Source: a virus. From it: a stretch of 64,000 bases of DNA. Below the pieces are notes generated by a model. That model was not told where the DNA came from. It saw nothing but the letters and a program-made list of their open reading frames with translations, and ran no database searches. Positions 1-64,000 of this stretch are shown here, piece by piece (position 1 is the stretch's first letter; each line of letters begins with the position of its first letter). The stretch spans positions 52,501 through 116,500 of the IMG/VR virus record IMGVR_UViG_3300027782_000044; one strand, written 5' to 3'. Position numbers and translations under genes: made by a program.

Positions 1-861
1 ACTTGATGTTGTGGCTTCTGATGTTCCATTAGCATTTGTTGCTGTTACGCTAAAAGTATAAGCTGTTGCTGAGCTAAGACTTTGAATGGTTATTGGGGAA
101 GCTCCAGAACCAGTAAGAGCGCCAGATGTGGCAGTATAAGAGGTAATTGCAGAACCACCAGTAGCGCCGCCAGTTGCTGTAATGGTTACTGCACCATTAT
201 TATATGCTCGACCAATTCCTACGTCTGCTACTGTTACAGTTGGTGCTTGAGGAACTGTAGTTGCCGTAACTGAACTTGATGTTGTGGCTGCTGATATTCC
301 ATTAGCATTTGTTGCTGTTACGCTAAAAGTATAAGCTGTTGCTGATGCAAGGCCTCCAATAGTTAATGGAAGTAATCCCGAACCACTAAGAGCTCCAGAT
401 GTAACAGTGTAAGCGGTAATTGCAGAACCACCAGTGGCGCCACCTGTTGATGCTAAAGTTATTGCACCATCATTATATGCTCGTCCTGTTCCTACATTTG
501 TTGCTGTTATTGTTGGTGCTTGAGGAACTGTAGTAACGGTAATAGCTCCAGTTGCTGCTGAAACAATTGAGGTTCCTGCTGCATTTGATGCTGTCATGCT
601 AAATGTTGGAGTTGCTCCAGAAGCAATTCCTTCAACAGTAATTGGTGAAGAAGATCCTGTTCCTGTTTGGCCAGTACTTGCTGTTACTGTAAAAGATGTT
701 GCTGCAGGGGATGCTGCTGGTAAAGTAAAGGTTATTGTCACCGCTCCATTATTAAATGGTCGAGATGTTCCAACGTTTGAAGCTCCAGTAATTGTTGGTT
801 GGCTTGGCTCTAAGAAATTATCTTGAGCCGATGATTTTATACCTCTTCTTTTACTTGCCAT
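1..861 (-). CDS. Fibronectin-III-like repeat structural protein (3' end beyond left edge)
   Basis: The reverse strand is open from an ATG at 861 to the window edge (287 codons) and starts MASKRRGIKSSAQDNF. After a short N-terminus it consists of repeated Ig/FN3-like beta-sandwich modules of roughly 85-90 residues, each with a PQAPT-type linker, a GRAYNNGA motif and a TAYTFSVTATNANG strand. Such repeats are common in tail-tip, fibre and surface-exposed phage structural proteins. The last two complete modules are nearly identical at DNA level (around 1-300 and 300-540). It is the most distal gene of a minus-strand tail operon. The exact structural role is not recognisable. Confidence 0.8.
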   Translation of the reverse strand, partial: MASKRRGIKSSAQDNFLEPSQPTITGASNVGTSRPFNNGAVTITFTLPAASPAATSFTVTASTGQTGTGSSSPITVEGIASGATPTFSMTASNAAGTSIVSAATGAITVTTVPQAPTITATNVGTGRAYNDGAITLASTGGATGGSAITAYTVTSGALSGSGLLPLTIGGLASATAYTFSVTATNANGISAATTSSSVTATTVPQAPTVTVADVGIGRAYNNGAVTITATGGATGGSAITSYTATSGALTGSGASPITIQSLSSATAYTFSVTATNANGTSEATTSS

Positions 862-888
862 TCATTTAACCCCTATCCATTTATTTTA

Positions 889-3800
889 TTATGCGCTTAG
901 ATCTCCAGCAAGTAACCATGTGTCTGTTGCGACCTTAGTTAATGTTGCTGATGAGTATGTTGTTCTTAATTTTAAACCTGGTGTACGAAGAATTGTGACT
1001 CCTACTGCTTCAACAAAGTTTGCACCTGTTCCAGCTGATTGATAGAAATCAATTGATGTTCCAATTGGGAAAGCTAATGTTGCATTTGTTGGCACTGTCA
1101 CTGCAAATGTTCCTGAAATTGGAATTAACTGATCTCTTAATGTAAGACCATGAGTTGGACCTGAAACTCCACCTGTTCCTAGGTTATATGCTGCTCCAAT
1201 TGTTGTTCCAATTGTTGTAAGTGATGGTACGCCAGCTTTTGTTTGTGTTCCATCTGTAAATGCTACGCCTGCTGCTGCAACTGTTACTGTACCAGTAAAT
1301 GTTGGTGAAGCAAGTGGAGCTTTTAGGCCAATGCTATTTGTAATTGTTGTTGAGAATGATGCATCATTTCCAAGAGCAGTTGCCAACTCATTAAGAGTAT
1401 TAAGAGCTGCTGGTGCTGATGCTACAAGATCTGACACTGCTGTTCCTACAAATGCTGTAGTTGCAACTTGTGTAGTATTTGTTCCAGCTGTTGCTGTTGG
1501 GGCTGTTGGAACACCTGTAAGTGCTGGTGAGGAAAGCGGTGCTTTCAAATCAAGTGCGGATGTTAGCCCTGAAATTTTAGATTGTGCAATTGCGGCTGAG
1601 GCGCTTATGTCTCCATCTACAATTGTTAAATCTGCAATCTTTGCTGAAGTAACTGCAGAATCTGCAATTTTTGCAGTTGATACAGCTACGTCTGCAATAT
1701 CTGCTGTTGCAACTGCTCCGTCAGCAATCATTCCAGTAGTAATTGTTCCAGTAGGAAGAGTTACTGTACCAGTAAATGTTGGTGATGCTAGTGGGGCATA
1801 TGTTGAGGCTGCAGTTGCTGAAGATAACTTAGTATCAATCTGAGTTTGAATGGCTGATGTTACTCCATTTACATATCCAAGTTCTGTTGCATCAACTGTT
1901 GAAGAGATTGCTAACTTAGTCCAATCAATTGCTGCTGTGGCATTTATATCAGAGTTAACAATTGTGCCTGCAACAATTTTTGCAGAAGTAATTGAATCGT
2001 CTGCAATTTTAGCAGTAGTTATTGCTGCATCTGCAATTTTTGCAGTTGATACAGCTACGTCTGCAATATCTGCTGTTGCAACTGCTCCGTCAGCAATCAT
2101 TCCAGTAGTAATTGTTCCAGTAGGAAGAGTTACTGTACCAGTAAATGTTGGTGAGGCTAATGGTGCTTTAAGATCAAGCGCTGTCTGAGTAGCAGTTGAT
2201 ATTGGCTTAGCTGCGTCTGAAGTATCGTCAGCATTTGTTAATCCTACCATTGCTTTAGTAACACCAGATACTGTACCAGTAAATGTTGGTGATGCAATTG
2301 GTGCTTTGAGGTCAAGTGCTGTCTGAGTAGCAGTTGATATTGGCTTTCCCAAATCTGATGTATTATTAACATTTGATAAGCCAACATCTGACTTTACAAT
2401 TCCAGTTGGTGTAGTAATTGATGGAGATGTAAGTGTTTTGTTAGTTAATGTTTGTGTACCAGATAGCGTTGCTACTGTTGAATCAATATCAATTGTAATT
2501 GTATTTGCTACATCATCATATACTTTATCTAAACCATTTCCAGCAATTATTGCTGTATTAACAGCATCTTGAGCCAGCTCTGTTATAGCAGAAGAATCTG
2601 CTTTTAGGTCAAGCGCTGTCTGAGTAGCAGTTGATATTGGCTTAGCTGCGTCTGAAGTGTTATCTACAGATCCAAGACCAACCATTGCTTTAGTAACACC
2701 AGATACTGTACCAGTAAATGTTGGTGATGCAATTGGTGCTTTAGAGTCAATTTGAGTTTGAATAGCTGAAGTAACTCCATTTACATATCCAAGTTCTGTT
2801 GAATCAACTAAACCTATTGATGTTGTCGAAGGCAGTGTAACTGTACCAGTAAATGTTGGTGCTGCTAATGGTGCCTTAAGATCAAGCGCTGTCTGAGTAT
2901 CAGTTGATATTGGCTTAGCTGCGTCTGAAGTGTTATCTACAGATCCAAGACCAACGTCTGCTTTAACTAAGCCAGATGGAGAGGTAATTGTTTTATTTGT
3001 AAGAGTTTGAGTTTCAGTTGTTCCAACAACTACTCCTGGAAGGCTTTTGCCTAAAACAGTAGTTAATGTCAGGATATCAATATTATTTATTTTAACTGTT
3101 TTATCAGCAGGAAGATTAATGTTTTCTGAAAAATCCCATGCCGATTTTGCAACACTATATTTAATTGACTTATCTGTTGTTCCCTTTAATATAATTCCAC
3201 CAGTATCTGCTCCTGCATCAGTTGGACTTGATGTTTGTCCTAAAACAATATCCTTGTCTTGAACAGTAAGGGTTGTTGAGTTAATTGTTGATGTCGTTCC
3301 ATTTACTGTCAAGTTGCCAGAAAGTGTTAGATTAACTGCAGTTGCATCTCCAGTAATTGCTGGTGAATTTAGTGGAGCTTTTAAGTCTAAAGCTACAAGA
3401 GTAGCATTTGATACTGGCTTCAAGGCATCTGATGTATTATCTACATTTGAAAGTCCTACTGAAGATTTTGTAAGTGCTGATACTGCAGTTGATATTTTAG
3501 TGTCTGCTGCAGTTCCAGATGAGGCAATTGCTTCTGATTTAGCAGTAGCTACGTTTGCTGTAGTTGCTAGTAGTGAAGTATTTGCAATTCCGTGAATATT
3601 AGTAGTATCTAATTCGTGTGTTGAAAGTGCTGATGCTGCTGCGGCAATTGCTGCATCTTGAGCTGTATTAGCTTTTGCAGTTGCATCAGTTCCCGCTGCT
3701 GTAATGGCTTCTGATTTAGCAGTAGCTACATTTGTTGTAGTTGCAAGAGCGGCTGTATCTGCAATACCGTGTACGCCAGTTGTATCAGATTCGTGAGTTG

Positions 3801-4248
3801 CGATTGCAGCAGAAATAGCTGCTGTTGCTGATATTTCCCGCCAGTTACCATTTGTACTTGCAGGGGAAGAAGCAAGTACATATGTTGTGCCGTTGTCTGA
3901 CTGAATTGCAATATCTCCAGGTTCTGCTGTTAAAGCCAAACGTGCAGCTTGGTTAGCTGCTGAAGAAACTGTTACTTTAGCAAGTGGGGGTAGCTGTGCT
4001 GAAGGAATAAATCCTGATGAGTCTAATGAGGCAACTCCATTTGCAACACCTTTAGTGCTTAAAAGAATATAATCGTCTACCGTTTGTGAGAGAGCATAAC
4101 TTAATGAATTCCAAGGGGTGCTTCCATCTCCAAATTTAAATGTGTTGGTATCTGTTTCAATACCAATTTCTCCTGCTGCTAGTGTTGGGTTGGCGGCATC
4201 CCATTGATCTGCTTCGCCTCTTCTTAATTGTAATCTAACTGTTGCCAT
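889..4248 (-). CDS. Long tail-fibre protein with tropism-determinant-like N-terminus
   Basis: A protein of 1119 residues. The first 50 residues (RRGEADQWDAANPTLAAGE, then EIGIETDTNTFKFGDG) match the N-terminal domain shared by phage tropism determinants and fibres. The rest is a low-complexity fibre shaft built from repeated blocks such as APLASPTFTGTV, TQTALDLKAP and TSDAAKPIST, typical of trimeric tail fibres. The C-terminal 100 residues are not repetitive and may form the distal tip. Near-identical DNA repeats inside the gene make it prone to recombination. It is flanked by other fibre-like genes on the same strand, consistent with an adsorption apparatus operon. Confidence 0.85.
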   Translation of the reverse strand: MATVRLQLRRGEADQWDAANPTLAAGEIGIETDTNTFKFGDGSTPWNSLSYALSQTVDDYILLSTKGVANGVASLDSSGFIPSAQLPPLAKVTVSSAANQAARLALTAEPGDIAIQSDNGTTYVLASSPASTNGNWREISATAAISAAIATHESDTTGVHGIADTAALATTTNVATAKSEAITAAGTDATAKANTAQDAAIAAAASALSTHELDTTNIHGIANTSLLATTANVATAKSEAIASSGTAADTKISTAVSALTKSSVGLSNVDNTSDALKPVSNATLVALDLKAPLNSPAITGDATAVNLTLSGNLTVNGTTSTINSTTLTVQDKDIVLGQTSSPTDAGADTGGIILKGTTDKSIKYSVAKSAWDFSENINLPADKTVKINNIDILTLTTVLGKSLPGVVVGTTETQTLTNKTITSPSGLVKADVGLGSVDNTSDAAKPISTDTQTALDLKAPLAAPTFTGTVTLPSTTSIGLVDSTELGYVNGVTSAIQTQIDSKAPIASPTFTGTVSGVTKAMVGLGSVDNTSDAAKPISTATQTALDLKADSSAITELAQDAVNTAIIAGNGLDKVYDDVANTITIDIDSTVATLSGTQTLTNKTLTSPSITTPTGIVKSDVGLSNVNNTSDLGKPISTATQTALDLKAPIASPTFTGTVSGVTKAMVGLTNADDTSDAAKPISTATQTALDLKAPLASPTFTGTVTLPTGTITTGMIADGAVATADIADVAVSTAKIADAAITTAKIADDSITSAKIVAGTIVNSDINATAAIDWTKLAISSTVDATELGYVNGVTSAIQTQIDTKLSSATAASTYAPLASPTFTGTVTLPTGTITTGMIADGAVATADIADVAVSTAKIADSAVTSAKIADLTIVDGDISASAAIAQSKISGLTSALDLKAPLSSPALTGVPTAPTATAGTNTTQVATTAFVGTAVSDLVASAPAALNTLNELATALGNDASFSTTITNSIGLKAPLASPTFTGTVTVAAAGVAFTDGTQTKAGVPSLTTIGTTIGAAYNLGTGGVSGPTHGLTLRDQLIPISGTFAVTVPTNATLAFPIGTSIDFYQSAGTGANFVEAVGVTILRTPGLKLRTTYSSATLTKVATDTWLLAGDLSA
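1661..1790. repeat. First copy of a ~130 bp near-identical repeat in the fibre gene
   Basis: Almost the same sequence recurs 369 bases downstream at 2030-2159. It encodes an alternating ATADIADVAVSTAKIAD-type shaft block. Confidence 0.85.
2030..2159. repeat. Second copy of the ~130 bp fibre-gene repeat
   Basis: Nearly identical to 1661-1790. Shorter repeats of a TALDLKAPIASPTFTGTV block also occur around 2236-2350 and 2683-2745. Confidence 0.85.
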
Positions 4249-4301
4249 TTTGTTACCCCTTATATATTTTATTTATACTGCTTATTGTATCATTTATTGC
4301 T

Positions 4302-4667
4302 TTAAGATATGACTCCAGAGTCAAAAACCATAGAAACGTCGGCATCTGTAGAAGATGGAGACCCACCATCTACAAACTTGCTTGTTCCAGCAGGGTTTAC
4401 TCCATTTGCTTGAACTGTATAGATTGGTTGACCATTATAATCAATAGCTAAGCCAATATCCATAAAACTAACCTGTGAAGCTATGTCTGGAATCTCTGAA
4501 TTAAGTGCAATTGGAACCCAAGTTCCATTTATCTGAAGTTGCAACTTATTTGTTACTGTATCAAATCTAAGGGGTGTTTCGCCTAAAATGACATTAGACC
4601 CAAATGTGGCAGTGCCTGCTACATTGAGTCCGTTCTTTACTTTAAAATTCTTATTTTCTGTTGCCAT
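4302..4667 (-). CDS. Small tail-fibre-associated protein
   Basis: A protein of 121 residues beginning MATENKNFKVKNGLNVAGTA. This N-terminal signature (NKNFxVKNGLxVxG) is shared with the next gene (4737-6227), so the two probably attach to the same partner or descend from one fibre gene. The remainder is beta-rich with no catalytic motif. It sits inside the minus-strand fibre cluster. Confidence 0.7.
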   Translation of the reverse strand: MATENKNFKVKNGLNVAGTATFGSNVILGETPLRFDTVTNKLQLQINGTWVPIALNSEIPDIASQVSFMDIGLAIDYNGQPIYTVQANGVNPAGTSKFVDGGSPSSTDADVSMVFDSGVIS

Positions 4668-4736
4668 TTAAGTTCACATATCCCCTAAGTGTTTTGGTGG
4701 GGTTTTTAAAAGGAACCCCATAACCTTGTTATTTAA

Positions 4737-6227
4737 TTATTTAATAAGTGTTGCTACTACGGTTACTGTTGTATTTGCATAAACAGTATTTACTTCTATT
4801 CCAATGTTTCCCGCCACATATGAGGCAGTAATTGTTCCAAGGGAACCATTTGTGCCAGTCTCAGCAAAATCAGTAATTGCTATGTTATTTGATGAGTCTG
4901 TAGTTAGTAGAATTTCTGAAATTTGTGAATGTGTTGCTGTTGCAAACTTTACCCACAATTTAGCTGTTGGATAGTCTGACTTAGCCCATGACATTACAGA
5001 AGAGCCTGTTGCTATTGAAGCAAGAACTGCCTGGGCTGCCCGCTGTGAAACTAGGTCATTTACGTTTACTGCTGTAAACTTTGTAGTACCATTCTTTACT
5101 GCAGTAAGTGCTGATGCTGCTGTAGCCTCTGCTGCTGCCTGAGCTGCGTTAGCTTTTGTAGTAGCATCTGTTGCTGCTGCTGTAGTTGCTGCTGACTGAG
5201 CTGCATTAGCTTTTGTAGTAGCATCTGTTGCTGCTGCTGTAGTTGCTGCTGACTGAGCTGCATTAGCTTTTGTAGTAGCATCTGCTGCTGCTGTGGCTTC
5301 TGCTGCTGCTTGAGATGCATCTGCTTCTGCTTTTGCAAATGCTGTAGTTGCAATCTGAGTTGTGTCAGTGTTTGCTGCTGCAGTAGGTGCTGTTGGCACA
5401 CCAGTAAGTGCTGGTGAAGCAAGAGGGGCCTTTGTTCCCAAGGCTGTGGTAATAGTTGTTGTGTAATTGGCATCATCATTAATTGCTGCTGCTAATTCAT
5501 TTAATGTATTAAGAAGTGATGGTGCTCCGTCAACAAGGTTGTCTACTGCAGTTGAAATTGCTGTATTTCGGTTTGAAACTTCTGTTGAAATTGCAGAGGT
5601 TAATGCTGAGTTTGCTGCTGTTGCTGCTGCTGAAATTGCTGCTGCCTGGGCTGCGTTAGCTTTTGTAGTAGCATCTGCTGCTGCTGTGGCCTCTGCTGCT
5701 GCCTGGGCTGCGTTAGCCTTTGTAGTAGCATCTGTTGCTGCTGCAGTCTGTGCTGCTGAAGCTGCACCGTATGCATCATAAGTATTTGCAGTTACAGATA
5801 TTGCACCTGTTGCATCATTGTATGAAAGACCAGTACCTAAAGAATTACCTATAGCATCTTGAGCTCTTTCATCTGTGTAATATTTATTTGTTGATCCTTC
5901 TGAGATCTCGTCTGAACTATGTCCTGAAAGGCTTGATACTGTTCCAGCTTGACCGCTTACGTTACCAGTTACATCACCAGTTACGTTACCAGTAAGGTTA
6001 CCCGTAAATGTTGCAGTAATTGTTCCTGCAGCAAAATTTCCGTTGGCATCTCTTTTTACAACAGTATTAGCTGTATTGGCTGAGGTTGCTGTACCACCAA
6101 TAATACTAACAATGTAGTCTTGGTCCGCTTGTGCCTTTGTTAATACATCAAAACCATTAACGGTGGCTGAACCACCTTCAACGATAAGACCATTTTTAAC
6201 TCTAAAATTCTTATTTACTGTTGCCAT
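4737..6227 (-). CDS. Tail-fibre protein with alanine-rich coiled shaft
   Basis: A protein of 496 residues. The N-terminus MATVNKNFRVKNGLIVEGG matches the preceding small fibre protein. Residues around 150-380 are Ala-rich heptad-like blocks (DATTKANAAQ repeated), which suggest a trimeric coiled coil, and a beta-rich C-terminal domain follows. A central SPALTGVPTAPTA segment is also found in the 1119-residue fibre. Tandem 57-bp DNA repeats encode the shaft. Confidence 0.8.
   Translation of the reverse strand: MATVNKNFRVKNGLIVEGGSATVNGFDVLTKAQADQDYIVSIIGGTATSANTANTVVKRDANGNFAAGTITATFTGNLTGNVTGDVTGNVSGQAGTVSSLSGHSSDEISEGSTNKYYTDERAQDAIGNSLGTGLSYNDATGAISVTANTYDAYGAASAAQTAAATDATTKANAAQAAAEATAAADATTKANAAQAAAISAAATAANSALTSAISTEVSNRNTAISTAVDNLVDGAPSLLNTLNELAAAINDDANYTTTITTALGTKAPLASPALTGVPTAPTAAANTDTTQIATTAFAKAEADASQAAAEATAAADATTKANAAQSAATTAAATDATTKANAAQSAATTAAATDATTKANAAQAAAEATAASALTAVKNGTTKFTAVNVNDLVSQRAAQAVLASIATGSSVMSWAKSDYPTAKLWVKFATATHSQISEILLTTDSSNNIAITDFAETGTNGSLGTITASYVAGNIGIEVNTVYANTTVTVVATLIK
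5161..5274. repeat. Tandem 57-bp repeat in fibre shaft
   Basis: Two identical 57-bp units (5161-5217 and 5218-5274), flanked by degenerate copies. They encode the Ala-rich DATTKANAAQSAATTAA block. Confidence 0.85.
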
Positions 6228-6253
6228 TGATATGACTCCCTTTTACTGCTTTT

Positions 6254-6805
6254 TTATGCTTTTAGTGCTGTTCTAAAATATCTTACTCTTATTGAGCCTG
6301 ATATCGGCGCAACACATAGACTTATTATACCGCTATTTTCTTCAAAAGTTATATTACCCAAAACATCATTTGTATTTGAAATAACATTAGATTCGGACAT
6401 GTAGACATTCGTTCCATCATTTAGAATCAGTACTGTTGAGCTTGTAGTTGAGTTTCCAGCCTGCTTATCAATCTGAATTTTATACTCAACTGTTTTGTAA
6501 ACATTTTTAGAAAACGAATCAATAGTTGTTTTGTTCTCTATACCGTTTATAGTTAAATCATTATTGCCATCTAGTCCTAAAATCTCTGAAGCATTTTCAG
6601 AATCTAGAATAGCAAGATTTTGTTCAAGTTGTGTAACTTTATAGTCTATTGAGTTTGTATCAGTTGACCCATTTACGCCAAGCTTGTTTTCAATTGCTTC
6701 AATTGCATCATTTACATTGCCATGCAGCGTTGCGTGGCCCTCCATTGATTCACTTGATGCGGGATTTGTAAGGTTATCTTTTGATGTAGGATAATTAGTC
6801 GCCAA
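6254..6805 (-). CDS. Putative tail/baseplate structural protein
   Basis: A protein of 183 residues. The N-terminal part contains TLHGNVNDAIEAIENKLG followed by a short coiled-coil segment, a pattern seen in phage baseplate and fibre-connector proteins. The C-terminal part is beta-rich and ends SGSIRVRYFRTALKA. It overlaps the upstream gene by 11 bases, implying translational coupling. No enzymatic motif is visible. Confidence 0.65.
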   Translation of the reverse strand: MATNYPTSKDNLTNPASSESMEGHATLHGNVNDAIEAIENKLGVNGSTDTNSIDYKVTQLEQNLAILDSENASEILGLDGNNDLTINGIENKTTIDSFSKNVYKTVEYKIQIDKQAGNSTTSSTVLILNDGTNVYMSESNVISNTNDVLGNITFEENSGIISLCVAPISGSIRVRYFRTALKA

Positions 6806-7169
6806 TTTGGCCTCCGTCCAACAATGTTAACTGCGTGTAACTTGCATTTACATACGATGATGTTGGAGTACCACCGTCTATGCCTATTATAGCAGGACTT
6901 GTTTCTACAACTCCTGCGTTATTGTTAATATCAGAAAAATCAATTGTTTGTTGTAAATTAACTGTATGTACATTTCCATCATAAGAGTGAGTGTGCATAT
7001 AAAATGGAGCGGGATCAGTAGAACCAGGAGTTAAGTCAACCCAAATTGCACCATTGTATATCTTAATGTTTTTACTTGTAACATTAAAGTATACATCTCC
7101 AGATGAGCCAACAAGTGGATCTTCTGCAAGTGTAAGGAGATTGAGTAATGACTTAAACTTTTTGGCCAT
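6795..7169 (-). CDS. Putative fibre-associated structural protein
   Basis: A protein of 124 residues starting MAKKFKSLLNLLTLAEDP. It has a GDVYFNVTSKNIKIYNGAIW segment, the short beta-hairpin repeat found in many tail-fibre N-termini (compare GQIYYDTSNQTMYYYNG in the next gene). It lies between two other fibre genes and probably belongs to the same assembly. Confidence 0.65.
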   Translation of the reverse strand: MAKKFKSLLNLLTLAEDPLVGSSGDVYFNVTSKNIKIYNGAIWVDLTPGSTDPAPFYMHTHSYDGNVHTVNLQQTIDFSDINNNAGVVETSPAIIGIDGGTPTSSYVNASYTQLTLLDGGQIGD

Positions 7170-7178
7170 TTTAAATCC

Positions 7179-8474
7179 TTATCCTATTACAACTACTCTA
7201 TATTCTCCAGCTGTTGGGGCAACTGCAAATCTAATAGTTACTACTGAATCTGATGTGTGCTCAACATCTGTTTCTATCTGTGCAAATGGAGAAGCAACTT
7301 CATAAATAGCAGTTACTACGTCTTTTGTTCCTAAATTATGAGTTATTGTATAAGATGTTGCGGATGTGCCAAGAGTAGTTTTATATTTTCTTGTTATTTC
7401 GTGGTAATTTGTGCCATCATTTGTTAATGTCCACTGATCTGATGTTTCATTCCACAAAATTTCTGTATCTGGAGATGTTCCTCGTTCAACACGAATTCCA
7501 GCATCAACTGTTGGAGCTCCAGCAAAATCTGTATTAAGATTAATCTTATTATCAACAATATTTACTTGAGTAGTGTTTACTGAGTTAATTGTTCCAGTTA
7601 CATTTAAGTTACCACCAACTGTTAAGTTATTAGCAATTGTTACGTCATCTGGGAGTCCAATTGTTACAGCTGCTGATTCTCCGCTATTTGGAGAAACGGT
7701 AACTTCATTGGCTGTGCCAACAATTGTGGCTACATAGTCTCCAGTTGTATCTGTTCCAAGAGCGACTGAGTTTGGCTGAATTGTGGTTGATATTGTTACA
7801 TCACCCAAATTGGTCATTGTTGCAGAACCAGTCACATCTCCTGAGAGTGTAATTACTGGATCTTTATTAAGCGATACCGCTCCTGCTGTTACTGTAAAAT
7901 CTGTTGAGCTAAATGAAGCAACACCCTTATTTGTATATGTTGCATCTTCTGCAGATACAGTAATAGTGTTATTTGTTACTGCTACATCTATTCCTTCCCC
8001 GCCAGCTACTGTAAGAGTATCTGTAAGAAGGTCTACGGTGTCGGTTCCAGTATCTCCAGCAACCGAAAGATTGGTTGCTACGTTTACTGTTCCTGCTGCA
8101 GTCAAACGACCTTGAGCGTCAACTGTAAATGTCGGAATTGCTGTGGTTGATCCATATGATCCAGCAGTTACAGCTGTATCATTAAGTTTTAATGTTGTTG
8201 TGCCTGCGGCATCATCATATGTTGCTGTTAATGCTGTACCAGCAAGTACGGATGCACCAATAACGTCTTGAATGACCTCTGTAGATCCAGACATTGCCAT
8301 CCATGGACCATTAGGTGAGGATAGTCCATTGTAGTAGTACATCGTTTGATTTGATGTATCATAATAAATTTGACCAGATACTGGATTTGATGGTGCTGCG
8401 CCTAAGTTTTGGATTCTAGCATTGAGCAACTCATTCTTGTTGAGATCAACGCTAACTAAAAATTTTCTTGCCAT
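7179..8474 (-). CDS. Tail-fibre protein
   Basis: A protein of 431 residues. The N-terminus MARKFLVSVDLNKNELLNAR and the GQIYYDTSNQTMYYYNG hairpin are fibre-type. The middle is beta-repeat rich (VDAQGRLTAAGTVN, LSGDVTGSATMTNLG). The last 70 residues (SYTITHNLGTKDVVTAIYE onwards) form a compact beta domain also present at the end of the neighbouring 146-residue protein. It is probably one of several receptor-facing or shaft fibres. Confidence 0.75.
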   Translation of the reverse strand: MARKFLVSVDLNKNELLNARIQNLGAAPSNPVSGQIYYDTSNQTMYYYNGLSSPNGPWMAMSGSTEVIQDVIGASVLAGTALTATYDDAAGTTTLKLNDTAVTAGSYGSTTAIPTFTVDAQGRLTAAGTVNVATNLSVAGDTGTDTVDLLTDTLTVAGGEGIDVAVTNNTITVSAEDATYTNKGVASFSSTDFTVTAGAVSLNKDPVITLSGDVTGSATMTNLGDVTISTTIQPNSVALGTDTTGDYVATIVGTANEVTVSPNSGESAAVTIGLPDDVTIANNLTVGGNLNVTGTINSVNTTQVNIVDNKINLNTDFAGAPTVDAGIRVERGTSPDTEILWNETSDQWTLTNDGTNYHEITRKYKTTLGTSATSYTITHNLGTKDVVTAIYEVASPFAQIETDVEHTSDSVVTIRFAVAPTAGEYRVVVIG

Positions 8475-8485
8475 TTGCTATCTCC

Positions 8486-8926
8486 TTATGACAGGTATGC
8501 TGTCCCTGAAAATGGTTGAGCCATTGTCAGTGTTATTTGGTTAGTACTATTGTAATCTATTCCAGTTTCTAAAATATCTCCAGCACTAGATTTTACGGTA
8601 ACATTTGGTTGATACCCTAATCCATGGCTAATAGCAACAGAATATACTCCTAGAGTTGGCCCAGTAACCTGAGTAAGCTCCCATGAATAAGCTAATGTGT
8701 TATTTGTTAAAAATATTTTATTTGAACCAGACCATGTTAGATCTGAAACTTTTGGACCGTGAAATGCTGAAGAAACTGTATCGTAATAAAAATCTCCAGA
8801 AAGTCCTAAATTTGGTGAAGGATTTCCAGAGCCATTAAGAATGGTTCTTCCTCTAGGGCCTTGTGGACCTGGAGAGGATACGACAACTTTATTTATTTGC
8901 TCTCTAACAACTACGGAATCAACCAT
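8486..8926 (-). CDS. Short fibre-like protein with collagen-like start
   Basis: A protein of 146 residues. Near the N-terminus there is a short collagen-like GPQGPRGR stretch, followed by a GDFYYDTVSSAFHGPK hairpin. The C-terminal domain (YSVAISHGLGYQPNVTVKSS) resembles the end of the 431-residue fibre. Its start overlaps the stop of the upstream gene at 8926. Confidence 0.7.
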   Translation of the reverse strand: MVDSVVVREQINKVVVSSPGPQGPRGRTILNGSGNPSPNLGLSGDFYYDTVSSAFHGPKVSDLTWSGSNKIFLTNNTLAYSWELTQVTGPTLGVYSVAISHGLGYQPNVTVKSSAGDILETGIDYNSTNQITLTMAQPFSGTAYLS

Positions 8927-9273
8927 TATATAGTTACCGATCTATTTAGGGTGAGAAACCCTTCAAGGAGCTTGATCTTATTCGCATTAGAATCTACAAC
9001 CATAATGTCATATACTGATTTTGGATAAAAGAGTTTATTTGTTTGAGTTGGTGTAAGTGTTACAGTTACTTTTCCAAGTGTGCCGTTTATTACTATTCCG
9101 CCGCTTGGAGATGTTAAAGTTACTGCTAACTTTGTTCCACCTTTTACATCACGCACCTGCATTTTTGCAGATGCGCCAGTAAGATCAATCGCATTACCAT
9201 TATCGTCTTTATATTCTACTACAAAGCTAAATGTTGCATTCTGATCTACTTCAAAATTCTTTTGTCCTGCCAT
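8926..9273 (-). CDS. Baseplate/fibre N-terminal-domain-like protein
   Basis: A protein of 115 residues predicted to be all-beta. It contains FSFVVEYKDDNGNAIDLTGA, then a KMQVRDVKGG segment and LTPTQTNKLFYPKSVYDIMV. This pattern is found in small immunoglobulin-like baseplate upper-protein domains of phages. It stands at the head of the fibre gene run, after an intergenic stem-loop. Confidence 0.65.
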   Translation of the reverse strand: MAGQKNFEVDQNATFSFVVEYKDDNGNAIDLTGASAKMQVRDVKGGTKLAVTLTSPSGGIVINGTLGKVTVTLTPTQTNKLFYPKSVYDIMVVDSNANKIKLLEGFLTLNRSVTI

Positions 9274-9295
9274 TTGCCATAGTCTCCTAAATAGG

Positions 9296-9329
9296 AATAC
9301 TCCTGTACTAATTTTAGCACAGGAGTATT
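9296..9329. other. Intergenic 11-bp stem-loop
   Basis: AATACTCCTGT (9296-9306) is the exact inverted complement of 9319-9329, with a 12-base loop. It lies between the membrane-protein gene and the fibre genes. There is no clear U-tract on either strand, so it may be a processing or weak termination site. Confidence 0.5.
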
Positions 9330-9346
9330 TCTAATCGACTATATTT

Positions 9347-9580
9347 TTACTTTTTTGTAAAACCGAACGATGCTTCGTTTGGGTTGAGTGCTTTTAAAAT
9401 TACGGGTGCTGTGGCAGCAAAACCGCCCATTAGTAGGTCTCTTGGACTAGTGTTGCCAGTCATGTATAGAGCAATTGCGGCTCCCAAGAAATGACGTCCG
9501 TAACTTGCCAGTGCTGCTAGAATTTTCTCTTGCATTGTAACCTTTCCATCTCCATTAAGATCTTCTTTAGCTTTTGCCAT
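9347..9580 (-). CDS. Small membrane protein with EF-hand-like loop, possible holin
   Basis: A protein of 77 residues. Residues 7-16 (DLNGDGKVTM) form a calcium-binding EF-hand/dockerin-type loop. They are followed by one or two hydrophobic segments (around HFLGAAIALYMTG and LLMGGFAATAPVIL) and a lysine-containing tail. Small proteins of this shape are often annotated as holins in actinophages, but the nearest endolysin here is about 37 kb away, so this is tentative. A strong ribosome site (AAGGAGGATC) precedes the ATG. Confidence 0.6.
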   Translation of the reverse strand: MAKAKEDLNGDGKVTMQEKILAALASYGRHFLGAAIALYMTGNTSPRDLLMGGFAATAPVILKALNPNEASFGFTKK

Positions 9581-9643
9581 TTTTGATCCTCCTTATTTCT
9601 AGGCGGGAAGCCTAGGAATTTTGAGCCTTAGCCCAATTCTATA

Positions 9644-9652
9644 ATTGTACCA
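9644..9652 (-). promoter_or_regulatory. Extended -10 promoter candidate for the membrane-protein/fibre operon
   Basis: On the minus strand TGG-TACAAT (9652-9644) lies just past the ribonucleotide reductase stop, about 65 bases before the next ATG. A small CTAGGC/GCCTAG hairpin (9599-9615) lies in the leader. No good -35 box is visible. Confidence 0.4.
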
Positions 9653-11587
9653 CTATGCGCTAATATCTACCAATTCACAATTTCCATCAGAGCTGCAAGC
9701 AAGAGTAGCATTTGTTGAAGTTCCATCTTCTGTTTCATAAAAAGATAAATCCTCCCAACGAATTTCTTTTGGCATTTTTGCAACAAGGATCTCGTACTCT
9801 GCTTTGGTCACTTCTTGGTAAGGGGCTTGCTTATAAGAGTGATCTGAATGTGGAAGGAATGAAATTCCAGACACTTCATCAAAATGCTTATATACCCAAG
9901 CACCAACTTCCATCCACTCATCTTCCTTTACAGAAACTGTGATTGATGGCTTATGCTCACACCATGCACGTTGGTAAACTAACCAAATATTTAAATGCTC
10001 AATAGCAGTTAAATCATTTCTAACAATTGCTCCTTCTGGTGCTTTTACTGGGAAAGAAAAAACATACGTTTCATTTGGCTTCATCACATCATCTTCTACT
10101 GGAATTCCAACTTCTTTAAGAAATACAGAAATAGGATCTCCCTTTGAACCACGAACAGTTCTAATATAATATGGGGAATGCCACGCATGCATACCAGAAG
10201 ATACTCCAACTAGTTGAGACACGGTTCCAGATGGTTTTACGCATGTAATGGCTGCAGATTCTGGAATTCCAATTTTTCCTGCTTCTTTTTTATTTGTTTC
10301 TCTTGCTGATTCACGAAGATTCATCAAAAAAGCTTCAAGGGAAACTAGGTCTTCTTTCCCTGACATAAACTTGTTTCCAAATTGTCCAGTCAGAGAAACT
10401 CCAAGTAATCTTTCTTCTTCTGTATTATCTTTCCATATCTTTCTAAGATATTTAAAATCAGTAAGCGTAGATTGCCATGTGCCAAGAATTGTAGCTAGTT
10501 CTACTTTGCGTTCAATATCTTTCTTTGTATCACCTTCACGTAATACGACTTCTGAAAGATTACAAAACTGGTAAGGACGTAAAATAATTTCTGAACACGG
10601 GTTAGTGCCATAGTGTATATCTGGATCTCTTCTTCCATATTTGGCTGCTTGGGCTTGAGCTGCGGCCACATTATATATACCTCGTTCTCCCGACTTTGAG
10701 TCATATAGAGATTTCCATTCTGCAATAAATTGCTCCATATCTGGCTTGCGTGAGTATGCAACAGAATTATTAGACAATGCTCTCTGAGGGCTTTGCTCCC
10801 ACCAGTTTCCTGATTTAGCCTGTGCCATTTCAATATCGTTAATGTTAGAAAGAGAAATCATTGCTGAGCGACGAACTCCTCCTACAACAACTACTTCACC
10901 AATCTTGCACATAATATCATGGCATTCAATTGGCTTAAGGTTTCTTCCTGCGGCATTTTTAAATTTTGCAATTGTAAAATCAAACAAGTTAACCAAGGGC
11001 TGTGGACCAGATGATCTTCCGCCCATTGTCTTAAGTCTTGCGCCTGCAGGACGAACCTTAGAAACATCTATTGCTGGAATCTGACCAGACCAAAGAAGGG
11101 CTAGCAACTCACGATACGCTTTTGCCCATCCTTGCTTTGAATCTTCTACAATAATAACTGTAGTTGATTTTTCTAAAGATTCTGGGACGGCAGGAAGTTT
11201 ATTAATATACTTGTATTCAACAGAAAACCCTACACCCGTTCCACACATAAGGATATACATTGTTTCATCAAATGAACGTGGTGAGTCAACTGGCAAAAAA
11301 GCACAATTGTATCCTGCAACATTATCTCGTTCTAGTGCTGCTCCTGAAGTCATTACGGAGCGCATTGAGGGCATGACATTTCTTTTAAATACACCGTCTT
11401 TTAATTCCGCTACAAGCTTCTCAGTTGGAATGTAATTGTGGTTTTGCTTTAGGTGATTCAGCATATAGTCAAAATATCTATCTACTGTTTCACCCCACGT
11501 TTCACGACGGTTCTCTTCTGGAATCCATCTAGCGTAACGCGATAACGCAATAAAATTTTCGTAAGGGTTTGCAATAGTATTTGACAT
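9653..11587 (-). CDS. nrdJ: Adenosylcobalamin-dependent ribonucleoside-triphosphate reductase (class II, monomeric)
   Basis: A protein of 644 residues that reduces ribonucleotides to deoxyribonucleotides for phage DNA synthesis. The core signature GTNPCSEI places the presumed radical cysteine at C331. A second cysteine lies exactly 11 residues on (PYQFC, C342), the same spacing as the radical and reducing cysteines of the Lactobacillus enzyme. C95 (YNCAF) fits the other reducing-pair cysteine. A C-terminal pair (CSSDGNC) would hand electrons in from a thioredoxin, and a phage thioredoxin is encoded at 42 kb. There is no ATP-cone and no second subunit, as expected for the monomeric B12-dependent type. 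It is the first gene of the left minus-strand block and divergent from the plus-strand region. Confidence 0.93.
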   Translation of the reverse strand: MSNTIANPYENFIALSRYARWIPEENRRETWGETVDRYFDYMLNHLKQNHNYIPTEKLVAELKDGVFKRNVMPSMRSVMTSGAALERDNVAGYNCAFLPVDSPRSFDETMYILMCGTGVGFSVEYKYINKLPAVPESLEKSTTVIIVEDSKQGWAKAYRELLALLWSGQIPAIDVSKVRPAGARLKTMGGRSSGPQPLVNLFDFTIAKFKNAAGRNLKPIECHDIMCKIGEVVVVGGVRRSAMISLSNINDIEMAQAKSGNWWEQSPQRALSNNSVAYSRKPDMEQFIAEWKSLYDSKSGERGIYNVAAAQAQAAKYGRRDPDIHYGTNPCSEIILRPYQFCNLSEVVLREGDTKKDIERKVELATILGTWQSTLTDFKYLRKIWKDNTEEERLLGVSLTGQFGNKFMSGKEDLVSLEAFLMNLRESARETNKKEAGKIGIPESAAITCVKPSGTVSQLVGVSSGMHAWHSPYYIRTVRGSKGDPISVFLKEVGIPVEDDVMKPNETYVFSFPVKAPEGAIVRNDLTAIEHLNIWLVYQRAWCEHKPSITVSVKEDEWMEVGAWVYKHFDEVSGISFLPHSDHSYKQAPYQEVTKAEYEILVAKMPKEIRWEDLSFYETEDGTSTNATLACSSDGNCELVDISA

Positions 11588-11640
11588 TTATAGTACCTGT
11601 TTCTCCGCCTAGCGGTCTAATTTAATTTAAGTAGAGTCCT

Positions 11641-11649
11641 ATTCTACCA
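11641..11649 (-). promoter_or_regulatory. Extended -10 promoter candidate for nrdJ
   Basis: On the minus strand TGG-TAGAAT (11649-11641) lies about 54 bases before the nrdJ ATG. A GGAGAAACAGG-type ribosome site follows. The -35 match is poor, so the extended -10 would have to suffice. Confidence 0.4.
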
Positions 11650-11742
11650 AACTTTTTTACGCATGGGAAGAGCATTAAATTAAAAGTAAAGAAAATAGCT
11701 TTATTATTAGTTAACTAAAACAAATATAACATGACCTCTAGG

Positions 11743-11772
11743 TTGACAGATTAAACTTTTTAATGGTATTCT
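11743..11772 (+). promoter_or_regulatory. Sigma-70-like promoter of the secreted muramidase gene
   Basis: TTGACA (11743-11748), 18-base spacer, TATTCT (11767-11772) preceded by TGG. The transcription start would fall near 11779. A GGAGGAAA ribosome site at 11793 decides the start codon of the next gene. Confidence 0.7.
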
Positions 11773-11805
11773 TAGAGTTCGTTATCTCTATTGGAGGAAA
11801 TGCCT

Positions 11806-12366
11806 ATGGAGAATATAAAAGAAAAGCTTAGCGATGTTTTACATCACTATGTTGCAATAGCAGTAGCTGTATTGTTTTTATTTACTGGTCAACCAGAAAT
11901 GATTCAATCAGCATCTGCACTGGTTGTAAAACCAGATGTAAAAACCGAAGCACAACTTGACAAGGAAACGCTGAAGCAATTCAGTAATACTGTGTGGAAA
12001 CCATCTGAGTCTTTAACAGATAAAGAATTGGTTGAACTTCTCAAAGCTGTAGGCTTTGAGGGTAGCGCCCTTAAAATGGCGTGGGCCGTAGCTAAAAAGG
12101 AGTCTAATGGACGCCCAATGGCTTATAACGGCAACATAAAAACTGGAGACAGCTCTTATGGAATTTTTCAGATTAACATGTTGGGAAACCTAGGTGATAA
12201 TCGTAAAGAAAAGTTCAAACTGGACAGTAACTATTCGTTATTTGATCCAGCAATCAACGCAGAGATAACGTATTATATGACCAATGGCGGTCAAGATTGG
12301 TCGTCATGGAAAGGTTTAACTCCTCAAACAAAAGAGTGGCTAAACAAATTTCCATCTAGAAGTTAG
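11806..12366 (+). CDS. Exported lytic transglycosylase/lysozyme-like protein
   Basis: A protein of 186 residues. The ATG at 11806 is preferred because GGAGGAAA lies 8 bases upstream; the frame is also open from a TTG at 11791. Residues 15-38 form a hydrophobic signal or anchor segment (YVAIAVAVLFLFTG). The C-terminal domain has the SLT-type lysozyme fold signature: likely catalytic glutamate E99 in VAKKESNGRP, then SSYGIFQINM, and a final WSSWKGLTPQTKEW. It probably cleaves peptidoglycan outside the membrane. It has its own promoter and runs opposite to nrdJ, unlike a classical late lysis gene, so a role in entry or early wall remodelling is possible. Confidence 0.8.
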   Translation: MENIKEKLSDVLHHYVAIAVAVLFLFTGQPEMIQSASALVVKPDVKTEAQLDKETLKQFSNTVWKPSESLTDKELVELLKAVGFEGSALKMAWAVAKKESNGRPMAYNGNIKTGDSSYGIFQINMLGNLGDNRKEKFKLDSNYSLFDPAINAEITYYMTNGGQDWSSWKGLTPQTKEWLNKFPSRS

Positions 12367-12416
12367 AAAGGATTTACTATTAAGATACAATTGGTATCTG
12401 AATATCTGAGCCTTTC

Positions 12417-12470
12417 AAGAGAAGGTCTTGTTTCAGAAATGGCTTGTCCATTAGATCAAGGCCTTCTCTT
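12417..12470 (+). promoter_or_regulatory. Long hairpin enclosing a start codon
   Basis: AAGAGAAGGTCTTG (12417-12430) pairs over 14 bp (one G-U) with 12457-12470. The left arm contains the only ribosome-binding sequence (GAAGG) and the 26-base loop contains the ATG at 12439. If it forms, it would hide the ribosome site. Confidence 0.5.
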
Positions 12471-12600
12471 TTCTAACACAGACAACGAAGATAAAATTTT
12501 TATTTATTGTGTTTCTTGTAAATACAAAAGCTATGTCGGTACAGCCCTTTATAGCAAAATGGTGAAAGAAATAAAAAATGCAAATAGAAAGCAAGTTTAA
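12439..12600 (+). CDS. Small zinc-ribbon protein
   Basis: A protein of 53 residues from the ATG at 12439; a longer form from a TTG at 12391 is possible. Cysteines near the start (MACPLDQG) and in the middle (YCVSCKYKS) form a likely zinc-binding pair. Function unknown. First of four small overlapping genes. Confidence 0.6.
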   Translation: MACPLDQGLLFSNTDNEDKIFIYCVSCKYKSYVGTALYSKMVKEIKNANRKQV

Positions 12601-12619
12601 TAAGGACTTGGTTTTAGAT

Positions 12620-12772
12620 ATGTCTTCTAATATACCATGTGCACATATACCTAGGGCATTTCTTGCTGAAAAAGCATTAAATGTCATACAATCATATTTA
12701 GAGCTAGCTAAAGTTCGAGGCTTAAATACAATTGACGAAGTGCTTGAAGATATAAAAGTAAAAAATGACTGA
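12620..12772 (+). CDS. Small conserved-looking protein, unknown function
   Basis: A protein of 50 residues (MSSNIPCAHIPRAFLAEKAL) from the ATG at 12620, chosen because TAAGGA lies upstream. An ATG at 12578 is in frame but lacks a ribosome site and overlaps the preceding gene. Mostly helical; no known motif. Its stop overlaps the next start. Confidence 0.6.
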   Translation: MSSNIPCAHIPRAFLAEKALNVIQSYLELAKVRGLNTIDEVLEDIKVKND

Positions 12773-12968
12773 AACTAATTCTAGCAACCTAGAAGACAAT
12801 CTGCCTATGGTAAATTATATAATGCTTCATAGAATATATGACGTATTATGCCTGATAGCCAAGCAAGGTGGGGATGTAAAAGAAATAGAGAAAATGGTAG
12901 AATATCATAAAGAAGGATTCTTGCTGGGACCTTCCCCAGCATTTATTTCTGAGGAGAATAATGGATAG
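12765..12968 (+). CDS. Small helical protein, unknown function
   Basis: A protein of 67 residues (MTETNSSNLEDNLPMVNYIM). The core YIMLHRIYDVLCLIAKQGGD is amphipathic helical. It overlaps both neighbours by 8 bases, so the three small genes are translationally coupled. No function is recognisable. Confidence 0.65.
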   Translation: MTETNSSNLEDNLPMVNYIMLHRIYDVLCLIAKQGGDVKEIEKMVEYHKEGFLLGPSPAFISEENNG

Positions 12969-13146
12969 AGAAGAAATAATCAACCTCATGACTGAGGTTT
13001 TTAGCGAAACAAATAAGAGCATGGCTCTAGCAAGCGGTATGGAAGAGGCTGAAGTAGATAAGTTTATTGAGCAAAGCACTCCTTCTATTAATCATGCATT
13101 GACTGCTGTATACGATGTGCTTCTTGAAAAAGAACTCGTAAAATAG
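12961..13146 (+). CDS. Small acidic helical protein, unknown function
   Basis: A protein of 61 residues starting MDREEIINLMTEVFSETNKS, preceded by GAGGAG. Predicted all-helical and acidic. Last gene of the small-gene group before a promoter-terminator unit. Confidence 0.65.
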   Translation: MDREEIINLMTEVFSETNKSMALASGMEEAEVDKFIEQSTPSINHALTAVYDVLLEKELVK

Positions 13147-13153
13147 TATTGCT

Positions 13154-13182
13154 TTGTCAAAAAAAATATACTACAATATAAG
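13154..13182 (+). promoter_or_regulatory. Sigma-70-like promoter
   Basis: TTGTCA (13154-13159), 17-base spacer, TATAAG (13177-13182). The start would be near 13189, only about 35 bases before a strong terminator hairpin. Confidence 0.6.
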
Positions 13183-13221
13183 TGTGTAATATTAATTACA
13201 CTATGCGGATATAACGCAACA

Positions 13222-13257
13222 AAAACCCTAAAGGATCCGCCTCCTTTGGGGTTTTTT
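13222..13257 (+). terminator. Rho-independent terminator or attenuator
   Basis: AAAACCCTAAAGG (13222-13234) pairs with CCTTTGGGGTTTT (from 13243) and is followed by a T-run. It sits between a promoter and the ATG of the methyltransferase gene, so it could attenuate that gene. Confidence 0.8.
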
Positions 13258-13271
13258 GTTTAAGGAGCAAA

Positions 13272-13904
13272 ATGGACTCGTATTTAAGCAGATGGACTGA
13301 AGACCAAGATTTTGTAAAACTACATAATGATTTTAATTTAATATGTAACATACAAAATTCTATGGACAATGCCCAGTACGGAAGAATATATATACTTAGG
13401 CAATTAGCAAGACATCAATCTGTAGTAAACCCTGATTTAAATTTTGCTGAGTCTGGTGTATACGCTGGAATGACAATGTTTTTTACCGCCGAGTTCTGTA
13501 ATAAATCTTTTATAGGCATTGATTCTTGGGAAGGTGTTTCTGAGCCAGGAGAATTCGATACAGAATATTTTAAAACAGTAAAGTTAAAATCTGAAATGGC
13601 GTGGGCAAAAAACAACCTATCTAGATACAAAAATATAGAATTAAAAAAAGGCTGGATACCAGAAGTATTTAAAGACATAGAAGATAAGCAATACTCATTT
13701 GTACATGTAGATGTAGACCTATATGAACCAACAAAAGAATCTATAGAGTACTTTTGGCCTAAAATAGTTTCTGGTGGGGTATTAATATGTGATGACTACG
13801 GATCTTATAAAACAGAAGGATCTAGGAAAGCTGTAAAAGATGCTTTTGAAAACCACAATATACTTGAGTTGCCGACTGGCCAGGCTATTATGTGGAAGAA
13901 ATGA
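13272..13904 (+). CDS. TylF-like SAM-dependent O-methyltransferase
   Basis: A protein of 210 residues. It has the macrocin-O-methyltransferase pattern: FAESGVYAGMTMFFTAEF for SAM binding, IGIDSWEGVSEPG, then VHVDVDLYEPTKESIEYFWP and GGVLICDDYGSYKTEGSRKA with the acidic metal-binding residues. Such enzymes methylate hydroxyls on sugars or small molecules. The ATG follows TAAGGAGCAAA. It is 12 bases upstream of a 2OG oxygenase gene; the pair may modify a glycan, wall component or nucleotide, but the substrate is unknown. Confidence 0.8.
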   Translation: MDSYLSRWTEDQDFVKLHNDFNLICNIQNSMDNAQYGRIYILRQLARHQSVVNPDLNFAESGVYAGMTMFFTAEFCNKSFIGIDSWEGVSEPGEFDTEYFKTVKLKSEMAWAKNNLSRYKNIELKKGWIPEVFKDIEDKQYSFVHVDVDLYEPTKESIEYFWPKIVSGGVLICDDYGSYKTEGSRKAVKDAFENHNILELPTGQAIMWKK

Positions 13905-13916
13905 TACAATAATACT

Positions 13917-14567
13917 ATGACTACTTGGATGAAAAAAGAATTTGAAGATAGTGGATATTCTGTAGAGTGCCCTATTGATGGGCTTCTAGTTGTTAAAAAT
14001 TTTATAACACCAGAAGAAATTGAAGAATATAAATCTATTATTGCAAATATTACGGAAGAGCAATGGGATGAGTGGTATACAAGCCAATTAAAAGTTTTTA
14101 CAAAACAAAAATTTGGAAGAGAAGATGTTGAAAATTTAGTCAAAGAAGGTTTGTATGAAATAACATCAAACTGGAATGACAAAAACTATTCATTTATCAA
14201 CGCAGAAATTCATAGAAGAATAGATAAAAGATTTAATGATGTTCTTGAAAAAACAGATGAAGGACTAATATTGAGTGGATTTTATTTCTTTCAAAGAATG
14301 TACGACGGTGTTCAGCTAGTATCCCATCATGATCAAAACACAGATGAATCAATTAAGCATGCTGCAGTAATATATATAAATGACGATTATAATGGTGGAG
14401 AAATTTTTTGGGCTAAAAAGAATTTTGAAATGAAACCAGCCCCTGGAGATCTTTTACTATTTGGTGGAGATCCAGAGTGGGAACACGGAGTAAGGTTTGT
14501 AACGGAAGGACCTATGAGATATGTCCTTCCAGGATTTATAAAGATACCTAACTTTTATAAGCCTTAA
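13917..14567 (+). CDS. 2-oxoglutarate/Fe(II) oxygenase (prolyl-4-hydroxylase type)
   Basis: A protein of 216 residues. The C-terminal half is a double-stranded beta-helix with the iron triad H137-x-D139 (LVSHHDQN) and H190 (EWEHGVRF), and R201 (PMRYVLPGF) to bind 2-oxoglutarate. The strand YINDDYNGGEIFW and PAPGDLLLFGGD are typical of the P4Hc/PKHD family. The N-terminal 115 residues are variable. It is co-directional with the TylF-like gene. The substrate (protein, nucleobase or glycan) is unknown. Confidence 0.85.
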   Translation: MTTWMKKEFEDSGYSVECPIDGLLVVKNFITPEEIEEYKSIIANITEEQWDEWYTSQLKVFTKQKFGREDVENLVKEGLYEITSNWNDKNYSFINAEIHRRIDKRFNDVLEKTDEGLILSGFYFFQRMYDGVQLVSHHDQNTDESIKHAAVIYINDDYNGGEIFWAKKNFEMKPAPGDLLLFGGDPEWEHGVRFVTEGPMRYVLPGFIKIPNFYKP

Positions 14568-14570
14568 TTT

Positions 14571-15125
14571 TTATGAAAAAGTAACACACAAAATAAGAGA
14601 GTCTTCTTCTCCAAAATTAGATAGCTCTTCGCTACAAGGATTTGTAAGTATACAATATGATTCATTTGCACTGAAAGTTTTTTCTTCAACAAGGCTTGTC
14701 TTTAAGCTTCCGTCAAATACAATATACATCTTGTACCGCTCTTCGGCATCGTCTTCTACTTCTGATCCATAAAAAACATTATTTGTATATGTAAATGGCT
14801 CAGAATTAGAATAAGCAATTGTATAATACTTACTTACTGTTGGGAAAGAACCATTTTGTGTTTCAAAAAGCTCTGCTAGCTTTGTTCTAATTCCAACAAA
14901 AATAGGTTTTACTAAAAATCTTGAATGATAATAAACAGTTTTTGTTATATTGCCATCAACATCGACAAATTTTTCATCATCTGCTGCAGTTGCTAGCCAT
15001 TCTTTAAGAGCAATTATATCTTCTTCTGGAATACTCATAAAAAAAATATTCTCTTTAACTTTAGGCTCAAGGCCTGTGATTTCTGGCTCTTCTCCAGCGT
15101 GAGTTACATCATCAAGTATTCCCAT
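14571..15125 (-). CDS. Protein of unknown function
   Basis: A protein of 184 residues (MGILDDVTHAGEEPEITGLE). The ATG at 15125 overlaps the upstream stop as TAATG and is preferred over the in-frame ATG at 15143. Mixed alpha/beta and acidic, with a C-terminal beta-rich half (EDSLILCVTFS). No family is recognised. It is convergent with the 2OG oxygenase gene. Confidence 0.7.
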   Translation of the reverse strand: MGILDDVTHAGEEPEITGLEPKVKENIFFMSIPEEDIIALKEWLATAADDEKFVDVDGNITKTVYYHSRFLVKPIFVGIRTKLAELFETQNGSFPTVSKYYTIAYSNSEPFTYTNNVFYGSEVEDDAEERYKMYIVFDGSLKTSLVEEKTFSANESYCILTNPCSEELSNFGEEDSLILCVTFS

Positions 15126-15418
15126 TACTTTGCAGCCTTCCAAGCTTCAAGATCTGACATATCAGATTCTGTTCCAAAGTTTGATACTAGGTATTCTTCC
15201 GATTCTTCCAACTTTAAATTGGCTGTATCAGTAGTCAATTCATCGTAATTTTGATCTTCTTGATACTTGAGTGTCAACTTGCCATCTTTTGTTGCTTCAA
15301 CAATGTCTTCATCAGATAGTGATGGGTTTGCTGCTTTAAATTCTTTAACTAGAAAAAGGTCAAACTTATTCCAGATAGCCTCTACTCTTTCAGAGTCAAT
15401 TGTACTAAAAAATGCCAT
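15125..15418 (-). CDS. Acidic protein of unknown function
   Basis: A protein of 97 residues (MAFFSTIDSERVEAIWNKFD), preceded by AAAGGAGATACACC. Acidic and largely helical. First gene of a two-gene minus-strand operon with its own promoter. Confidence 0.75.
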   Translation of the reverse strand: MAFFSTIDSERVEAIWNKFDLFLVKEFKAANPSLSDEDIVEATKDGKLTLKYQEDQNYDELTTDTANLKLEESEEYLVSNFGTESDMSDLEAWKAAK

Positions 15419-15451
15419 GGTGTATCTCCTTTAATTTTTAAGAATAAGTAT

Positions 15452-15480
15452 ATTATACCCTACATATTCTACAGATTCAA
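15452..15480 (-). promoter_or_regulatory. Sigma-70 promoter of the 15.4-14.6 kb operon
   Basis: On the minus strand TTGAAT (15480-15475), 17-base spacer, TATAAT (15457-15452), about 35 bases before the ATG at 15418. Confidence 0.75.
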
Positions 15481-15515
15481 TGTCATAAAAAGTGCGGCGA
15501 AAAGTGAGCCGAAAA

Positions 15516-15671
15516 TTAGAGACCATCATTTTCACTTTCCTGTATTTTCCTCAACATCTCTATATATGCCAGTGCATCTTCCTCAGATGGCCCCTTTATA
15601 TATTCCTGTACAGGTACACCTGCCCATAGAATAAAAAGGAGGGCGGAAAGAGGAACATCATAAGCTAGCAT
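15516..15671 (-). CDS. Small protein with N-terminal hydrophobic segment
   Basis: A protein of 51 residues starting MLAYDVPLSALLFILWAGVP; the C-terminal half is acidic and helical (EEDALAYIEMLRKIQ). GGGAG lies a few bases upstream, next to a TATAAT that could serve as a promoter for a nearly leaderless message. It lies just downstream of the tRNA gene. Confidence 0.6.
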   Translation of the reverse strand: MLAYDVPLSALLFILWAGVPVQEYIKGPSEEDALAYIEMLRKIQESENDGL

Positions 15672-15701
15672 ATAGGTATTATACTCCCAATTTAATCCAA
15701 G

Positions 15702-15776
15702 TAGGCCTATTGGGATTTGAACCCAAAGTCGATTGCATATAAGACAATTGCTTTAACCAGATTAAGCTATAGGCCC
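15702..15776 (-). tRNA. tRNA-Ile (anticodon UAU)
   Basis: A full cloverleaf on the minus strand: acceptor GGGCCTA/TAGGCCT (first pair G-U), D arm GCTT/AAGC, anticodon stem ATTGT/GCAAT with loop CTTATAT giving UAU, T arm TTGGG-TTCAAAT-CCCAA, discriminator A, no encoded CCA. It reads AUA, a codon usually served by a lysidine-modified CAU tRNA in bacteria. Confidence 0.88.
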
Positions 15777-15781
15777 TTATA

Positions 15782-15859
15782 TTAGCCTATTATCTGATAT
15801 ATGATACCAAGGATAAAAGTCATTGCAGTTACTATGGCTATAGCCAAAAGAAGTTTCAC
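15782..15859 (-). CDS. Tiny membrane peptide
   Basis: A 25-residue frame with a GTG start (VKLLLAIAIVTAMTFILG), almost entirely a transmembrane segment. The GTG overlaps the upstream stop (GTGA), which suggests coupling. Speculative because of its size. Confidence 0.45.
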   Translation of the reverse strand: MKLLLAIAIVTAMTFILGIIYQIIG

Positions 15860-15963
15860 TGTTCTATCCCCGTTTTTTTAAAAATTGAATCTAGGACTTG
15901 ATCCATAGAATCATCTATCGTTCTAGTATGTTGCTTTGTACAGCTTCCACATTCTCTACACAT
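15856..15963 (-). CDS. Tiny cysteine-rich peptide (MCRECGSC)
   Basis: A 35-residue frame beginning MCRECGSCTKQHTRT, preceded by AGGTGAT, a good anti-SD match. The CxxCxxC cluster could bind a metal and resembles the MCxxCGC peptides at 37 kb. Its start lies about 200 bases downstream of a minus-strand promoter. Confidence 0.55.
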   Translation of the reverse strand: MCRECGSCTKQHTRTIDDSMDQVLDSIFKKTGIEQ

Positions 15964-16004
15964 ATCTATCACCTATTTGTCTTATATTCTTTATCTTGTT
16001 TTAT

Positions 16005-16148
16005 AGATTTTATCTGGGGATATTAGATTTTAGGAAAGCCCCCCTACCCCCCAAATTTTTTCTTTTTGGAAAGATAGAGAAAGCAATTCCTGGAACATAT
16101 ATCCACAGATGTTATCTGGTACATATTGAGTTTCAGGGTAAGCCCCCC
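16005..16148. repeat. Diverged direct repeat in a non-coding stretch
   Basis: Two copies of about 42 bases (16005-16046 and 16106-16148) share the order TTATCTGG, ATATT, TTT, AGG, AAGCCCCCC. They sit in the leader of the minus-strand tiny genes. The whole 15964-16496 stretch holds no convincing gene. Confidence 0.55.
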
Positions 16149-16161
16149 ACAAAGCAAACTA

Positions 16162-16191
16162 AGTGTAGCATTTTACTTTTACCAAAGTCAA
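16162..16191 (-). promoter_or_regulatory. Minus-strand promoter
   Basis: TTGACT (16191-16186), 18-base spacer ending TGC, TACACT (16167-16162). It would transcribe the repeats and the MCRECGSC peptide gene and could extend to the tRNA-Ile. Confidence 0.6.
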
Positions 16192-16364
16192 TAGCTTATA
16201 TAACAGCTATGTTGATCAAGTAGTATCTTACCATATTCCCCGCCATATATTCTAGTTGACTGCTTTTTCAGATTTCACAAAATGTTAATATATTTTTTAC
16301 ATGTATGATACACAATCTAGGCAAAACGGACATTTGGGATAGTGCGCCCATAGTTAAGCGTTTT

Positions 16365-16486
16365 TGTGATGTATCTCACGCAATTATTTTGTGATGTGCC
16401 TCACAATGTCCGAATTATACGCATTTTGGATTAGACATTTGTCAGACCCCCATGCTATGCTTAAGGTATAACAAACAAACGAAAGG
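16365..16486 (+). promoter_or_regulatory. Early promoter module 1
   Basis: Two CRP-like palindromes, TGTGATGTATCTCACG (16365-16380) and TGTGATGTGCCTCACA (16390-16405), precede TTGTCAG (16439) and a -10 box TATGCT (16456-16461). CGAAAGG (16480-16486) sets the ATG at 16497. Confidence 0.7.
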
Positions 16487-16496
16487 TAATCATCTA

Positions 16497-16643
16497 ATGA
16501 ATACACTAGAACGAATTAGAAAAGAACAACAAGAGCGTTATGCGATACAGCGTGAGAAAGATAAGGCTAAAATTGAGGCTATGTTTTCTAACAATTCCCG
16601 CCCATTAAATAACGCTTACCTACTAGCAAAAGAGGAGAACTAG
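16497..16643 (+). CDS. Small basic/acidic helical protein, early gene
   Basis: A protein of 48 residues (MNTLERIRKEQQERYAIQRE), strongly helical and charged, likely coiled coil. The start is set by CGAAAGG of module 1; an upstream in-frame ATG at 16452 overlaps the promoter and is rejected. Function unknown. Confidence 0.65.
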   Translation: MNTLERIRKEQQERYAIQREKDKAKIEAMFSNNSRPLNNAYLLAKEEN

Positions 16644-16742
16644 TGTGACGAAGGTCACATAAATACTTTTGCGACACACCCGACAATGTCCCCAAAATGT
16701 CAGACCCCCATGCTACACTTACAACATAACAACAACGAAAGG
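16644..16742 (+). promoter_or_regulatory. Early promoter module 2
   Basis: CRP-like TGTGACGAAGGTCACA (16644-16659), GCGACACACCCGAC (16671-16684), ATGTCA (16697-16702), 11 bases, TACACT (16714-16719), CGAAAGG (16736-16742). Confidence 0.75.
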
Positions 16743-16751
16743 TCACAATAA

Positions 16752-16865
16752 ATGACACTAGATGAATACAAGCAAATGGTAGAGGCTCAACGCCTTGCCT
16801 CCCTATCAGTAGCCCTAGAGGCGCTAACTAAGTCAGACGCTATTGCTAAGGAGATGAATAAATAA
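16752..16865 (+). CDS. Early small protein
   Basis: A protein of 37 residues (MTLDEYKQMVEAQRLASLSV), helical. First gene of a five-gene operon in which each start overlaps the preceding stop as TAATG or lies within a few bases. Function unknown. Confidence 0.6.
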   Translation: MTLDEYKQMVEAQRLASLSVALEALTKSDAIAKEMNK

Positions 16866-17047
16866 TGTCATACGCATACTCATACGAAACTAACTCAGTA
16901 TCTAAATGGGATACTATCCAATCAGATGTCGCAGACGCATACGCATACCTTGATGAGGTAGATGAGGAACAACCTCCACTAGATGATTTTGATGACTCAG
17001 ATGATGAGGCACTAGCAAAACTATTCGCACTAACATGGGAGAACTAA
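16865..17047 (+). CDS. Early acidic protein
   Basis: A protein of 60 residues, very acidic (EVDEEQPPLDDFDDSDDEA). TAATG overlap with the upstream gene. An acidic, possibly DNA-mimicking composition, but no family is recognised. Confidence 0.7.
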   Translation: MSYAYSYETNSVSKWDTIQSDVADAYAYLDEVDEEQPPLDDFDDSDDEALAKLFALTWEN

Positions 17048-17049
17048 TA

Positions 17050-17169
17050 ATGATGTACCCTAACGATACACTAGCAAACATGGCTAAAGATTTTGGCTAT
17101 GATGTAACACCTAACTTTCTTGAACTACTAAACAAGGCTTATGAACTAGGCGTGGAGGATACTTACTAA
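17050..17169 (+). CDS. Early small protein
   Basis: A protein of 39 residues (MMYPNDTLANMAKDFGYDVT). Two consecutive ATG codons. Helical C-terminus (LLNKAYELGVEDTY). Function unknown; coupled by TAATG overlap to the next gene. Confidence 0.6.
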   Translation: MMYPNDTLANMAKDFGYDVTPNFLELLNKAYELGVEDTY

Positions 17170-17330
17170 TGATTAACGCTTTTGAGAATTTACTATCTAT
17201 CGAACTAAACGAATACGGACTATGCGTTGATACAGCATGGTTTTACATAGCGTTAGATTATCGCTTTTTAACTACCGCCCTGCTAGTAACTATTGCCTAT
17301 AAGATTTATAAAAGAAAGAAGAATAAGTAA
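17169..17330 (+). CDS. Early small membrane protein
   Basis: A protein of 53 residues. A membrane segment near the C-terminus (FLTTALLVTIAYKIY) is followed by a basic KRKKNK tail that would face the cytoplasm. Function unknown. Confidence 0.6.
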   Translation: MINAFENLLSIELNEYGLCVDTAWFYIALDYRFLTTALLVTIAYKIYKRKKNK

Positions 17331-17449
17331 TGAATAGACTACTTACCACACTAGTACAGTTAGCCCTTATCATCCCCGCCCTTATCATGGGGCGCATGAT
17401 GTGGCGTGAGATCGTAGCGAACTTTAGAGAGTGGGCTAACTCACACTAG
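17330..17449 (+). CDS. Early small membrane protein
   Basis: A protein of 39 residues with an N-terminal hydrophobic segment (TTLVQLALIIPALIMG), then a basic/aromatic tail. Last gene of the module-2 operon; adjacent to another tiny membrane protein, so the pair may act together. Confidence 0.6.
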   Translation: MNRLLTTLVQLALIIPALIMGRMMWREIVANFREWANSH

Positions 17450-17456
17450 CCTAACG

Positions 17457-17650
17457 GCGTGTCGGCTTGACAATGTCAAGCTGGCCCGCAAGTACTTGCG
17501 GGAGTTATCCACAGGGTTACGTACGACTGTGGAAAACCCCAGGATTTATGTGAGATTAATCACAAAAAATAGTTTTGCGACACGCCCGAGAAACACCTCA
17601 AAATGTCAGACCCCCCTGCTATAATTGCGGTATAACGAAAAGAAAGGTGG
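17457..17650 (+). promoter_or_regulatory. Early promoter module 3 (with DnaA box)
   Basis: In order: GCGTGTCG (17457), palindrome GCTTGACAATGTCAAGC (17465-17481), palindrome CCCGCAAGTACTTGCGGG (17485-17502), DnaA box TTATCCACA (17505-17513) and near-box TGTGGAAAA (17528-17536), CRP-like TGTGAGATTAATCACA (17549-17564), CGACACGC (17578-17585), ATGTCA (17603-17608), TATAAT (17620-17625), AGAAAGGTGG (17641-17650). Confidence 0.8.
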
Positions 17651-17656
17651 TCTAAA

Positions 17657-17836
17657 ATGACTACACTAGAAATGACCAAGTGCCTAGAGCACACCCCTAA
17701 TAAGCCTGCTATCTCAGATGTAGGAGATGAGCAATTCACCTTCTGTGAGAATTGTGAGCAAAACATCTCACGCTATTATGGTGACCATGACCCTGAGCGT
17801 TTGCCTATGTGGACAGATTGGTATTTAACTAAATGA
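17657..17836 (+). CDS. Early zinc-ribbon protein
   Basis: A protein of 59 residues (MTTLEMTKCLEHTPNKPAIS). A CxxH pair near the start and FCENCEQN in the middle make a plausible four-ligand zinc site. The start is 6 bases after AGAAAGGTGG. It overlaps the next gene by ATGA. Confidence 0.7.
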   Translation: MTTLEMTKCLEHTPNKPAISDVGDEQFTFCENCEQNISRYYGDHDPERLPMWTDWYLTK

Positions 17837-18024
17837 GTATCTTTACTAAGTTTGCTACTGTAAGCGATTACCCTAAAGGCTTAATGAACCTATGCCCATG
17901 CGGGCAGGTAGTGTTAGCCCCTGCCCTATACCATGCGGGGCAACCCCATTGGGATAACCCTAATAAGTGTAAAGAATTGTGGGCTATCTCACAAAAAGAA
18001 ATTACCAACACGCCCTCTAAATAA
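17833..18024 (+). CDS. Early cysteine-rich small protein
   Basis: A protein of 63 residues (MSIFTKFATVSDYPKGLMNL). CPCGQ at residues 21-25, a later C in NKCKEL, and histidines could bind zinc. Function unknown. Confidence 0.7.
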   Translation: MSIFTKFATVSDYPKGLMNLCPCGQVVLAPALYHAGQPHWDNPNKCKELWAISQKEITNTPSK

Positions 18025-18030
18025 GGCAAA

Positions 18031-18079
18031 ATGTCAGTACCCTCTGCTATAATTCCATTATCAACAAAACGAAAGGCGG
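18031..18079 (+). promoter_or_regulatory. Early promoter module 4
   Basis: ATGTCA (18031-18036), 11 bases, TATAAT (18048-18053), CGAAAGGCGG (18070-18079). No CRP-like palindrome is seen immediately upstream, where coding sequence ends. Confidence 0.75.
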
Positions 18080-18084
18080 TCAAA

Positions 18085-18264
18085 ATGACTGTACTAATCT
18101 CATCAGAGGTTCTAGAGAATAGAGCCCTCTCTATCTCAGAGCCTCAATTCTATCGTGTGGCTACTACCTCACTAATTGCTTGCTCTATCTGTGCGGATAA
18201 CTACCTAGAGGTATTCTCTAAAGATGCCGACTTTACTAAATTTACATGTGAGGGGTGCTGGTAA
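18085..18264 (+). CDS. Early zinc-ribbon protein
   Basis: A protein of 59 residues (MTVLISSEVLENRALSISEP). Two Cys pairs, ACSIC and CEGC near the C-terminus, make a zinc ribbon. The start follows CGAAAGGCGG; the in-frame ATG at 18031 is part of the promoter motif and is rejected. Confidence 0.7.
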   Translation: MTVLISSEVLENRALSISEPQFYRVATTSLIACSICADNYLEVFSKDADFTKFTCEGCW

Positions 18265-18413
18265 TGAATAAAGATGAAAAGATTGCTAAGATTACCGAAA
18301 TGGCAAAAGCACAATTTGGAGACAACTACCTTGCTTGCTTATGGGGATCATCTCGCGTTTTATTATCAGATAAAGATTTAAACATTATTATAAAAGTATT
18401 GGAGAATAAATAA
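18264..18413 (+). CDS. Early small protein
   Basis: A protein of 49 residues (MNKDEKIAKITEMAKAQFGD), TAATG-coupled to the previous gene. Alpha/beta; unknown function. Confidence 0.6.
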   Translation: MNKDEKIAKITEMAKAQFGDNYLACLWGSSRVLLSDKDLNIIIKVLENK

Positions 18414-18414
18414 A

Positions 18415-18612
18415 ATGGGAAAAACACAATTCGAAAAAGATTTAGAAATTAAAGAAAGTTTTATAGATTTACTAAATGATGTTTACCCTGATGTAAAAAT
18501 TGGTTACTCTACTTTTACAGCCGCCGAAATTTTGGAATGTTGCGACCCAATCGCTTTTTCAATCGGACTAATTGAACATGAAGATTATTTAGCAGAAATG
18601 GAAAACGAATAA
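18415..18612 (+). CDS. Early acidic protein
   Basis: A protein of 65 residues (MGKTQFEKDLEIKESFIDLL), acidic and helical, with two adjacent cysteines (LECCDP). Preceded by GGAG. Unknown function. Confidence 0.65.
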   Translation: MGKTQFEKDLEIKESFIDLLNDVYPDVKIGYSTFTAAEILECCDPIAFSIGLIEHEDYLAEMENE

Positions 18613-18743
18613 TGAAAGAAACAGAAATTAAAAATAAGTGTACCTGTGACGAACACGATTGTGAAATTAAAGATGACTATACGCAAAATGGTTATATGTG
18701 CGAAGATTGTTTTATGGATTGCGTAGAAATGGAAAACGAATGA
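18612..18743 (+). CDS. Early small metal-binding protein
   Basis: A protein of 43 residues with six cysteines and one histidine (KCTCDEHDC, CEDCFMDC), likely binding one or two zinc ions. TAATG coupling upstream, ATGA coupling downstream. Confidence 0.6.
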   Translation: MKETEIKNKCTCDEHDCEIKDDYTQNGYMCEDCFMDCVEMENE

Positions 18744-18838
18744 GCGACATTTTTGGATTTGAAAAAGCAATTCAATTAGATCATCTTAGCGATGAGCAGA
18801 TTTTAAAGCTTGAAGAAATTTTTAAAGATTTCGAATAA
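18740..18838 (+). CDS. Early tiny helical protein
   Basis: A protein of 32 residues (MSDIFGFEKAIQLDHLSDEQ), acidic and helical. Coupled to the previous gene by ATGA. Last gene of the module-4 operon. Confidence 0.5.
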   Translation: MSDIFGFEKAIQLDHLSDEQILKLEEIFKDFE

Positions 18839-18844
18839 GTAACG

Positions 18845-19079
18845 GCGTGTCGGCTTGACAAAAGCTGATCCGCCCGCAAAAGAGCGGGGTCGGGCGTGTC
18901 GTTACGGGTGTGATCAAAATTACCCAGGTTTTACGGCGTGTCGATTTGACAGACAAAACGGACATTTTTGTGTGAGGTTTATCACATGGCTTGAGCGTCT
19001 CAAAATGTGGAATTACTCGCTAGTAATGTGAAAATGTCAGTGCGATAGGCTATAATTGCTACTATCAACAAACGAAAGG
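18845..19079 (+). promoter_or_regulatory. Early promoter module 5
   Basis: GCGTGTCG occurs three times (18845, 18894, 18936). A CCCGC/GCGGG hairpin (18873-18888), CRP-like TGTGAGGTTTATCACA (18971-18986), ATGTCA (19034-19039), 11 bases, TATAAT (19051-19056) and CGAAAGG (19073-19079) follow. There is no DnaA box in this copy. Confidence 0.75.
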
Positions 19080-19088
19080 TGACAACTA

Positions 19089-19298
19089 ATGTCAGCAAAA
19101 CCATACACAATCGTAAGCCTCTTAGAGGGAAAATACTATCGCTCACACTCACGCCATGATGAAGGCGTTATCCAATACGCAACGCCTCGCCCTGAAATTT
19201 GGTACGGCTCAGGCTTTGAGGCTTATGCTATCGAGGTTCGCTCAACTCGTGGAATTAAAAACTTTTGGGCAACTGTCGCGGTAAAGGTTGGTGACTAA
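19089..19298 (+). CDS. Early protein, unknown function
   Basis: A protein of 69 residues (MSAKPYTIVSLLEGKYYRSH), a compact beta-rich fold with basic residues (HSRHDEG, EVRSTRG). The start is 9 bases after CGAAAGG. First of seven co-directional small genes. Confidence 0.7.
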   Translation: MSAKPYTIVSLLEGKYYRSHSRHDEGVIQYATPRPEIWYGSGFEAYAIEVRSTRGIKNFWATVAVKVGD

Positions 19299-19465
19299 TG
19301 ATTAAAGAATACTTAGATGAAAACGAATTTTATTTTATTAAAGACCAAATAAAAATTCATTGTGACGAGCAACAATTTGTCCATGTCTGTAAAGCGCATG
19401 GCGAACAAATGGGTTGCTACTTTTGCGAATTTGACTACGATAAGAAATGCGAGTGTGAAGGATAA
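19298..19465 (+). CDS. Early zinc-binding protein
   Basis: A protein of 55 residues with IHCDEQQFVHVCKAHGEQ and a C-terminal GCYFCEFDYDKKCECEG. The CxxC and following cysteines suggest a zinc site. TAATG coupling on both sides. Confidence 0.65.
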   Translation: MIKEYLDENEFYFIKDQIKIHCDEQQFVHVCKAHGEQMGCYFCEFDYDKKCECEG

Positions 19466-19608
19466 TGATTAACTCAGTATTAACAATAGATTGCTCAGAG
19501 TGTAACTCAACAGGTTTAATCTTTTTTGGTAGTGGAGAGGATTTTGATGTCGAGTCTTGCGATTGCGTAGATGATGGCTCACTATTCAGAAATGGAGAAA
19601 ATAACTAA
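19465..19608 (+). CDS. Early zinc-ribbon protein
   Basis: A protein of 47 residues with CSECNSTG and SCDCVDDG pairs, a DnaJ-type ribbon pattern. TAATG coupling. Confidence 0.65.
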   Translation: MINSVLTIDCSECNSTGLIFFGSGEDFDVESCDCVDDGSLFRNGENN

Positions 19609-19814
19609 TGTATAAAATAACTATTGCTTATGACTCAAATACTCCTCATTGGACTAAGCCTTACAATGATGAAATGGAAGCATGGAAAGATTTCTTTTCT
19701 TTTACCGATTGGGGTTTTGCTAATGAATTCTCAACTGTAAATATTTACACGCCAGCAGGCAAATGCTACACAAAAGTTTTTTACCGAGAAGGCAGAAGGG
19801 TCGTAACTAAATAA
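19608..19814 (+). CDS. Early protein, unknown function
   Basis: A protein of 68 residues (MYKITIAYDSNTPHWTKPYN), alpha/beta with many aromatic residues and a basic C-terminus (REGRRVVTK). No family recognised. Confidence 0.65.
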   Translation: MYKITIAYDSNTPHWTKPYNDEMEAWKDFFSFTDWGFANEFSTVNIYTPAGKCYTKVFYREGRRVVTK

Positions 19815-19975
19815 TGGAAATTTTTGAGTTTAATACTTTCATAGATGTAGAAGCAGAGTCGTATGATGAAGCCATAGATGTATTTCAGTTTCAGTTAAAG
19901 TATGGAATAAATAAAGATAATGTTTATGTCGCCGACATAAAACAATTAACCAATAACGAAAGCGTGGAAGTATAA
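19814..19975 (+). CDS. Early small protein
   Basis: A protein of 53 residues (MEIFEFNTFIDVEAESYDEA), acidic alpha/beta. TAATG coupling to the upstream gene. Confidence 0.6.
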   Translation: MEIFEFNTFIDVEAESYDEAIDVFQFQLKYGINKDNVYVADIKQLTNNESVEV

Positions 19976-19977
19976 AA

Positions 19978-20169
19978 ATGATGACTCGTAAAGATTATGT
20001 TGCCGTTGCTGAAATTTTAAAGTTTGCTAGTGATAAAGCGCACCCTGCTTTATTTTCTAAAATTGTAAATGATTTCGCAGTTATGTTCGCAAAAGATAAT
20101 GAGCGATTTGATGTAAACCGATTTCATGAAGCGAGTGGCTATCATGTCACAAAACTCACTTCGAGATAA
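19978..20169 (+). CDS. Early protein, unknown function
   Basis: A protein of 63 residues (MMTRKDYVAVAEILKFASDK), helical. Two consecutive ATG codons; GGAAG lies upstream. Overlaps the next gene by 26 bases. Confidence 0.65.
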   Translation: MMTRKDYVAVAEILKFASDKAHPALFSKIVNDFAVMFAKDNERFDVNRFHEASGYHVTKLTSR

Positions 20170-20275
20170 AGTTAAACGCATACAGGAATTGCGTCGCAGT
20201 AATGCGGCGCAGCCTGTACGCAATAAGAAAAAATATTTTAGAAAAATAAAACATAAAAATAAATTTGATCAATAG
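20144..20275 (+). CDS. Early very basic small protein
   Basis: A protein of 43 residues (MSQNSLRDKVKRIQELRRSN) with more than a third Lys/Arg, ending RNKKKYFRKIKHKNKFDQ. It could bind nucleic acid. Overlaps the preceding gene in another frame. Confidence 0.55.
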   Translation: MSQNSLRDKVKRIQELRRSNAAQPVRNKKKYFRKIKHKNKFDQ

Positions 20276-20280
20276 CGCTG

Positions 20281-20438
20281 CCCGCCCGTAAAGCTGCGGG
20301 GTTATCCACAGGGTTACGGGACTTATCCACAACCCCCTGGATTTTGTGATTAATCTCACAAAAGCTGCGACACGCCGAGAATGGATTAGGTAATGTCAGT
20401 GGCATAGGCTATAATACTCTTATACCAACAACGAAAGG
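20281..20438 (+). promoter_or_regulatory. Early promoter module 6 (two DnaA boxes)
   Basis: CCCGTAA (20285) with TTACGGG (20314), two perfect DnaA boxes TTATCCACA (20302-20310 and 20323-20331), CRP-like TGTGATTAATCTCACA (20345-20360; the exact reverse complement of the site in modules 3 and 9), CGACACGC (20368-20375), ATGTCA (20393-20398), TATAAT (20410-20415), CGAAAGG (20432-20438). Confidence 0.8.
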
Positions 20439-20444
20439 CAATAA

Positions 20445-20648
20445 ATGAAAATAGAACATAATCTAAAATTCGTTACAGAATTTATGGAAGGTCATCCAGT
20501 AACTCGTCAAATAGAAATGCTTGATGAGCAATCACAAATTGAAATGCTAGAGGGTATGCTAAAGTCTTTAGTCGCACCACGCCTACAACCTATCCTTGAT
20601 GAGATAAATGCTAATGGCTCTTACGCAATTCTAAAGGTGGCAGAGTAA
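20445..20648 (+). CDS. Early protein, unknown function
   Basis: A protein of 67 residues (MKIEHNLKFVTEFMEGHPVT), helical with a methionine-rich middle (QIEMLEGMLKSL). The start follows CGAAAGG of module 6. Confidence 0.7.
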   Translation: MKIEHNLKFVTEFMEGHPVTRQIEMLDEQSQIEMLEGMLKSLVAPRLQPILDEINANGSYAILKVAE

Positions 20649-20842
20649 TGATTAGGATTTATAAAGTAAATATGGAACACTCTTATATTGTAAAGACAAG
20701 TGACATAAATGAAGTCTTATTAAACTATGAGTTTCCAGACTTTACTGCTTGTGAGTCTTTAGATGAAAATAACTTTCCAGAATATATCAGTAGCGTAGTT
20801 GGATATGAAGAAATAACCGAAGAAGAATTGGAGAATATGTAA
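20648..20842 (+). CDS. Early acidic protein
   Basis: A protein of 64 residues (MIRIYKVNMEHSYIVKTSDI), alpha/beta with an acidic C-terminus (EEITEEELENM). TAATG coupling on both sides. Confidence 0.65.
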   Translation: MIRIYKVNMEHSYIVKTSDINEVLLNYEFPDFTACESLDENNFPEYISSVVGYEEITEEELENM

Positions 20843-21108
20843 TGGGATACAATACAGCGTTAGATTTATCTAATGAATTAGATTTAGAGGTAGCACTAGG
20901 TTATCACTTACAGGGTAATCATTACCCTCCCGTCCCTCTTTCTATGGTACAGCCTTGTATCGATGCTATCGATGCTTATTATGATGAGGATTATAATAAG
21001 ATGATCGAAATGCCTGAAGGCGTATCTTATAAGGGTGACTCTTATGCGCCAGCGTGGGCTATTATCGAACAGCACCACTTAGACGCTTGGCTACCTGAAA
21101 GTGACTAA
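20842..21108 (+). CDS. Early protein, unknown function
   Basis: A protein of 88 residues (MGYNTALDLSNELDLEVALG). Contains HLQGNHYPPVPLSMVQPCID, a compact proline-rich motif. No family assigned. Its stop overlaps a CRP-like palindrome. Confidence 0.7.
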   Translation: MGYNTALDLSNELDLEVALGYHLQGNHYPPVPLSMVQPCIDAIDAYYDEDYNKMIEMPEGVSYKGDSYAPAWAIIEQHHLDAWLPESD

Positions 21109-21197
21109 GGTCACACAATAACTTTCTCAAATACTGAGATAGGGCTAGACTAATGTCAGACCCCAATGCTATACTACAACCCTAACAAAGAAAAGAG
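21100..21197 (+). promoter_or_regulatory. Early promoter module 7
   Basis: Imperfect CRP-like AGTGACTAAGGTCACA (21100-21115), ATGTCA (21153-21158), 11 bases, TATACT (21170-21175), AAAGAGG (21191-21197). Confidence 0.7.
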
Positions 21198-21204
21198 GCA
21201 ATAA

Positions 21205-21387
21205 ATGACAATCAACGACAAGTTGTACCAAGTGGGCGATTTATTCACCACACTAAAGTCAAAGAAAACTGGTGTGATTAAGGAAATCCACCCACAGGCA
21301 TCTGGCTCGGTGCGTGTGCTACTAGAAATGCCAACGAAAGAAACTCGTTGGACTTCAGTATCCGCTCAAACGCTACTAGGCGTATAA
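21205..21387 (+). CDS. Early protein, unknown function
   Basis: A protein of 60 residues (MTINDKLYQVGDLFTTLKSK), a short beta-barrel-like pattern with a KKTGVIKEIH turn. Single-gene transcription unit between two promoter modules. Confidence 0.7.
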   Translation: MTINDKLYQVGDLFTTLKSKKTGVIKEIHPQASGSVRVLLEMPTKETRWTSVSAQTLLGV

Positions 21388-21411
21388 TCTAAAGGCAGGG
21401 GGGTCGCAGAA

Positions 21412-21475
21412 ATGTCAGACCCCCCTGCTATAATTACAACTTCACAAACCCACTAAACCCACTAACGAAAGAAGG
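21412..21475 (+). promoter_or_regulatory. Early promoter module 8
   Basis: ATGTCA (21412-21417), 11 bases, TATAAT (21429-21434), CGAAAGAAGG (21466-21475). The leader contains a CACTAAACCCACTAA direct repeat. Confidence 0.75.
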
Positions 21476-21481
21476 CAACAA

Positions 21482-21904
21482 ATGGCTAGAAGCAAAGCAA
21501 TAAATGTAAAAATCGCAACAGTTAAAATCATCACCGCACTAGAAAGCGCACTCGCTAAACTAGAAAAAGATTATGCGGCACAAGCAACTAACGAAGCAAA
21601 GTATGAAAAGTCTATGGAAGTATGGCGTAAGGCTATTGGCAAATGGGCTATGGAACGCTGGGCTAAGGCTGAGGACATCAGAACTAACTACCGCTCTTGG
21701 AATAACCAGTTAAACATTGACTTTAACTTAACAACCAAAGAGGCAGACTTTCCTGCTGAACCTCAAAAGGACTATGAAACAATCCACTCTAGCACTTATC
21801 GTGAGTCTAAGAAGGAATTGGAAAACGCAATTCGTATTCTAAAGATGACAGATGAGGAAACAGTTAATACATCAACCTACAATGCGGTTGCTGAGTATCT
21901 CTAA
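21482..21904 (+). CDS. Early helical protein, unknown function
   Basis: A protein of 140 residues (MARSKAINVKIATVKIITAL). The first 80 residues are Lys/Ala/Glu-rich and probably coiled coil (ALESALAKLEKDYAAQ). No catalytic motif. The start is 6 bases after CGAAAGAAGG. Confidence 0.75.
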   Translation: MARSKAINVKIATVKIITALESALAKLEKDYAAQATNEAKYEKSMEVWRKAIGKWAMERWAKAEDIRTNYRSWNNQLNIDFNLTTKEADFPAEPQKDYETIHSSTYRESKKELENAIRILKMTDEETVNTSTYNAVAEYL

Positions 21905-21975
21905 ATAAACCAACGACCTGAGTATGTCGCCAAACTGCTCTCCCTTCGGGGACAACTACTAACAAAGGCAACAAA

Positions 21976-22230
21976 ATGAAAAATCGTTTCAGAGTAGAAA
22001 TCTATGATGAGAACAAGTTAAATGATGTAACAATTTATTCAGAGCAAGGCGTTGATAAGGAATACTTAACTGAATTAGCATTCTCTAATCGCCGTAACTT
22101 CTTTGGTGATGTTCGTGCTTATGTGTATGATACATTGAAGAAGACTAAGACAACTGCTCTTTACCTCCCGTCCGAAGTTATTAACTTCAATCGCAAAAAC
22201 CAATTAACTAGGGATGAGTTAGGTCTGTAA
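21976..22230 (+). CDS. Early protein, unknown function
   Basis: A protein of 84 residues (MKNRFRVEIYDENKLNDVTI), alpha/beta. AAAGG precedes the ATG. A small TCCC-TTCG-GGGA hairpin (21941-21952) lies in the 71-base gap upstream. Confidence 0.7.
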   Translation: MKNRFRVEIYDENKLNDVTIYSEQGVDKEYLTELAFSNRRNFFGDVRAYVYDTLKKTKTTALYLPSEVINFNRKNQLTRDELGL

Positions 22231-22243
22231 AGATCTAACACTG

Positions 22244-22420
22244 GCTGCATATCCTGCAGCTGGCCCGTAAAGGTAAGGGGTTATCCACAGGTTTACGGGA
22301 GCCTGTGGAAAACCCTGGAATTTTGTGAGATTAATCACATGGATCAATTCGGACATATTGTATCTAATCATAGACAATGTCAGTGGCACCTGTTATACTT
22401 ATGACTAATCAAACGAAAGG
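22244..22420 (+). promoter_or_regulatory. Early promoter module 9 (DnaA box, interlocking inverted repeats)
   Basis: Hairpin GCTGCA/TGCAGC (22244-22260); CCCGTAAA (22264-22271) with TTTACGGG (22292-22299); CCACAGG (22285-22291) with CCTGTGG (22302-22308); DnaA box TTATCCACA (22281-22289); CRP-like TGTGAGATTAATCACA (22324-22339); ATGTCA (22377-22382); TATACT (22394-22399); CGAAAGG (22414-22420). Confidence 0.8.
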
Positions 22421-22430
22421 TAAAAAATAT

Positions 22431-23438
22431 ATGGCTCACAATCTAGAAATGGAAAACGGCGAAGTTGCTTTCGCTCTCCGTGGCTCACCTGCTTGGCACA
22501 ACCTAGCAAATCGCATCTTCACAAAAGATGAAGAAGTTACTACCGCCCTAATGCTTGAAGAAGCAAAGTTGGCAAATTGGAATGTTCGTCTATCTCCAAT
22601 CACTGAGCACATTCCAGAATCTTGGAATGATGTATCTACAGCATCTCTTGTCATTCGTGACAATCCATTCAATAATGGAACTGATGTTCTTGCCACTGTT
22701 GGCAAGCGTTACAAGCCTGTACAGAATGAAGAGTTATTCGCATTCGCTGATGCTATTCATGATGCGAACGCTGATTGCCGTTGGGAATCTGCTGGCTCAT
22801 TAAAAAAGGGTAAAGTAGTTTTTGGCACTGTTGATATTCCTCGCACAATGGTTCTTGACCCACAAGGCGCCAATGATGAAACTAAACTCTATTTAATTGT
22901 ATGGACATCACATGACGGGTCAGTTGCTGTTCAGGCTGCTGTTACTCCTGTTCGTGTTGTATGCCAAAACACATTGAATCTTGCTATGCGTAACGCTAAG
23001 CAATCATTCAAGATTCGCCACACGCAATCTGTTGAAGGTCGCATTCAAGTTGCTCGTGAAACTCTTGGGCTTGCTCTTGGTTACTTTGATGAATTCGAGA
23101 AAGAGGCGCAAGCACTTTATTCTCAGGCAATTACTGATGCTGAATTCTCAAAGTTGATTCACACAATTTATCCAAAGCCTGCTGATGATGCTTCTAAGGT
23201 TGCGCTAACTAAATGGGAGAATAAAGTTGTTCTCCTTGATGACCTTTATCATAACTCACCAACTAACGCTAACATCAAGGGAACTAAATGGGGTGCGTTT
23301 AACGCTCTCACCGAACGCCTTGACTACTATCGCTCAGGTCGCGGAAATTCTGAAACGCTTATGGCTGGCGCATCAGGATTTGACCCAGTGCTAACCGCAG
23401 AAAAAAATAAAATTAAGAAATTAATTTCTGCGTTCTAA
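22431..23438 (+). CDS. DUF932 phage/plasmid-like protein
   Basis: A protein of 335 residues from the ATG at 22431; the in-frame ATG at 22377 is part of the promoter motif. The N-terminus (GEVAFALRGSPAWHNLANRI) and VVCQNTLNLAMRNAKQSF are signatures of the DUF932 / TIGR03299 family, which is widespread in phages and plasmids. The biochemical role is unknown; links to DNA metabolism or defence have been proposed for the family. It is by far the largest early gene and is followed by a tRNA-Asp gene. Confidence 0.85.
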   Translation: MAHNLEMENGEVAFALRGSPAWHNLANRIFTKDEEVTTALMLEEAKLANWNVRLSPITEHIPESWNDVSTASLVIRDNPFNNGTDVLATVGKRYKPVQNEELFAFADAIHDANADCRWESAGSLKKGKVVFGTVDIPRTMVLDPQGANDETKLYLIVWTSHDGSVAVQAAVTPVRVVCQNTLNLAMRNAKQSFKIRHTQSVEGRIQVARETLGLALGYFDEFEKEAQALYSQAITDAEFSKLIHTIYPKPADDASKVALTKWENKVVLLDDLYHNSPTNANIKGTKWGAFNALTERLDYYRSGRGNSETLMAGASGFDPVLTAEKNKIKKLISAF

Positions 23439-23485
23439 ATAAAATAAATCCTGAGCAAGATTTAAAACTGCTCACAATTTTTCTT

Positions 23486-23562
23486 GGTCCATTAGCTCAG
23501 TTGGTTAGAGCGCTACCCTGTCACGGTAGAGGTCGACGGTTCAAGTCCGTTATGGATCGCCA
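23486..23562 (+). tRNA. tRNA-Asp (anticodon GUC), CCA encoded
   Basis: Cloverleaf: acceptor GGTCCAT/ATGGATC, D arm GCTC/GAGC, anticodon stem CTACC/GGTAG with loop CTGTCAC, T arm GACGG-TTCAAGT-CCGTT, discriminator G, encoded CCA. It is the only tRNA among the plus-strand early genes and the only one here with CCA. Confidence 0.92.
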
Positions 23563-23591
23563 AGCGCCCTCAATGCTAAGGGGGCAAAAAG

Positions 23592-23656
23592 TGTGTTACG
23601 AGTCACAAAGAAATTCCCTGGAATCTATTGTAAATGTCAGTGGGCTCCTGTATAAT
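23592..23656 (+). promoter_or_regulatory. Early promoter module 10, apparently leaderless
   Basis: Imperfect CRP-like TGTGTTACGAGTCACA (23592-23607), ATGTCA (23634-23639), 11 bases, TATAAT (23651-23656). The ATG at 23664 lies 7 bases after the -10 box and there is no AAAGG ribosome site, unlike the other modules. Confidence 0.7.
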
Positions 23657-23663
23657 TCTCTTC

Positions 23664-24338
23664 ATGACCAACGAACTAGTATCAAGTAAATATACTTTTG
23701 TCTGTGACCCAGATGAATGCGATTGCTTAATAGAACTAACATCATCTGATGGATTTGGATTCCCATCAGGTGTGACTCAACTCACATGCCCGTGTGGCCG
23801 TAAGACCACATTAGTGTCAGTGGAGCATGCTACAATTACATCCTTAAACCAAACGAAAGAAGGAAATACAATGGACGGAATGACAGTAGAAAATCTACCG
23901 CTATCAGATTCAGAGAAGTACAACCCTGACCTATTAGTTACATATAAGGTTATCCGTGGATTCTCGGATGAAACATATGAAACAGATAAGGTTCGCAACA
24001 TTGAATGGGAACTACATAATGCTAGAACTAATTCTAAAGCAGTTTCTTCTCTCCAAAATAAGATTAGCGTAGTTAAAGATATTATTTCTGAGGCATATGC
24101 TGATTCGGAAGACCAAGAAACACTGCAGGCAATTGCCGAGGCACTTGAGATTGAATTAGTTAAGGAAATTGAATGGAGCGCATCTATTGAAGTTAGCGGA
24201 ATTATTACCGTTAATCTACTTGAAGATACTCACTTTGATTTAGATTCAGAAATTGAAGATGCTCTTTATGCTGATTCACATAATGGCAACATTGAAGTTG
24301 TTGACCAAGAAATCTGTAATGTAAGAGAGAACTGCTAA
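23664..24338 (+). CDS. Zinc-ribbon protein fused in frame to a second early protein
   Basis: The frame is open for 224 residues from the ATG at 23664. Residues 1-50 (KYTFVCDPDECDC, then QLTCPCGRK) are a zinc ribbon like those of other small phage proteins. Residues 51-69 (VSVEHATITSLNQTKEGN) are the translation of a complete promoter module including its ribosome site. A second start at 23871, after CGAAAGAAGG, would give a 155-residue acidic protein (MDGMTVENLPLSDSEKYNPD). Either two proteins arise from nested starts, or loss of a stop codon fused two genes. Function unknown. Confidence 0.7.
   Translation: MTNELVSSKYTFVCDPDECDCLIELTSSDGFGFPSGVTQLTCPCGRKTTLVSVEHATITSLNQTKEGNTMDGMTVENLPLSDSEKYNPDLLVTYKVIRGFSDETYETDKVRNIEWELHNARTNSKAVSSLQNKISVVKDIISEAYADSEDQETLQAIAEALEIELVKEIEWSASIEVSGIITVNLLEDTHFDLDSEIEDALYADSHNGNIEVVDQEICNVRENC
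23771..23863 (+). promoter_or_regulatory. Early promoter module 11, inside an open reading frame
   Basis: CRP-like TGTGACTCAACTCACA (23771-23786), GTGTCA (23814-23819), 11 bases, TACAAT (23831-23836), CGAAAGAAGG (23854-23863). All of it is translated in frame by the 23664-24338 gene. Confidence 0.7.
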
Positions 24339-24541
24339 TGTATTTTGAACTTACCGCTCCTAATAGGCTCTCCATGGAGAGGGCCTATTGGGATGCAGAA
24401 ATAAATGGACTAGACCCGCAGCGTATGGCTCCATTGACATTCAACATTGGAACTGGTAGTATTGAGAAAGTAAGTCGCTTACGAGATAAGTATAACTTAA
24501 CTGAATCATACATATCAGACTACGAAACAACAGGCTACTAA
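24338..24541 (+). CDS. Early protein, unknown function
   Basis: A protein of 67 residues (MYFELTAPNRLSMERAYWDA), TAATG-coupled to the preceding gene. A CTCTCCATGGAGAG palindrome flanked by ATAGG/CCTAT (24363-24388) lies within it. No family recognised. Confidence 0.65.
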   Translation: MYFELTAPNRLSMERAYWDAEINGLDPQRMAPLTFNIGTGSIEKVSRLRDKYNLTESYISDYETTGY

Positions 24542-24550
24542 GGAGAAATT

Positions 24551-24697
24551 ATGTCAGAGTATAAAGATGGTTGGGCAGATGGATATAAATTTGCTCGTGA
24601 AGAAATTATGGAGAAATTGTCAGAGATTGATATCAACGACATTGACTCTTGGATTCTTGACCGTCTATCTGAGATGATTGAGGGAGGAAAGCTATGA
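24551..24697 (+). CDS. Early small acidic helical protein
   Basis: A protein of 48 residues (MSEYKDGWADGYKFAREEIM) with an AAGGAGA ribosome site. Helical and acidic. ATGA coupling to the next gene. Confidence 0.65.
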   Translation: MSEYKDGWADGYKFAREEIMEKLSEIDINDIDSWILDRLSEMIEGGKL

Positions 24698-24903
24698 CAA
24701 CGGAAGATCTAACAAGATGGATAGCATGCGACCAATGTGGCACTGCTCAAGCAATGTATATGGTTAAACTAGTAGAAGGTCAACTTTTCTTCTGCGGGCA
24801 CCATTACAATGCAAGCAAGCGTGGCCTTGACAAGGTCTCATATGAAGTGGTAGAATTAAATAAAAAGGAAGAACTAATACCTCAACTAGAAACGGCGGAA
24901 TAA
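24694..24903 (+). CDS. DUF7455-like zinc-ribbon protein
   Basis: A protein of 69 residues with ACDQCGTAQAMYMVKL and LFFCGHHYNAS, the CxxC...CGHH pattern of a small zinc-binding family frequent in actinobacteria and their phages. The tail is acidic. Function unknown. The preceding AGGGAGGAAAG is a strong ribosome site. Confidence 0.75.
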   Translation: MTTEDLTRWIACDQCGTAQAMYMVKLVEGQLFFCGHHYNASKRGLDKVSYEVVELNKKEELIPQLETAE

Positions 24904-24904
24904 A

Positions 24905-25270
24905 ATGGGCGACAGAGCAAACTTTGGATTCAGAGATTCCAAGGAGAATGTACTATTTCTATATGGACACTGGGCTGGATATAATATGCTAGCCAAGTTG
25001 GCCAATGCTGTGCAGGCTGCAGAGCCTCGCTGGCAGGATGAATCATATGCAACACGTATTGCTATATCTAATCTAATTGGAGAAGACTGGACTGAAAAAA
25101 CAGGCTGGGGTATCTACATTAATCAATTAGGAGATAATGAGCATAAGGTGCCTGTTATTGATTGGGCCAACCAAACGTTTACATTGTATGAAGAGGACCT
25201 GAGCACAGTAGTGTTTACTTCGTCCCTCGCAGCATTCGTAGACAAATACAGTCGACTAGTTATGGTATAA
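24905..25270 (+). CDS. Conserved phage protein, unknown function
   Basis: A protein of 121 residues beginning MGDRANFGFRDSKENVLFLY. This N-terminus is familiar from many actinophage hypothetical proteins, but no function is known to me. The 3' end overlaps a TGG-TATAAT promoter-like sequence (25263-25271). Confidence 0.7.
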   Translation: MGDRANFGFRDSKENVLFLYGHWAGYNMLAKLANAVQAAEPRWQDESYATRIAISNLIGEDWTEKTGWGIYINQLGDNEHKVPVIDWANQTFTLYEEDLSTVVFTSSLAAFVDKYSRLVMV

Positions 25271-25271
25271 T
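25263..25271 (+). promoter_or_regulatory. Extended -10 promoter of a putative small RNA
   Basis: TGG (25263-25265, overlapping the last codons) plus TATAAT (25266-25271, spanning the stop codon). A transcript would begin near 25278. Confidence 0.5.
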
Positions 25272-25277
25272 AGTATC

Positions 25278-25424
25278 AGGACTTTGGTCCTGGTTTTAAT
25301 ATAGAAATGAAATGGTGCGTCTATTAGTCTATGGGCCAGGCGCTAAGTAAAGCGGTTTATTTCTTTCGTTGGAAATCAGCAGCCATATTCATACCCCCCA
25401 GCTTTTAGCTGGGGGTTTCTTTTT
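25278..25424 (+). ncRNA. Putative structured small RNA
   Basis: About 147 bases between an extended -10 box and a strong terminator, with no convincing gene. Foldable parts: CAGGAC/GTCCTG (25277-25292), an outer stem pairing AATGGTGC with GCAGCCATATT, and inner hairpins CGCT/AGCG and ATTTC/GAAAT. The arrangement is clover-like but does not fit a tRNA. A 12-codon frame (MVRLLVYGPGAK) lies inside. Confidence 0.5.
25395..25424 (+). terminator. Strong Rho-independent terminator
   Basis: Nine-base-pair stem CCCCCAGCT/AGCTGGGGG with a TTT loop, followed by TTTCTTTTT. Confidence 0.92.
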
Positions 25425-25592
25425 GCCCGCAAAGACTTGAGGGTAGCATATTGTTCTTACGACTGTCAAATATATTTCCCAGGAATTTGTGTGATCTTGA
25501 CCACAAAGCTGAATAATGTGGCATGTATCACATGCCAATTCTATTCCATTTGTCAGTGGTCCATTGTATAATTGGAACATATCAACGAAAGG
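25425..25592 (+). promoter_or_regulatory. Early promoter module 12
   Basis: GCCCGCAAAG (25425), CRP-like TGTGATCTTGACCACA (25490-25505, one mismatch), inverted repeat GGCATGT-ATC-ACATGCC (25520-25536), TTGTCA (25550-25555), 11 bases, TATAAT (25567-25572), CGAAAGG (25586-25592). Confidence 0.75.
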
Positions 25593-25599
25593 ATATAAA

Positions 25600-26334
25600 A
25601 TGCCAAATTGGGTATTTAATGGATTAACTATTGAAGGTAATCCTGAGCAAGTAAAATCTCTAATCAAGCAAATGAATAAGCCATTTGTTTATTCTATCAC
25701 TGCAGTAGGTGATTTGTCATATGATGTTAAGCAGACTAAGTATGTTAATCCTATCTTTGCTTTTCATAATATCTATAACTATAGAGATGCTGGTATTACT
25801 GATGAGGTATATCATGGACAGCCTCCTCGTTCCACCGATTTTTCTCAGGCAATGAAGTTTGAAACCAATGACTGGTACAACTTCAATGTGCGTGAGTGGG
25901 GAACCAAATGGGATGTTGCTGTAGCCGAGGATAATGTTTATCCTGACACAACTATTGAAGAAGCCGAGAACGGTGAGAACTATGTAGTCCATTACAACTT
26001 TAACACTGCATGGTCACGACCTCTTGGTGCTATATCTAAACTATCTGCACAATACCCAACACTACTATTTACTTTATCATATGAAGAAGAAACAGGTTGG
26101 GGTGGAGAAATGGAATTCCTCCGTGGTGAAGTTATCTCAGAATCAGAATACGATAACATGTGCCGTGATTGTGATGCAACTGACCAAATGGAATACTGCG
26201 ACAATGATTGCGGTGAAATCTGTAGCAACTGCAACTGGCTTGGCGAGGCAGACCTAGAGGCTGTCGCAATTTGTCAGACCCATAAGATATACTTAGACAC
26301 TAAAGTACCCGAATATAGAAAGGCGGAAGCATAA
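25600..26334 (+). CDS. Api92-like (DUF1281-type) protein with C-terminal zinc cluster
   Basis: A protein of 244 residues from the ATG at 25600, set by CGAAAGG. The N-terminal 180 residues follow the ferredoxin-like Api92/YubB pattern: MPNWVFNGLTIEGNPEQ, REWGTKWDV, FNTAWSRPLGAISKLS and LLFTLSYEEETGWGGEM. Residues 190-222 add a cysteine cluster (CRDCDATDQMEYCDNDCG, then ICSNC) that probably binds zinc. Family members occur on plasmids and phages; function unknown. The last 20 codons contain the promoter of the next gene. Confidence 0.78.
   Translation: MPNWVFNGLTIEGNPEQVKSLIKQMNKPFVYSITAVGDLSYDVKQTKYVNPIFAFHNIYNYRDAGITDEVYHGQPPRSTDFSQAMKFETNDWYNFNVREWGTKWDVAVAEDNVYPDTTIEEAENGENYVVHYNFNTAWSRPLGAISKLSAQYPTLLFTLSYEEETGWGGEMEFLRGEVISESEYDNMCRDCDATDQMEYCDNDCGEICSNCNWLGEADLEAVAICQTHKIYLDTKVPEYRKAEA
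26271..26326 (+). promoter_or_regulatory. Early promoter module 13, inside a coding sequence
   Basis: TTGTCA (26271-26276), 11 bases, TATACT (26288-26293), AGAAAGGCGG (26317-26326), all within the 3' end of the Api92-like gene and immediately upstream of the ATG at 26334. Confidence 0.65.
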
Positions 26335-26546
26335 TGGAACCATTTACAGATACAGTAGGAGAACATATCCTTGGAGCAATTCAAGTAGATATTGAGCAAC
26401 ATCTCTTTGAACAATGGAATGATAAGAATTTAGATGAGGGTAGCGATTATGCTGAATATATGTTCATGCAATTTGCTCCTGATAACTTAAAACAATCATA
26501 CAATGAGTATTATGGTTATATTGAAGGAGATGATTTCTGCTTATGA
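26334..26546 (+). CDS. Early acidic protein
   Basis: A protein of 70 residues (MEPFTDTVGEHILGAIQVDI), acidic, helical, rich in Asp/Glu/Tyr. Starts 7 bases after AGAAAGGCGG and overlaps the next gene. Confidence 0.65.
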   Translation: MEPFTDTVGEHILGAIQVDIEQHLFEQWNDKNLDEGSDYAEYMFMQFAPDNLKQSYNEYYGYIEGDDFCL

Positions 26547-26689
26547 TTACCAGCCAAGAACTAATTGATTATATCTATGATGACAACTTAATCCATTTTG
26601 ACGACAGAGATACATCAGATGATTGTGATTGTCACATTCATATAACATTAAACACTATGGTTAAATATATGGAGGCAATTGAATGCTAG
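26543..26689 (+). CDS. Early small acidic protein
   Basis: A protein of 48 residues (MITSQELIDYIYDDNLIHFD). Contains CDCHIHI, a possible metal site. ATGA and ATGCTAG overlaps link it to both neighbours. Confidence 0.6.
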   Translation: MITSQELIDYIYDDNLIHFDDRDTSDDCDCHIHITLNTMVKYMEAIEC

Positions 26690-26856
26690 GTTATACTAAA
26701 ACAGATCTTGATGAGATGATTAACTCAGTACATGATGCTAAGTTATTTTATCTTAGGACCCCGTCCGATTTAATGGACAAGTCATTATTAACTGAAGGTT
26801 TGTTAAAAACAAATGATTTCCTCCAGGGGTTATGGGCGGAGGGTTACTTTGACTAA
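26683..26856 (+). CDS. Early small protein
   Basis: A protein of 57 residues (MLGYTKTDLDEMINSVHDAK), helical. Overlaps the previous stop by 7 bases. Function unknown. Confidence 0.6.
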   Translation: MLGYTKTDLDEMINSVHDAKLFYLRTPSDLMDKSLLTEGLLKTNDFLQGLWAEGYFD

Positions 26857-27055
26857 GTCATCACACTTCATAGAATATATGAAGATACATTTAATTAGTC
26901 TTAACCAGGATTTAGAGGATGCAAGAAACAATGAACCTTTAGATGAAGATGAATATTGGGAATCAGATTCATTCTATATGGGAGCAATTGACGCAACCGA
27001 ACATTTATTGTCAGTGGCAACTGATATAATGATTAATAACGAAAGGGTATATTAA
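26849..27055 (+). CDS. Early acidic protein (TTG start)
   Basis: A protein of 68 residues (MTKSSHFIEYMKIHLISLNQ). The TTG at 26849 is preferred because GGCGGAGGG lies 5 bases upstream; an ATG at 26813 is buried in the preceding gene. The 3' end contains promoter module 14. Confidence 0.6.
   Translation: MTKSSHFIEYMKIHLISLNQDLEDARNNEPLDEDEYWESDSFYMGAIDATEHLLSVATDIMINNERVY
27008..27047 (+). promoter_or_regulatory. Early promoter module 14, inside a coding sequence
   Basis: TTGTCA (27008-27013), 11 bases, TATAAT (27025-27030), CGAAAGGG (27040-27047), within the 3' end of the preceding gene. Confidence 0.7.
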
Positions 27056-27327
27056 TGAACTCAGAAGACATTGGGCTCCCGCCCCATTTGCAACGCTTGG
27101 TCAATGCAGGTGTTAGTGGATTAGATATAATGCACGGTGAACTAAAGAATCTAATGCTAATTGCCGAGCAGGAACTAGCAGACGCAATTGAACGGGAAGA
27201 AGAGTCAGGCGAGGCTATGGACTCTATGGTCCGTACAGAATGCGAAGGCGCACTAGATACCTTGGTTTTACTATACCAACTAACATACGACCTATCATTT
27301 GCGATTGGAGCACGAGATGAAGCCTGA
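27055..27327 (+). CDS. Early acidic helical protein
   Basis: A protein of 90 residues (MNSEDIGLPPHLQRLVNAGV), likely an all-helical bundle. TAATG overlap with the upstream gene. Function unknown. Confidence 0.7.
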   Translation: MNSEDIGLPPHLQRLVNAGVSGLDIMHGELKNLMLIAEQELADAIEREEESGEAMDSMVRTECEGALDTLVLLYQLTYDLSFAIGARDEA

Positions 27328-27631
27328 CGATAAAGATAAACTAAACAAGTGTTTAGAGATTCTAGACAGCACTGACCTAGGTCTATCATTAGTTTGGCTA
27401 TGGACATGGTCAACAATTAATAACATCCTAGAGGATGACACCTATGTTGCCAAGGTAACCCAAGATGACATGTGGAACCACCTGTGTGAGGCTGTGGAGG
27501 CTGGACAAGGCTTCTCCTTGGAATGGGGCGCCGAACAACATCAGGAAGAAGTTTTAGATTGGATGATGAACAGGGATTACATCGTAGACCCTGATGATGA
27601 GGAAGAGGAGGACGAAGATGAAGATGAGTGA
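27317..27631 (+). CDS. Early acidic protein with poly-Asp/Glu tail
   Basis: A protein of 104 residues from the ATG at 27317, chosen for the TTGGAG site 7 bases upstream. The C-terminus is a run of Asp/Glu (DPDDEEEEDEDEDE). Acidic tails occur in DNA mimics and chaperone-like proteins; no family is recognised. Confidence 0.7.
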   Translation: MKPDDKDKLNKCLEILDSTDLGLSLVWLWTWSTINNILEDDTYVAKVTQDDMWNHLCEAVEAGQGFSLEWGAEQHQEEVLDWMMNRDYIVDPDDEEEEDEDEDE

Positions 27632-27761
27632 TAAGTACTTAAACGATCAACTTAGTAAAGCCCAAAAGCTTTTGTGGGGTGGGTCCGAAACAGAAAACAT
27701 CGAGGCCCATAACATCATTGCTAAACTAATTAAAGAAAAGATAGAACAGGTGGAACTATGA
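27618..27761 (+). CDS. Early small protein
   Basis: A protein of 47 residues (MKMSDKYLNDQLSKAQKLLW). The ribosome site GAGGAGG is also the sequence encoding the acidic tail of the previous protein. ATGA coupling to the next gene. Confidence 0.6.
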   Translation: MKMSDKYLNDQLSKAQKLLWGGSETENIEAHNIIAKLIKEKIEQVEL

Positions 27762-27940
27762 GTAAAGAGTTTAAAGTCTATGGAGACATTATTCAGGAGT
27801 ACTACATTGTAGTAGAAGCCAAAGATAGTGATGAAGCATGGTACAAAGCAGTAGCCACACCTAAAAAGGAATGGAAAAAGGGTACCACTCGCAAGGACAA
27901 GATAGAACCTTATCAAGTAGAAGAACTAACAACTGAATAA
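27758..27940 (+). CDS. Early protein, unknown function
   Basis: A protein of 60 residues (MSKEFKVYGDIIQEYYIVVE), with a strand-helix pattern DIIQEYYIVVEAKDSDEAWY. A CCGTTATG/CATAACGG inverted repeat (27953-27979) lies just downstream. Confidence 0.65.
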   Translation: MSKEFKVYGDIIQEYYIVVEAKDSDEAWYKAVATPKKEWKKGTTRKDKIEPYQVEELTTE

Positions 27941-28024
27941 AGATAGGTTGGGCCGTTATGGACAATTCGGACATAACGGTCATAATCTAAGGGCACGGGC
28001 AAAAATATTGCTTTACGTACCCTA

Positions 28025-28053
28025 TTTACAAATCCCCGAAATTCATATATAAT
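28025..28053 (+). promoter_or_regulatory. Strong sigma-70 promoter of the mini-Lsr2 gene
   Basis: TTTACA (28025-28030), 17-base spacer, TATAAT (28048-28053). It lacks the TGTCAG element and so belongs to a different class from the early modules. Confidence 0.75.
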
Positions 28054-28086
28054 ATATATAACAAAGATCTAGAAAGGATCAAACAA

Positions 28087-28236
28087 ATGACAACATCAAC
28101 AACAACTCGTGAATACCTAAAGACCCAGGGCATTGCTGTGGGCAAGCGTGGTCGCTTCTCAGCTGCAGCTCTAGGAGTTATCAGCAAGGCTGTGCAAGAC
28201 GGAGTAGTCTTCTCAGACAAGAAGAACGCCAAGTAA
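28087..28236 (+). CDS. Lsr2 C-terminal-domain-like small DNA-binding protein
   Basis: A protein of 49 residues (MTTSTTTREYLKTQGIAVGK). REYLKTQG...VGKRGRFSAAALG resembles the C-terminal DNA-binding domain of actinobacterial Lsr2 (REWAxxxG...SxRGRIPxxV), including the RGR motif (residues 21-23) that inserts into the AT-rich minor groove. There is no dimerisation domain. Base composition is more GC-rich than its neighbours, and it has a near-consensus promoter and ribosome site, suggesting high expression. It could compete with, or mimic, host xenogeneic silencing. Confidence 0.6.
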   Translation: MTTSTTTREYLKTQGIAVGKRGRFSAAALGVISKAVQDGVVFSDKKNAK

Positions 28237-28248
28237 TAAACTAAGTGT

Positions 28249-28291
28249 GGGGACCCTCCTCTCGTGGGAAACGGGAAAGGGGAGGGTCCTC
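28249..28291 (+). terminator. Strong stem-loop, possible terminator
   Basis: Eleven-base-pair stem pairing 28249-28259 (GGGGACCCTCC) with 28281-28291. The following CGCTTCATTT is only weakly T-rich. Confidence 0.5.
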
Positions 28292-28304
28292 GCTTCATTT
28301 ACAA

Positions 28305-28343
28305 ATGTCAGTGGTCAATGGTATAATCAAAACGAAAGGCGGA
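28305..28343 (+). promoter_or_regulatory. Early promoter module 15
   Basis: ATGTCA (28305-28310), 11 bases, TATAAT (28322-28327), CGAAAGGCGGA (28333-28343). Spacing from -10 to ribosome site is the shortest of the set. Confidence 0.75.
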
Positions 28344-28348
28344 ACTCA

Positions 28349-28693
28349 ATGGCTAAAGCAAACGAATTCAAAGCAGCAGAAAAACTAACAGACTATCTAA
28401 ACAATGCTAACTTCTCACCTGCCGTAATGGCAAATGTATTAACAACTGAACATACCTTGTATACCCAAGACAGACTAATGGAACTAGTTAGATATATTAT
28501 CCAATACAATTCCCTTAGATTAAAGTCAGAATGGGATAAGGGATATACATCCGAAGGATTGCTTTTAGCAGATGCGCTCAATGATATGCTGGAAGCAAAA
28601 TATGGAGCGGTGGATAGAAACCTAACAATAGACTCCTTGAAAGAAACAAGAGTAAGAGACCCTAAATATATAATGGATCTAGATTCATTCTAA
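28349..28693 (+). CDS. Early helical protein, unknown function
   Basis: A protein of 114 residues (MAKANEFKAAEKLTDYLNNA), from the ATG set by CGAAAGGCGGA. All-helical and charged. Last plus-strand gene; a terminator follows directly. Confidence 0.75.
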   Translation: MAKANEFKAAEKLTDYLNNANFSPAVMANVLTTEHTLYTQDRLMELVRYIIQYNSLRLKSEWDKGYTSEGLLLADALNDMLEAKYGAVDRNLTIDSLKETRVRDPKYIMDLDSF

Positions 28694-28708
28694 GATAACT
28701 TCCCCTAT

Positions 28709-28746
28709 GGGGCATATGGCTTTAATTAGCTGTATGTCCCATTTTT
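28709..28746 (+). terminator. Rho-independent terminator ending the plus-strand block
   Basis: Thirteen-base-pair stem with three G-U pairs (28709-28721 with 28728-28740), loop TTAATT, then ATTTTT. Confidence 0.75.
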
Positions 28747-28967
28747 GTATGCCCATCTTATGGGCCAAATTTTTGCTTTACGAAGCATATAAAAAACCCC
28801 TGGAAATTGTATACATATCGATCAAAATCTGTCAATATCTGCATAGAATATCTCATTATATGAGACAAATAATGCAGAATTAGACATAATTTTTTGCCAT
28901 AAATATGGGCCAAAATTGCTCTTTACGACCAAATAAAAAAATTTCCTGGAATTTTATATGAAAGCTA

Positions 28968-29130
28968 TTGACAAATATTGGCCAATATGCTTTATATGGG
29001 CGCTATTGACATTACGTCCCATCATATGATATGCTCAATTACATACATATGTTTAGATAGTTATAATGATAGTATTTGGATCTAAATTGATAGTATGATT
29101 CTCCACTTTACTCCACAATACTCCACTAAA
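28968..29130 (+). promoter_or_regulatory. Stacked promoters and repeats in the non-coding boundary region
   Basis: The stretch 28747-29200 holds no gene. It has TTGACA (28968) -17- TTTATA (28991) with the 14-bp palindrome ATATTGGCCAATAT (28975-28988) between the boxes, TTGACA (29006) -18- TATGCT (29030), and TTACAT (29039) -17- TATAAT (29062). Then come three 10-bp repeats CTCCACNNNA (29101-29130). Two GGGCCAAA...TTTACGA blocks and TTCCTGGAATTTT (28944) resemble the early modules. Confidence 0.5.
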
Positions 29131-29200
29131 TAAGCCTATAGGAGGCTGATACAAGGGAGATTAAGGGGAGGGGGATATAGTAGTTAGCTCCTACTTTGCT

Positions 29201-29383
29201 CTATTTGCAAGATACGCAGTAATATGGAGCACGAAGGTTTTCTGGAGCAGTATATCCTGTTCGAGCACATTTGTGACATGTAGCTTTAATTAGATTAGAT
29301 TGCTCTATATCAAAAGTAAATGATCTTGTGTAATAGATCTTAGTTAAATACCATGTAATGGCTATGGCTAGTATAGTTATCAT
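29201..29383 (-). CDS. Membrane-anchored zinc-ribbon protein
   Basis: A protein of 60 residues. An N-terminal transmembrane segment (MITILAIAITWYLTKIYY) is followed by a cytoplasmic or external ribbon with CHKC and CVSC pairs. The ATG lies 6 bases after a TATAAT with no ribosome site between them, so the message is probably leaderless. Function unknown. Confidence 0.7.
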   Translation of the reverse strand: MITILAIAITWYLTKIYYTRSFTFDIEQSNLIKATCHKCARTGYTAPENLRAPYYCVSCK

Positions 29384-29389
29384 TCATCT

Positions 29390-29419
29390 ATTATATCACT
29401 CCTATATAATCTTAGTCAA
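29390..29419 (-). promoter_or_regulatory. Leaderless-type promoter
   Basis: Minus strand TTGACT (29419-29414), 18-base spacer, TATAAT (29395-29390), 6 bases, ATG (29383). Confidence 0.65.
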
Positions 29420-29605
29420 CTAAGACTCTAATTGTCTGCCTATTTGTGCAGCTTTCTTTCTTACCTTGTCTGCTGATTCTATGGTATGTTCAATTGATTG
29501 TTGAAAGGATTTGCACATTTTGCAGAGATCGAGCATATCTGGATATTTAGCCCATGCTGCTCTATTTGTCTCTATTGAACATGTCTTGCACATTGGAGTA
29601 TTCAT
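29420..29605 (-). CDS. Small zinc-finger protein
   Basis: A protein of 61 residues (MNTPMCKTCSIETNRAAWAK) with CKTC and CKMC pairs followed by a charged helix. Function unknown. Confidence 0.7.
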   Translation of the reverse strand: MNTPMCKTCSIETNRAAWAKYPDMLDLCKMCKSFQQSIEHTIESADKVRKKAAQIGRQLES

Positions 29606-29697
29606 GTTATGTCTTTCTATAGTAAACGAGGATGTTTATCCCTATAGTACTATTGTACTCTATTGGATCCCCGCCTAAAGGCTAATGGCTAGGGCTA

Positions 29698-30729
29698 TCA
29701 CTCATCTCTTCCAACCAGATACTCCCTCTTAAATTTAAAAAAATTAGATAGGTCTATGCCTATTTTATCATAATACTGAGCAATCGATTCCTTATTTGGT
29801 GCTCCCCAATACCCAAGGTATTCTCCAGAAAATATTTGAGACTGATAATAGGCTGACTTTCTTTCATCGTATACACCAATCCTGCCCCTACTTAAAGCTC
29901 TCCAGTCATTATCAGATAAAAGCTTTCCATCGTTAAACTTATCTTTAGTCCAGGCTATACATTTTTTAATTCCAAACATCCTGTAGCCTCTAGTACCTGC
30001 TCTAAAAGATAGATTAGTCTGATCTCCATTAAAAGGATTAGTTGGATCGTGCATTATCTCACGAGCAAAGGCAAAGTTTGTGAACATGAATGAAGCATGT
30101 ATTAATCCATGCTCAACAAAATCTTGGCCATCTTTCCAGTTCATGCCACTTCCTTCAATAAAAGGGTGCTCTATCATTTCTTCGCTGTGAGTTGTACTAT
30201 TAATATGGTCAGAAGAGTTAACAGTTATAATCCTTATTGCCAATGAGCCAAAGTTTTCTTCAGTCTTAAAGTTTAATGGATCTATCTGCACACCGCTAAA
30301 TCCATGCAATAATACTTCTTTATTTGGTCCATCTATCCATCTCGGAGGACATGCAGATATTATAGGCTTATCGCAAACCTTTAGCAAATCTTTGTAGTGC
30401 TTCTTGAGAGTAGTATCCCAGCCTTTTTCAAAAATATTATGTGCATCAACTTGGAGCAAATACTCATGATCCCTATGGTTCATCATAGAAGCCATAAGTC
30501 TACCAATCCCAGTTCCTAATGGACGTTCATGCTTTATCTCTACATAGTTTATTCTTGGATTATTGAATATTGGATCTGACAAAAAGTCTTTTTCATCTAT
30601 AACTGTGTTAGCAATTCCAAAATATAATAGATCTGGGCTATCTGCATTTTCAAGTGCGCTTTTAATTGTTTGAACTAAGAATTCTTCTTTACATGCGGCT
30701 ATAGATATATAAATTGTTTCTTCTATCAC
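29698..30729 (-). CDS. GlcNAc-type glycosyltransferase (GT60-like)
   Basis: A protein of 343 residues. The N-terminal Rossmann-like segment (TIYISIAACKEEFLVQTIKS), the GTGIGRLMASMM stretch, the D-x-H motif in YLLQVDAHNIFEKGWD and ISACPPRWIDG match the GlcNAc-transferase family that glycosylates hydroxyproline or sugar acceptors. It would transfer a sugar from a nucleotide donor to a protein, DNA or envelope acceptor. It is coupled to a small membrane protein gene upstream by an ATGA overlap. Together with the hydroxylases elsewhere in this region it may act on hydroxylated targets, which is inference. Confidence 0.8.
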   Translation of the reverse strand: MIEETIYISIAACKEEFLVQTIKSALENADSPDLLYFGIANTVIDEKDFLSDPIFNNPRINYVEIKHERPLGTGIGRLMASMMNHRDHEYLLQVDAHNIFEKGWDTTLKKHYKDLLKVCDKPIISACPPRWIDGPNKEVLLHGFSGVQIDPLNFKTEENFGSLAIRIITVNSSDHINSTTHSEEMIEHPFIEGSGMNWKDGQDFVEHGLIHASFMFTNFAFAREIMHDPTNPFNGDQTNLSFRAGTRGYRMFGIKKCIAWTKDKFNDGKLLSDNDWRALSRGRIGVYDERKSAYYQSQIFSGEYLGYWGAPNKESIAQYYDKIGIDLSNFFKFKREYLVGRDE

Positions 30730-30953
30730 AAATGAATCTCATTTACAGGTTCTTTTGACCAGTGTATATATGATCTAATATAGACTATTGCATAGGCAAT
30801 TGCTGAGGCTATAAATCCATATTGTTTTGTAATTAGAGCATACGTTATCCATAGGCATTCATTAAATAGAAGAATGAACCATCCCCATATAGTCTTTCTA
30901 CCTACAAAGTAGATACCTGTTACGCCTATAATAGCTAATATCCATGACCACAT
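30726..30953 (-). CDS. Small multi-pass membrane protein
   Basis: A protein of 75 residues with three hydrophobic segments (WSWILAIIGVTGIYFVG, WFILLFNECLWITYALI, FIASAIAYAIVYI). The pattern loosely recalls half of a PnuC-type nicotinamide riboside transporter, but it is far too short to be sure. Coupled to the glycosyltransferase gene downstream. Confidence 0.65.
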   Translation of the reverse strand: MWSWILAIIGVTGIYFVGRKTIWGWFILLFNECLWITYALITKQYGFIASAIAYAIVYIRSYIHWSKEPVNEIHL

Positions 30954-31099
30954 TATTTAGGCTCCCCGCCTTCTTTATCCCAGTATGGGATTCCATCTTC
31001 ATCATAATCAGAGCCTAGTCTGCTAAGCAATTCCTGAGTGTATGGATCTATTTTCCATGCGTCAAGCATGGTTTCTAGATCAGATTTATCAAAATTCAT
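30953..31099 (-). CDS. Small acidic protein
   Basis: A protein of 48 residues (MNFDKSDLETMLDAWKIDPY). TAATG overlap with the membrane protein gene. Function unknown. Confidence 0.6.
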   Translation of the reverse strand: MNFDKSDLETMLDAWKIDPYTQELLSRLGSDYDEDGIPYWDKEGGEPK

Positions 31100-31134
31100 C
31101 TCTACTTTTCGACTTCACTTTCGGTCAATATTTA

Positions 31135-31296
31135 TTAAATTAGATCTTTAATAAATTGTACTAATTCATCACAATCACATCTATATAGTCCATGATGATT
31201 AGTCCATTCTTTATCAAAGGAGGATCCATCATCATGTCGTTGCTGTACTTTTTGTGCTATTTCAGTAATTATTTCATCTCTAGATAAAGGTATTAT
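31135..31296 (-). CDS. Small protein without a standard start codon
   Basis: The reading frame (IIPLSRDEIITEIAQKVQQR, later RCDCDELVQFIKDLI) is open and protein-like but contains no ATG, GTG or TTG. An ATA at 31296, 9 bases after AAAGG, or an ATT at 31305 are the only reasonable starts; with the ATT the N-terminus reads as M/I-KLIIPLS. Either it has a rare start, it is made by frameshift from the upstream gene, or it is decayed. Confidence 0.4.
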   Translation of the reverse strand: MIPLSRDEIITEIAQKVQQRHDDGSSFDKEWTNHHGLYRCDCDELVQFIKDLI

Positions 31297-31460
31297 GAGT
31301 TTAATCCTTTAAATGAATGGCATTCGCATACGCCTACTACATCATATCTACATGTATCTACTTCTGCTAAATCATTATACTTAGCTGCTTTAGTGCAGTA
31401 GTGACACTTCTGTGGCTCTTCCGCCTCTAATGCTGCTTCAAAGTTATCGAGTATACCCAT
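31293..31460 (-). CDS. Small zinc-binding protein
   Basis: A protein of 55 residues (MGILDNFEAALEAEEPQKCH). CHYC and CECH pairs make a likely zinc site. Coupled to the upstream gene through TGATG. Confidence 0.65.
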   Translation of the reverse strand: MGILDNFEAALEAEEPQKCHYCTKAAKYNDLAEVDTCRYDVVGVCECHSFKGLNS

Positions 31461-31693
31461 CACTTATTCCTTGGTACAAGGCTCTGTGGCCCTTCTGTGC
31501 CAAATAAAGACTTCTTTACTGGTACGCAGTTAGGGACTTTTTTACCACCCTTATCCTTCATGCCAACCTGCTTGTATCCAGTCCAGCATGCCTTTTCAAG
31601 GTTGTCCCACTTATCTTCTTCTGGGTTATCTGATTTGTATCCCTTTGAGATCTCTTCATCTGTTAAATTAATATCATTATTGTCCATAATCAT
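31460..31693 (-). CDS. Small protein with CWxGYxQxGMKxKxGKxVPNCVP motif
   Basis: A protein of 77 residues (or 75 from the second ATG). The C-terminal half carries CWTGYKQVGMKDKGGKKVPN followed by CVPV, a short motif found embedded in a variety of phage proteins. Its function is not established. The N-terminal half is acidic. Confidence 0.7.
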   Translation of the reverse strand: MIMDNNDINLTDEEISKGYKSDNPEEDKWDNLEKACWTGYKQVGMKDKGGKKVPNCVPVKKSLFGTEGPQSLVPRNK

Positions 31694-31694
31694 A

Positions 31695-32066
31695 TTATAT
31701 CATATTCTTAGATTTATCTTTTGACACTTGCTCTAAGTATATTTTAGCTGAAATTGCAAGCTCTTCGTATGTCATTGCTGTATGCTTATGCTCTTTATCT
31801 TTTCCAAATAAGCTTTTTAGCAGCTCTATTGGGGTTATAATTTTATCTTCTGGCAAACCTCCGTGCTTATAAAGCATTTTAAGTAGTAGTCCTGCAATAA
31901 ATATATCATCTGTAAATGCCGCCCAAGGAAACAATATATCGAATGGATCAATTGGTGAAGCCAGCCAAACAACACACAAGATAGACAGAACCTTTATGTG
32001 TCTTGGTGATCTATCAAATTGTGCTCTATACGGCTTTAATAATATCTTTAGTTTGTTATACTTCAT
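31695..32066 (-). CDS. YkvA/DUF1232-like membrane protein
   Basis: A protein of 123 residues. The segment VLSILCVVWLASPIDPFDIL and DDIFIAGLLLKMLY is the DUF1232 (YkvA) signature of small membrane-associated proteins of unknown role. The C-terminal 40 residues are charged. It overlaps the upstream small gene by 11 bases. Confidence 0.75.
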   Translation of the reverse strand: MKYNKLKILLKPYRAQFDRSPRHIKVLSILCVVWLASPIDPFDILFPWAAFTDDIFIAGLLLKMLYKHGGLPEDKIITPIELLKSLFGKDKEHKHTAMTYEELAISAKIYLEQVSKDKSKNMI

Positions 32067-32199
32067 CTATTGTCTGTACCATTCTTATTTGATTTTCATG
32101 ATACTGAATATGATAATCTCTTAGTTGATGTGTTACTGCACAATAGCATATTGGACAGCTGGTGATCCACTGAGATTTATCTTCCCAATGTTTAGGCAT
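32056..32199 (-). CDS. Small zinc-finger-like protein
   Basis: A protein of 47 residues (MPKHWEDKSQWITSCPICYC), with CPICYC and following histidines (HQLRDYHIQYH) like a C2H2 arrangement. TAATG coupling to the upstream gene. Confidence 0.6.
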   Translation of the reverse strand: MPKHWEDKSQWITSCPICYCAVTHQLRDYHIQYHENQIRMVQTIDEV

Positions 32200-32429
32200 T
32201 AAGCTTCAGGTGAAGGAATCGGACCTTCATTATCAGTTTCGGAAACTGCTCTACGACCATTATAGGAACCTGAACTGTCCTTGGGGACAATTCGCTTAAT
32301 TTCAAGATAACAAATTGGGCACTCTCCGATATGCAACCAATTACCTGAATCTAAGACAACCATCTCGGTTAACTTTCCTTCTACATTATTATTACAAGGA
32401 ATGCAGAAAGCATTTATCTTTATTGTCAT
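32199..32429 (-). CDS. Small zinc-ribbon protein
   Basis: A protein of 76 residues (MTIKINAFCIPCNNNVEGKL). CIPC and CPIC pairs 30 residues apart form a ribbon; the tail is acidic. Function unknown. Confidence 0.7.
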   Translation of the reverse strand: MTIKINAFCIPCNNNVEGKLTEMVVLDSGNWLHIGECPICYLEIKRIVPKDSSGSYNGRRAVSETDNEGPIPSPEA

Positions 32430-32608
32430 TACATTGGTCCGCTAAACTTTTTGCCATTCCATTCATATTTTAATCCACAATCACATTTCCAAATAGACCC
32501 AGCATGTCTTTTTTGAAGATGCGTTACGCCCATTCTAGGTGGCTCTATAGACCAAGGCAAATCGCAAAAGTGCCCTTGTTCTCCAACTATTTTAATCCAT
32601 TCACTCAT
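32429..32608 (-). CDS. Small zinc-binding protein
   Basis: A protein of 59 residues (MSEWIKIVGEQGHFCDLPWS). CDCG near the C-terminus with upstream Cys/His. TAATG overlap downstream and ATGAGTGA overlap upstream. Confidence 0.65.
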   Translation of the reverse strand: MSEWIKIVGEQGHFCDLPWSIEPPRMGVTHLQKRHAGSIWKCDCGLKYEWNGKKFSGPM

Positions 32609-32873
32609 TGATATCTGCTTCCTTTAGCCATTGATCTTCCCATAATCCAATGAGAGACTTATTGCCAATGTCATCAAAGTAGTAACGCTTGGCGTTACTA
32701 TCATAGTTCCAACCATACCACATATCGCCTTCCATCCAGCTACATGATGCAATCTTCATTCCTTCTGGGTCATTAACAATTGTATCTAAATGATCATAAA
32801 GATGGACTTCATCAAAAATATATTCTCTAAGGCTTGTCCAGCTAAATATGCGTCTTGCTAGCCATTCAATCAT
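32601..32873 (-). CDS. Protein of unknown function
   Basis: A protein of 90 residues from the ATG at 32873 (MIEWLARRIFSWTSLREYIF), which follows AAAAGGATCC and overlaps the stop of the small gene upstream. Many aromatic residues (WMEGDMWYGWNYDS). No family is known. Confidence 0.65.
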   Translation of the reverse strand: MIEWLARRIFSWTSLREYIFDEVHLYDHLDTIVNDPEGMKIASCSWMEGDMWYGWNYDSNAKRYYFDDIGNKSLIGLWEDQWLKEADINE

Positions 32874-32970
32874 CTTTTGGATCCTTTTCCCATGTAAGTT
32901 TTCCATCTTTATATACGGGCCAATATCCTAATGGACGCCAGTCCATCTTCATAATCTTAGGCTCTTTCAT
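32866..32970 (-). CDS. Tiny basic protein
   Basis: A 34-residue frame (MKEPKIMKMDWRPLGYWPVY) coupled to the genes on both sides by overlapping start and stop codons. Confidence 0.5.
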   Translation of the reverse strand: MKEPKIMKMDWRPLGYWPVYKDGKLTWEKDPKDD

Positions 32971-33098
32971 ACTGCCAACTGAATTGGAATCATGGCTTCA
33001 CATCTTTCACAATACTGATATGTTGATCCAGTATATGGGCATGTTCCTGCTTGTACGAGGGTATGCCCTTTTACTTTACATATTATTTTATTTATCAT
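32967..33098 (-). CDS. Small zinc-ribbon protein with leaderless message
   Basis: A protein of 43 residues (MINKIICKVKGHTLVQAGTC) with C-x6-H, CPYT and CERC elements. The ATG lies 8 bases downstream of a consensus -10 box, leaving no room for a ribosome site. Confidence 0.65.
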   Translation of the reverse strand: MINKIICKVKGHTLVQAGTCPYTGSTYQYCERCEAMIPIQLAV

Positions 33099-33106
33099 TA
33101 TAGTTT

Positions 33107-33135
33107 ATTATATAATATAAACTAAACGCTGTCAA
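33107..33135 (-). promoter_or_regulatory. Perfect-consensus sigma-70 promoter
   Basis: Minus strand TTGACA (33135-33130), 17-base spacer, TATAAT (33112-33107). It drives the chain of small genes from 33.1 down to about 29.7 kb, or part of it. Confidence 0.85.
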
Positions 33136-33139
33136 TAGA

Positions 33140-33922
33140 TTATTTGTTATTAAAATTAATTAAAGATTCTTCCAGTGCATGGTACGGCTCTCCCAGAGCG
33201 GAGGTTATTCCTGTTCCAGTGTGCATAAATAAGAATATATATGTTTTATTTCCAGACAAAACTTCATTTACTGAATGGGAAGTTAAGCATGGAAGGAACA
33301 CTACACTGCCAGCTGAAGGCTTTATTGAGTAGCCTAGGTCATCAAAAACAATTTCTCCACCCTCATAATCTTCATTAAGATATATTAAAGATGTCCAGTC
33401 CATAGTATTTTTTGGGTTTAATATATTTCTATCTATGTGAGGCCCCATTGCTCCACCAACTCTATACTTTCTAATACAATAGTTTCTAGTTATGTGGTGT
33501 GGCAAATCATTATTTGTTTTTTCTGCCCAAATTTTTAAAGCGCTAATGTAATCTTCTTCTATCATCTTGATAGCTGGCAACGACAATTGATGTTCTACGC
33601 TATTGTTTGCATAATCAGATATATCTTTACGTGGCCACACAGAGTTGTTGTCGTTATAAGATAGATCCCAATCTAAAAGTTTTGCAACGCCCCTGATAGC
33701 ATCTTCTGTGTCTGGAAACAACTGCTCCCACTTTGTCATATCGTCTGGATCAAGACTGACTGGGTACCCGTCAATCCATGTTGTCCATGAAGGAAAAACC
33801 TTTAGGATATCTTCATTTTTATCGTTATTCTCAACAAAATCTAAAAACTCTTTTGCTTTAGGGAATGCATTTTCAATGTATATTACGCCACCAGGCATGT
33901 CGTGAATTATAGGAGTAGTCAT
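33140..33922 (-). CDS. 2-oxoglutarate/Fe(II) oxygenase
   Basis: A protein of 260 residues. The iron ligands are H162 and D164 (MGPHIDRN) and H216 (LTSHSVNEV); K226 is at the position that holds the 2-oxoglutarate carboxylate. YLNEDYEGGEIVFDD and PSAGSVVFLPC are core strands. It resembles prolyl-4-hydroxylase-type phage oxygenases; the substrate is unknown. The ATG lies 6 bases after TGC-TATAAT, so the message is probably leaderless. Confidence 0.85.
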   Translation of the reverse strand: MTTPIIHDMPGGVIYIENAFPKAKEFLDFVENNDKNEDILKVFPSWTTWIDGYPVSLDPDDMTKWEQLFPDTEDAIRGVAKLLDWDLSYNDNNSVWPRKDISDYANNSVEHQLSLPAIKMIEEDYISALKIWAEKTNNDLPHHITRNYCIRKYRVGGAMGPHIDRNILNPKNTMDWTSLIYLNEDYEGGEIVFDDLGYSIKPSAGSVVFLPCLTSHSVNEVLSGNKTYIFLFMHTGTGITSALGEPYHALEESLINFNNK

Positions 33923-33928
33923 ATGGTA

Positions 33929-33937
33929 ATTATAGCA
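33929..33937 (-). promoter_or_regulatory. Extended -10 leaderless-type promoter
   Basis: Minus strand TGC-TATAAT (33937-33929), then TACCAT and the ATG at 33922. No -35 box is clear. Confidence 0.55.
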
Positions 33938-34115
33938 CTTCCTTGCTTATCGTGTCTTTAATAAGTGGGTTTAGCCTATCCCAATGCCCATTACTGCTAC
34001 CCTGATAAATCTGACCAGTTTCTCTGTCAACAAGAAGCCATTTTTCTGGACATTTAGTTTTAACTTGCAAAGTTACGGATTTTAAAATTGTTTTAAACTT
34101 AAATCGGCTTCGCAA
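33930..34115 (-). CDS. Small basic protein (TTG start), paralogue of 53799-54065
   Basis: A protein of 61 residues. The first codon is TTG, 7 bases after AAAAGGA. The core KCPEKWLLVDRETGQIY matches KCPNKWKLIDMETGQEY of the gene at 53.8 kb. Both have short beta strands; function unknown. Confidence 0.65.
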   Translation of the reverse strand: MRSRFKFKTILKSVTLQVKTKCPEKWLLVDRETGQIYQGSSNGHWDRLNPLIKDTISKEVL

Positions 34116-34118
34116 TGC

Positions 34119-34415
34119 TTATCCTTTTATTGCCAGCACACTTTTTGTATTTAAAAGTAAGTACTTTTCTCCATCTGTATCTTCAATATCAGTTCCGCTG
34201 TTTTGATTATAATAAACAATATCGTCAACATTAAGGCCAGTTATTGGAATAAGCTCACCCTTGTAGTTGTACTCACCATTGCCCATTTGCAGGATCTTGC
34301 CAGTTCTAAGGTTAGATTCACTTAATGAAGCCATAAGCACTATGCCAGATGTTGTAGTCCTATCTTCAACTTTATCTTCTTTAATTAACAAAAGGTTACC
34401 AAACGGTTTAATCAT
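34119..34415 (-). CDS. GroES-like co-chaperonin
   Basis: A protein of 98 residues, the normal length of Cpn10. IKPFGNLLLIKEDKVEDRTT, then SGIVLM, GKILQMGNGEY, DDIVYYNQNSG and LLLNTKSVLAIKG follow the GroES fold: beta-barrel with mobile loop around residues 17-32. It would cap the host GroEL and help fold phage proteins, as T4 Gp31 does. It lies downstream of the hydroxylase-sulfotransferase cassette. Confidence 0.82.
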   Translation of the reverse strand: MIKPFGNLLLIKEDKVEDRTTTSGIVLMASLSESNLRTGKILQMGNGEYNYKGELIPITGLNVDDIVYYNQNSGTDIEDTDGEKYLLLNTKSVLAIKG

Positions 34416-34421
34416 TTATTT

Positions 34422-34583
34422 TTACTCCTCAAAAGATTCTTGCGTCTCCCAAAAACTGTCCTTCTTGAACTGCTCTTGTATTCTTTTTGCATCTAAAATT
34501 ACAGACATTTCTTTATATAAATTATACGCAATGTATCCGCATGTTGTAAAAACAACTGCTCCTAATATAATAAATTTGTTCAT
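34422..34583 (-). CDS. Small membrane protein
   Basis: A protein of 53 residues. The N-terminal segment FIILGAVVFTTCGYIAYN spans the membrane, followed by a charged helix. The TTCG could be a weak lipobox. Function unknown. Confidence 0.6.
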   Translation of the reverse strand: MNKFIILGAVVFTTCGYIAYNLYKEMSVILDAKRIQEQFKKDSFWETQESFEE

Positions 34584-34590
34584 AACTATA

Positions 34591-35217
34591 TTATACCTTA
34601 TCTATGTTAATTGTGTCAATAGTATTTTTATTTGTTCCAGGAAATATATCTACTAATAAATGTACTCTATCAGTATCGCTATCATTTAAAACTGAATGTG
34701 GTTTTTGATTATTTATCTCCCAACATTCCCCCTCTTTCATGTTGACAGTTTCCCCATTAACTGTGTAAGATACAAGGTCGTTGGTTATTATTGGTATATG
34801 AAACCTTCTAACAGCAGATAGATACTCTCCACGATCTGTATGCTCAGACACGTCTTTATTTGCAAAAAGCTTAAGCAATAAAACTCTGCCAGATATACCT
34901 TCGCACATTAACTCTAGATCTTTTACAATATCAGAAACAGAATTTAGCATATCAATATCTTTAATTTCTGAGTTAATTTTGTCTCCAAAATTCCAGTCGA
35001 AGCTGTGATACTGTATAACAAATGTATTTGTATAAAGATGAGGATTCCTTCTATCTAAATATTTAACATTTTGCCTAAAGTTATAGGTATCCCACCCATC
35101 GACAATGTTTTTTACTTTATTTGAAATGCTGCCTATATTATATTTTTTATAAAATTTAAAATTAAAATCTGCTTCATCTTTTTCTGAAGTTTCTTTATAA
35201 TAGATCAACTGTTTCAT
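34591..35217 (-). CDS. Aspartyl/prolyl beta-hydroxylase-like 2OG oxygenase (cassette 1)
   Basis: A protein of 208 residues. The catalytic core is HTDRGEYLSAVRRFHIPI (H126, D128) and GECWEINNQKPHSVLN (H174), with R184 (DTDRVHLLVD) for 2-oxoglutarate. This is the aspartyl/asparaginyl beta-hydroxylase and cis-proline hydroxylase fold. It overlaps the sulfotransferase gene by 23 bases. A close paralogue at 52193-52753 is likewise joined to a sulfotransferase. Its product hydroxyl could be the sulfate acceptor (inference). Confidence 0.82.
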   Translation of the reverse strand: MKQLIYYKETSEKDEADFNFKFYKKYNIGSISNKVKNIVDGWDTYNFRQNVKYLDRRNPHLYTNTFVIQYHSFDWNFGDKINSEIKDIDMLNSVSDIVKDLELMCEGISGRVLLLKLFANKDVSEHTDRGEYLSAVRRFHIPIITNDLVSYTVNGETVNMKEGECWEINNQKPHSVLNDSDTDRVHLLVDIFPGTNKNTIDTINIDKV

Positions 35218-36037
35218 TATCCTTTACATAATTGTATATAAAATAATCAATATCGTTATTTTTTAATATTAAATCTATTTCTGATTGTGATAAAAGAGAG
35301 ATTAGATGCTTAGTGGTGATTTCTTTTTCATTTCCATAGCTAAAAACACCAGCATTAACAACTTTAGATTTGTCAAACTTTATGTCTATATTATAATTAA
35401 TGTTAAACCAGTTATTAATATTTTTTTCAAATAGGTCCATCCTATCTAAAGAGTTAACTATTTTAAAGCTCTTTATTGCTTTTAAGGCATTTTCCTTTGA
35501 TGTGTTTGCATTATCTATGAACCAAGTAAATGCCTCTCCTTTTTTTAAAAAGGGGTTCATTAGCTCTTCATAATGGGTTTTGTAAAAATCTAATGGTCTA
35601 AAAGATCTAGAGTCTGCTGAGTTACATATAAACCTAGACTGATAATTATTATGTAGTTCAAAGTTTGGGTCTTCAAACAAATAGTACCTTAGTTTATCTA
35701 TGGGAGTATCTATATCAGAATACTCTTTTCTGTTAAAAAGAGCACGATTATATATAAAATTAAAATAGCTAACCCTAGCTTCTACAGGGTTTCTTATTAT
35801 TGTAGCGACATCAATATTAGGTACCATGTCAATAGGGTATGTTCCAGCATGAATAGATGTGTAAACTTTTTTAGTAAAATTATTATTATTTGGATGATGA
35901 GTGCTTATATAATAAGATATATCATTAGCATCTAATGATCTTTTTATGTTTTCAGAAACGTATTTACCTGCAGTTTTTGGAATATGTAAAAAATATAACT
36001 GCTTTAGTCTTCCTTCTTCATAAGAGACTCGTTCCAC
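35195..36037 (-). CDS. Sulfotransferase-family protein (cassette 1)
   Basis: A protein of 280 residues. LHIPKTAGKYVSENI (residues 17-31) is the phosphosulfate-binding loop and IIRNPVEARVSYFNF (80-94) the 3'-phosphate-binding motif of PAPS-dependent sulfotransferases. It resembles carbohydrate/tyrosyl sulfotransferases. The start overlaps the 2OG oxygenase upstream by 34 bases and its end overlaps the hydroxylase gene. It would transfer sulfate from PAPS to a hydroxyl group. Confidence 0.8.
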   Translation of the reverse strand: MERVSYEEGRLKQLYFLHIPKTAGKYVSENIKRSLDANDISYYISTHHPNNNNFTKKVYTSIHAGTYPIDMVPNIDVATIIRNPVEARVSYFNFIYNRALFNRKEYSDIDTPIDKLRYYLFEDPNFELHNNYQSRFICNSADSRSFRPLDFYKTHYEELMNPFLKKGEAFTWFIDNANTSKENALKAIKSFKIVNSLDRMDLFEKNINNWFNINYNIDIKFDKSKVVNAGVFSYGNEKEITTKHLISLLSQSEIDLILKNNDIDYFIYNYVKDNETVDLL

Positions 36038-36843
36038 TTGTTAAGGCTCCTTCCTTGATTGTAAGAACCTTCCTTATGTCTTTCACGAAGAATTTCTGTC
36101 CATTCCTCTTCACTATATTGAGCTTTTTCAGCATGCCATTTTTCAGATCCTGCAAACTCATATCTCCAATACGCCCTAATCAAAGCTTTAGATCCACCCT
36201 TTGCAACCATTGGGCTATGATAAAAAGGATGTCCAGAAGGAAAAATAATTAAGTCCCCAGCGCTTGGCTTGTAGTACATGTGATTAATTAAATTTTCTTT
36301 GTCATCGCTTATTTCTATTATGTTTACTCCGCCATCTTCATAGTCATCATTTAAATAGAATAAGCATGTTGTCCCAAACTTTAAGCCTGGATCTTCTCTT
36401 CTTTCTTCTTGAAAATCAGTATGGTAGTTCATTCCCTGATAATCATTAACGCCCATTCCATCTTTATAGTATGCTACATCAACAGAATCCCAGCACCAAT
36501 TAGGATAATTAACTTCAACTGAAGCAAAATACTCATCTGAACATTCATGGAATACCTTGAACAAATTTTTGATGTATTGATTACTTGAAACACCATCTTC
36601 TTTATCATTAAAATTTTCATCTGAAAATGTTTTCCACTCATCTTTACTAGGGAATGACTCAAAGAACCCACGAGTAGTTGGTATTGCTATATGAAAGCCA
36701 AATGTATACCAAGGTGTAGACTGATCCTCATGATTGGTTAGGTAGTACTCCAGCATATCTTTTGAGTTATTTAATGCATTCTTAAAAACCCAAACTTTGT
36801 CATGGAGTTTTAATACTTCAACATCATTTCCATCAATTATCAA
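36004..36843 (-). CDS. 2-oxoglutarate/Fe(II) oxygenase
   Basis: A protein of 279 residues with a TTG start. H141 and D143 (MNYHTDFQEE) and a distal histidine (H205 or H209 in SGHPFYHSP) bind iron; R223 (LIRAYWRYE) is placed for 2-oxoglutarate. YLNDDYEDGGVNIIE and PSAGDLIIFPSG are core strands. The C-terminal 45 residues are highly charged. It heads the operon containing the sulfotransferase and the second hydroxylase. Confidence 0.83.
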   Translation of the reverse strand: MIIDGNDVEVLKLHDKVWVFKNALNNSKDMLEYYLTNHEDQSTPWYTFGFHIAIPTTRGFFESFPSKDEWKTFSDENFNDKEDGVSSNQYIKNLFKVFHECSDEYFASVEVNYPNWCWDSVDVAYYKDGMGVNDYQGMNYHTDFQEERREDPGLKFGTTCLFYLNDDYEDGGVNIIEISDDKENLINHMYYKPSAGDLIIFPSGHPFYHSPMVAKGGSKALIRAYWRYEFAGSEKWHAEKAQYSEEEWTEILRERHKEGSYNQGRSLNKWNESLMKKED

Positions 36844-36881
36844 TGTTCAATACCTAACCTTTATACAACGCTAATACTTTA

Positions 36882-37028
36882 TTAAGCGTTAGTCTTCTTA
36901 GGGTGCCTTGGAGTATACTCTCCAACAATAGCTTTTATTCTGCCGTCTTTTCTTAATCTAACGATTTTACCATCACGAATAACAGTGTCATTAAAAGGTA
37001 CTTGCCTGCCAAATTTTTTTGGTGGCAT
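36882..37028 (-). CDS. Small basic protein
   Basis: A protein of 48 residues (MPPKKFGRQVPFNDTVIRDG), Lys/Arg-rich. A hairpin pairing AACGCTTAATA with TATTAGCGTT (36867-36890) overlaps its stop. Possibly nucleic-acid binding. TAATG overlap with the upstream gene. Confidence 0.6.
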   Translation of the reverse strand: MPPKKFGRQVPFNDTVIRDGKIVRLRKDGRIKAIVGEYTPRHPKKTNA

Positions 37029-37210
37029 TATACTTTTTTTCTTCCAGTTTTTCTAGGCGCTTGTGGGACAGCTGGAGTTTCTCTTCGAATACCATGTTTA
37101 TTAACATCGATCTTCATCGGAGGTCTTTTGGGCTGTACACCAGACTTAAATTTGCCCTGAGAAGGATTTTTTTTAGTTGCTTCTCCAGAGCTTACAACGT
37201 TTTCTGACAC
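37028..37210 (-). CDS. Small basic disordered protein (GTG start)
   Basis: A protein of 60 residues (MSENVVSSGEATKKNPSQGK), Pro/Lys/Arg-rich (QPKRPPMK, APRKTGRKKV), likely disordered. The GTG overlaps the preceding TAG and follows AAGGGAG. Confidence 0.6.
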   Translation of the reverse strand: MSENVVSSGEATKKNPSQGKFKSGVQPKRPPMKIDVNKHGIRRETPAVPQAPRKTGRKKV

Positions 37211-37317
37211 TATGCTCCCTTAATTTGTGAGATAGTTACAACGTTATTACTAGCTGGTGATGGAGCTGATTCATTTTGAATCTGCTCATCTTTTCCGCAT
37301 CCGCAATCTTTACACAT
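37210..37317 (-). CDS. Tiny MCxxCGC peptide (MCKDCGCGK)
   Basis: A 35-residue frame starting MCKDCGCGKDEQIQNESAPS. It shares the first-residue pattern MCxxCGC with two neighbours. The N-terminal Cys cluster may bind a metal or be a modification site. Confidence 0.6.
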   Translation of the reverse strand: MCKDCGCGKDEQIQNESAPSPASNNVVTISQIKGA

Positions 37318-37508
37318 TAGTCTGGATCCTCTATTCCTTCGCCCATTTCATGAAGAGGGCTCTCTTCAATGAAAGATTCTCTTTGAGATGACGTTGATGT
37401 CATATCTAGTGTTAAACCAGAAGCCCCCTGGCTTGTCATATCAATTATAGAAACTGGAACAATGCCAGTCTCACTGCCAACACTCTGGCATCCACACTCA
37501 ACGCACAT
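37317..37508 (-). CDS. MCxxCGC peptide (MCVECGCQS)
   Basis: A protein of 63 residues from the ATG at 37508. It begins MCVECGCQSVGSETGIVPVS and continues with a Ser/Thr-rich, acidic, probably disordered tail. TAATG coupling on both sides. Second member of the MCxxCGC set. Confidence 0.65.
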   Translation of the reverse strand: MCVECGCQSVGSETGIVPVSIIDMTSQGASGLTLDMTSTSSQRESFIEESPLHEMGEGIEDPD

Positions 37509-37509
37509 A

Positions 37510-37659
37510 TTACTTAGGGCCTTGAGCTTGTGCCTGGTTTGACATATCCGTTGATGGGAATGCTGCAGCAGGTGCATCTGACAAGTGCAAGTTTAGGTCG
37601 TTTGATCCTGATTGCTCGCCTGTCTCGTTAAATCCTTTTAAATCTTTTCCGTCTGACAT
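37510..37659 (-). CDS. Small Asn/Gln-rich protein
   Basis: A protein of 49 residues (MSDGKDLKGFNETGEQSGSN), polar and Ala/Pro-rich, likely disordered. AGGAGTAACAAC precedes its ATG. Function unknown. Confidence 0.6.
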   Translation of the reverse strand: MSDGKDLKGFNETGEQSGSNDLNLHLSDAPAAAFPSTDMSNQAQAQGPK

Positions 37660-37706
37660 GTTGTTACTCCTATAGGTTATTTATTTAAGCGGGACTAGTA
37701 TTCCGC

Positions 37707-37811
37707 TTATGAATCTATTATATCATTTAGTTGATTAGGATCAACTTCCACCTCAGTAGGCCTTTCGTTACCAAGACCTACGTGGTCGGCACATCCGCAT
37801 ATCCAACACAT
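37707..37811 (-). CDS. Tiny MCxxCGC peptide (MCWICGCADH), next to the radical SAM gene
   Basis: A 34-residue frame starting MCWICGCADHVGLGNERPTE, with an acidic tail. It starts 5 bases after the radical SAM stop, so the two are probably translated together. An AAGCGG/CCGCTT stem-loop (37687-37708) overlaps its stop. Confidence 0.6.
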   Translation of the reverse strand: MCWICGCADHVGLGNERPTEVEVDPNQLNDIIDS

Positions 37812-37816
37812 CTGTA

Positions 37817-38815
37817 TTAGCCCCAGATGGCCGCTGAGCACTTAGTACACATATTGGAGTATGAATCCTCTATCATGTCCGCTCTATCTTTGCTAAACCA
37901 TATATCCTTAATTGTAGAATTATTAGAATTTCCGTAGACTGTTTTAAAGTCAAAATCAGCACAACATATAAATAGGTCTCCATTTGGGTTAATATGCACC
38001 CACTCATTAGTTCTGCTTCTTACACCTAATCCGCCATTGCATCCAATTACTTTTTTGCCTTCTCCCGCCAAATATTTATTAATGGCTGAAGTCTGATCAA
38101 TTATTCCTGAGTCTGCAAGATGCCCAGCCCTATCGTATAGATGGTAAGCTGGGAAAACTTGGATTGAAGGGAATATAGACTTTAGCAGATCAACCTCCTG
38201 AGCTAAATCTCCACCTTCTACATCTAAGTTTAAATTTGGAGCTCCAGGAAGGATGTCTAACCATCCACCATTTTCAACTAACGAGTTATTGTTTAAGCCA
38301 TTGACCATCAAATAGAATCTATTGTCTAATACTAATTCTTTTAATTCTTCTGCTGCATACAAAACGTTTTCTACCATTTTGTCAAACATTTTTTCATTTA
38401 AATTAACATACTTAGACCATCTGGTTTTATCTCCAGATGGTATATTTAGAAGCATTCCACCAACTACATCAATATTATTTTTAATAATATCAGTTTTTTT
38501 CTTTGTTAATGGAGTACCATTGGTAAGTATGTTTATAGTAAAATTATATTTTCTGTACAAATCAAACATTTCTTCAAAGTTTTTATATAATAAAACTTCA
38601 TTATAATTAGCGGTATATATATTTTTTAGATTGGGATCTACAAAATCTCCTTTGCCATTATGAAGTTGAGAGAGTATATTTTCTAACTCCCCCAACTCCA
38701 TATCTCTAATAGCAGATTTTGGATTTCCTTCATAAGAAACTGGGCAAAACCAGCAACCAGCATTGCATAGACCATTTACATCTATCTGTACTGCACTGAT
38801 TTTGTATTGTGACAA
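37817..38815 (-). CDS. Radical SAM/SPASM-like protein
   Basis: A protein of 332 residues with a TTG start directly after the previous stop. C17, C21 and C24 in CNAGCWFC are the CxxxCxxC ligands of the radical SAM cluster. GGMLLNIPSG and NILTNGTPLT fit the partial TIM barrel. The C-terminus carries cysteines in IGCNGG, FICCADF and MCTKCSAA, like a SPASM domain for a second Fe-S cluster. Such enzymes mature peptides, proteins or sugars. It is followed at once by a tiny MCWICGC peptide gene. Confidence 0.85.
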   Translation of the reverse strand: MSQYKISAVQIDVNGLCNAGCWFCPVSYEGNPKSAIRDMELGELENILSQLHNGKGDFVDPNLKNIYTANYNEVLLYKNFEEMFDLYRKYNFTINILTNGTPLTKKKTDIIKNNIDVVGGMLLNIPSGDKTRWSKYVNLNEKMFDKMVENVLYAAEELKELVLDNRFYLMVNGLNNNSLVENGGWLDILPGAPNLNLDVEGGDLAQEVDLLKSIFPSIQVFPAYHLYDRAGHLADSGIIDQTSAINKYLAGEGKKVIGCNGGLGVRSRTNEWVHINPNGDLFICCADFDFKTVYGNSNNSTIKDIWFSKDRADMIEDSYSNMCTKCSAAIWG

Positions 38816-38816
38816 C

Positions 38817-39287
38817 TTAGTCTTTTAGTGACTTCCATGGGTTAGGAGGAAGCTTTAAGCTTGACTCCAAGAACCAGTTCCACTCTTGATGAGATGAAAG
38901 TCTTTCAGACAAATATGATGATAGACCGTACTCATTATTTTCATTGGCAACAGAGATAAGGTTCTTTATCTCCTCGATCATCTTTTTATTAATTGGAACT
39001 AGGTGAATTGCCATTTCAACTCCACAATATGTGTCTGGCTTAACATTGCCTAAAGTTTGGTTTGCTGCATATTCTTCTAGGGTATACGGCGCCTCTCCGC
39101 CTAATCGGCGAAGCCATGTTGAGGTATTGTGTACGCCCTCTTCAGAGTCTAGATAGATATCTTCATAAACAATGCGTGATTGACGCATCAAGACAGATTC
39201 TGTATTCCAGAAAAAGCCTCTTACTAAATTTGTGTATACCACAGAGTTAGCTTGAAATGTTTTTAATAGATTAATTAAATTTTCCAT
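38817..39287 (-). CDS. Dps/ferritin-like protein
   Basis: A protein of 156 residues, predicted four-helix bundle. YTNLVRGFFWNTESVLM, VYEDIYLDSEEGVHNTSTWL, RRLGGEAPYTLEEYAAN and the C-terminal SSHQEWNWFLES follow the Dps pattern. The usual first ferroxidase histidine (HW in most Dps proteins) appears as FFW here, so iron oxidation may be altered. It could protect phage DNA from oxidative damage. Confidence 0.7.
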   Translation of the reverse strand: MENLINLLKTFQANSVVYTNLVRGFFWNTESVLMRQSRIVYEDIYLDSEEGVHNTSTWLRRLGGEAPYTLEEYAANQTLGNVKPDTYCGVEMAIHLVPINKKMIEEIKNLISVANENNEYGLSSYLSERLSSHQEWNWFLESSLKLPPNPWKSLKD

Positions 39288-39303
39288 TTTATTCCTTTGC
39301 CCT

Positions 39304-39426
39304 TTACCTTTTATAAATTTTATTATAACAGGTCTTACATACTTGAATCATTTTGGTTTCTGTAGAAGTTATATATTTTGCTTCTTCAAAACAATCTTTA
39401 ATTTCACACTTATCTAAATCGGTCAT
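39304..39426 (-). CDS. Tiny zinc-binding protein
   Basis: A 40-residue frame (MTDLDKCEIKDCFEEAKYIT) with two Cys pairs (CEIKDC, CKTC), a minimal zinc finger. Confidence 0.55.
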   Translation of the reverse strand: MTDLDKCEIKDCFEEAKYITSTETKMIQVCKTCYNKIYKR

Positions 39427-39434
39427 TAATTTAA

Positions 39435-39650
39435 TTACTTACCTTTAATCTTTTCCCAAATTTTTTCATGAAGATAATAGAATGACATTTCTACGAGCAA
39501 GTATGATATAGCTCCAATTCCAATATATTCCCATTCAGCTTCTCCTGTAAGAAGTTTAGTTACAATATAAAGTAACCCTCCTACAAAAAATACATGCACA
39601 AATGGCCATGTAATTGATTTGTATAGGCTTTTCTTATTAGGATCTATCAC
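39435..39650 (-). CDS. DUF2061-like membrane protein
   Basis: A protein of 71 residues with two transmembrane segments (FVHVFFVGGLLYIVTKLL, YIGIGAISYLLVEMSFYY) and a basic end (HEKIWEKIKGK). The SITWPF...FYYLHEKIW pattern matches DUF2061 and the second copy at 50508-50711. Function unknown. Confidence 0.72.
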   Translation of the reverse strand: MIDPNKKSLYKSITWPFVHVFFVGGLLYIVTKLLTGEAEWEYIGIGAISYLLVEMSFYYLHEKIWEKIKGK

Positions 39651-39889
39651 TTTATTGACTTGCTCTTAGTAACGCCAGTCTTCTTGGCTGGTGCCTTCTT
39701 GGCTGGTGCCTTCTTGGCTGGTGCCTTCTTGGCTGGTGCCTTCTTGGCTGGTGCCTTCTTGGCTGGTGCCTTCTTGGCTGGTGCCTTAATTGATGCTAAA
39801 ATCGCATCCGTAATAACTTTTTCAAACATAGCTTCTTTTGGTGTTACACGAAGCCAACCCATAATCTTCATTTTTAATTTAATTAACAT
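39647..39889 (-). CDS. Histone-H1-like protein with AKKAP repeats
   Basis: A protein of 80 residues. The first 35 residues are amphipathic (MGWLRVTPKEAMFEKVITDA). The rest is seven tandem APAKK repeats followed by a basic end, like histone H1 tails and bacterial nucleoid proteins, and probably binds DNA or the packaged chromosome. Overlaps both neighbours. Confidence 0.75.
   Translation of the reverse strand: MLIKLKMKIMGWLRVTPKEAMFEKVITDAILASIKAPAKKAPAKKAPAKKAPAKKAPAKKAPAKKAPAKKTGVTKSKSIK
39683..39790. repeat. 15-bp tandem repeat encoding AKKAP
   Basis: Seven near-perfect copies of a unit reading CTTCTTGGCTGGTGC on the plus strand. Copy number is expected to vary by slippage. Confidence 0.9.
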
Positions 39890-40050
39890 GATTCCTCTTT
39901 TTCTTTTAATTTTCTAAGTACTAAACTTAAAACCTCTCTTGGTCTCCAGTCTGGTGGTATCTCTAAACTTTCTAATTCTTTAATTAGATCTTCTAGAACT
40001 TTTTTTTGAATCACATGAAAGTGATCCCATTCATTATCTAATTGTACCAT
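39883..40050 (-). CDS. Small helical protein
   Basis: A protein of 55 residues (MVQLDNEWDHFHVIQKKVLE), charged and helical, with a PPDWRPREVLSLVLRKLKEK tail. Overlaps the start of the AKKAP-repeat gene. Function unknown. Confidence 0.6.
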   Translation of the reverse strand: MVQLDNEWDHFHVIQKKVLEDLIKELESLEIPPDWRPREVLSLVLRKLKEKEESC

Positions 40051-40052
40051 TA

Positions 40053-40682
40053 TTAAAGATCATCCGCAATAGGATTATTCTTATTAGCATTTACAAGGAA
40101 TCCAGCTCTTGGACCAGTTGCCCAAACACGATGTGTTGTTTTTTTAGGGAAAAACAATAAGTCTCCTTTTTTTAATTCATAAATTTTTGTAGAATTCTCT
40201 CCTTTTATTTCCCAAAAGGAAGTTCCTATTGATTGTAAATAGCAGGCTGGCCAGGGATCACTATGCTCGTTTACAGTTTTTTCTCCTAATGAAACCTTTA
40301 TTCCTTCTGTATGCCACAAAGCTTTACAGTTACAGACTCTATCATCCCATTCTCTGTAATATTTACAGTTTGAAAATTCATCATTAAAACCTGATTCGTT
40401 GTTTATCTTAACTAAAAAATCTTTTATTTCTACAAAGTGTTCCCAGACTAATCCAGTTTGAGGAGCAAGCCACAGCGGCCTCTGAGCTAACACGTTACCC
40501 AATGTATCTACACCAGCATCTGGGTCCCTACTTTTTGCTTGAAGGTCAGCATTGTTTATCTTTGTTTGATTATAAATAAAATCTAAAACATTTTGCCAAG
40601 TAAATGTTGTTTTAAAATAATCTTTAACTAAAACAGCTTCGTCTTTTTTGGCTGCTTCTTTAAATTCTGAAAGTAGATTCAT
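40053..40682 (-). CDS. JmjC/cupin-like oxygenase
   Basis: A protein of 209 residues. The C-terminal cupin has an EHSDPWPACYLQ segment with the likely iron ligands H and D, then KKGDLLFFPKKTTHRVWATG with the third histidine. YLQSIGTSFWEIKGE is a core strand. It resembles cupin-like 2OG/JmjC hydroxylases. It has four further cysteines (NCKYY, VCNCKAL). The substrate is unknown. It lies downstream of a strong hairpin. Confidence 0.7.
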   Translation of the reverse strand: MNLLSEFKEAAKKDEAVLVKDYFKTTFTWQNVLDFIYNQTKINNADLQAKSRDPDAGVDTLGNVLAQRPLWLAPQTGLVWEHFVEIKDFLVKINNESGFNDEFSNCKYYREWDDRVCNCKALWHTEGIKVSLGEKTVNEHSDPWPACYLQSIGTSFWEIKGENSTKIYELKKGDLLFFPKKTTHRVWATGPRAGFLVNANKNNPIADDL

Positions 40683-40695
40683 AGCGTTTACCCTA

Positions 40696-40727
40696 TTTAA
40701 GGGCAGTGGTTTCCCACTGCCCTTAAA
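40696..40727 (-). terminator. Strong 14-bp hairpin after the secreted-protein gene
   Basis: TTTAAGGGCAGTGG (40696-40709) pairs perfectly with 40714-40727 around a 4-base loop. It lies 4 bases after the stop of the gene at 40731. Following bases on the minus strand are weakly U-rich, so termination may be partial. Confidence 0.65.
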
Positions 40728-40730
40728 AGA

Positions 40731-41924
40731 TTACTTAATTAGGGTTACCTTAGCTTTTGGGTTTTTTGCATTCCACTTTTTAGCGAGTGCATTGAAAGAG
40801 GCTTTGATTGCCTTAAGTGCTGCTGCATTATCTGCTGTTAGCTTAGCAATGGCTGCATCCTTAGCAAGGATAGAGGCATCTGAAGCAGTCTTAGCATCGG
40901 CAAGAGCCTTAGCTGAAGCAGCCTTCTCCGCTGTAATAGCAGCATCTGAAGCAGTTTTAGCATCGGCAAGAGCCTTAGCTGAAGCAGCCTTCTCCGCTGC
41001 AATAGCAGCATCTGAAGCAGTCTTAGCAGCAACAGCATCTGAAGCAGCCTTTACGACTGCAGCATCTGAAACTGCTTTAGCAGCAAGCGCTGCATCTGTT
41101 GCTGACTTAGCAGCAGCAAGTTCTGACACTAGATCACGAACTGCAATTTCTGCAAATGGCGCAAGCGCACGAGCAGGAAGACCGACTACGTCTACTGATG
41201 TTGCATCAGATGATGTAGTAGGTGAGAATGTAATTAGTGATCGTGTTCCAGTTGCTGGAAGTGTTGCAGTAAACTTTGCAACTCCAAAGTCTGAAAGTGT
41301 CGCTCCAGTTGTAACTGTTGAGGTATCAACTGTTGCTGTTGAAGCAAAGATTGTTGCAGTAATTGACTTACCAGATACTTTGTTTCCGAATGTATCTGTT
41401 GCGGTTACTGAGATATCTTGCTTTGTACCAGCAGCGCCTGTAGCAGGAGCAGATACTGTAAGAGTATTAATCTTGCCAGCAGTTCCTTGTACATAATATG
41501 TAAGCTGTGTTCCACCATTAGTGATTACAACTGTACCAATTGCTGTTGTCTTTGTATAGACATAAAATGTTGCTGTTGTTCCTGTACCAGTTGCAACTGT
41601 CAAAGATGATGATCCTGACGCTGCGCCTACTGGAGCAGCTGTTGTATGTAGTGCTGAAAGAATTGTTGCATTTGTTGCTGATACTGAAACGCTTGTTCCA
41701 ACATCAACTGTTGCAATAAACTTTAGTGCATCTGCAGCATCAACTGTGTTGTCTGCAGGTACTGGCAATGAAGCTGGTGTAGCAATTGCAGATGCTGTAG
41801 TATTTGCTACAGTATCTAGTGATACAGCGACTGTCATTACAGCAGCACTTGCAGGTGTTGCTACCATTGTGCCCAAAGTCATGGCTGCAACCATGGCTAG
41901 TGCGATTTTCTTAAATGAGTTCAT
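40731..41924 (-). CDS. Secreted Ig-like/alanine-rich repeat protein
   Basis: A protein of 397 residues. The N-terminal 29 residues are a clear signal peptide (KKIALAMVAAMTLGTMVATP, cleaved near ASA-AV). Two or three bacterial Ig-like domains follow (TLTVSAPATGAAGTKQDISV). From about residue 260 come Ala/Lys/Asp coiled-coil repeats (ASDAAIAAEKAASAKALADA), and the protein ends in a KKWNAKNPKAKVTLIK tail. It resembles host cell-surface proteins more than phage structural ones. It has its own 5' leader hairpin (41948-41968) and a strong downstream hairpin, suggesting abundant expression. Confidence 0.75.
   Translation of the reverse strand: MNSFKKIALAMVAAMTLGTMVATPASAAVMTVAVSLDTVANTTASAIATPASLPVPADNTVDAADALKFIATVDVGTSVSVSATNATILSALHTTAAPVGAASGSSSLTVATGTGTTATFYVYTKTTAIGTVVITNGGTQLTYYVQGTAGKINTLTVSAPATGAAGTKQDISVTATDTFGNKVSGKSITATIFASTATVDTSTVTTGATLSDFGVAKFTATLPATGTRSLITFSPTTSSDATSVDVVGLPARALAPFAEIAVRDLVSELAAAKSATDAALAAKAVSDAAVVKAASDAVAAKTASDAAIAAEKAASAKALADAKTASDAAITAEKAASAKALADAKTASDASILAKDAAIAKLTADNAAALKAIKASFNALAKKWNAKNPKAKVTLIK
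40879..40998. repeat. 60-bp tandem repeat in the secreted-protein gene
   Basis: Two almost identical 60-bp units encoding the ASDAAIAAEKAASAKALADA block, flanked by degenerate copies. Confidence 0.8.
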
Positions 41925-41947
41925 TTAATTTATTCTCCTTATTTCCT

Positions 41948-41968
41948 CTGTATTCTTTGCGAATACAG
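41948..41968 (-). promoter_or_regulatory. 5'-leader stem-loop
   Basis: CTGTATTC (41948-41955) pairs with GAATACAG (41961-41968). On the minus strand it sits upstream of AAGGAG in the leader of the secreted-protein gene; it may stabilise the message. Confidence 0.55.
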
Positions 41969-41972
41969 AATT

Positions 41973-42167
41973 TTAGTGTAGTGCATTTATTTTTACATGG
42001 AATGAACATGGGTCTCCACCCTCATTCCATTCTTGTTCTTCTTCATCTGTTAAAGGTGGCCCATCATGTGTATCGCAAAATACATCAGATATCCAGCCTC
42101 TGTCGTAACCACTTTTGAGCCATATCTCAAACTCTAAATGATCTGAATCTATATTCTCTAGATCCAT
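41973..42167 (-). CDS. Small acidic conserved-looking protein
   Basis: A protein of 64 residues (MDLENIDSDHLEFEIWLKSG). DVFCDTHDGPPLTDEEEQEW is a pattern familiar from hypothetical proteins of actinophages. The start overlaps the thioredoxin gene. Confidence 0.7.
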   Translation of the reverse strand: MDLENIDSDHLEFEIWLKSGYDRGWISDVFCDTHDGPPLTDEEEQEWNEGGDPCSFHVKINALH

Positions 42168-42460
42168 TCTGAAAGCTCTTCTAGCATAATATGCTTAGGT
42201 TTTGCACCAGTAATAGTTTTTACTGGCTTCCCCGACTTAAATAGTACCATATAAGGGATAGAAGTTACAGAGTATTCTGCTGATTTTATAGGATTCTCAT
42301 CAACATTTAACTTACCGACCCATAATCCACGTTCTGCAGATATCTCGTCTAGTATTGGAGATACTTGCTTGCATGGTCCGCACCATGGAGCCCAAAAGTC
42401 GACAAGAACTATATTATGAGAATCTAGAACCCTATCGAAGCTTTCATCTGTAACTATCAA
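42158..42460 (-). CDS. trx: Thioredoxin
   Basis: A protein of 100 residues with the full thioredoxin fold: VLVDFWAPWCGPCKQ (active-site C27 and C30), KLNVDENP, the cis-proline loop TSIPYMVLF and GKPVKTITGAK. It reduces disulfides and probably donates electrons to the phage ribonucleotide reductase and peroxiredoxin. Confidence 0.93.
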   Translation of the reverse strand: MIVTDESFDRVLDSHNIVLVDFWAPWCGPCKQVSPILDEISAERGLWVGKLNVDENPIKSAEYSVTSIPYMVLFKSGKPVKTITGAKPKHIMLEELSEWI

Positions 42461-42461
42461 C

Positions 42462-42671
42462 TTACTCTCCTTTTAATTCATCCGCTGCTTTATTAAACTT
42501 ATCCATAAATTTTTGGATTACCCAAATTGCGGTTTCTCCTGCGTTAACAGACATTGCCCTAGAGGCCTCTTCTGTTCTGTCTTCAACTGCAAGGGCGTTG
42601 TACCATTTCTGGTACAACTCCTCACCAATCTCTTTGATTATTTCTTCAAGTACTGTTAGCTTTTTATCCAT
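42462..42671 (-). CDS. Small helical protein
   Basis: A protein of 69 residues (MDKKLTVLEEIIKEIGEELY), amphipathic and helical. It overlaps the end of the subtilase gene by 8 bases. Function unknown. Confidence 0.65.
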   Translation of the reverse strand: MDKKLTVLEEIIKEIGEELYQKWYNALAVEDRTEEASRAMSVNAGETAIWVIQKFMDKFNKAADELKGE

Positions 42672-43644
42672 TGATTACTTTACTCAACTTAAATAGATAA
42701 ACGTTTTGCCCATAAGAATTGTCTACTGGATCAGACGCCGACTTCATTAATGAAATTATCTGTGTTGATGTCAATGTGGGCCTTGATGCTTTTATGGAGA
42801 CATACTTTGCAGCGATTACTTGAACAGAAACAGATGTTCCATAAGAATATCCGCTGACATTTCCAGGATAAATTGTTGGCTGTTGTACCTCACCCCATAG
42901 ATCTACAAGATTTGCATCGTAGTTGCTGACTAAAGAAACTTGAGGCTTATCTAAATTTAGAGTTTCGACTCCACCAACTGCAATTGATTGGCTAATACAG
43001 GCTGGCCATTCAATCTTGCCATTCATTTTTGGGTTTCCAGCGCTATTTCCAGAAGGGAAAAATACTGGTACCCCAGAATTATTTAAATTAGAAACTACTG
43101 TGTCAACTGCTGTTGGTAAGCAATATGCAGATGATGCGCTTCGATTAATAACTGGAGCATTTGTAGCATGAGATGAAGCAACTGCAACAATGTTATACTT
43201 TAACTTATTATTATTTACCCATGTTAAAGCATTTACAAGGGTGTTGAGTCCATAAGTCTGGACATCGCCCTTTGAGGTGTTGCCAACAATTCTAATAAAT
43301 ATAATATTTACATTTGGATTAGCTGCTATGGCTGCTGAAACCATTTGAGTTCCGTGATTAAAGTTGTTTGTTGCTAGAAACTTCATTGGTAAAACTGCTG
43401 ATCCTGGGCCTTCCATAAAGTTTTTTCCATTTGGACAAGATGACCAGTCGAGAATACAAACTTCAGCAACAATACGTGGCTTAATAGACTCAATTGATGT
43501 ATCTAGAGCCGTATCAAGAATAGCTAGTGTTGGTACTGATGTAGTTGACTTTAATGTATTTGTTTTTAAGGCTGCCTGTGCAGGCATTGAGGTGATTGCG
43601 ATTGTTGTGGCAATTAATGCCATAGTAGTTATTAGTTTTTTCAT
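42664..43644 (-). CDS. Secreted subtilisin-like serine protease
   Basis: A protein of 326 residues. A signal peptide (MKKLITTMALIATTIAITSM, cleaved near AQA) leads into an S8 domain with the catalytic triad D44 (LAILDTALD), H97 (FNHGTQMV) and S271 (YSYGTSVSV), plus N200 in PSGNSAG for the oxyanion hole. There is no recognisable pro-domain. The ATG at 43644 is preferred; the frame runs up to a TTG at 43680, but that TTG is the first half of a -35 box. The message appears leaderless. An exported protease could act on host surface or competing proteins. Confidence 0.82.
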   Translation of the reverse strand: MKKLITTMALIATTIAITSMPAQAALKTNTLKSTTSVPTLAILDTALDTSIESIKPRIVAEVCILDWSSCPNGKNFMEGPGSAVLPMKFLATNNFNHGTQMVSAAIAANPNVNIIFIRIVGNTSKGDVQTYGLNTLVNALTWVNNNKLKYNIVAVASSHATNAPVINRSASSAYCLPTAVDTVVSNLNNSGVPVFFPSGNSAGNPKMNGKIEWPACISQSIAVGGVETLNLDKPQVSLVSNYDANLVDLWGEVQQPTIYPGNVSGYSYGTSVSVQVIAAKYVSIKASRPTLTSTQIISLMKSASDPVDNSYGQNVYLFKLSKVING

Positions 43645-43651
43645 AAAGCTA

Positions 43652-43680
43652 ATCTTACTAAATAGTGCAGTGTTTGTCAA
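43652..43680 (-). promoter_or_regulatory. Leaderless-type promoter of the subtilase gene
   Basis: Minus strand TTGACA (43680-43675), 17-base spacer, TAAGAT (43657-43652), 7 bases, ATG (43644). Confidence 0.65.
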
Positions 43681-43684
43681 CAGA

Positions 43685-43864
43685 TTAAGAGTTCTGATTT
43701 GGGTTCTTGCGTGGATACCACTTACCAGAATCCATATTTCTTGCTTCTGCCGCTTGGGTCTGTACGTTTATAATGTTGCTCATTATTTCGTGCATTATAT
43801 CTAATTCAATTCTAATTTTGTACAGTTCAAGTTCTAGCATGTCAATTCTTCTTTGCGATCTCAT
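43685..43864 (-). CDS. Small coiled-coil protein
   Basis: A protein of 59 residues (MRSQRRIDMLELELYKIRIE), with a heptad-rich N-terminal helix and a basic tail. Overlaps the preceding gene's stop. Function unknown. Confidence 0.65.
   Translation of the reverse strand: MRSQRRIDMLELELYKIRIELDIMHEIMSNIINVQTQAAEARNMDSGKWYPRKNPNQNS
43861..43864 (-). other. ATGA start/stop overlap
   Basis: A representative of the coupling used throughout the minus strand, where the coiled-coil gene (43864) starts in the stop of the upstream zinc-ribbon gene. Confidence 0.6.
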
Positions 43865-44073
43865 TCTTCTTCTTCTCTATCCAGTGGCGTTGGTGCTGTT
43901 GCCAGTGTGCCACAATTAGCACACTCCATATCTAAAAAATAAGTTGCAATTTCACAACTATCAAAAATAACTTTAAGGTTCCATATTTCACAACCGCATG
44001 GACATACATGTGTTGGTACACCTCTTATGTCCATTGATTTTGAATAGTCTGGTCTTAAGTCGTTTATATCCAT
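43861..44073 (-). CDS. Small zinc-ribbon protein
   Basis: A protein of 70 residues (MDINDLRPDYSKSMDIRGVP). CPCGC and CANC pairs form a ribbon; the tail is acidic. Overlaps the coiled-coil gene. Function unknown. Confidence 0.7.
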   Translation of the reverse strand: MDINDLRPDYSKSMDIRGVPTHVCPCGCEIWNLKVIFDSCEIATYFLDMECANCGTLATAPTPLDREEEE

Positions 44074-44087
44074 TAACTAATTATACA

Positions 44088-44645
44088 CTAAACTTGAATG
44101 TATGTATAGGGGGCAGCTACGCTCATATTAAACTCAGTTGCTGCTTCTAATGCTGCCTTAAGCCTCAGTCTTGGGTTCTTTTGATTCTTTGTAGCATGAA
44201 GTGCACCTAATGCTATCTGTCCGCCGCTTCCTTCTGCCATATAGTTTACTATGTTTTCTCCAACATGGAAGTCTTCATCTATAGTAAAGATTCTGCCTTC
44301 AAGACCTACTATAAAAATTCCACCAGTATCTTCCTCAGATGATGATCCAATGCTTCCGTATCCATGCTCTTTAAATGCAGCCTTAACAGAATCAACAAAC
44401 TTAGTTCTCATAAACTTATCTAATCCAGAATTAGTTTTTGTTGGTGTGTATTTTGGTGGAGTCCACATATACTGAAGAATTTGCCCCATGCGAAATGAAT
44501 CTGTAAATGCAATAGCATACTGACCAACTTTAAAACACTTTGGCTCTTTACGAGATAGGATCCATCCGCTCTTATCATCTGAGGCGGCATGATCTGAGCC
44601 CATATACACAACACCATTTTGGGCAATAGCAACAATACAAGTCAT
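44088..44645 (-). CDS. Proteasome beta/HslV-like Ntn hydrolase
   Basis: A protein of 185 residues. After removal of Met the chain begins TCIVAIAQNGVVYMGSDHAA, placing Thr2 as nucleophile and the GSDHA aspartate as expected for proteasome-type proteases. Lysine follows in KEPKCFKVG, and later GSGGQIALGALHATK matches the family. Phages of proteasome-bearing actinobacteria carry such single-subunit homologues; whether it self-assembles or interferes with the host proteasome is unknown. Confidence 0.82.
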   Translation of the reverse strand: MTCIVAIAQNGVVYMGSDHAASDDKSGWILSRKEPKCFKVGQYAIAFTDSFRMGQILQYMWTPPKYTPTKTNSGLDKFMRTKFVDSVKAAFKEHGYGSIGSSSEEDTGGIFIVGLEGRIFTIDEDFHVGENIVNYMAEGSGGQIALGALHATKNQKNPRLRLKAALEAATEFNMSVAAPYTYIQV

Positions 44646-44666
44646 ACCCTTATTGTACTATTTTAA

Positions 44667-44981
44667 TTATTCTGTGTCCAGCATCTCATGATATTCTAAA
44701 TGATTTAATTGATTCATTACACTATCTAATTCAGATCTCATTTCAATTAAGTCCTGTATGGCTTTATAATACTTATCTTTCCAATCAGTTAATTCTTTTT
44801 CCAACTGATATAACTCTATTTTAAGGTCTTTTATATCTAATCTAAGCTGGTCTTTTTCTTTTTCTTCCCGCCTAATTCTTTCCTTTTTGGCGTCCCTAAT
44901 TCCAGCAACAATAGCAGTTCCAAAACCACTTAGGCTTGCCGCTAATATTGATACTAATATGGTTATGTATGATATCTGCAT
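44667..44981 (-). CDS. Membrane-anchored coiled-coil protein
   Basis: A protein of 104 residues. N-terminal transmembrane helix (YITILVSILAASLSGFGTAI) then about 75 residues of heptad coiled coil (LRLDIKDLKIELYQLEKEL). The topology resembles inner-membrane spanins, but the assumed Gram-positive host makes that doubtful. Confidence 0.65.
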   Translation of the reverse strand: MQISYITILVSILAASLSGFGTAIVAGIRDAKKERIRREEKEKDQLRLDIKDLKIELYQLEKELTDWKDKYYKAIQDLIEMRSELDSVMNQLNHLEYHEMLDTE

Positions 44982-45010
44982 TATATATCATATTATACCT
45001 TATACTCAGT

Positions 45011-45250
45011 CTAAATTAATAACTCTGAAGCTGTTATTTCAGCGCCAATGTATTTTCTTTTTTGTATAAAATCTTTAACTAATTCATGTCCAAATTGCCT
45101 TCCAGCAATTAAAACTACCCACCTTGGTTCAAGTTTATCATCTATGCATGTCTGACATAAAAATAAATTAATTGGCAAAAGAGATGACTTCTTTAAGTTT
45201 AATTTATTTTTTGTTTTGTTGCATGAATAACATAATATTTTTTCGCTCAA
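45011..45250 (-). CDS. Small zinc-ribbon protein
   Basis: A protein of 79 residues (MSEKILCYSCNKTKNKLNLK). CYSC and CQTC pairs with a basic stretch between. ATGA coupling upstream. Function unknown. Confidence 0.7.
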   Translation of the reverse strand: MSEKILCYSCNKTKNKLNLKKSSLLPINLFLCQTCIDDKLEPRWVVLIAGRQFGHELVKDFIQKRKYIGAEITASELLI

Positions 45251-45555
45251 TTTGTTGGTTTCCCTTCAAGTTCTACTCGAACACCATAAGACTCAAGTAG
45301 TTTTTTAACCTTTGTAACATAATCAATAACTTTTTCTTTTTCTACCCCGTCAAACTGAATGAAGTTATCCTCATACAATCTTAATGCCAGAAAGTCTGGA
45401 TACTTTACTATATCCATTAAAAGAAACATGGGCTTCTTTAGTTCCCATACCCTTTTTTTCATTTCTTCTGTGTAGAACACTGGCTTATTTGGTTCACCAG
45501 TCCACTGGTTCATTCCATATTTAAAGTGTTTGTTGTCATATACATTAGATACCAT
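45247..45555 (-). CDS. Protein of unknown function
   Basis: A protein of 102 residues (MVSNVYDNKHFKYGMNQWTG), alpha/beta, with LRLYEDNFIQFDGVEKEKVI. Overlaps the WhiB gene by 11 bases, so it may work with it. No family is recognised. Confidence 0.7.
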   Translation of the reverse strand: MVSNVYDNKHFKYGMNQWTGEPNKPVFYTEEMKKRVWELKKPMFLLMDIVKYPDFLALRLYEDNFIQFDGVEKEKVIDYVTKVKKLLESYGVRVELEGKPTN

Positions 45556-45856
45556 GCTTCACCTTTAGTTGCTTCCATACTTCTTTAGTTTTGTGCACAT
45601 TCTTTATCTTATCAACAAGCCCAGAAGAAAGAAATACCCCGCCCCAAACTCCGTATTCATCTTGCTCTACTCCAGATTTGTAGCACATGCTGATAACTGG
45701 GCATGACAAGCAACATTGATCAATTGCATTAGCCATTTGAACATCTGACTCATACTTATCAAAGAATAAATTTGTGTCCATGCCATTGCATGCTGCTAAA
45801 TCCCACCATCTTATAGAATCTTGGTCTGAATTTAATTTATTTAAAATGTCTGACAT
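45545..45856 (-). CDS. WhiB-family Fe-S transcription regulator
   Basis: A protein of 103 residues. C23, C49, C52 and C58 (ACNGMD, CCLSCPVISMC) are the four 4Fe-4S ligands, followed by the GVWGG turn and a basic C-terminal helix (VWKQLKVKHGI). WhiB proteins are restricted to actinobacteria and their phages and act with the primary sigma factor. This copy probably reprogrammes host or phage transcription in response to redox state. Confidence 0.87.
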   Translation of the reverse strand: MSDILNKLNSDQDSIRWWDLAACNGMDTNLFFDKYESDVQMANAIDQCCLSCPVISMCYKSGVEQDEYGVWGGVFLSSGLVDKIKNVHKTKEVWKQLKVKHGI

Positions 45857-46058
45857 GTTTTAGCGGAATTGACCATATACCTTTGGAATTAACTGGAAAC
45901 TCATTTGCGATTCCCCAGGAATTATTTCTATAAATACCCTTGAGATTAAAATACCCGCTACTATTTTTTTCCCACGCTATTAAATTATAGTTGTTCCAGT
46001 AAAAATTATCTGATCTTTTAATCAGAATTTCTACGCCTCGCTCTGTTAAGTTTAGCAT
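45837..46058 (-). CDS. Small protein of unknown function
   Basis: A protein of 73 residues (MLNLTERGVEILIKRSDNFY), aromatic-rich and beta-predicted. It has a promoter of its own and overlaps the WhiB gene start. Confidence 0.65.
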   Translation of the reverse strand: MLNLTERGVEILIKRSDNFYWNNYNLIAWEKNSSGYFNLKGIYRNNSWGIANEFPVNSKGIWSIPLKHVRHFK

Positions 46059-46081
46059 ATTTAAATTGCCTTATCTATACA

Positions 46082-46111
46082 ATTATACATTACGACAGCA
46101 AGAGAAGTCAA
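46082..46111 (-). promoter_or_regulatory. Sigma-70 promoter upstream of the WhiB operon
   Basis: Minus strand TTGACT (46111-46106), 18-base spacer, TATAAT (46087-46082), preceded by ATG as an extended -10 (TG). The first gene starts at 46058. Confidence 0.75.
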
Positions 46112-46112
46112 G

Positions 46113-46259
46113 CTATTTTTTCTCTTTTATACTCGCAATTTTTACTGATTGAACCTCTTCATCAGTACCAAATATTTCATTAACATAGTCTCTGGCATCA
46201 TCTTCATTAAAAGCTTCAATGACTGCTGTTATCTCTATCTTAATAGAATATTTATTCAT
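46113..46259 (-). CDS. Small protein of unknown function
   Basis: A protein of 48 residues (MNKYSIKIEITAVIEAFNED), a beta-alpha-beta-like mini fold. TAATG overlap with the endolysin gene. Function unknown. Confidence 0.6.
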   Translation of the reverse strand: MNKYSIKIEITAVIEAFNEDDARDYVNEIFGTDEEVQSVKIASIKEKK

Positions 46260-46828
46260 TACTTCCCGCAGGTAGGACAAACTTTTGTCTTAGGCTTAGT
46301 AGCCTTTTTTTCTTCTGGCTTTGCTGCTGCCCCAAACTTTGGACGACCAAATCCTACTATAGAAATCATTACTCCAGCTTTATTTTTCTTGTATGCACGA
46401 AGCTGTTTGCAAACTTCTCCGCCATTTCTTTGGCTTCCAGACTTCTTTGAGGATGTGTTTCCTTCTATACACCAAACAGTTCCATCTTCATTATCTTTAA
46501 CAACAATTCCTACGTGAGATACTCTATCAACACCATCTGATGGAAAATCAAAGTAGGCGATATCGCCTGGCTCTGGATCTGCAATGTCTCCATCAATCCA
46601 CGAACCTGCTTTTTTAAATGCTGTTACTCCTGCTGGAGTGTAAACTGTATTAGGAATTTTTACGGACGCTTCGTTCCCGCACCAATTTACGAAACTTCCG
46701 CACCATGGTTGGAAGTTAGCTTTAGTGTAAGCACCGTACTTAGTTTCGTTATCCTTTGGACCTTCGATGGTCCCAATCTCTGCAGTAGCAACTTCAATTA
46801 AACGTGCTGCTGTACCTTGTTCTGCCAT
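46259..46828 (-). CDS. Endolysin with CHAP domain
   Basis: A protein of 189 residues from the ATG at 46828 (MAEQGTAARLIEVATAEIGT), which overlaps the upstream stop. CHAP catalytic residues: C43 in QPWCGSFVNWC, H105 in SHVGIV, and N124 in EGNTSS. The C-terminal tail is Lys-rich with CPTCGK, a small zinc knuckle. It would cleave peptide cross-links of peptidoglycan. The next upstream gene encodes a two-helix membrane protein, as in a holin-endolysin pair. Confidence 0.85.
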   Translation of the reverse strand: MAEQGTAARLIEVATAEIGTIEGPKDNETKYGAYTKANFQPWCGSFVNWCGNEASVKIPNTVYTPAGVTAFKKAGSWIDGDIADPEPGDIAYFDFPSDGVDRVSHVGIVVKDNEDGTVWCIEGNTSSKKSGSQRNGGEVCKQLRAYKKNKAGVMISIVGFGRPKFGAAAKPEEKKATKPKTKVCPTCGK

Positions 46829-47238
46829 TAGTCTTTGTCCCAATCTGTGTCAACTGGCTGCTCTTCTGGCATTTGTCCATCTGGCTTAGCTGCCAAGCGA
46901 GCTGCAGTTGCATCAATTTCTGCTTCTAATTTTTTATCTGCCTGTGTATTTTTTGCATCTACTTCTTTATTTTGTATCTGTGCTGCCATAATATCTTTAG
47001 CGCCTGAGTTACCAATTAGAATTCCTGCAAGTGTTCCTGTAATAAATGTTGCAATGCTACCTAGAACATTGAAGAACATTTTGTCATTTTCTGACTGAGC
47101 TCCAATAGGTTGTGTTACAAACAACAGCCCATAGATAATTCCAAGAGCTGTCATAAAAAGAATACTTCCAAGAGTTATTCCTAGAATAAACTTTAATCGA
47201 GCATCTAAATCTGCGGGCGTTAGTTTTTGTTTAGCCAT
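46828..47238 (-). CDS. Two-helix membrane protein, probable holin
   Basis: A protein of 136 residues with hydrophobic helices around residues 17-40 (FILGITLGSILFMTALGI) and 58-78 (LGSIATFITGTLAGILIG) and a long charged C-terminal tail. Position next to the endolysin suggests a holin. The tail is acidic and coiled, unlike the smallest holins. Confidence 0.7.
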   Translation of the reverse strand: MAKQKLTPADLDARLKFILGITLGSILFMTALGIIYGLLFVTQPIGAQSENDKMFFNVLGSIATFITGTLAGILIGNSGAKDIMAAQIQNKEVDAKNTQADKKLEAEIDATAARLAAKPDGQMPEEQPVDTDWDKD

Positions 47239-47452
47239 TTGTTATTTCCTGTTCTGGTGTGTTAGGTGTAATTTTTATTACATCTTCTGTGCAAGTCTGC
47301 GTAGCTTCGCATTCTGGAGGATTACATTCTGCAATTTCCCAATTTTTAGGATCTTGGCATGGATATCGGTATCTATTTAAAGAGTCTGGTGAACATGCAC
47401 TTAATGATATCATTAGTAAGCTTGCTAAAGCAATATAAAATATTTTCCTCAT
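47231..47452 (-). CDS. Small lipoprotein
   Basis: A protein of 73 residues from the ATG at 47452 (MRKIFYIALASLLMISLSAC); LSAC is a lipobox. Five further cysteines follow (CQDP, CNPPEC, CEATQTC). The ATG is 6 bases after TATAAT and no ribosome site intervenes, so it may be leaderless; a GTG at 47467 is in frame. In the lysis region, possibly a spanin-like or superinfection-exclusion lipoprotein. Confidence 0.65.
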   Translation of the reverse strand: MRKIFYIALASLLMISLSACSPDSLNRYRYPCQDPKNWEIAECNPPECEATQTCTEDVIKITPNTPEQEITNG

Positions 47453-47466
47453 AGTACAATTATACA

Positions 47467-47697
47467 CTATTTATCGTCTTTTCTAAGTGGTATAGTTATT
47501 AGCCAAATTACAGTAGTTATTAATACTGCAATTCCAACAATATCTCTAGCTGAGCCCGTCAAAGTTAGCCATGCGATAAAGAAGCCTAGGAGGGTGAATG
47601 CCTGGGCAATTAGCTCCATTCCCGCGTCTTTAAACCATTTAGCCAAGCCCTTAATTGCCTTGCCTATAAGATTAAACATCTTTTTGATTATCTTCAT
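47467..47697 (-). CDS. Small membrane protein
   Basis: A protein of 76 residues: an N-terminal amphipathic basic helix (IKKMFNLIGKAIKGLAKWFK) then two membrane helices (AFTLLGFFIAWLTL, IVGIAVLITTVIWLITI). May be a second holin or antiholin. ATGA overlap with the large upstream gene. Confidence 0.65.
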   Translation of the reverse strand: MKIIKKMFNLIGKAIKGLAKWFKDAGMELIAQAFTLLGFFIAWLTLTGSARDIVGIAVLITTVIWLITIPLRKDDK

Positions 47698-49862
47698 TTG
47701 TTCCTCCTTATGACTGCCCCTGCAATTTGTGATACGATGATCACTGGGACAATTACTTCTTGCGCTTTTTCTCTCTGATCATCTGTCATGTCCATACCTA
47801 ATTCAGAGAAATTAGATAGTAGTTCTACTGGGTCCACCGCAAATACAGTTCCAAGCGGGTCTGCCAAGAATGCTTCTGCTTGCACTTCTGTTGTTGCATC
47901 TGCTAATGTAAATGGCATTGGGGTATCTCCTGCATCCACCGCTCTTTCTGCAAACTCAACAAATGCTTCTGCAACTGCAGGATCTGATTTCATTGCCTCT
48001 GCGACCTTTGCGACTTCTGCTGTAGAAATACCAAGGTCTGCTGCAACTTCAGCCTTTGCCTCTTGTGTTAAAGACTTAAGTGTTTGGCTAACTGCTGCTG
48101 TTTGCTCAACAGAAAGTTTAACTAATTTATTGTCCTTGCTTGTAAGGTTTGCTATAACTCCAGAAAGATCTTCTGAATTTCCTGTACCCTTTTGTGGGAT
48201 AAGTGCTGCCAATTCTGCATCCTTAATTACTGGATCAATATTTTCTGCTGGCTTGAAGTCTGGTCTTGGAAGTGGTTTAGGCTCTGGAGAAGGCTCAACA
48301 GGAGGCTCTGGAGAAGGCTCTGGCTTTGGTTCAGGACTTGGGGAAGGGGTAGGTTTAGGCTCTTCTGGCTTTGGCTTATCTGTTGGTTCTGGCTTTGGCT
48401 TATCGGTAGGCTCTGGCTTTGGCTTATCTGTTGGTTCTGGCTTAGGCTCAGGCTCTGTGGGCTTTGGACCTGGCTGTGTAGGCTTTGGTCCTGGTTCTTC
48501 TGTAGCAGTATTGTTAGTTGGCTTAGGCTCAGGCTTATCTGTTGGTGGGGGAGAAGGTTTTGGCTTTTCTGGTTCAGCAGTTGGCTTTGTGGAAGGTTCT
48601 GGTTTTGGTTGGTTTGCTGCAGCATTGGCTGCTGCTTGAGCAATTGCTCTTTGAATTTCTCTTTGTGATTGTTCATCATAGTAACGCCATGCGTCATCAA
48701 TGGCGCTATTCACATCAAGGACTGCGTTGTTAAAATTGGATATGGAATTATTTTTTTCAGATAAAGCGTCTTCTGTATCGTTAACAGCATTTTCATACTC
48801 AGATGTTTTATTGGTTAACTCCTGATTATATGAATTTAATGTTGCAACTTCTTGATTATATACATTTAGTTTATCATTATATTCCTGCTGTGCTGATTGC
48901 TTTGCACCTAGTGCTGCTTGATACTCAGCAGTCTGTGTTGCAGTTGGTCCAGATCCAGAAGAAAATGTGTTTAAATTACAACTAAAGTTTTGTCCCCACA
49001 CTCTTGGATTTCCAGCATAGTCACAACCTGCTCCAGTCCATCCTCCAGGAATTCCCCATCCAAGATGATAGGATCCTGGCCCTCCACCGTTGTACCACCA
49101 AATCTCTACATCAAAAACTTTATCGCTTGTTACATCATATACAGGAGAATAAGCACTCCAAGTTGTTCCTTGCTCCCGCCAATTATTAATCGCAAGTTCT
49201 CCATCAATGTACATTCTAAAACCATCATCTGTATATCCTGCAAAGTATGCCTGTGTAAACCATGAAGGAACTGTTATCTGTCCAGTAAATTTAACAATAA
49301 AATTCTGATACCGATTTCCACAAACTGGCAGTTGCATATAGTTTGAATTCCATGTACCACTACATAGCAATTGATCTGTGGCTGCTTGCCCATTAACTCT
49401 AATCAGGCTATAAACATCGTATTGTAGTCCTGCCACACCAGAATTATTTAAGGCTTGTTGGGCTGTTTGTAGATTAATGTTGGCTATACTAAGGGCATCG
49501 TAGGCATTATCTCTATGTTCAAGGGCTAGGGCTACTGTTGCTGTCTGTCCGTCTACATTTGACTGGGCAAGATCCATATCTTCTAAAGATATTTCTTCTG
49601 CATCTACTGCATCTTCGTAGGCTTCATAGGCAGCATCTCTAACATCCCGCAGATTTTTAGCATACATAAACTTATTTTCTGCTATGTCAATCATATTAAT
49701 TAGACCGTCTTTATAGTCTAGCTTATCTACGGCTGAATTTAAATTTTCAATCTTTTTTGCGGCTATTGTTAGGGGATCATCAGAATACGCGGGGGACATA
49801 AAAAGCCATCCAAATGCAAGCATTGTGGCTGCTGTTATTCTAAATAACTTATTCCTTGTCAA
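47694..49862 (-). CDS. Large secreted protein with PA14-like domain and Pro-rich linker
   Basis: A protein of 722 residues with a TTG start. Signal peptide in residues 1-27 (ITAATMLAFGWLFMSPAYS). Residues about 30-125 are coiled coil. A PA14-like beta domain follows (WFTQAYFAGYTDDGFRMYID; GPGSYHLGWGIPGG), of the kind that binds carbohydrate. After more coiled coil comes a long Pro/Lys/Glu repeat (KPEPTDKPKPEPTDKPKP), and then a helical domain ending in a hydrophobic VIVPVIIVSQIAGAVI and RRNK, a probable membrane anchor. It looks like a surface-displayed protein rather than a virion part, but this is not settled. Confidence 0.72.
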   Translation of the reverse strand: MTRNKLFRITAATMLAFGWLFMSPAYSDDPLTIAAKKIENLNSAVDKLDYKDGLINMIDIAENKFMYAKNLRDVRDAAYEAYEDAVDAEEISLEDMDLAQSNVDGQTATVALALEHRDNAYDALSIANINLQTAQQALNNSGVAGLQYDVYSLIRVNGQAATDQLLCSGTWNSNYMQLPVCGNRYQNFIVKFTGQITVPSWFTQAYFAGYTDDGFRMYIDGELAINNWREQGTTWSAYSPVYDVTSDKVFDVEIWWYNGGGPGSYHLGWGIPGGWTGAGCDYAGNPRVWGQNFSCNLNTFSSGSGPTATQTAEYQAALGAKQSAQQEYNDKLNVYNQEVATLNSYNQELTNKTSEYENAVNDTEDALSEKNNSISNFNNAVLDVNSAIDDAWRYYDEQSQREIQRAIAQAAANAAANQPKPEPSTKPTAEPEKPKPSPPPTDKPEPKPTNNTATEEPGPKPTQPGPKPTEPEPKPEPTDKPKPEPTDKPKPEPTDKPKPEEPKPTPSPSPEPKPEPSPEPPVEPSPEPKPLPRPDFKPAENIDPVIKDAELAALIPQKGTGNSEDLSGVIANLTSKDNKLVKLSVEQTAAVSQTLKSLTQEAKAEVAADLGISTAEVAKVAEAMKSDPAVAEAFVEFAERAVDAGDTPMPFTLADATTEVQAEAFLADPLGTVFAVDPVELLSNFSELGMDMTDDQREKAQEVIVPVIIVSQIAGAVIRRNK
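48340..48450. repeat. Pro/Lys/Glu-coding tandem repeats
   Basis: Three near-identical 36-bp units on the minus strand encoding KPEPTDKPKPEP blocks. Confidence 0.75.
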
Positions 49863-49875
49863 GTAGGGCCCCTAA

Positions 49876-49904
49876 GTAAACAATATGTTTACATAGTAAT
49901 TATA
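49876..49904 (-). promoter_or_regulatory. Extended -10 promoter with downstream operator-like palindrome
   Basis: Minus strand TGG-TATAAT (49907-49899) overlaps the end of the FmdB gene region; the inverted repeat GTAAACATATTGTTTAC (49876-49892) begins 6 bases past the -10 box, where a repressor could block the start of the large secreted-protein gene. Confidence 0.55.
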
Positions 49905-49912
49905 CCACTTAG

Positions 49913-50101
49913 CTATTTAGGATTATCTGTTTTATAAAAGCCATTACCCTTAAATTGCACACCAACTGTAGTAAAAAATCGTGTCATTTTAGACTCACAT
50001 TCTACGCATGTATAACCAGGGTCATCTTCAGTCATTGATCTGTGTACTGACATTTTTGGATGTGCATCATCATATGAACATTTATATTCGTATACTGGCA
50101 T
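49913..50101 (-). CDS. FmdB-family zinc-ribbon protein
   Basis: A protein of 62 residues (MPVYEYKCSYDDAHPKMSVH). MPVYEYKC, YTCVECESK and VGVQFKGNGFYKTDN are the FmdB pattern, with one Cys of the first CxxC replaced. Small regulatory-type zinc ribbon; function unclear. Overlaps the nuclease stop. Confidence 0.85.
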   Translation of the reverse strand: MPVYEYKCSYDDAHPKMSVHRSMTEDDPGYTCVECESKMTRFFTTVGVQFKGNGFYKTDNPK

Positions 50102-50508
50102 TACTTACCGCTTTTTTTCCTCGCCTTAGCTAAGGCGTCAAAGTCTTTAATTTTTGTTTCTCCCATATAGCCCCATGCATGTCCGTCTTCAATCATCTTT
50201 TGATTAATAGATTTATCTGATCCGTCCAAGAAAACCCAACCTAAAATGCGACCATATTTTTCTGATGAGTCCATTTTTTCTGTTTTAATAACAACAGTTT
50301 TGGCTGAGTCAATTGCATTCTTAAGGTAAGCCTTTGCTTCAAGGCCTAGTGCCTTCTCCATCTTGTCTGCTGTGCGGCTTTCTGGAGTGTCTATCCCAGC
50401 CAATCGTACTCTTGAGCTAAACGATATATCAAACCCAAGATCGATATCAACATCAATTGTATCTCCGTCTACAACTTTACTTACTTTCTTTACATAATAT
50501 TCAAACAT
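50101..50508 (-). CDS. Thermonuclease-like (SNase) protein
   Basis: A protein of 135 residues from the ATG at 50508 (GGGGGAG upstream, TAATG overlap). VVDGDTIDVDIDLGF, RVRLAGIDTPESR and EKYGRILGWVF are the staphylococcal-nuclease signatures, including the catalytic Asp, Arg and Glu positions. There is no signal peptide, so it would act inside the cell, possibly on host nucleic acid. Confidence 0.83.
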   Translation of the reverse strand: MFEYYVKKVSKVVDGDTIDVDIDLGFDISFSSRVRLAGIDTPESRTADKMEKALGLEAKAYLKNAIDSAKTVVIKTEKMDSSEKYGRILGWVFLDGSDKSINQKMIEDGHAWGYMGETKIKDFDALAKARKKSGK

Positions 50509-50711
50509 TATTTTCTCCCCCATTTAATTTTATTCCAACCACGCTCATGGAAGTAATAAAGAATTGTTTTTGTAAATACCTCAAAACTTGCGATTGCTCC
50601 AGCCGTAACTGGCTCTTTGGTTATTGCCCAAGATATTACAAAGGTGTCTGCTGTACCAATGATACGCCAAGTAATTGCTTTTAATGCTGATCTTTGTTTA
50701 CTTACGTTCAT
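50508..50711 (-). CDS. DUF2061 membrane protein
   Basis: A protein of 67 residues (MNVSKQRSALKAITWRIIGT). KAITWRIIGTADTFVISW and TKTILYYFHERGWNKIKWG are diagnostic for DUF2061. Paralogue of 39435-39650. Function unknown. Confidence 0.83.
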   Translation of the reverse strand: MNVSKQRSALKAITWRIIGTADTFVISWAITKEPVTAGAIASFEVFTKTILYYFHERGWNKIKWGRK

Positions 50712-50820
50712 CTTTATCCTCAGAAAAAAGTCTTTCTTCTGCTTCGTTCATTGCCTTTCCAGCATTTTCTAATTGTTTAAAGACCCATTTCCCTACGTTT
50801 TTCAGTTGCTGAAATAGCAT
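50698..50820 (-). CDS. Small overlapping protein
   Basis: A 40-residue frame (MLFQQLKNVGKWVFKQLENA), amphipathic helix followed by an acidic end. It overlaps the 3' end of the kinase-nucleotidyltransferase gene by 44 bases in another frame and the DUF2061 start by 14. Confidence 0.5.
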   Translation of the reverse strand: MLFQQLKNVGKWVFKQLENAGKAMNEAEERLFSEDKDERK

Positions 50821-51538
50821 GAATCGTTGCCCCCAAATCTACTTGTTCAATCTTGTATCCTACATCACGACCATACACAATGTTAGTAATGTTGGGTAGT
50901 CTTAATACTAATGCTCCATCCATAAATTCATCTTTAGCAATATACTCTTTAACCTGATCGAACTTAAGCGGATCTTTTTCACTTGTGTTGTATGTATTAC
51001 GGACTCCAAGCAGAACCTGATCTGTTCTTTTGCCCGCCTCTTTGTATAAAGCGTGGTGACCCTCATGCCATGGCTGGTATCTTCCAAGCATTAGAGTTGT
51101 TGGTGCAGACCAGTCATGCAGATTAAAATATTTAATTATTACAGTTGCTTTTTGTTCAGCAGATAGCCTATGATCTTCAAATGTTGAATCAAATTCTGTT
51201 GGTCGCTCAAACATTTTGTTTGTGTCTTCAAAGCGGCCCTCTTCAATTGTATCCATAAAAATAAGAATGTCTGGCTTTCCGAATGCTGCACGTGTAAGCT
51301 CTGTTGGGCAAACAAAATCAACAATGACTGGAGCAACACCTTGTTTAGATATCAATCTGGCCATCTCGCCCATGCGTCTTGCTTGCTCTAATCTATCTTC
51401 TGGTGTGAACCCTAGGTCGGAGTTTACTGTAGCACGAACCTCGTCTGCATTAAGATGAATAGCGTTAATTCTTTCTTTCAAAGCCTTTGCAAGTTCTGTT
51501 TTGCCAGATCCTGGTAGACCAATTATTTGTATAATCAT
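50777..51538 (-). CDS. APS-kinase-like/nucleotidyltransferase fusion
   Basis: A protein of 253 residues from the ATG at 51538. Residues 1-135 match APS kinase: P-loop GLPGSGKT (7-14), ADEVRATVNSDLGFTPEDRL and the following ARRMGEMARL. Residues 145-253 are an HxGH-type nucleotidyltransferase: PWHEGHHAL (H158, H161), YGRD (222-225) and ISATEKR. The pairing recalls bifunctional PAPS synthetases (ATP sulfurylase plus APS kinase), though an NMN-type adenylyltransferase cannot be excluded. It lies 20 bases downstream of a sulfotransferase gene, so supply of PAPS is the attractive hypothesis. Confidence 0.75.
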   Translation of the reverse strand: MIIQIIGLPGSGKTELAKALKERINAIHLNADEVRATVNSDLGFTPEDRLEQARRMGEMARLISKQGVAPVIVDFVCPTELTRAAFGKPDILIFMDTIEEGRFEDTNKMFERPTEFDSTFEDHRLSAEQKATVIIKYFNLHDWSAPTTLMLGRYQPWHEGHHALYKEAGKRTDQVLLGVRNTYNTSEKDPLKFDQVKEYIAKDEFMDGALVLRLPNITNIVYGRDVGYKIEQVDLGATIHAISATEKRREMGL

Positions 51539-51557
51539 GGTGTTCCTTTCCACTAAA

Positions 51558-52196
51558 CTATAGTACCATAGGGCTGGGAGCATAGTCAAACTTATTTATT
51601 TCCCAAGACCAGTCTTTATATATCTCTTCAATATGTCTTGGTTTAAAAATATCTACGGGCTTAATGTCTTTAGGCTTGTACATTTTTTCTTTGGCATTAA
51701 TTACTATTGAGTCTATGCCCACATCATTTAATGTCTTGTTAATTTGATCTAGGCCATTCTCATACTTATATACATTTTTTGCCATCACTACGTCATCTTT
51801 TGCATATATATTCCTTGACTTGTGGCTAGTAATCTTATTTAGTATAGTCTTATTACTAAAGTATTTATCTACATCTGATTCAGATGGACTATCTATACCG
51901 CTCCAAGAAAATGACATATACATATGAGATAAAACTACATCGAATGGGTTTCTTACAAAAACAACGGACTCCGCTTTATCAAGAACCTCCTTGCCCAACA
52001 GACCCTCAAGCTCAATGTAAGTGATATGATTATGAAAGTTATTAAAGTTCCTTGGCTTATGCAATAAATTTTCTGGATAAATTGGTGTAACAATTGCAGA
52101 ATCATCTAAAACTTGTGATAGCTCAACCTCTAGGGATGTGCTACCAACTTTATAATTTTTTAATAGCAAAAAGTTATGCTTTGCTGAATAGATCAT
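51558..52196 (-). CDS. Sulfotransferase-family protein (cassette 2)
   Basis: A protein of 212 residues. The 5'-phosphosulfate loop is NYKVGSTSLEVEL (residues 14-26) and the 3'-phosphate motif VVFVRNPFDVVLSHMY (78-93). It overlaps the hydroxylase gene by ATGA and is followed by the APS-kinase-like gene, whose TGG-TACTAT extended -10 (51568-51560) lies in its last codons. Overall order hydroxylase-sulfotransferase-kinase. Confidence 0.78.
   Translation of the reverse strand: MIYSAKHNFLLLKNYKVGSTSLEVELSQVLDDSAIVTPIYPENLLHKPRNFNNFHNHITYIELEGLLGKEVLDKAESVVFVRNPFDVVLSHMYMSFSWSGIDSPSESDVDKYFSNKTILNKITSHKSRNIYAKDDVVMAKNVYKYENGLDQINKTLNDVGIDSIVINAKEKMYKPKDIKPVDIFKPRHIEEIYKDWSWEINKFDYAPSPMVL
51560..51568 (-). 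promoter_or_regulatory. Extended -10 promoter candidate for the APS-kinase-like gene
   Basis: Minus strand TGG-TACTAT (51568-51560), 21 bases before the ATG, with GGAAAGGA between. Confidence 0.45.
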
Positions 52197-52753
52197 TTAA
52201 TAAACTTGTTAGGCAATATATCTAGCAAAAGATGAATTCGCTCTGTGCTTCCATTGTTTTCTACGCTATGCAGGAGGCTGTTATTTATTTCCCAACATTC
52301 TCCCACCTTCATGTTTTTGCTTTCTTTATTAACAAAGAAAAGTACATCTTCATTTGTTGTTATTGGAATGTGGTGCCTTCTAACTGCCCCCAAATAGTCC
52401 ATTTTATCCGTATGCTCTCCAACATTTTTATTTCCAGGAAGCTTAATAAAAAGACATTTGCCAACCCTACCATCATGAATTAACTCAAGACTTTTAACAA
52501 TTGGAGAAACAAGATCAATCATAACTGACTGACTATCATTTATTTTTAAAGCATATTTATTGCCGAGGAACCAGTTAGTTGTATGGTCATAAATAAATAT
52601 AGAGTTGGTTTCTTTATGCACTTCGTATGACATTTGTCTTTCTTTGTCTACAAACCACTCATCGGAATATTGCAATATGTGATCTGATATTTTTGATACG
52701 TCGAACTTCCCGTGAAACTTATAGTTAAATGGCTCATCTATTTTGCTAATCAT
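52193..52753 (-). CDS. Aspartyl/prolyl beta-hydroxylase-like 2OG oxygenase (cassette 2)
   Basis: A protein of 186 residues, paralogous to 34591-35217. HTDKMDYLGAVRRHHIPI (H114, D116), GECWEINNSLLHSVEN (H162) and STERIHLLLD (R172) supply the iron and 2-oxoglutarate sites. It overlaps genes on both sides by ATGA, so hydroxylase and sulfotransferase are expressed together. Confidence 0.82.
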   Translation of the reverse strand: MISKIDEPFNYKFHGKFDVSKISDHILQYSDEWFVDKERQMSYEVHKETNSIFIYDHTTNWFLGNKYALKINDSQSVMIDLVSPIVKSLELIHDGRVGKCLFIKLPGNKNVGEHTDKMDYLGAVRRHHIPITTNEDVLFFVNKESKNMKVGECWEINNSLLHSVENNGSTERIHLLLDILPNKFIK

Positions 52754-53802
52754 CTATGACCAGACTCTAAGCTAGACATTGATGAAACCTCAATGTAGGT
52801 AGAATTTTGTCTAAAGTCTAATAGGTTTTCTGATCCAGAGTAAGATAAAGCGCTCTTTAAGTTGTTCAAAAGCATATTCAAAGAGTACTCTACTGGGCCT
52901 TTTGGGCTAACAAAGCCTGAAACTCCTTCAACATATACATTTTTTAAATCTTTAACTATGTCTGGGTTATTATCTCTTTGAACCTCCATTGAAGCAGAAC
53001 CTCTAAATACATGCCTACCGTCTTTGTCAGTATCACATTCATCATGACCAGAGAAAAAGGATCCCATCATTACAGCAGAAGCACCAGCAGCCAGAGCTTT
53101 TGCAACATCTCCGTTGTTCTTAATACCTCCATCAGATATTATTCCATTTACATTTTTTATATCAATTCCATCATAAACATCCATAACAGATGCAAGGACT
53201 GGGACCCCGAATCCTGTAACAACTCTAGTTGTGCATGCTGCACCACCGCCTATGCCGACTCTTACTGAATCTGCACCAGCATCCATTAAGCTTTTATAAG
53301 CCTCATAGGAAGAAACATTTCCAACCATAATGTGCACATCAGAATCTACTGTGCTTCTAAGCTCTCTTACTGCGTCAACAACAATTTGTAAATGCCCAAA
53401 CGCAACCTCCAAAAGCAATACTGTTACTCCAAGATCCTTTAAGTCTTTAATGCATCTTGCATCCCTAGACTCTTCAATAGATATGGCAAAGCCAATTAAA
53501 TTTTTATCGACATTTGCAGGGATTGTCTTTAGCCTATTAATTCTTTCTTCAAAGTTAGCGTACCTTGGCAGGATTGCCATTCCGCCAAATGATGTGACCT
53601 TTTCTATCATAGAGTTACTTGTAATAAAATCCATAGGAGCCATAATTATAGGGGCTTTTAAATTAATAAAAGCTTCTGGTCTAATTGGATTTCCAATTAC
53701 AGTATCTAATTTTATAGCACCTCTTGTTATTATGTTAGACTTTTGAGGTACAAGAAGTATGTCATCAAAGCATACTGATCTAGTGTTTGTATCTTTTCTC
53801 AT
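52750..53802 (-). CDS. guaB: IMP dehydrogenase/GMP reductase-family enzyme
   Basis: A protein of 350 residues without CBS domains. The catalytic loop VGIGGGAACTTRVVTGFG holds C190; FDDILLVP, APMDFIT, ISDGGIKNNGDVAKALAAGA and GSFFSGHDE follow the family, and EGVSGFVSPKGPVEYS is the C-terminal flap. The short length fits GMP reductase or a CBS-less IMPDH; the direction of reaction cannot be read from sequence alone. It would adjust guanine nucleotide pools for phage DNA. It heads the operon containing cassette 2. Confidence 0.83.
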   Translation of the reverse strand: MRKDTNTRSVCFDDILLVPQKSNIITRGAIKLDTVIGNPIRPEAFINLKAPIIMAPMDFITSNSMIEKVTSFGGMAILPRYANFEERINRLKTIPANVDKNLIGFAISIEESRDARCIKDLKDLGVTVLLLEVAFGHLQIVVDAVRELRSTVDSDVHIMVGNVSSYEAYKSLMDAGADSVRVGIGGGAACTTRVVTGFGVPVLASVMDVYDGIDIKNVNGIISDGGIKNNGDVAKALAAGASAVMMGSFFSGHDECDTDKDGRHVFRGSASMEVQRDNNPDIVKDLKNVYVEGVSGFVSPKGPVEYSLNMLLNNLKSALSYSGSENLLDFRQNSTYIEVSSMSSLESGHR

Positions 53803-54065
53803 TCATCCTCCTTCAACTCATGTCTTTTATTAAACTTTATCCATGATCCATAATGAATATTGATAGATGGAGATAGGCCATTTTTTATTGCTGTTAAAAT
53901 ATCTAGATTAGGATTTTCTATATCCCTGGTTGCTAGATATTCTTGGCCAGTCTCCATGTCTATCAATTTCCATTTGTTAGGACACTTGGTATATATTGTA
54001 ACAGTTATAGGGTAATCATATTCTTTAGCAGAAGTTCCGTCTAATAGTTTTCTATATTTCCCCAC
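53799..54065 (-). CDS. Small basic protein (GTG start), paralogue of 33930-34115
   Basis: A protein of 88 residues (MGKYRKLLDGTSAKEYDYPI). KCPNKWKLIDMETGQEY matches the 61-residue protein at 33.9 kb. The GTG follows AAAAGGGGACAGT. Function unknown. Confidence 0.7.
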   Translation of the reverse strand: MGKYRKLLDGTSAKEYDYPITVTIYTKCPNKWKLIDMETGQEYLATRDIENPNLDILTAIKNGLSPSINIHYGSWIKFNKRHELKEDE

Positions 54066-54076
54066 ACTGTCCCCTT

Positions 54077-54589
54077 TTAAGCAGACAATATTTTTGACAA
54101 AGCATTGATGGTTGCTGCAATTCTTCCGATATCACGCAATTGCTCAACACTGTACCCCTCTTGCTTCAATGTTTCATAATGTGCTTTAACACAAAAATGA
54201 CACTTTCCAATTATGGAAGAAGCCAGTGAGTATGCTTCGAACTTAGCCTTTGTGGTTCCACCGTGAGATGAAATGGCATTCATTCTCAATTGTGCTGGCA
54301 GCCCTTTAAGATTAGCATCGTCTGCCATCTCTATAAAGGGATACCACACATTGTTTTGAGCCATGATAGATCCAGCAGAAAGAGCAGCATTTTTTTCAAC
54401 TTCATTTGTTGCGCTTGCTACAATAAAAGAAAGTAGTTTTGCGTTCCCTGTAGCAAAAGCTGCTGCGATTGCAATATATGTTGCATCATCAGGATCAATA
54501 GTAGACCTATTAATAACGGCATCCAGATTTAACTTTATATCTTTTGCATAATCTGGAATTGATTCTTTAAGCTGTTCTACCCATGTCAT
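54077..54589 (-). CDS. ahpD: AhpD-like carboxymuconolactone-decarboxylase-family protein
   Basis: A protein of 170 residues from the ATG at 54589, which overlaps the peroxiredoxin stop (TAATG). The active-site motif CHFCVKAH with the upstream YSLASSIIGK is the AhpD signature, an alpha-helical disulfide reductase partner of AhpC. Together they detoxify peroxides. Confidence 0.83.
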   Translation of the reverse strand: MTWVEQLKESIPDYAKDIKLNLDAVINRSTIDPDDATYIAIAAAFATGNAKLLSFIVASATNEVEKNAALSAGSIMAQNNVWYPFIEMADDANLKGLPAQLRMNAISSHGGTTKAKFEAYSLASSIIGKCHFCVKAHYETLKQEGYSVEQLRDIGRIAATINALSKILSA

Positions 54590-55125
54590 TATAGAGTTTC
54601 TCCTCCGAGTGGTCTGTTGCAAGCACATAGCTCACCAGTTTGTAGTGCATCCAAAACACGTAAAGCTTCATCTGCATTACGTCCAACATCTAGGTTATTG
54701 CATGTGACATGCTGGATAACATTATCTGGATCGATAATAAATGTTGCACGATATGTTACGCCAGATGGATGGTGCACACCGAGATCGTTTGCTAGTGCAT
54801 GTGATGTGTCTGCAAATGACCATGAGTTTGTCTTCTTTAAATCTTCATGAGCATTTCGCCATGCGACCTTACAGAATTCATTATCTACAGATCCAGTTAA
54901 CAAAACAGTGTCTCTGTCATTAAAATCATTTACTAATGCATCATACGCAACAATTTCGGTTGGGCATACAAAAGTAAAGTCTTTTGGATAAAACGCAATA
55001 ATTTTCCATTTGCCTGGAAAAGAATCTTGTGTAATTACTTCAAATGAGGAATCATCATATGACAATGCCCCAGGTTTAACTCCAGTAACAGCAAAGTTAC
55101 CTATCTTATCTCCTACAGTTTTCAT
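54589..55125 (-). CDS. ahpC: 2-Cys peroxiredoxin (AhpC-type)
   Basis: A protein of 178 residues. The peroxidatic cysteine is C54 in KDFTFVCPTEIVA; the resolving cysteine lies in LCACNRP near the C-terminus. RATFIIDPDNVIQHV is a conserved strand. It reduces hydroperoxides using AhpD or thioredoxin. A strong AAGGAG ribosome site precedes the ATG. Confidence 0.9.
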   Translation of the reverse strand: MKTVGDKIGNFAVTGVKPGALSYDDSSFEVITQDSFPGKWKIIAFYPKDFTFVCPTEIVAYDALVNDFNDRDTVLLTGSVDNEFCKVAWRNAHEDLKKTNSWSFADTSHALANDLGVHHPSGVTYRATFIIDPDNVIQHVTCNNLDVGRNADEALRVLDALQTGELCACNRPLGGETL

Positions 55126-55158
55126 TTATTCTCCTTATATAAGTTGGATATTCATCCG

Positions 55159-55231
55159 CTGGGGGTATAGGACTCGAACCTATGGCCTAGAAGTTAACAG
55201 CTTCCCGCTCTGCCGACTGAGCTAACCCCCA
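55159..55231 (-). tRNA. tRNA-Asn (anticodon GUU)
   Basis: Minus-strand cloverleaf: acceptor TGGGGGT/ACCCCCA, anticodon stem GGAAG/CTTCT with loop CTGTTAA, T arm ATAGG-TTCGAGT-CCTAT, discriminator G, no encoded CCA. Confidence 0.92.
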
Positions 55232-55234
55232 TTG

Positions 55235-55307
55235 TGTCCCCAGATGGTTTCGAACCATCGACCCGCAGATTAAAAGTCTGCTGCTCTACCAACTGAGCTA
55301 TAGGAAC
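55235..55307 (-). tRNA. tRNA-Lys (anticodon UUU)
   Basis: Minus-strand cloverleaf: acceptor GTTCCTA/TGGGGAC, anticodon loop CTTTTAA, T arm GATGG-TTCGAAA-CCATC, discriminator A. Confidence 0.92.
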
Positions 55308-55315
55308 ATTTCAAG

Positions 55316-55387
55316 CACCCCTGGCTGGATTCGAACCAGCGGCCAACAGATTAGAAGTCTGTTGCTCTTCCTCTGAGCTACAGAGGT
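55316..55387 (-). tRNA. tRNA-Arg (anticodon UCU)
   Basis: Minus-strand cloverleaf: acceptor ACCTCTG/CAGGGGT, anticodon loop CTTCTAA, T arm GCTGG-TTCGAAT-CCAGC, discriminator G. Reads AGA, common in AT-rich phage genes. Confidence 0.9.
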
Positions 55388-55390
55388 ATA

Positions 55391-55723
55391 TTAAATATCA
55401 AAGTCTTCAATGTTATCTAACGGAACGATTCCTTTTCTTTTAGCAATTTCGTATCCCTCTAGCGTAAAATTAAATGTAGCATTTAGATTTTCATCATATT
55501 CTACCTGCATTAAATCATTATCCATTAAGTCAAGCAGCTCTGCATCTATGTATTGCTCGTGAGCTTCCCATAGATCTGGAGCTAATTCCCGTGTTCTTTC
55601 TTCATTCAACTCAAAAATTGCTTCCCCGTCTGAGGTAAATCCAGCAATTCTTATTGCACCTATATCTAAATAATGTTGAATTTTATCCATTATTTCTTCT
55701 TCATCATCAAACTCATCGAACAT
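55391..55723 (-). CDS. Acidic protein of unknown function
   Basis: A protein of 110 residues (MFDEFDDEEEIMDKIQHYLD), acidic, alpha/beta. AIRIAGFTSDGEAIFELNEE and NFTLEGYEIAKRKGIVP look like a small winged or terminase-accessory fold but nothing is certain. It lies between tRNA genes. Confidence 0.7.
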   Translation of the reverse strand: MFDEFDDEEEIMDKIQHYLDIGAIRIAGFTSDGEAIFELNEERTRELAPDLWEAHEQYIDAELLDLMDNDLMQVEYDENLNATFNFTLEGYEIAKRKGIVPLDNIEDFDI

Positions 55724-55735
55724 ATTTCCCCCTTG

Positions 55736-55809
55736 TGCAACAGGTAGGACTTGAACCTACGATTACCGAATTATGAGTTCGGGGCTTTAACCAACTAAGC
55801 TACTGTTGC
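55736..55809 (-). tRNA. tRNA with anticodon CAU (Met, or Ile2)
   Basis: Minus-strand cloverleaf: acceptor GCAACAG/CTGTTGC, D arm GCTT/AAGC, anticodon stem CCGAA/TTCGG with loop CTCATAA, T arm GTAGG-TTCAAGT-CCTAC, discriminator A. Elongator Met is more likely since a separate tRNA-Ile(UAU) exists. Confidence 0.88.
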
Positions 55810-55818
55810 CTAGTTGAA

Positions 55819-56067
55819 TTATAGTATTTTACTATCAGTTTTGTCAATAGATTGCTCAACTATTTGCTGAACATACTCTGAAAAGTGCTTTCTAATACTT
55901 CCTGGTGGCCTGTGACCTATATCAGACCATACTCTTTTATATTCATGGATGTTGTCAAACGTTGTTGGGCAGACTAGAACTCCACCATATTCTTTTAGCC
56001 TTGTTGGAAGAGGTACGTGCTTACTGCAACACTTACACTCTTTAGCTTTTTCTTGATATATGCTCAT
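55819..56067 (-). CDS. Small zinc-binding protein
   Basis: A protein of 82 residues (MSIYQEKAKECKCCSKHVPL). CKCCSKH and a later Cys (VLVCPTT) form a likely zinc site; the C-terminus is helical. Overlaps the terminase stop. Function unknown. Confidence 0.7.
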   Translation of the reverse strand: MSIYQEKAKECKCCSKHVPLPTRLKEYGGVLVCPTTFDNIHEYKRVWSDIGHRPPGSIRKHFSEYVQQIVEQSIDKTDSKIL

Positions 56068-57854
56068 ACTATTTCCATTCCACTTAGTGCATCAGAAAGA
56101 TCTCTTGGCATTGGAGAAGGTGCTCTAATTAGATTAGGGCTATCTACGACTAAAGATTCTCTATATTGTTTTTTGACAGATGAATAATCGTGCACCTCTA
56201 TATCTCCGAATGCCGCTCTAGTCAAACTAATTGCATTATAAATAGATCCACAAACTGCGTCAGCTAAGTCCTTTGAACCTTTTCTAGGGTGGTCAACCTT
56301 ATCACGCATAATTCTTAGCTCTAGCAGTTCATCTACAAGAAGTGGTATGTGTGGTCCGTTTAATCTTTCTTCTAATACAACCATCGCCATATCGTCGTAA
56401 TGCTTTTTAGCTACAGATAAAGTTTCCGTATTAATGCCGTATTGCTTTAGCTGCTGCATCATATCGTGAGAGTTCCATCGGTCAAAGGTGCATATTCTAA
56501 TGTTAAACCCTCTTGACCTTAAAGACAAAATGTAATCTCTTACTTCACCAAAGTCTACTGACTTATCTGAAGTCGGCGTCCAATACATTACTGCATCTAC
56601 TTTAACTATTGGTGCTGGCTGAGAATAGGTATCAGTAACCTTTACGCTAACAAACTTTTCAATATGGGCCATAGACACAGCACAGTGGTCATGCTTTTGG
56701 GCTAAGTCAACATGGATAAAGTATTCTTTATCTTCTTCTGGCTGAAACCACTCTTCAAATCTTCCAAACCCATCTACGGCTATTGAGAGATCATTAAATG
56801 CCATCTCAATTTTTTCACGAGATTTAAAGAAGGCATCAATTGCTTCTGGTGGCATGCAAGCAAATCTTCCTAGTGCATCTGTTACGTCTCTATAGAATGC
56901 AATTTTAAAATCCTCAATGCTTCTTGTGGGGTTAACTTCCCAGGTTGGTCTGCGGATAGCATAAACTCTAGGATACTTGTAGGAAATGATTTGATCCTCA
57001 TCCCAGAAAATTTCAAATTCATTTCCAACGGTATGGTCTGGTAGTTCTGGATCTAGCTTAAACTTATGTGACCTAGATATAATTTCTTTTTCAGATATAA
57101 TATCTTCATATCTTTGCTGGATATAATCATTCTTAAATCTTGGAAAGGATAGAAGGATTACTTTGCCGTAATCTGGGAAACGAGAATCTACAGAAGCCCT
57201 GTACATATCATAGATGCCGCTTGCTGTTTTTGCTTGATCGTGACCGCTTGTGCTGTCTAAAGCAAAGCCAGAGATTTCATCTAGCACCGCAACAAGAACG
57301 TTGTATCCTTCAAATGCTTCTCTTTCTGAGTGACCAGAGTACACAGTTACGTTCTTATCAAATTTAATTTCTGAAGCTTTTTCAAAGTACTTGCCAGCAA
57401 ACCAAGGGGAGTGTGTGACTCTATTTTTAAAGCCCTTAAAGAAAACGTTGTTTGCTTGCTGAGCATTAATAGCAATGTTAATTATATCGATTGAGTCTCC
57501 AGGAGGCTTACCATAATAAGATGCTGGGTCCTTAAGGCATAATAGTAAATATACTATATAGGCTACAGATATGGTAGAGCAATAATCTTTACCGCTGCCC
57601 TTACCTAATTGTGCAACAACTTCATTGGCTGTCTGCTTATATCTTACAGATCCTTCTAATTCACCAAATAGTTTAATTAAAGTTGATTCTTTATATATCT
57701 GAGATGATTTTTCTATAAGAGTATACTGATGATCAGATAAGCTTGGTAATCCTAAGTAATTCTTATCTGTTACAAAAGTTTTAAGATCTACTGGTCTTTC
57801 ATCAAACTCTTCGCCATCTAAGATATCAATGAGGTCATTAAAATCAAACTCCAC
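56064..57854 (-). CDS. terL: Terminase large subunit
   Basis: A protein of 596 residues. ATPase: Walker A-like LGKGSGKD (residues 83-90) and Walker B VLDE (190-193). RNase-H-like nuclease: D383 in HVDLAQKHD, D458 in TFDRWNSH, and D529/D532 in GSKDLADA. It packages DNA into proheads by cutting concatemers and hydrolysing ATP. Overlaps the putative small subunit gene by 11 bases. Confidence 0.93.
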   Translation of the reverse strand: MEFDFNDLIDILDGEEFDERPVDLKTFVTDKNYLGLPSLSDHQYTLIEKSSQIYKESTLIKLFGELEGSVRYKQTANEVVAQLGKGSGKDYCSTISVAYIVYLLLCLKDPASYYGKPPGDSIDIINIAINAQQANNVFFKGFKNRVTHSPWFAGKYFEKASEIKFDKNVTVYSGHSEREAFEGYNVLVAVLDEISGFALDSTSGHDQAKTASGIYDMYRASVDSRFPDYGKVILLSFPRFKNDYIQQRYEDIISEKEIISRSHKFKLDPELPDHTVGNEFEIFWDEDQIISYKYPRVYAIRRPTWEVNPTRSIEDFKIAFYRDVTDALGRFACMPPEAIDAFFKSREKIEMAFNDLSIAVDGFGRFEEWFQPEEDKEYFIHVDLAQKHDHCAVSMAHIEKFVSVKVTDTYSQPAPIVKVDAVMYWTPTSDKSVDFGEVRDYILSLRSRGFNIRICTFDRWNSHDMMQQLKQYGINTETLSVAKKHYDDMAMVVLEERLNGPHIPLLVDELLELRIMRDKVDHPRKGSKDLADAVCGSIYNAISLTRAAFGDIEVHDYSSVKKQYRESLVVDSPNLIRAPSPMPRDLSDALSGMEIV

Positions 57855-58380
57855 TGACTTCCTCGATAATCTCTATGGGCTCAACAATTCCAGTAATTTG
57901 AGACAAACGTTTAGCAACTTCCATCTTACACTTGGGGCATGATGCTGTTACTTCTTTTAATATTCTTACTAATACTTCTTGTTTTCTTTCTGACTCTGCA
58001 ATCTGTCCCGCAAGTTCTGCGTTATCAAGCAGTCCAACTTCTTGAAGCATTCCAATTCTTTTTCCTTCAATGTCAGCAATTAGCTTTAGCGCTCCAGATT
58101 TAACACTGAGCTGTCCAGCCTGATCTGCATCTTCAACTGTCTTCCAAGCTTCTTTAATAAGCATTGCATAGTGTTGGTCTGCGCCAGAGATAGCCTCCTT
58201 AGCACGTTCACGAGCTGATGTGTCGTTATGTACGACGTTCTTCCACTCATCTATCAACCCAATAACATCTGCCCTCTTAAGGCCTGTTAGGGTAGCAATC
58301 TGGGTGGGGTTGTTTCCTCTAAGTAGCTCTTCAACTACTTTGTTCATGCGATCAAAATGATCAGCTAATTCAATTTCCAT
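57844..58380 (-). CDS. terS: Probable terminase small subunit
   Basis: A protein of 178 residues. An N-terminal helix-turn-helix-like stretch (NPTQIATLTGLKRADVIGLI) and a central helical region fit small terminases. A CPKC and following acidic end are unusual. Assigned mainly from position directly upstream of terL. Confidence 0.7.
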   Translation of the reverse strand: MEIELADHFDRMNKVVEELLRGNNPTQIATLTGLKRADVIGLIDEWKNVVHNDTSARERAKEAISGADQHYAMLIKEAWKTVEDADQAGQLSVKSGALKLIADIEGKRIGMLQEVGLLDNAELAGQIAESERKQEVLVRILKEVTASCPKCKMEVAKRLSQITGIVEPIEIIEEVSGV

Positions 58381-58397
58381 ATGACTTTATTATACTT

Positions 58398-58739
58398 CTA
58401 GTCGACTGAAATAGCAAATTCCTTAGCAACCTTTAATAATATAAGGTACCCAATAAGGTCGTCGATATCATTATCTCCTGGATATTCTTCACCCTTAATT
58501 AATCTATTTAGTTTATCATCAATTCTAACGTATAGCTGCTCTTTTGGCCCCGCCTTTGAAAATATACGAACTGGGTCCAATGCGGAGTTCCCATAGGAAA
58601 TATTCTTTTTAATAAGCATGTGAGCAATTTCAAGGCAAGTATTTAAAATTTCATGTCCTGCTTCAGTGCCAACTGTAAGCATATAAAGATCATCATACCT
58701 AAACTCTTTTGAATCTTCAAAAACTGGGGTTAGCTTCAT
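58398..58739 (-). CDS. Nucleotide-modification-associated domain (DUF1599) protein
   Basis: A protein of 113 residues. KKNISYGNSALDPVRIFSKA and RIDDKLNRLIKGEEYPGDND followed by DLIGYLILLK are the DUF1599 (Nmad1) pattern, often linked to modified-nucleotide metabolism in phages. No catalytic mechanism is established. Confidence 0.8.
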   Translation of the reverse strand: MKLTPVFEDSKEFRYDDLYMLTVGTEAGHEILNTCLEIAHMLIKKNISYGNSALDPVRIFSKAGPKEQLYVRIDDKLNRLIKGEEYPGDNDIDDLIGYLILLKVAKEFAISVD

Positions 58740-58876
58740 TTAATTAAACCTTTTTCTTTTAGAGCTCTATATATGGTCATAACTGTTACGCCACATTCGC
58801 TAGCAATTTCTTCCATACTTTTTCTCTGTATAACATATCTTCTATGCAACCAGTCTTTATTCTTGTACAATTTCAC
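58736..58876 (-). CDS. Small helix-turn-helix protein
   Basis: A 46-residue frame with a GTG start (GTGA overlap with the RuvC-like stop). KDWLHRRYVIQRKSMEEIAS, then ECGVTVMTIYRALKEKG is a resolvase-type HTH. May be a DNA-binding regulator. Confidence 0.65.
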   Translation of the reverse strand: MKLYKNKDWLHRRYVIQRKSMEEIASECGVTVMTIYRALKEKGLIK

Positions 58877-59439
58877 CTCTTTGTCAACACTTCATTTGCG
58901 TAATGGGCAATACCAAAACTATCTGCCACATCAAAATCAACTACACTTAATCCATACTTCTTATTAAAGTAATCAGCAGTTCTTTGCTTTCTCATATTAC
59001 GTAACTTATTCTTATACCATGAATCAGCATATCCTGGATTCAATAATCTTATTGCTTCCTTCTCATCTTTTGTTGGATTCTTATTTCCAATATGAGCCTG
59101 CCAAGCACTAGGGGATATAGTAATAACGGAAGCGCCAGTAGACATAAGTTCAGCAATAACAACACCATACACATAAGACAATTTTATCACAGCATCAGGT
59201 GATCTGACAAGTATTGCTCCTTCAACTGCTATATAATCTGATTTTAGTTCATCCAGCATTAGTGCAGTCTTTACTTTGGCATCATAGATTTTTTCATATA
59301 TATCATTTCCAACTATATTGATCTTGCCCCATTTTACTGGCCTGTTATCTTCAATTAAGCAGAATGCAACAGATGAAGTAGATGCATCAATTCCAAGCAC
59401 CCTACTTGCTTTTGTTTTAGCTAATTTGGCCAGAGTCAT
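58873..59439 (-). CDS. RuvC-like Holliday junction endonuclease
   Basis: A protein of 188 residues with an RNase-H fold: VLGIDASTSSVAFCLIE (first Asp), YIAVEGAILVRSPD (Glu) and VVDFDVADSFGIAHY (two Asp). It would resolve branched DNA before packaging. Overlaps the upstream zinc-finger gene. Confidence 0.82.
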   Translation of the reverse strand: MTLAKLAKTKASRVLGIDASTSSVAFCLIEDNRPVKWGKINIVGNDIYEKIYDAKVKTALMLDELKSDYIAVEGAILVRSPDAVIKLSYVYGVVIAELMSTGASVITISPSAWQAHIGNKNPTKDEKEAIRLLNPGYADSWYKNKLRNMRKQRTADYFNKKYGLSVVDFDVADSFGIAHYANEVLTKR

Positions 59440-59710
59440 TTAGCATCCTCAAAACTTTTTCTTTATCTGAAGTAGAGATACTCTTATCACACTTTGCACA
59501 AACTGTTGAGGTATTATATCTACTTAGACTAGAGTTGCACTTCTTACAGTGTCTTTTTTGTCCAGATCGAATAGCTTTTTTTTCATAATACTTTTCCATG
59601 ATTTTTTTATTTGTAGCCACTCTGCAGCATTCGTCAGAGCAATACTTTTGATTATGAGTTTTTGGAGTAAACTCTTTATCATTTAAACAATCTGAATTAG
59701 CGCATATCAC
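59417..59710 (-). CDS. Zinc-finger protein
   Basis: A protein of 97 residues with three Cys pairs or clusters (MICANSDC, YCSDECC, HCKKCNSS, CAKC), probably binding two zinc ions, with a basic middle. Probably nucleic-acid binding. Overlaps both neighbours. Confidence 0.7.
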   Translation of the reverse strand: MICANSDCLNDKEFTPKTHNQKYCSDECCRVATNKKIMEKYYEKKAIRSGQKRHCKKCNSSLSRYNTSTVCAKCDKSISTSDKEKVLRMLNDSGQIS

Positions 59711-60498
59711 AGCGTAGGTACCTTAAATCTTTCTATTTGTACTGTGCCAGTAGGGGTATCTTTTGAATAGCATTGCTTTTTAATTGGGCAATAGGTGCAC
59801 GGCATCTTTGTTTTTGTAGCACCTTCAGGCTTCATTGGTAAATCGCCATCCTTAAAATTGTCCCAAACCTCACGCATCCAAAGGAAAGCATCCTCAATTA
59901 TTTGCTTATTCTTTTCATTCATAACTACTGGGATAATCAGTACCTCTTGTGTATTTTTATTCTCATAAAGGAAGAAGCCTTCTTTTGCATCTTTGAGTTT
60001 CATGTATGTCAAAAGCTGTAGCATATGATTTGCAGATGGGCTCATCTCCGCCTGCCTTGCATCCCAAACCTCTTGCTTAGCAGTTTTAATTTCTCCGATT
60101 ACTGTTTCACCATCATACTCCATAATTAAGTCAATAAAGCCACGGATAGGAGGATATTCATTAATGATCTCTTCTTCTTCCGCTTTCCATTGAGGCATTG
60201 TTTTAATTAAGTTTTGAAGTCTTTCATGAGCCTGAGTTCCCTGGGCCATGTTGGCAACAGCAACTGCATCGTTATTATCAATGAACATTGCTCCAGAAAA
60301 TGCCATGTACCAGTACCTAGGACATGTTCCATGCCCATAACCAAGGGAGCTCGGACTAAATGATTTCTTAGTCATGTCTCCATCAGCTCTTTTAGTATTC
60401 TTATAAGACTCATCAAGCATCTCAGCAAATAATTCTGGGTCAAAGAACTTACCAGTATGTTTTTTAAACTTTAGATTTTTTACTATATTTCTGCCCAT
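59707..60498 (-). CDS. Cas4/RecB-like PD-(D/E)XK nuclease with Fe-S cluster
   Basis: A protein of 263 residues. A first Cys in HGTCPRYWYM, QGTQAHERLQ (His), GFIDLIMEYDGETVIGEIKTA (Asp, Glu-x-Lys) and QLLTYMKL make the nuclease core; three C-terminal cysteines in PCTYCPIKKQCY complete a 4Fe-4S site. Exonuclease role in phage recombination or host DNA breakdown. No CRISPR genes are nearby. Confidence 0.85.
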   Translation of the reverse strand: MGRNIVKNLKFKKHTGKFFDPELFAEMLDESYKNTKRADGDMTKKSFSPSSLGYGHGTCPRYWYMAFSGAMFIDNNDAVAVANMAQGTQAHERLQNLIKTMPQWKAEEEEIINEYPPIRGFIDLIMEYDGETVIGEIKTAKQEVWDARQAEMSPSANHMLQLLTYMKLKDAKEGFFLYENKNTQEVLIIPVVMNEKNKQIIEDAFLWMREVWDNFKDGDLPMKPEGATKTKMPCTYCPIKKQCYSKDTPTGTVQIERFKVPTL

Positions 60499-60836
60499 TA
60501 TAAATTATACCTAACGACATACTTAAGTGCATCTACAAGTTTGTCTATGGACTCCTTTGCTGAGTAATATATATTTTTCTTGTTATTGTTTGCTGTTCCA
60601 GCTTTATCTTTTGCTATTGTTGAATAGTAGGATGCCATCATAGCAAACTTAGTGGACATCGCCTGAAGCTCTATAATAAGCTGAGGCGCTTTGGCAGCAG
60701 GTACATCTGGGTTCAACAACAATTTAACTATAACAGCCAATGCTCTATCTAATTGAGCATCGTTCATATATTCATGAAGGTCGTTAAACTCAGTAATAGA
60801 GTTAATCAACTCTAGTGTATTTTTATCCTCTGTCAT
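60498..60836 (-). CDS. Helical protein of unknown function
   Basis: A protein of 112 residues (MTEDKNTLELINSITEFNDL), all-helical, acidic, with a basic C-terminal region. Part of the replication/recombination cluster; coupled to the nuclease gene. Confidence 0.7.
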   Translation of the reverse strand: MTEDKNTLELINSITEFNDLHEYMNDAQLDRALAVIVKLLLNPDVPAAKAPQLIIELQAMSTKFAMMASYYSTIAKDKAGTANNNKKNIYYSAKESIDKLVDALKYVVRYNL

Positions 60837-60927
60837 TTTTAATCTTCTTGTCCCATCTATCCATCAGAAGACCGACTCCGTACCCAAGTACGAAGCCGAT
60901 CATTATTCCATAGGTAAATAATACCAT
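60823..60927 (-). CDS. Tiny membrane protein
   Basis: A 34-residue frame (MVLFTYGIMIGFVLGYGVGL), one membrane helix with a basic end (DRWDKKIKNDRG). TAATG overlap with the SSB gene. Confidence 0.5.
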   Translation of the reverse strand: MVLFTYGIMIGFVLGYGVGLLMDRWDKKIKNDRG

Positions 60928-61319
60928 TAAAAAGGAACCTCTGCATAAGTTTTATATGATGGGAACTGATCATTGTTAGGCGCCTTATCCTTAGATAAAG
61001 TATATGCGGTTACAGAAATTGAATCAGCATTAATCTCATAAGAGGCTCGCTTAACTCCATCTTTATCTGTCCAGTTTTCTTCATATATCTTTCCTACAAT
61101 AATAACTTCCATGCCCTTTTTAATTACAGACTTTGATTGCTCTGCAAGTGTACGCCAAGCTTTGACTGTCCACCAAGATGTGTTCTTATCTTCCCACTCT
61201 CCAGTAGTATCATTCTTAACACGATCATTAGTTGCTACCCTAAAACGAAGACCATTTGATCCTACAGTTTCTGGTTCACTACCAACTCTTCCTACAATTG
61301 TAATAATTGGATTAGCCAT
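60927..61319 (-). CDS. ssb: Single-stranded DNA-binding protein
   Basis: A protein of 130 residues with the OB-fold of bacterial SSB: ITIVGRVGSEPE, FRVATNDRV, SWWTVKAWRTLAE and VIIVGKIYEENW. The C-terminal AEVPF resembles the conserved DDIPF tip that recruits partners, though with less acidity. It coats ssDNA in replication and recombination. Confidence 0.9.
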   Translation of the reverse strand: MANPIITIVGRVGSEPETVGSNGLRFRVATNDRVKNDTTGEWEDKNTSWWTVKAWRTLAEQSKSVIKKGMEVIIVGKIYEENWTDKDGVKRASYEINADSISVTAYTLSKDKAPNNDQFPSYKTYAEVPF

Positions 61320-61620
61320 TTTTATTTTCCTCCCAAAATGTGATAAGTTCTTCTAGAACTGACCACTCTATGATTCCAAGACGGACCTTGGAATCCCCAC
61401 CGATAATAATTTTAAGGGCTGGATGCATATCCCTGCTAACCTTAAAAGTATCTGTACAGATTTTAGCCCATACATCTTTATTCAAATTAAATGAGGCTTT
61501 AGATTCTTTGTAGTCTACTACGAAGTTTCTCCATTTAGCATCACCCTTTTGATATTCGCCACGGCCACTATTTTTTTGTGCCTTAGCGCCATCTCTTTTT
61601 ACTTCTGCTCTTTCCGACAT
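61312..61620 (-). CDS. Possible small nuclease-like protein
   Basis: A protein of 102 residues. NFVVDYKESKASFNLNKDVW and KIIIGGDSKVRLGIIEW vaguely resemble the D...(D/E)xK strand pattern of Holliday-junction-type nucleases. It lies between SSB and RecA genes, which fits recombination. The assignment is weak. Confidence 0.6.
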   Translation of the reverse strand: MSERAEVKRDGAKAQKNSGRGEYQKGDAKWRNFVVDYKESKASFNLNKDVWAKICTDTFKVSRDMHPALKIIIGGDSKVRLGIIEWSVLEELITFWEENKNG

Positions 61621-61811
61621 CAGTTTAGTTTGTACCTTGTCTCATGACCATCAGGACACTTCCAATACATCTCTAAAGTTACTTGATTAAAATTATAGAA
61701 TGGAGAAGACAGATCGCATTTACTGCACGGCCTTTCTTGATCTATTTTTTCAACTCGGCTATCCTGTATGTCTTCTGGCTTAGAAGTAAAAAACTCATTA
61801 ATTTTTGGCAT
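61620..61811 (-). CDS. Small zinc-ribbon protein
   Basis: A protein of 63 residues (MPKINEFFTSKPEDIQDSRV) with CSKCD and CPDGH elements. Overlaps the RecA stop by 14 bases. Function unknown. Confidence 0.7.
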   Translation of the reverse strand: MPKINEFFTSKPEDIQDSRVEKIDQERPCSKCDLSSPFYNFNQVTLEMYWKCPDGHETRYKLN

Positions 61812-62802
61812 CTATCTCCCTTTTTAGATCTTCAAGCACTTCTTTATTATCACGAAGATACTGAACTGCTTTTGCACGACCCTGAAGCCTTTCTTTATTA
61901 ATAGTATACCAAGCTCCGCCTTTTTCAACAACGCCGCACATTTCCGCAACGTCTAATGTTTCTCCAACATAATCTATACCAAGAGCTTCCCCTTGGTAGT
62001 AAAAGTCGTACTGTCCTGATAGATTTGGGGGGCCGACTTTGTTGTAATCAACAATCCAGTTAACTGGCCTTCCAACCCTTTGTTCAATAATCTTGTCGCC
62101 AACTTTAATGCCAGCCTTGATAGCATTAGCTTCAGCTTCCGAAGACCATAGCTTAATGACCGTGGAAGAGAAGAACTTAACTGCCATGCCACCTGTGGGG
62201 ATGTGACTAGCATGCATAGATCCAAATTGATTTCGTTGCTGTGAGATGAGAACAAGTAGTGTGTTTTTGTTTGCATAGTTTAACATCTTGACTGCGTGGG
62301 TCATATCCTTTGCTTCTGCGCCGATTTGCTTTGTATCTTGCAAATCTTTCATTTCATTTCCATCTTTTTCGAAGTAAATAGCTGGAAGAAGTGCAGATAT
62401 GGAATCAACTACAATTAGATCTACACCCGCCTCCATAAGTTTTGTTGCAACATCAACCATATCGTTAACTGTTTTTGCTGGTGAATAGATTAGCTCCTTA
62501 GAGTTTACTCCTAGCTTTTCAGCCCACTCTGGGTCATAGGAATGCTCTGCGTCGATCCAAGCACATGTCTTGCCTTCTTTTTGCGCTAAGGCAATCATCT
62601 GCAAACAAAACGAAGACTTTCCTGCGGACTTATTTCCCCATACAAGTATCTGTCTACCGTAAGCAAAACCTCCATTTAATGCAAAGTTTAGTCCGATACT
62701 TGGGGTAGGCTGTCTGTCTATCTGAATGTCGACAGCTGATTGAACCCTTGCTCTAGTCTTTGGGTCTAGTTTTGCTAAGATATCGTCTAGTTGCATGTCC
62801 AT
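61798..62802 (-). CDS. recA: RecA recombinase
   Basis: A protein of 334 residues. Walker A GNKSAGKS (56-63), ACAWIDAEHSYDPEWA, LIVVDSISALLP (Walker B), LLVLISQQRNQFG and GGMAVKFFSS (DNA-binding loop 2 region) match RecA. It lacks the long acidic tail. It pairs strands during recombination-dependent replication and repair. Confidence 0.93.
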   Translation of the reverse strand: MDMQLDDILAKLDPKTRARVQSAVDIQIDRQPTPSIGLNFALNGGFAYGRQILVWGNKSAGKSSFCLQMIALAQKEGKTCAWIDAEHSYDPEWAEKLGVNSKELIYSPAKTVNDMVDVATKLMEAGVDLIVVDSISALLPAIYFEKDGNEMKDLQDTKQIGAEAKDMTHAVKMLNYANKNTLLVLISQQRNQFGSMHASHIPTGGMAVKFFSSTVIKLWSSEAEANAIKAGIKVGDKIIEQRVGRPVNWIVDYNKVGPPNLSGQYDFYYQGEALGIDYVGETLDVAEMCGVVEKGGAWYTINKERLQGRAKAVQYLRDNKEVLEDLKREIDAKN

Positions 62803-62807
62803 AATAA

Positions 62808-63032
62808 TTAATTGTTAGCCAGTTCTTCATCGGACTCTGAAGTTTTAGGCTCTAGCTTAAACTCAAATGACAACGACTCATCATTGTAGGAAACTGAAAG
62901 CTGAGTGTCCTCATTGTTAGAATTAATAAAGTCTTCTGTAGAAATTTCAATTGATCCAATTTTATTTAGGATTGCAACTAACACCCTAGATGCATTCATT
63001 GTCTTAAAAATATCTTCTGTGCTATCTGTCAT
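62808..63032 (-). CDS. Small acidic protein
   Basis: A protein of 74 residues (MTDSTEDIFKTMNASRVLVA), acidic, alpha/beta with a disordered tail. Coupled to the polymerase gene by ATGA. Function unknown. Confidence 0.7.
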   Translation of the reverse strand: MTDSTEDIFKTMNASRVLVAILNKIGSIEISTEDFINSNNEDTQLSVSYNDESLSFEFKLEPKTSESDEELANN

Positions 63033-64000
63033 TTTACTTCCTTAACCATAAGTGTTCCATCTTCTAAAGTTTTTAGAACTGGTTCGCATATCATTCCTTC
63101 TCGCATTTTTGCCAACGATAATGGGTACATGCTTGAGAATACAATTGCTCTATTTAGATTCTTATCTTTATCTGACAGAACCAGGTGTGCCATAGTCTTG
63201 CCAGCTTTTGTTTTGTATGGTGTATAGCTTATCACAAACCTTTGATTTTCGTCAATAGGATAAGACTGTGCATACAGGTATTTAACAAAAGCATCTTCAG
63301 AGTCTTTATTAATTAAATCAACCTCTACATATCTAGATATTCTATTGTCACCAACAAGAACAAAATACATTTTGTTTGTTTCTATTTTTGTTTGTTCTAT
63401 ATCAAACAAACCAACCGATCCGCTTTCGTCAACAAGTTCGATTCTTGACCAGCCAGATCCACGCTTTATTGCCTTAGCCATTCCGAACATAACAAATGAT
63501 CCGAGCTCTTCAAATTCATCAATTGGTCTTGCTTGAGCTTTAATTTTTGGATCTAGGTTAGATAGATTAAATGATGGTATACCTAAAAATTCGTAATAAG
63601 ACTCGGCTTCTTTACCGCTTCTAGGGTTATCATCAAAAGCAGCACCGCCAATAGCGTTAAGAGAAGAGATGGCCCTAGAATTAATGCCACTGCCCTTTTG
63701 GGATGCTTTATCAACAAAGTCTTTATAGTTTTCATAGGGTCTCTTTTCAATAATTTTATTTGCAATACTGTCTGAAATAAATTTAATCTCTGCCAATCCA
63801 AATCTAATTGAATCTTTTTGCAACGAGAAGTTTACATCAGATTCATTTACATGGGGAAGCTTTACTTTAATCCCAAGTCTTTTTGCTTCAATCAAATAAC
63901 CTGTTCTGGCGTCTTTGTCGCCTTCGTTTTTGAGGATCGAGAATAAAAATTCCAAAGGATAATAGCACTTAAGCCAAGCGGTATAATAAGAAAGCATAGA
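63029..64000 (-). CDS. dnaE: DNA polymerase III alpha subunit (5' part beyond right edge)
   Basis: The C-terminal 323 codons of a DnaE-type polymerase, open to the window edge. SYYTAWLKCYYPLEFLFSIL, ARTGYLIEAKRLGIKVKLPH, IRFGLAEIKFISD and INSRAISSLNAIGGAAFDDN are the fingers and helix-hairpin-helix region. The OB domain follows (VMFGMAKAIKRGSGWSRIEL). The catalytic palm lies outside the window. Phage-encoded DnaE is seen in several actinophages. Confidence 0.9.
   Translation of the reverse strand, partial: SMLSYYTAWLKCYYPLEFLFSILKNEGDKDARTGYLIEAKRLGIKVKLPHVNESDVNFSLQKDSIRFGLAEIKFISDSIANKIIEKRPYENYKDFVDKASQKGSGINSRAISSLNAIGGAAFDDNPRSGKEAESYYEFLGIPSFNLSNLDPKIKAQARPIDEFEELGSFVMFGMAKAIKRGSGWSRIELVDESGSVGLFDIEQTKIETNKMYFVLVGDNRISRYVEVDLINKDSEDAFVKYLYAQSYPIDENQRFVISYTPYKTKAGKTMAHLVLSDKDKNLNRAIVFSSMYPLSLAKMREGMICEPVLKTLEDGTLMVKEVK

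What the first reader, a model, noticed from the sequence alone, without database searches (positions are those of the whole stretch)
37210..38815. Radical SAM/SPASM gene beside tiny MCxxCGC peptides
Three frames start MCKDCGCGK (37317), MCVECGCQS (37508) and MCWICGCAD (37811); the last begins 5 bases after the radical SAM stop. A fourth, MCRECGSC, is at 15963. A radical SAM enzyme with SPASM-like cysteines next to short Cys-led peptides recalls ribosomally made, modified peptide systems, although these peptides could simply be metal-binding.
Basis: inference. Interest (0 to 1): 0.66.

Follow-up and report, generated by a model that had tools for sequence, protein, structure and literature searches.

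The report
Phage metal-binding micro-peptides beside radical-SAM enzyme
A freshwater bacteriophage carries several tiny genes whose proteins start with the same cysteine pattern that a bacterial nickel-handling protein uses to grip metal; one of them is always found with a phage-only radical enzyme, while the others belong to a large, apparently undescribed class of phage mini-proteins that do without it.

Summary
Three MCxxCGC genes (37811-37707, 37508-37317, 37317-37210, minus strand) follow a radical-SAM gene; a C-x2-C-x2-C relative (MCRECGSC) lies at 15963. They are real genes: stop/start coupling, pS much larger than pN, none expected by chance. The RiPP reading is only partly supported. 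(1) The motif is widespread in uncultured phages without the enzyme: a capped scan returned 120 contigs, none with this enzyme in the fetched DNA, and 0 of 43 tested records held any radical-SAM gene. One of the three families also occurs in a phage lacking the enzyme, and the motif even starts a 2OG-Fe(II) oxygenase. (2) It matches the E. coli HypB metal site (Cys2, Cys5, Cys7, N-terminal amine), so metal binding is the best reading. (3) One family, MCW[IML]CGCA[DS]H[VI]G, is different: all 46 contigs found to encode it carry this enzyme, usually within 6 nt, so it is probably a dedicated partner (metal or cluster donor, or substrate). (4) The enzyme is a phage family with a single auxiliary-cluster Cys set, not the 7-Cys SPASM. 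Distant relatives lack such peptides and often sit beside 2OG oxygenases, GlcNAc transferases and PT-repeat proteins, suggesting virion-protein or glycan modification.

The parts
37707..37811 (-). Family A micro-peptide MCWICGCADHVGLGN..., 34 aa; constant companion of the radical-SAM gene
   Evidence: 33 distinct CDS, pS 0.88 / pN 0.07; all 46 contigs encoding it carry the enzyme
37317..37508 (-). Family B micro-peptide MCVECGCQSVGSETG..., 63 aa
   Evidence: 17 distinct CDS, pS 0.72 / pN 0.13; also in L158 (97.7-kb record without any radical-SAM hit) and L210
37210..37317 (-). Family C micro-peptide MCKDCGCGKDEQIQNES..., 35 aa; start overlaps family B stop (TAATG)
15856..15963 (-). Family D micro-peptide MCRECGSCTKQHTRTIDD..., 35 aa; Cys2/Cys5/Cys8 spacing
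   Evidence: 9 distinct CDS, relatives near the same enzyme in L032, L033, L074
37817..38815 (-). Radical-SAM enzyme, 332 aa, CxxxCxxC core plus one auxiliary-cluster Cys set; phage family
37510..37659 (-). 49-aa Ser/Ala/Gln-rich peptide between families A and B
   Evidence: sequence shown directly
38817..39287 (-). Dps/ferritin-like protein directly upstream of the enzyme
   Evidence: PF00210 E 4e-7, phrog_3636; in 10 of 20 close non-redundant loci
36004..36843 (-). 2OG-Fe(II) oxygenase (PF13640); its cluster is the most widely shared neighbour of the enzyme family
   Evidence: cluster in 28 of 46 non-redundant loci
29698..30729 (-). GlcNAc-type glycosyltransferase (PF11397), elsewhere in the same phage

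Best explanation
The Cys-led peptides are phage micro-proteins whose shared N-terminus, Met1-Cys2-x-x-Cys5-Gly-Cys7, is a self-contained metal-binding tag that chelates a thiophilic metal (Ni, Cu, Zn or Fe) through three thiolates and probably the N-terminal amine, as in the N-terminus of E. coli HypB. The tag occurs on many unrelated tails and, at least once, on a whole 2OG-Fe(II) oxygenase; in most phages it has nothing to do with a radical-SAM enzyme. In this clade of freshwater (probably actinobacterial) phages one version, MCWxCGCADHxGxGN, is usually translationally coupled to, and not found without, a phage radical-SAM enzyme with one auxiliary cluster. Most likely it serves that enzyme as an accessory (metal or iron-sulfur donor, or small redox partner); being its substrate is the main alternative. 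The enzyme itself most likely modifies a virion protein or its glycan. Shown: the genes, their selection, the motif distribution, the linkage, the Cys inventory. Inferred: metal binding, accessory role, host, enzyme substrate.
For: HypB binds Ni(II) with Cys2, Cys5, Cys7 and the N-terminal amine in a CXXCGC motif (PMC7055735); the isolated HypB peptide MCTTCGCGEG binds Cu (PMC6848105). NCBIfam HypB_prefix_1 aligns to the start of six of fourteen sequences tested (E 0.0003 to 0.03, below its cut-off). The tag is on a 2OG oxygenase in two contigs at 72% identity with all three Cys kept. MCW linkage: 46 of 46 contigs; 35 of 36 close-clade enzyme loci; order varies (enzyme-MCW-PLP enzyme in L018, enzyme-PLP enzyme-MCW in L026) yet the pair stays. 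Distant enzyme relatives: no MCxxCGC in 427 kb, but a 2OG-oxygenase cluster in 13 of 26, a PF11397 transferase cluster in 11 of 26, and PT-repeat proteins.
Against: No metal was measured. The two sources on HypB disagree on the metal: subpicomolar Ni (PMC7055735) against Cu only, no Ni or Zn isotherm (PMC6848105). HypB_prefix scores are below the curated cut-off and cover only 13-36 residues. The MCW linkage lies in one clade of the enzyme tree, so shared ancestry explains part of it. L016 keeps an intact enzyme while its MCW gene has an internal deletion. The Dps association is not general: 13 of 80 Dps loci, mostly one clade.
Confidence: 0.5

Rival explanations
1. RiPP-like: the MCWxCGC peptide is the ribosomal substrate of the adjacent radical-SAM enzyme, which forms a thioether, C-C crosslink or epimer on the Cys/Trp-rich N-terminus to give a modified metallopeptide.
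For: Found only with the enzyme (46 of 46 contigs), within 6 nt downstream in most; strongest constraint exactly over CWxCGCADHxGxGN; the model resembles SuiB, EpeE, SkfB and anSME among others; the MCW-linked enzyme clade has its own small inserts.
Against: No leader-then-core layout; no RRE or known RiPP-maturase family above cut-off; best structural and sequence match is BtrN, which oxidises a small cyclitol, at TM only about 0.5; distant enzymes have no such peptide; L016 has the enzyme without an intact peptide.
Confidence: 0.22
2. Mere synteny: MCW and the enzyme are functionally unrelated neighbours in one phage clade, MCW being just another MCxxCGC metal peptide in the same operon.
For: Families B-E sit in the same operon and at least B occurs without the enzyme; MCW-bearing enzymes form one clade.
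Against: MCW is retained in 19 of 20 non-redundant close loci, more than any other neighbour (next 15 of 20), despite gene-order changes, and the pattern was never found without the enzyme in the viral collection.
Confidence: 0.22
3. The peptides are regulatory leader ORFs (for example cysteine-sensing attenuators) whose Cys codons matter rather than their products.
For: Cys-rich first seven codons, short length, tight coupling to neighbouring genes.
Against: Synonymous sites vary freely while residues well past the Cys codons are conserved; MCW follows rather than precedes the enzyme; the tag is fused to a 238-aa enzyme.
Confidence: 0.04

Closest known systems
N-terminus of E. coli HypB (CXXCGC high-affinity metal site)
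   Same: Same Met-Cys-x-x-Cys-Gly-Cys start; all three thiolates and, if unblocked, a free N-terminus available.
   Different: No GTPase domain; free-standing 34-63 aa phage proteins with unrelated tails; HypB_prefix_1 scores below cut-off.
BtrN (2-deoxy-scyllo-inosamine dehydrogenase, radical SAM with one auxiliary cluster)
   Same: Best PDB hit by sequence (E 3e-7 over residues 6-111) and by fold (E 3.7e-10); one auxiliary-cluster Cys set.
   Different: 16% identity over the fold alignment, TM 0.50/0.65, longer enzyme, different gene context.
SPASM/twitch peptide maturases (SuiB, EpeE, SkfB, anSME)
   Same: Fold hits at E 1e-9 to 1e-7; adjacency to a short Cys peptide.
   Different: 7-Cys SPASM set absent; peptide lacks leader/core layout; no recognised RRE.
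A0A6J5RAW2, Radical_SAM protein of an uncultured Caudovirales phage (BFVD)
   Same: Same family: 51% identity, TM 0.94/0.97.
   Different: Known only as a radical-SAM domain protein; its peptide context was not examined.

Membership tests
HypB (NCBIfam HypB / HypB_prefix_1) | N-terminal M-C-x-x-C-G-C | tested here: met
   Three window peptides; HypB arrangement from PMC7055735
HypB (NCBIfam HypB / HypB_prefix_1) | HMM score above curated cut-off and GTPase domain | tested here: not met
   15.7-22.2 bits against cut-off 30; window proteins are 34-63 aa
HypB (NCBIfam HypB / HypB_prefix_1) | Tight Ni(II) binding | not testable with these tools
   Needs purified peptide
Radical SAM superfamily (PF04055) | CxxxCxxC core, PF04055 above cut-off | tested here: met
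   39.7 bits against 29.5; C17, C21, C24 invariant in 45 sequences
SPASM peptide maturases | Two auxiliary clusters (7-Cys SPASM set) | tested here: not met
   Only C259, C284, C285, C323, C326 conserved; PF13186 itself hits at 36.6 bits against 21.5
RiPP system | Precursor co-occurs with the maturase | tested here: met
   MCW family 46 of 46 contigs; family B occurs without it
RiPP system | Leader-binding RRE, protease or exporter nearby | tested here: inconclusive
   No RRE in Pfam/NCBIfam scans of the enzyme; no evident protease or exporter among neighbour clusters, read by eye only
RiPP system | Covalent modification of the peptide | not testable with these tools
   Needs co-expression and mass spectrometry

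The most novel reading that the evidence does not exclude
The phage encodes a dedicated pair, a phage-only radical-SAM enzyme plus a 34-residue Cys/Trp metallopeptide that is its leaderless substrate or its private iron-sulfur/electron donor, used to modify virion proteins together with 2OG hydroxylases and a GlcNAc transferase. More generally, phages use a portable N-terminal MCxxCGC tag to load metal into their own proteins.
Probability: 0.25. Interest if true: 0.8.

Novelty: new variant of a known kind. Interest (0 to 1): 0.52.

Why it matters
If the tag binds metal, phages of lakes and other environments carry a common, apparently unnamed class of metallopeptides: the peptides tested had no Pfam, PHROGs or NCBIfam match above cut-off, and five searched in 50,697 GenBank phage records gave nothing beyond chance level. 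That would make phage handling of cellular metal pools testable with synthetic peptides. The MCW-enzyme pair is a small, clean system for asking whether phages modify their own proteins with radical chemistry.

Tried and rejected
Dps as a general partner of MCxxCGC peptides: 13 of 80 Dps loci, mostly one peptide family, rejected as a rule. PLP Cys/Met enzyme (PF01053) as a required third member: its cluster is in 14 of 20 close loci and 10 of 12 tested records match, but G000 and the L016 record do not. Cellular origin of the enzyme: a scan of 84,980 species genomes gave one 25% partial hit; it used only two peptide patterns, so distant cellular relatives could be missed. Other Cys-rich peptides as stand-ins in distant loci: no conserved one seen. 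Permuted-motif control (MCGCxxC): 58 hits in a complete scan, but many are themselves recurring peptides, so it is not a clean chance control. GenBank phage searches with the enzyme and five peptides: nothing beyond two hits at E 7. Paper searches found no description of these peptides or of a phage RiPP of this kind in the open-access library.

Full report
Observation. Minus-strand order is Dps-like protein (39287-38817), radical-SAM enzyme (38815-37817, TTG start), MCWICGC peptide (37811-37707), a 49-aa peptide (37659-37510), MCVECGC (37508-37317), MCKDCGC (37317-37210), two short basic proteins, then a 2OG-Fe(II) oxygenase (36843-36004). Starts sit within a few bases of, or overlap, the preceding stop. 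A Markov-1 simulation of the window gave no MCxxCGC in 300 trials, and 983 kb of other viral DNA (distant enzyme loci, permuted-motif loci) gave none.

These are genes. Across related contigs synonymous differences far exceed replacement differences: pS 0.88 / pN 0.07 for the MCW family (33 distinct CDS), 0.72/0.13, 0.64/0.23 and 0.71/0.12 for families B, C and D. Conservation of the MCW family starts exactly at the Met although the DNA just upstream is usually the end of the enzyme's coding sequence.

Source. The window is bases 52501-116500 of a 116.5-kb viral record. It matches WhiB, three 2OG-Fe(II) oxygenases, two Asp/Arg hydroxylases, IMPDH, APS kinase, thioredoxin, AhpC/TSA, Cpn10, a ribonucleotide reductase, RecA/UvsX and tail genes; WhiB points to an actinobacterial host (inference).

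Linkage. A scan with the enzyme found 77 viral loci. Of 36 close ones (61-100% identity) the MCW peptide is present in 35, mostly within 6 nt of the enzyme's stop (some overlap it by 1 nt), or about 1.06 kb on, after a PLP enzyme. In L016 an internal deletion removed the MCW start while the enzyme is intact. A separate pattern scan for MCW found 46 contigs; 45 loci contain the enzyme and the remaining fragment (L110) comes from the contig of L028, which has it. The forty distant relatives have no MCxxCGC peptide.

The motif without the enzyme. None of those loci has this enzyme, and 0 of 43 records tested has any PF04055 match, against 9 of 43 in a comparison set of Dps-bearing viral records, some of them much longer. 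The peptides fall into many unrelated tail families, several next to portal, major head or HslV-like genes. Family B occurs in L158 (97.7-kb record) and L210 without the enzyme. In L017 and L329 the motif begins a 2OG-Fe(II) oxygenase of about 238 aa.

What the motif resembles. E. coli HypB binds Ni(II) at subpicomolar Kd through Cys2, Cys5, Cys7 and the N-terminal amine of its CXXCGC start (PMC7055735). The phage peptides have the same residues in the same places. NCBIfam HypB_prefix_1 aligns to several (E 0.0003 to 0.03, below cut-off). A second paper found the HypB peptide bound Cu, with no Ni or Zn isotherm by ITC (PMC6848105), so the metal is open.

The enzyme. Invariant Cys are the CxxxCxxC core and C259, C284, C285, C323, C326 in 45 non-redundant sequences: one auxiliary cluster is plausible, two are not. 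The model (pLDDT 90) matches BtrN best, then SuiB, DesII, BlsE, anSME, EpeE and SkfB at TM about 0.5, so fold does not choose between small-molecule and peptide substrates. The family appears phage-restricted at the sensitivity used. In distant relatives the neighbours are a 2OG-oxygenase cluster (13 of 26), a cluster represented by a PF11397 GlcNAc transferase (11 of 26, mostly immediately downstream) and PT-repeat proteins. PF11397 includes the Dictyostelium transferase acting on hydroxyproline (own knowledge), which would fit hydroxylation and glycosylation of a proline-rich virion protein (inference). The window phage also encodes a PF11397 protein at 29698-30729.

Verdict. Metal-binding tag for the class as a whole; dedicated accessory or substrate of the radical-SAM enzyme for the MCW family alone. 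The RiPP reading survives only for MCW and is not favoured.

Noticed in passing
window 40731-41924 (-): 397-aa Ala-rich protein with what looks like a Sec signal peptide (ending ATPASAA); its cluster lies upstream of the enzyme in 12 of 20 close loci. A secreted phage protein of unknown role.
   Followed up: no
L332-L387 (e.g. L338, L336, L334): A second class of recurring tiny Cys-led phage peptides, MCGCxxCxC (about 18-21 aa, e.g. MCGCNDCNCGCSTINITY), surfaced in the permuted-motif control.
   Followed up: partly
L018:7031-8107, L026:2825-3883: PLP-dependent Cys/Met enzyme (PF01053) beside the enzyme/MCW pair in 14 of 20 close loci, with swapped gene order; no match in the window's record.
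   Followed up: partly
window 39647-39889 (-): (KKAPA)n histone-H1-like tail protein upstream of the Dps-like gene; similar Lys/Ala/Pro tails end many MCxxCGC peptides in other phages.
   Followed up: no
L021:10413-10523, L018:10446-10550: Short protein with CxCG...YCDGTH resembling a CDGSH iron-sulfur motif, near the enzyme locus in three close phages.
   Followed up: no
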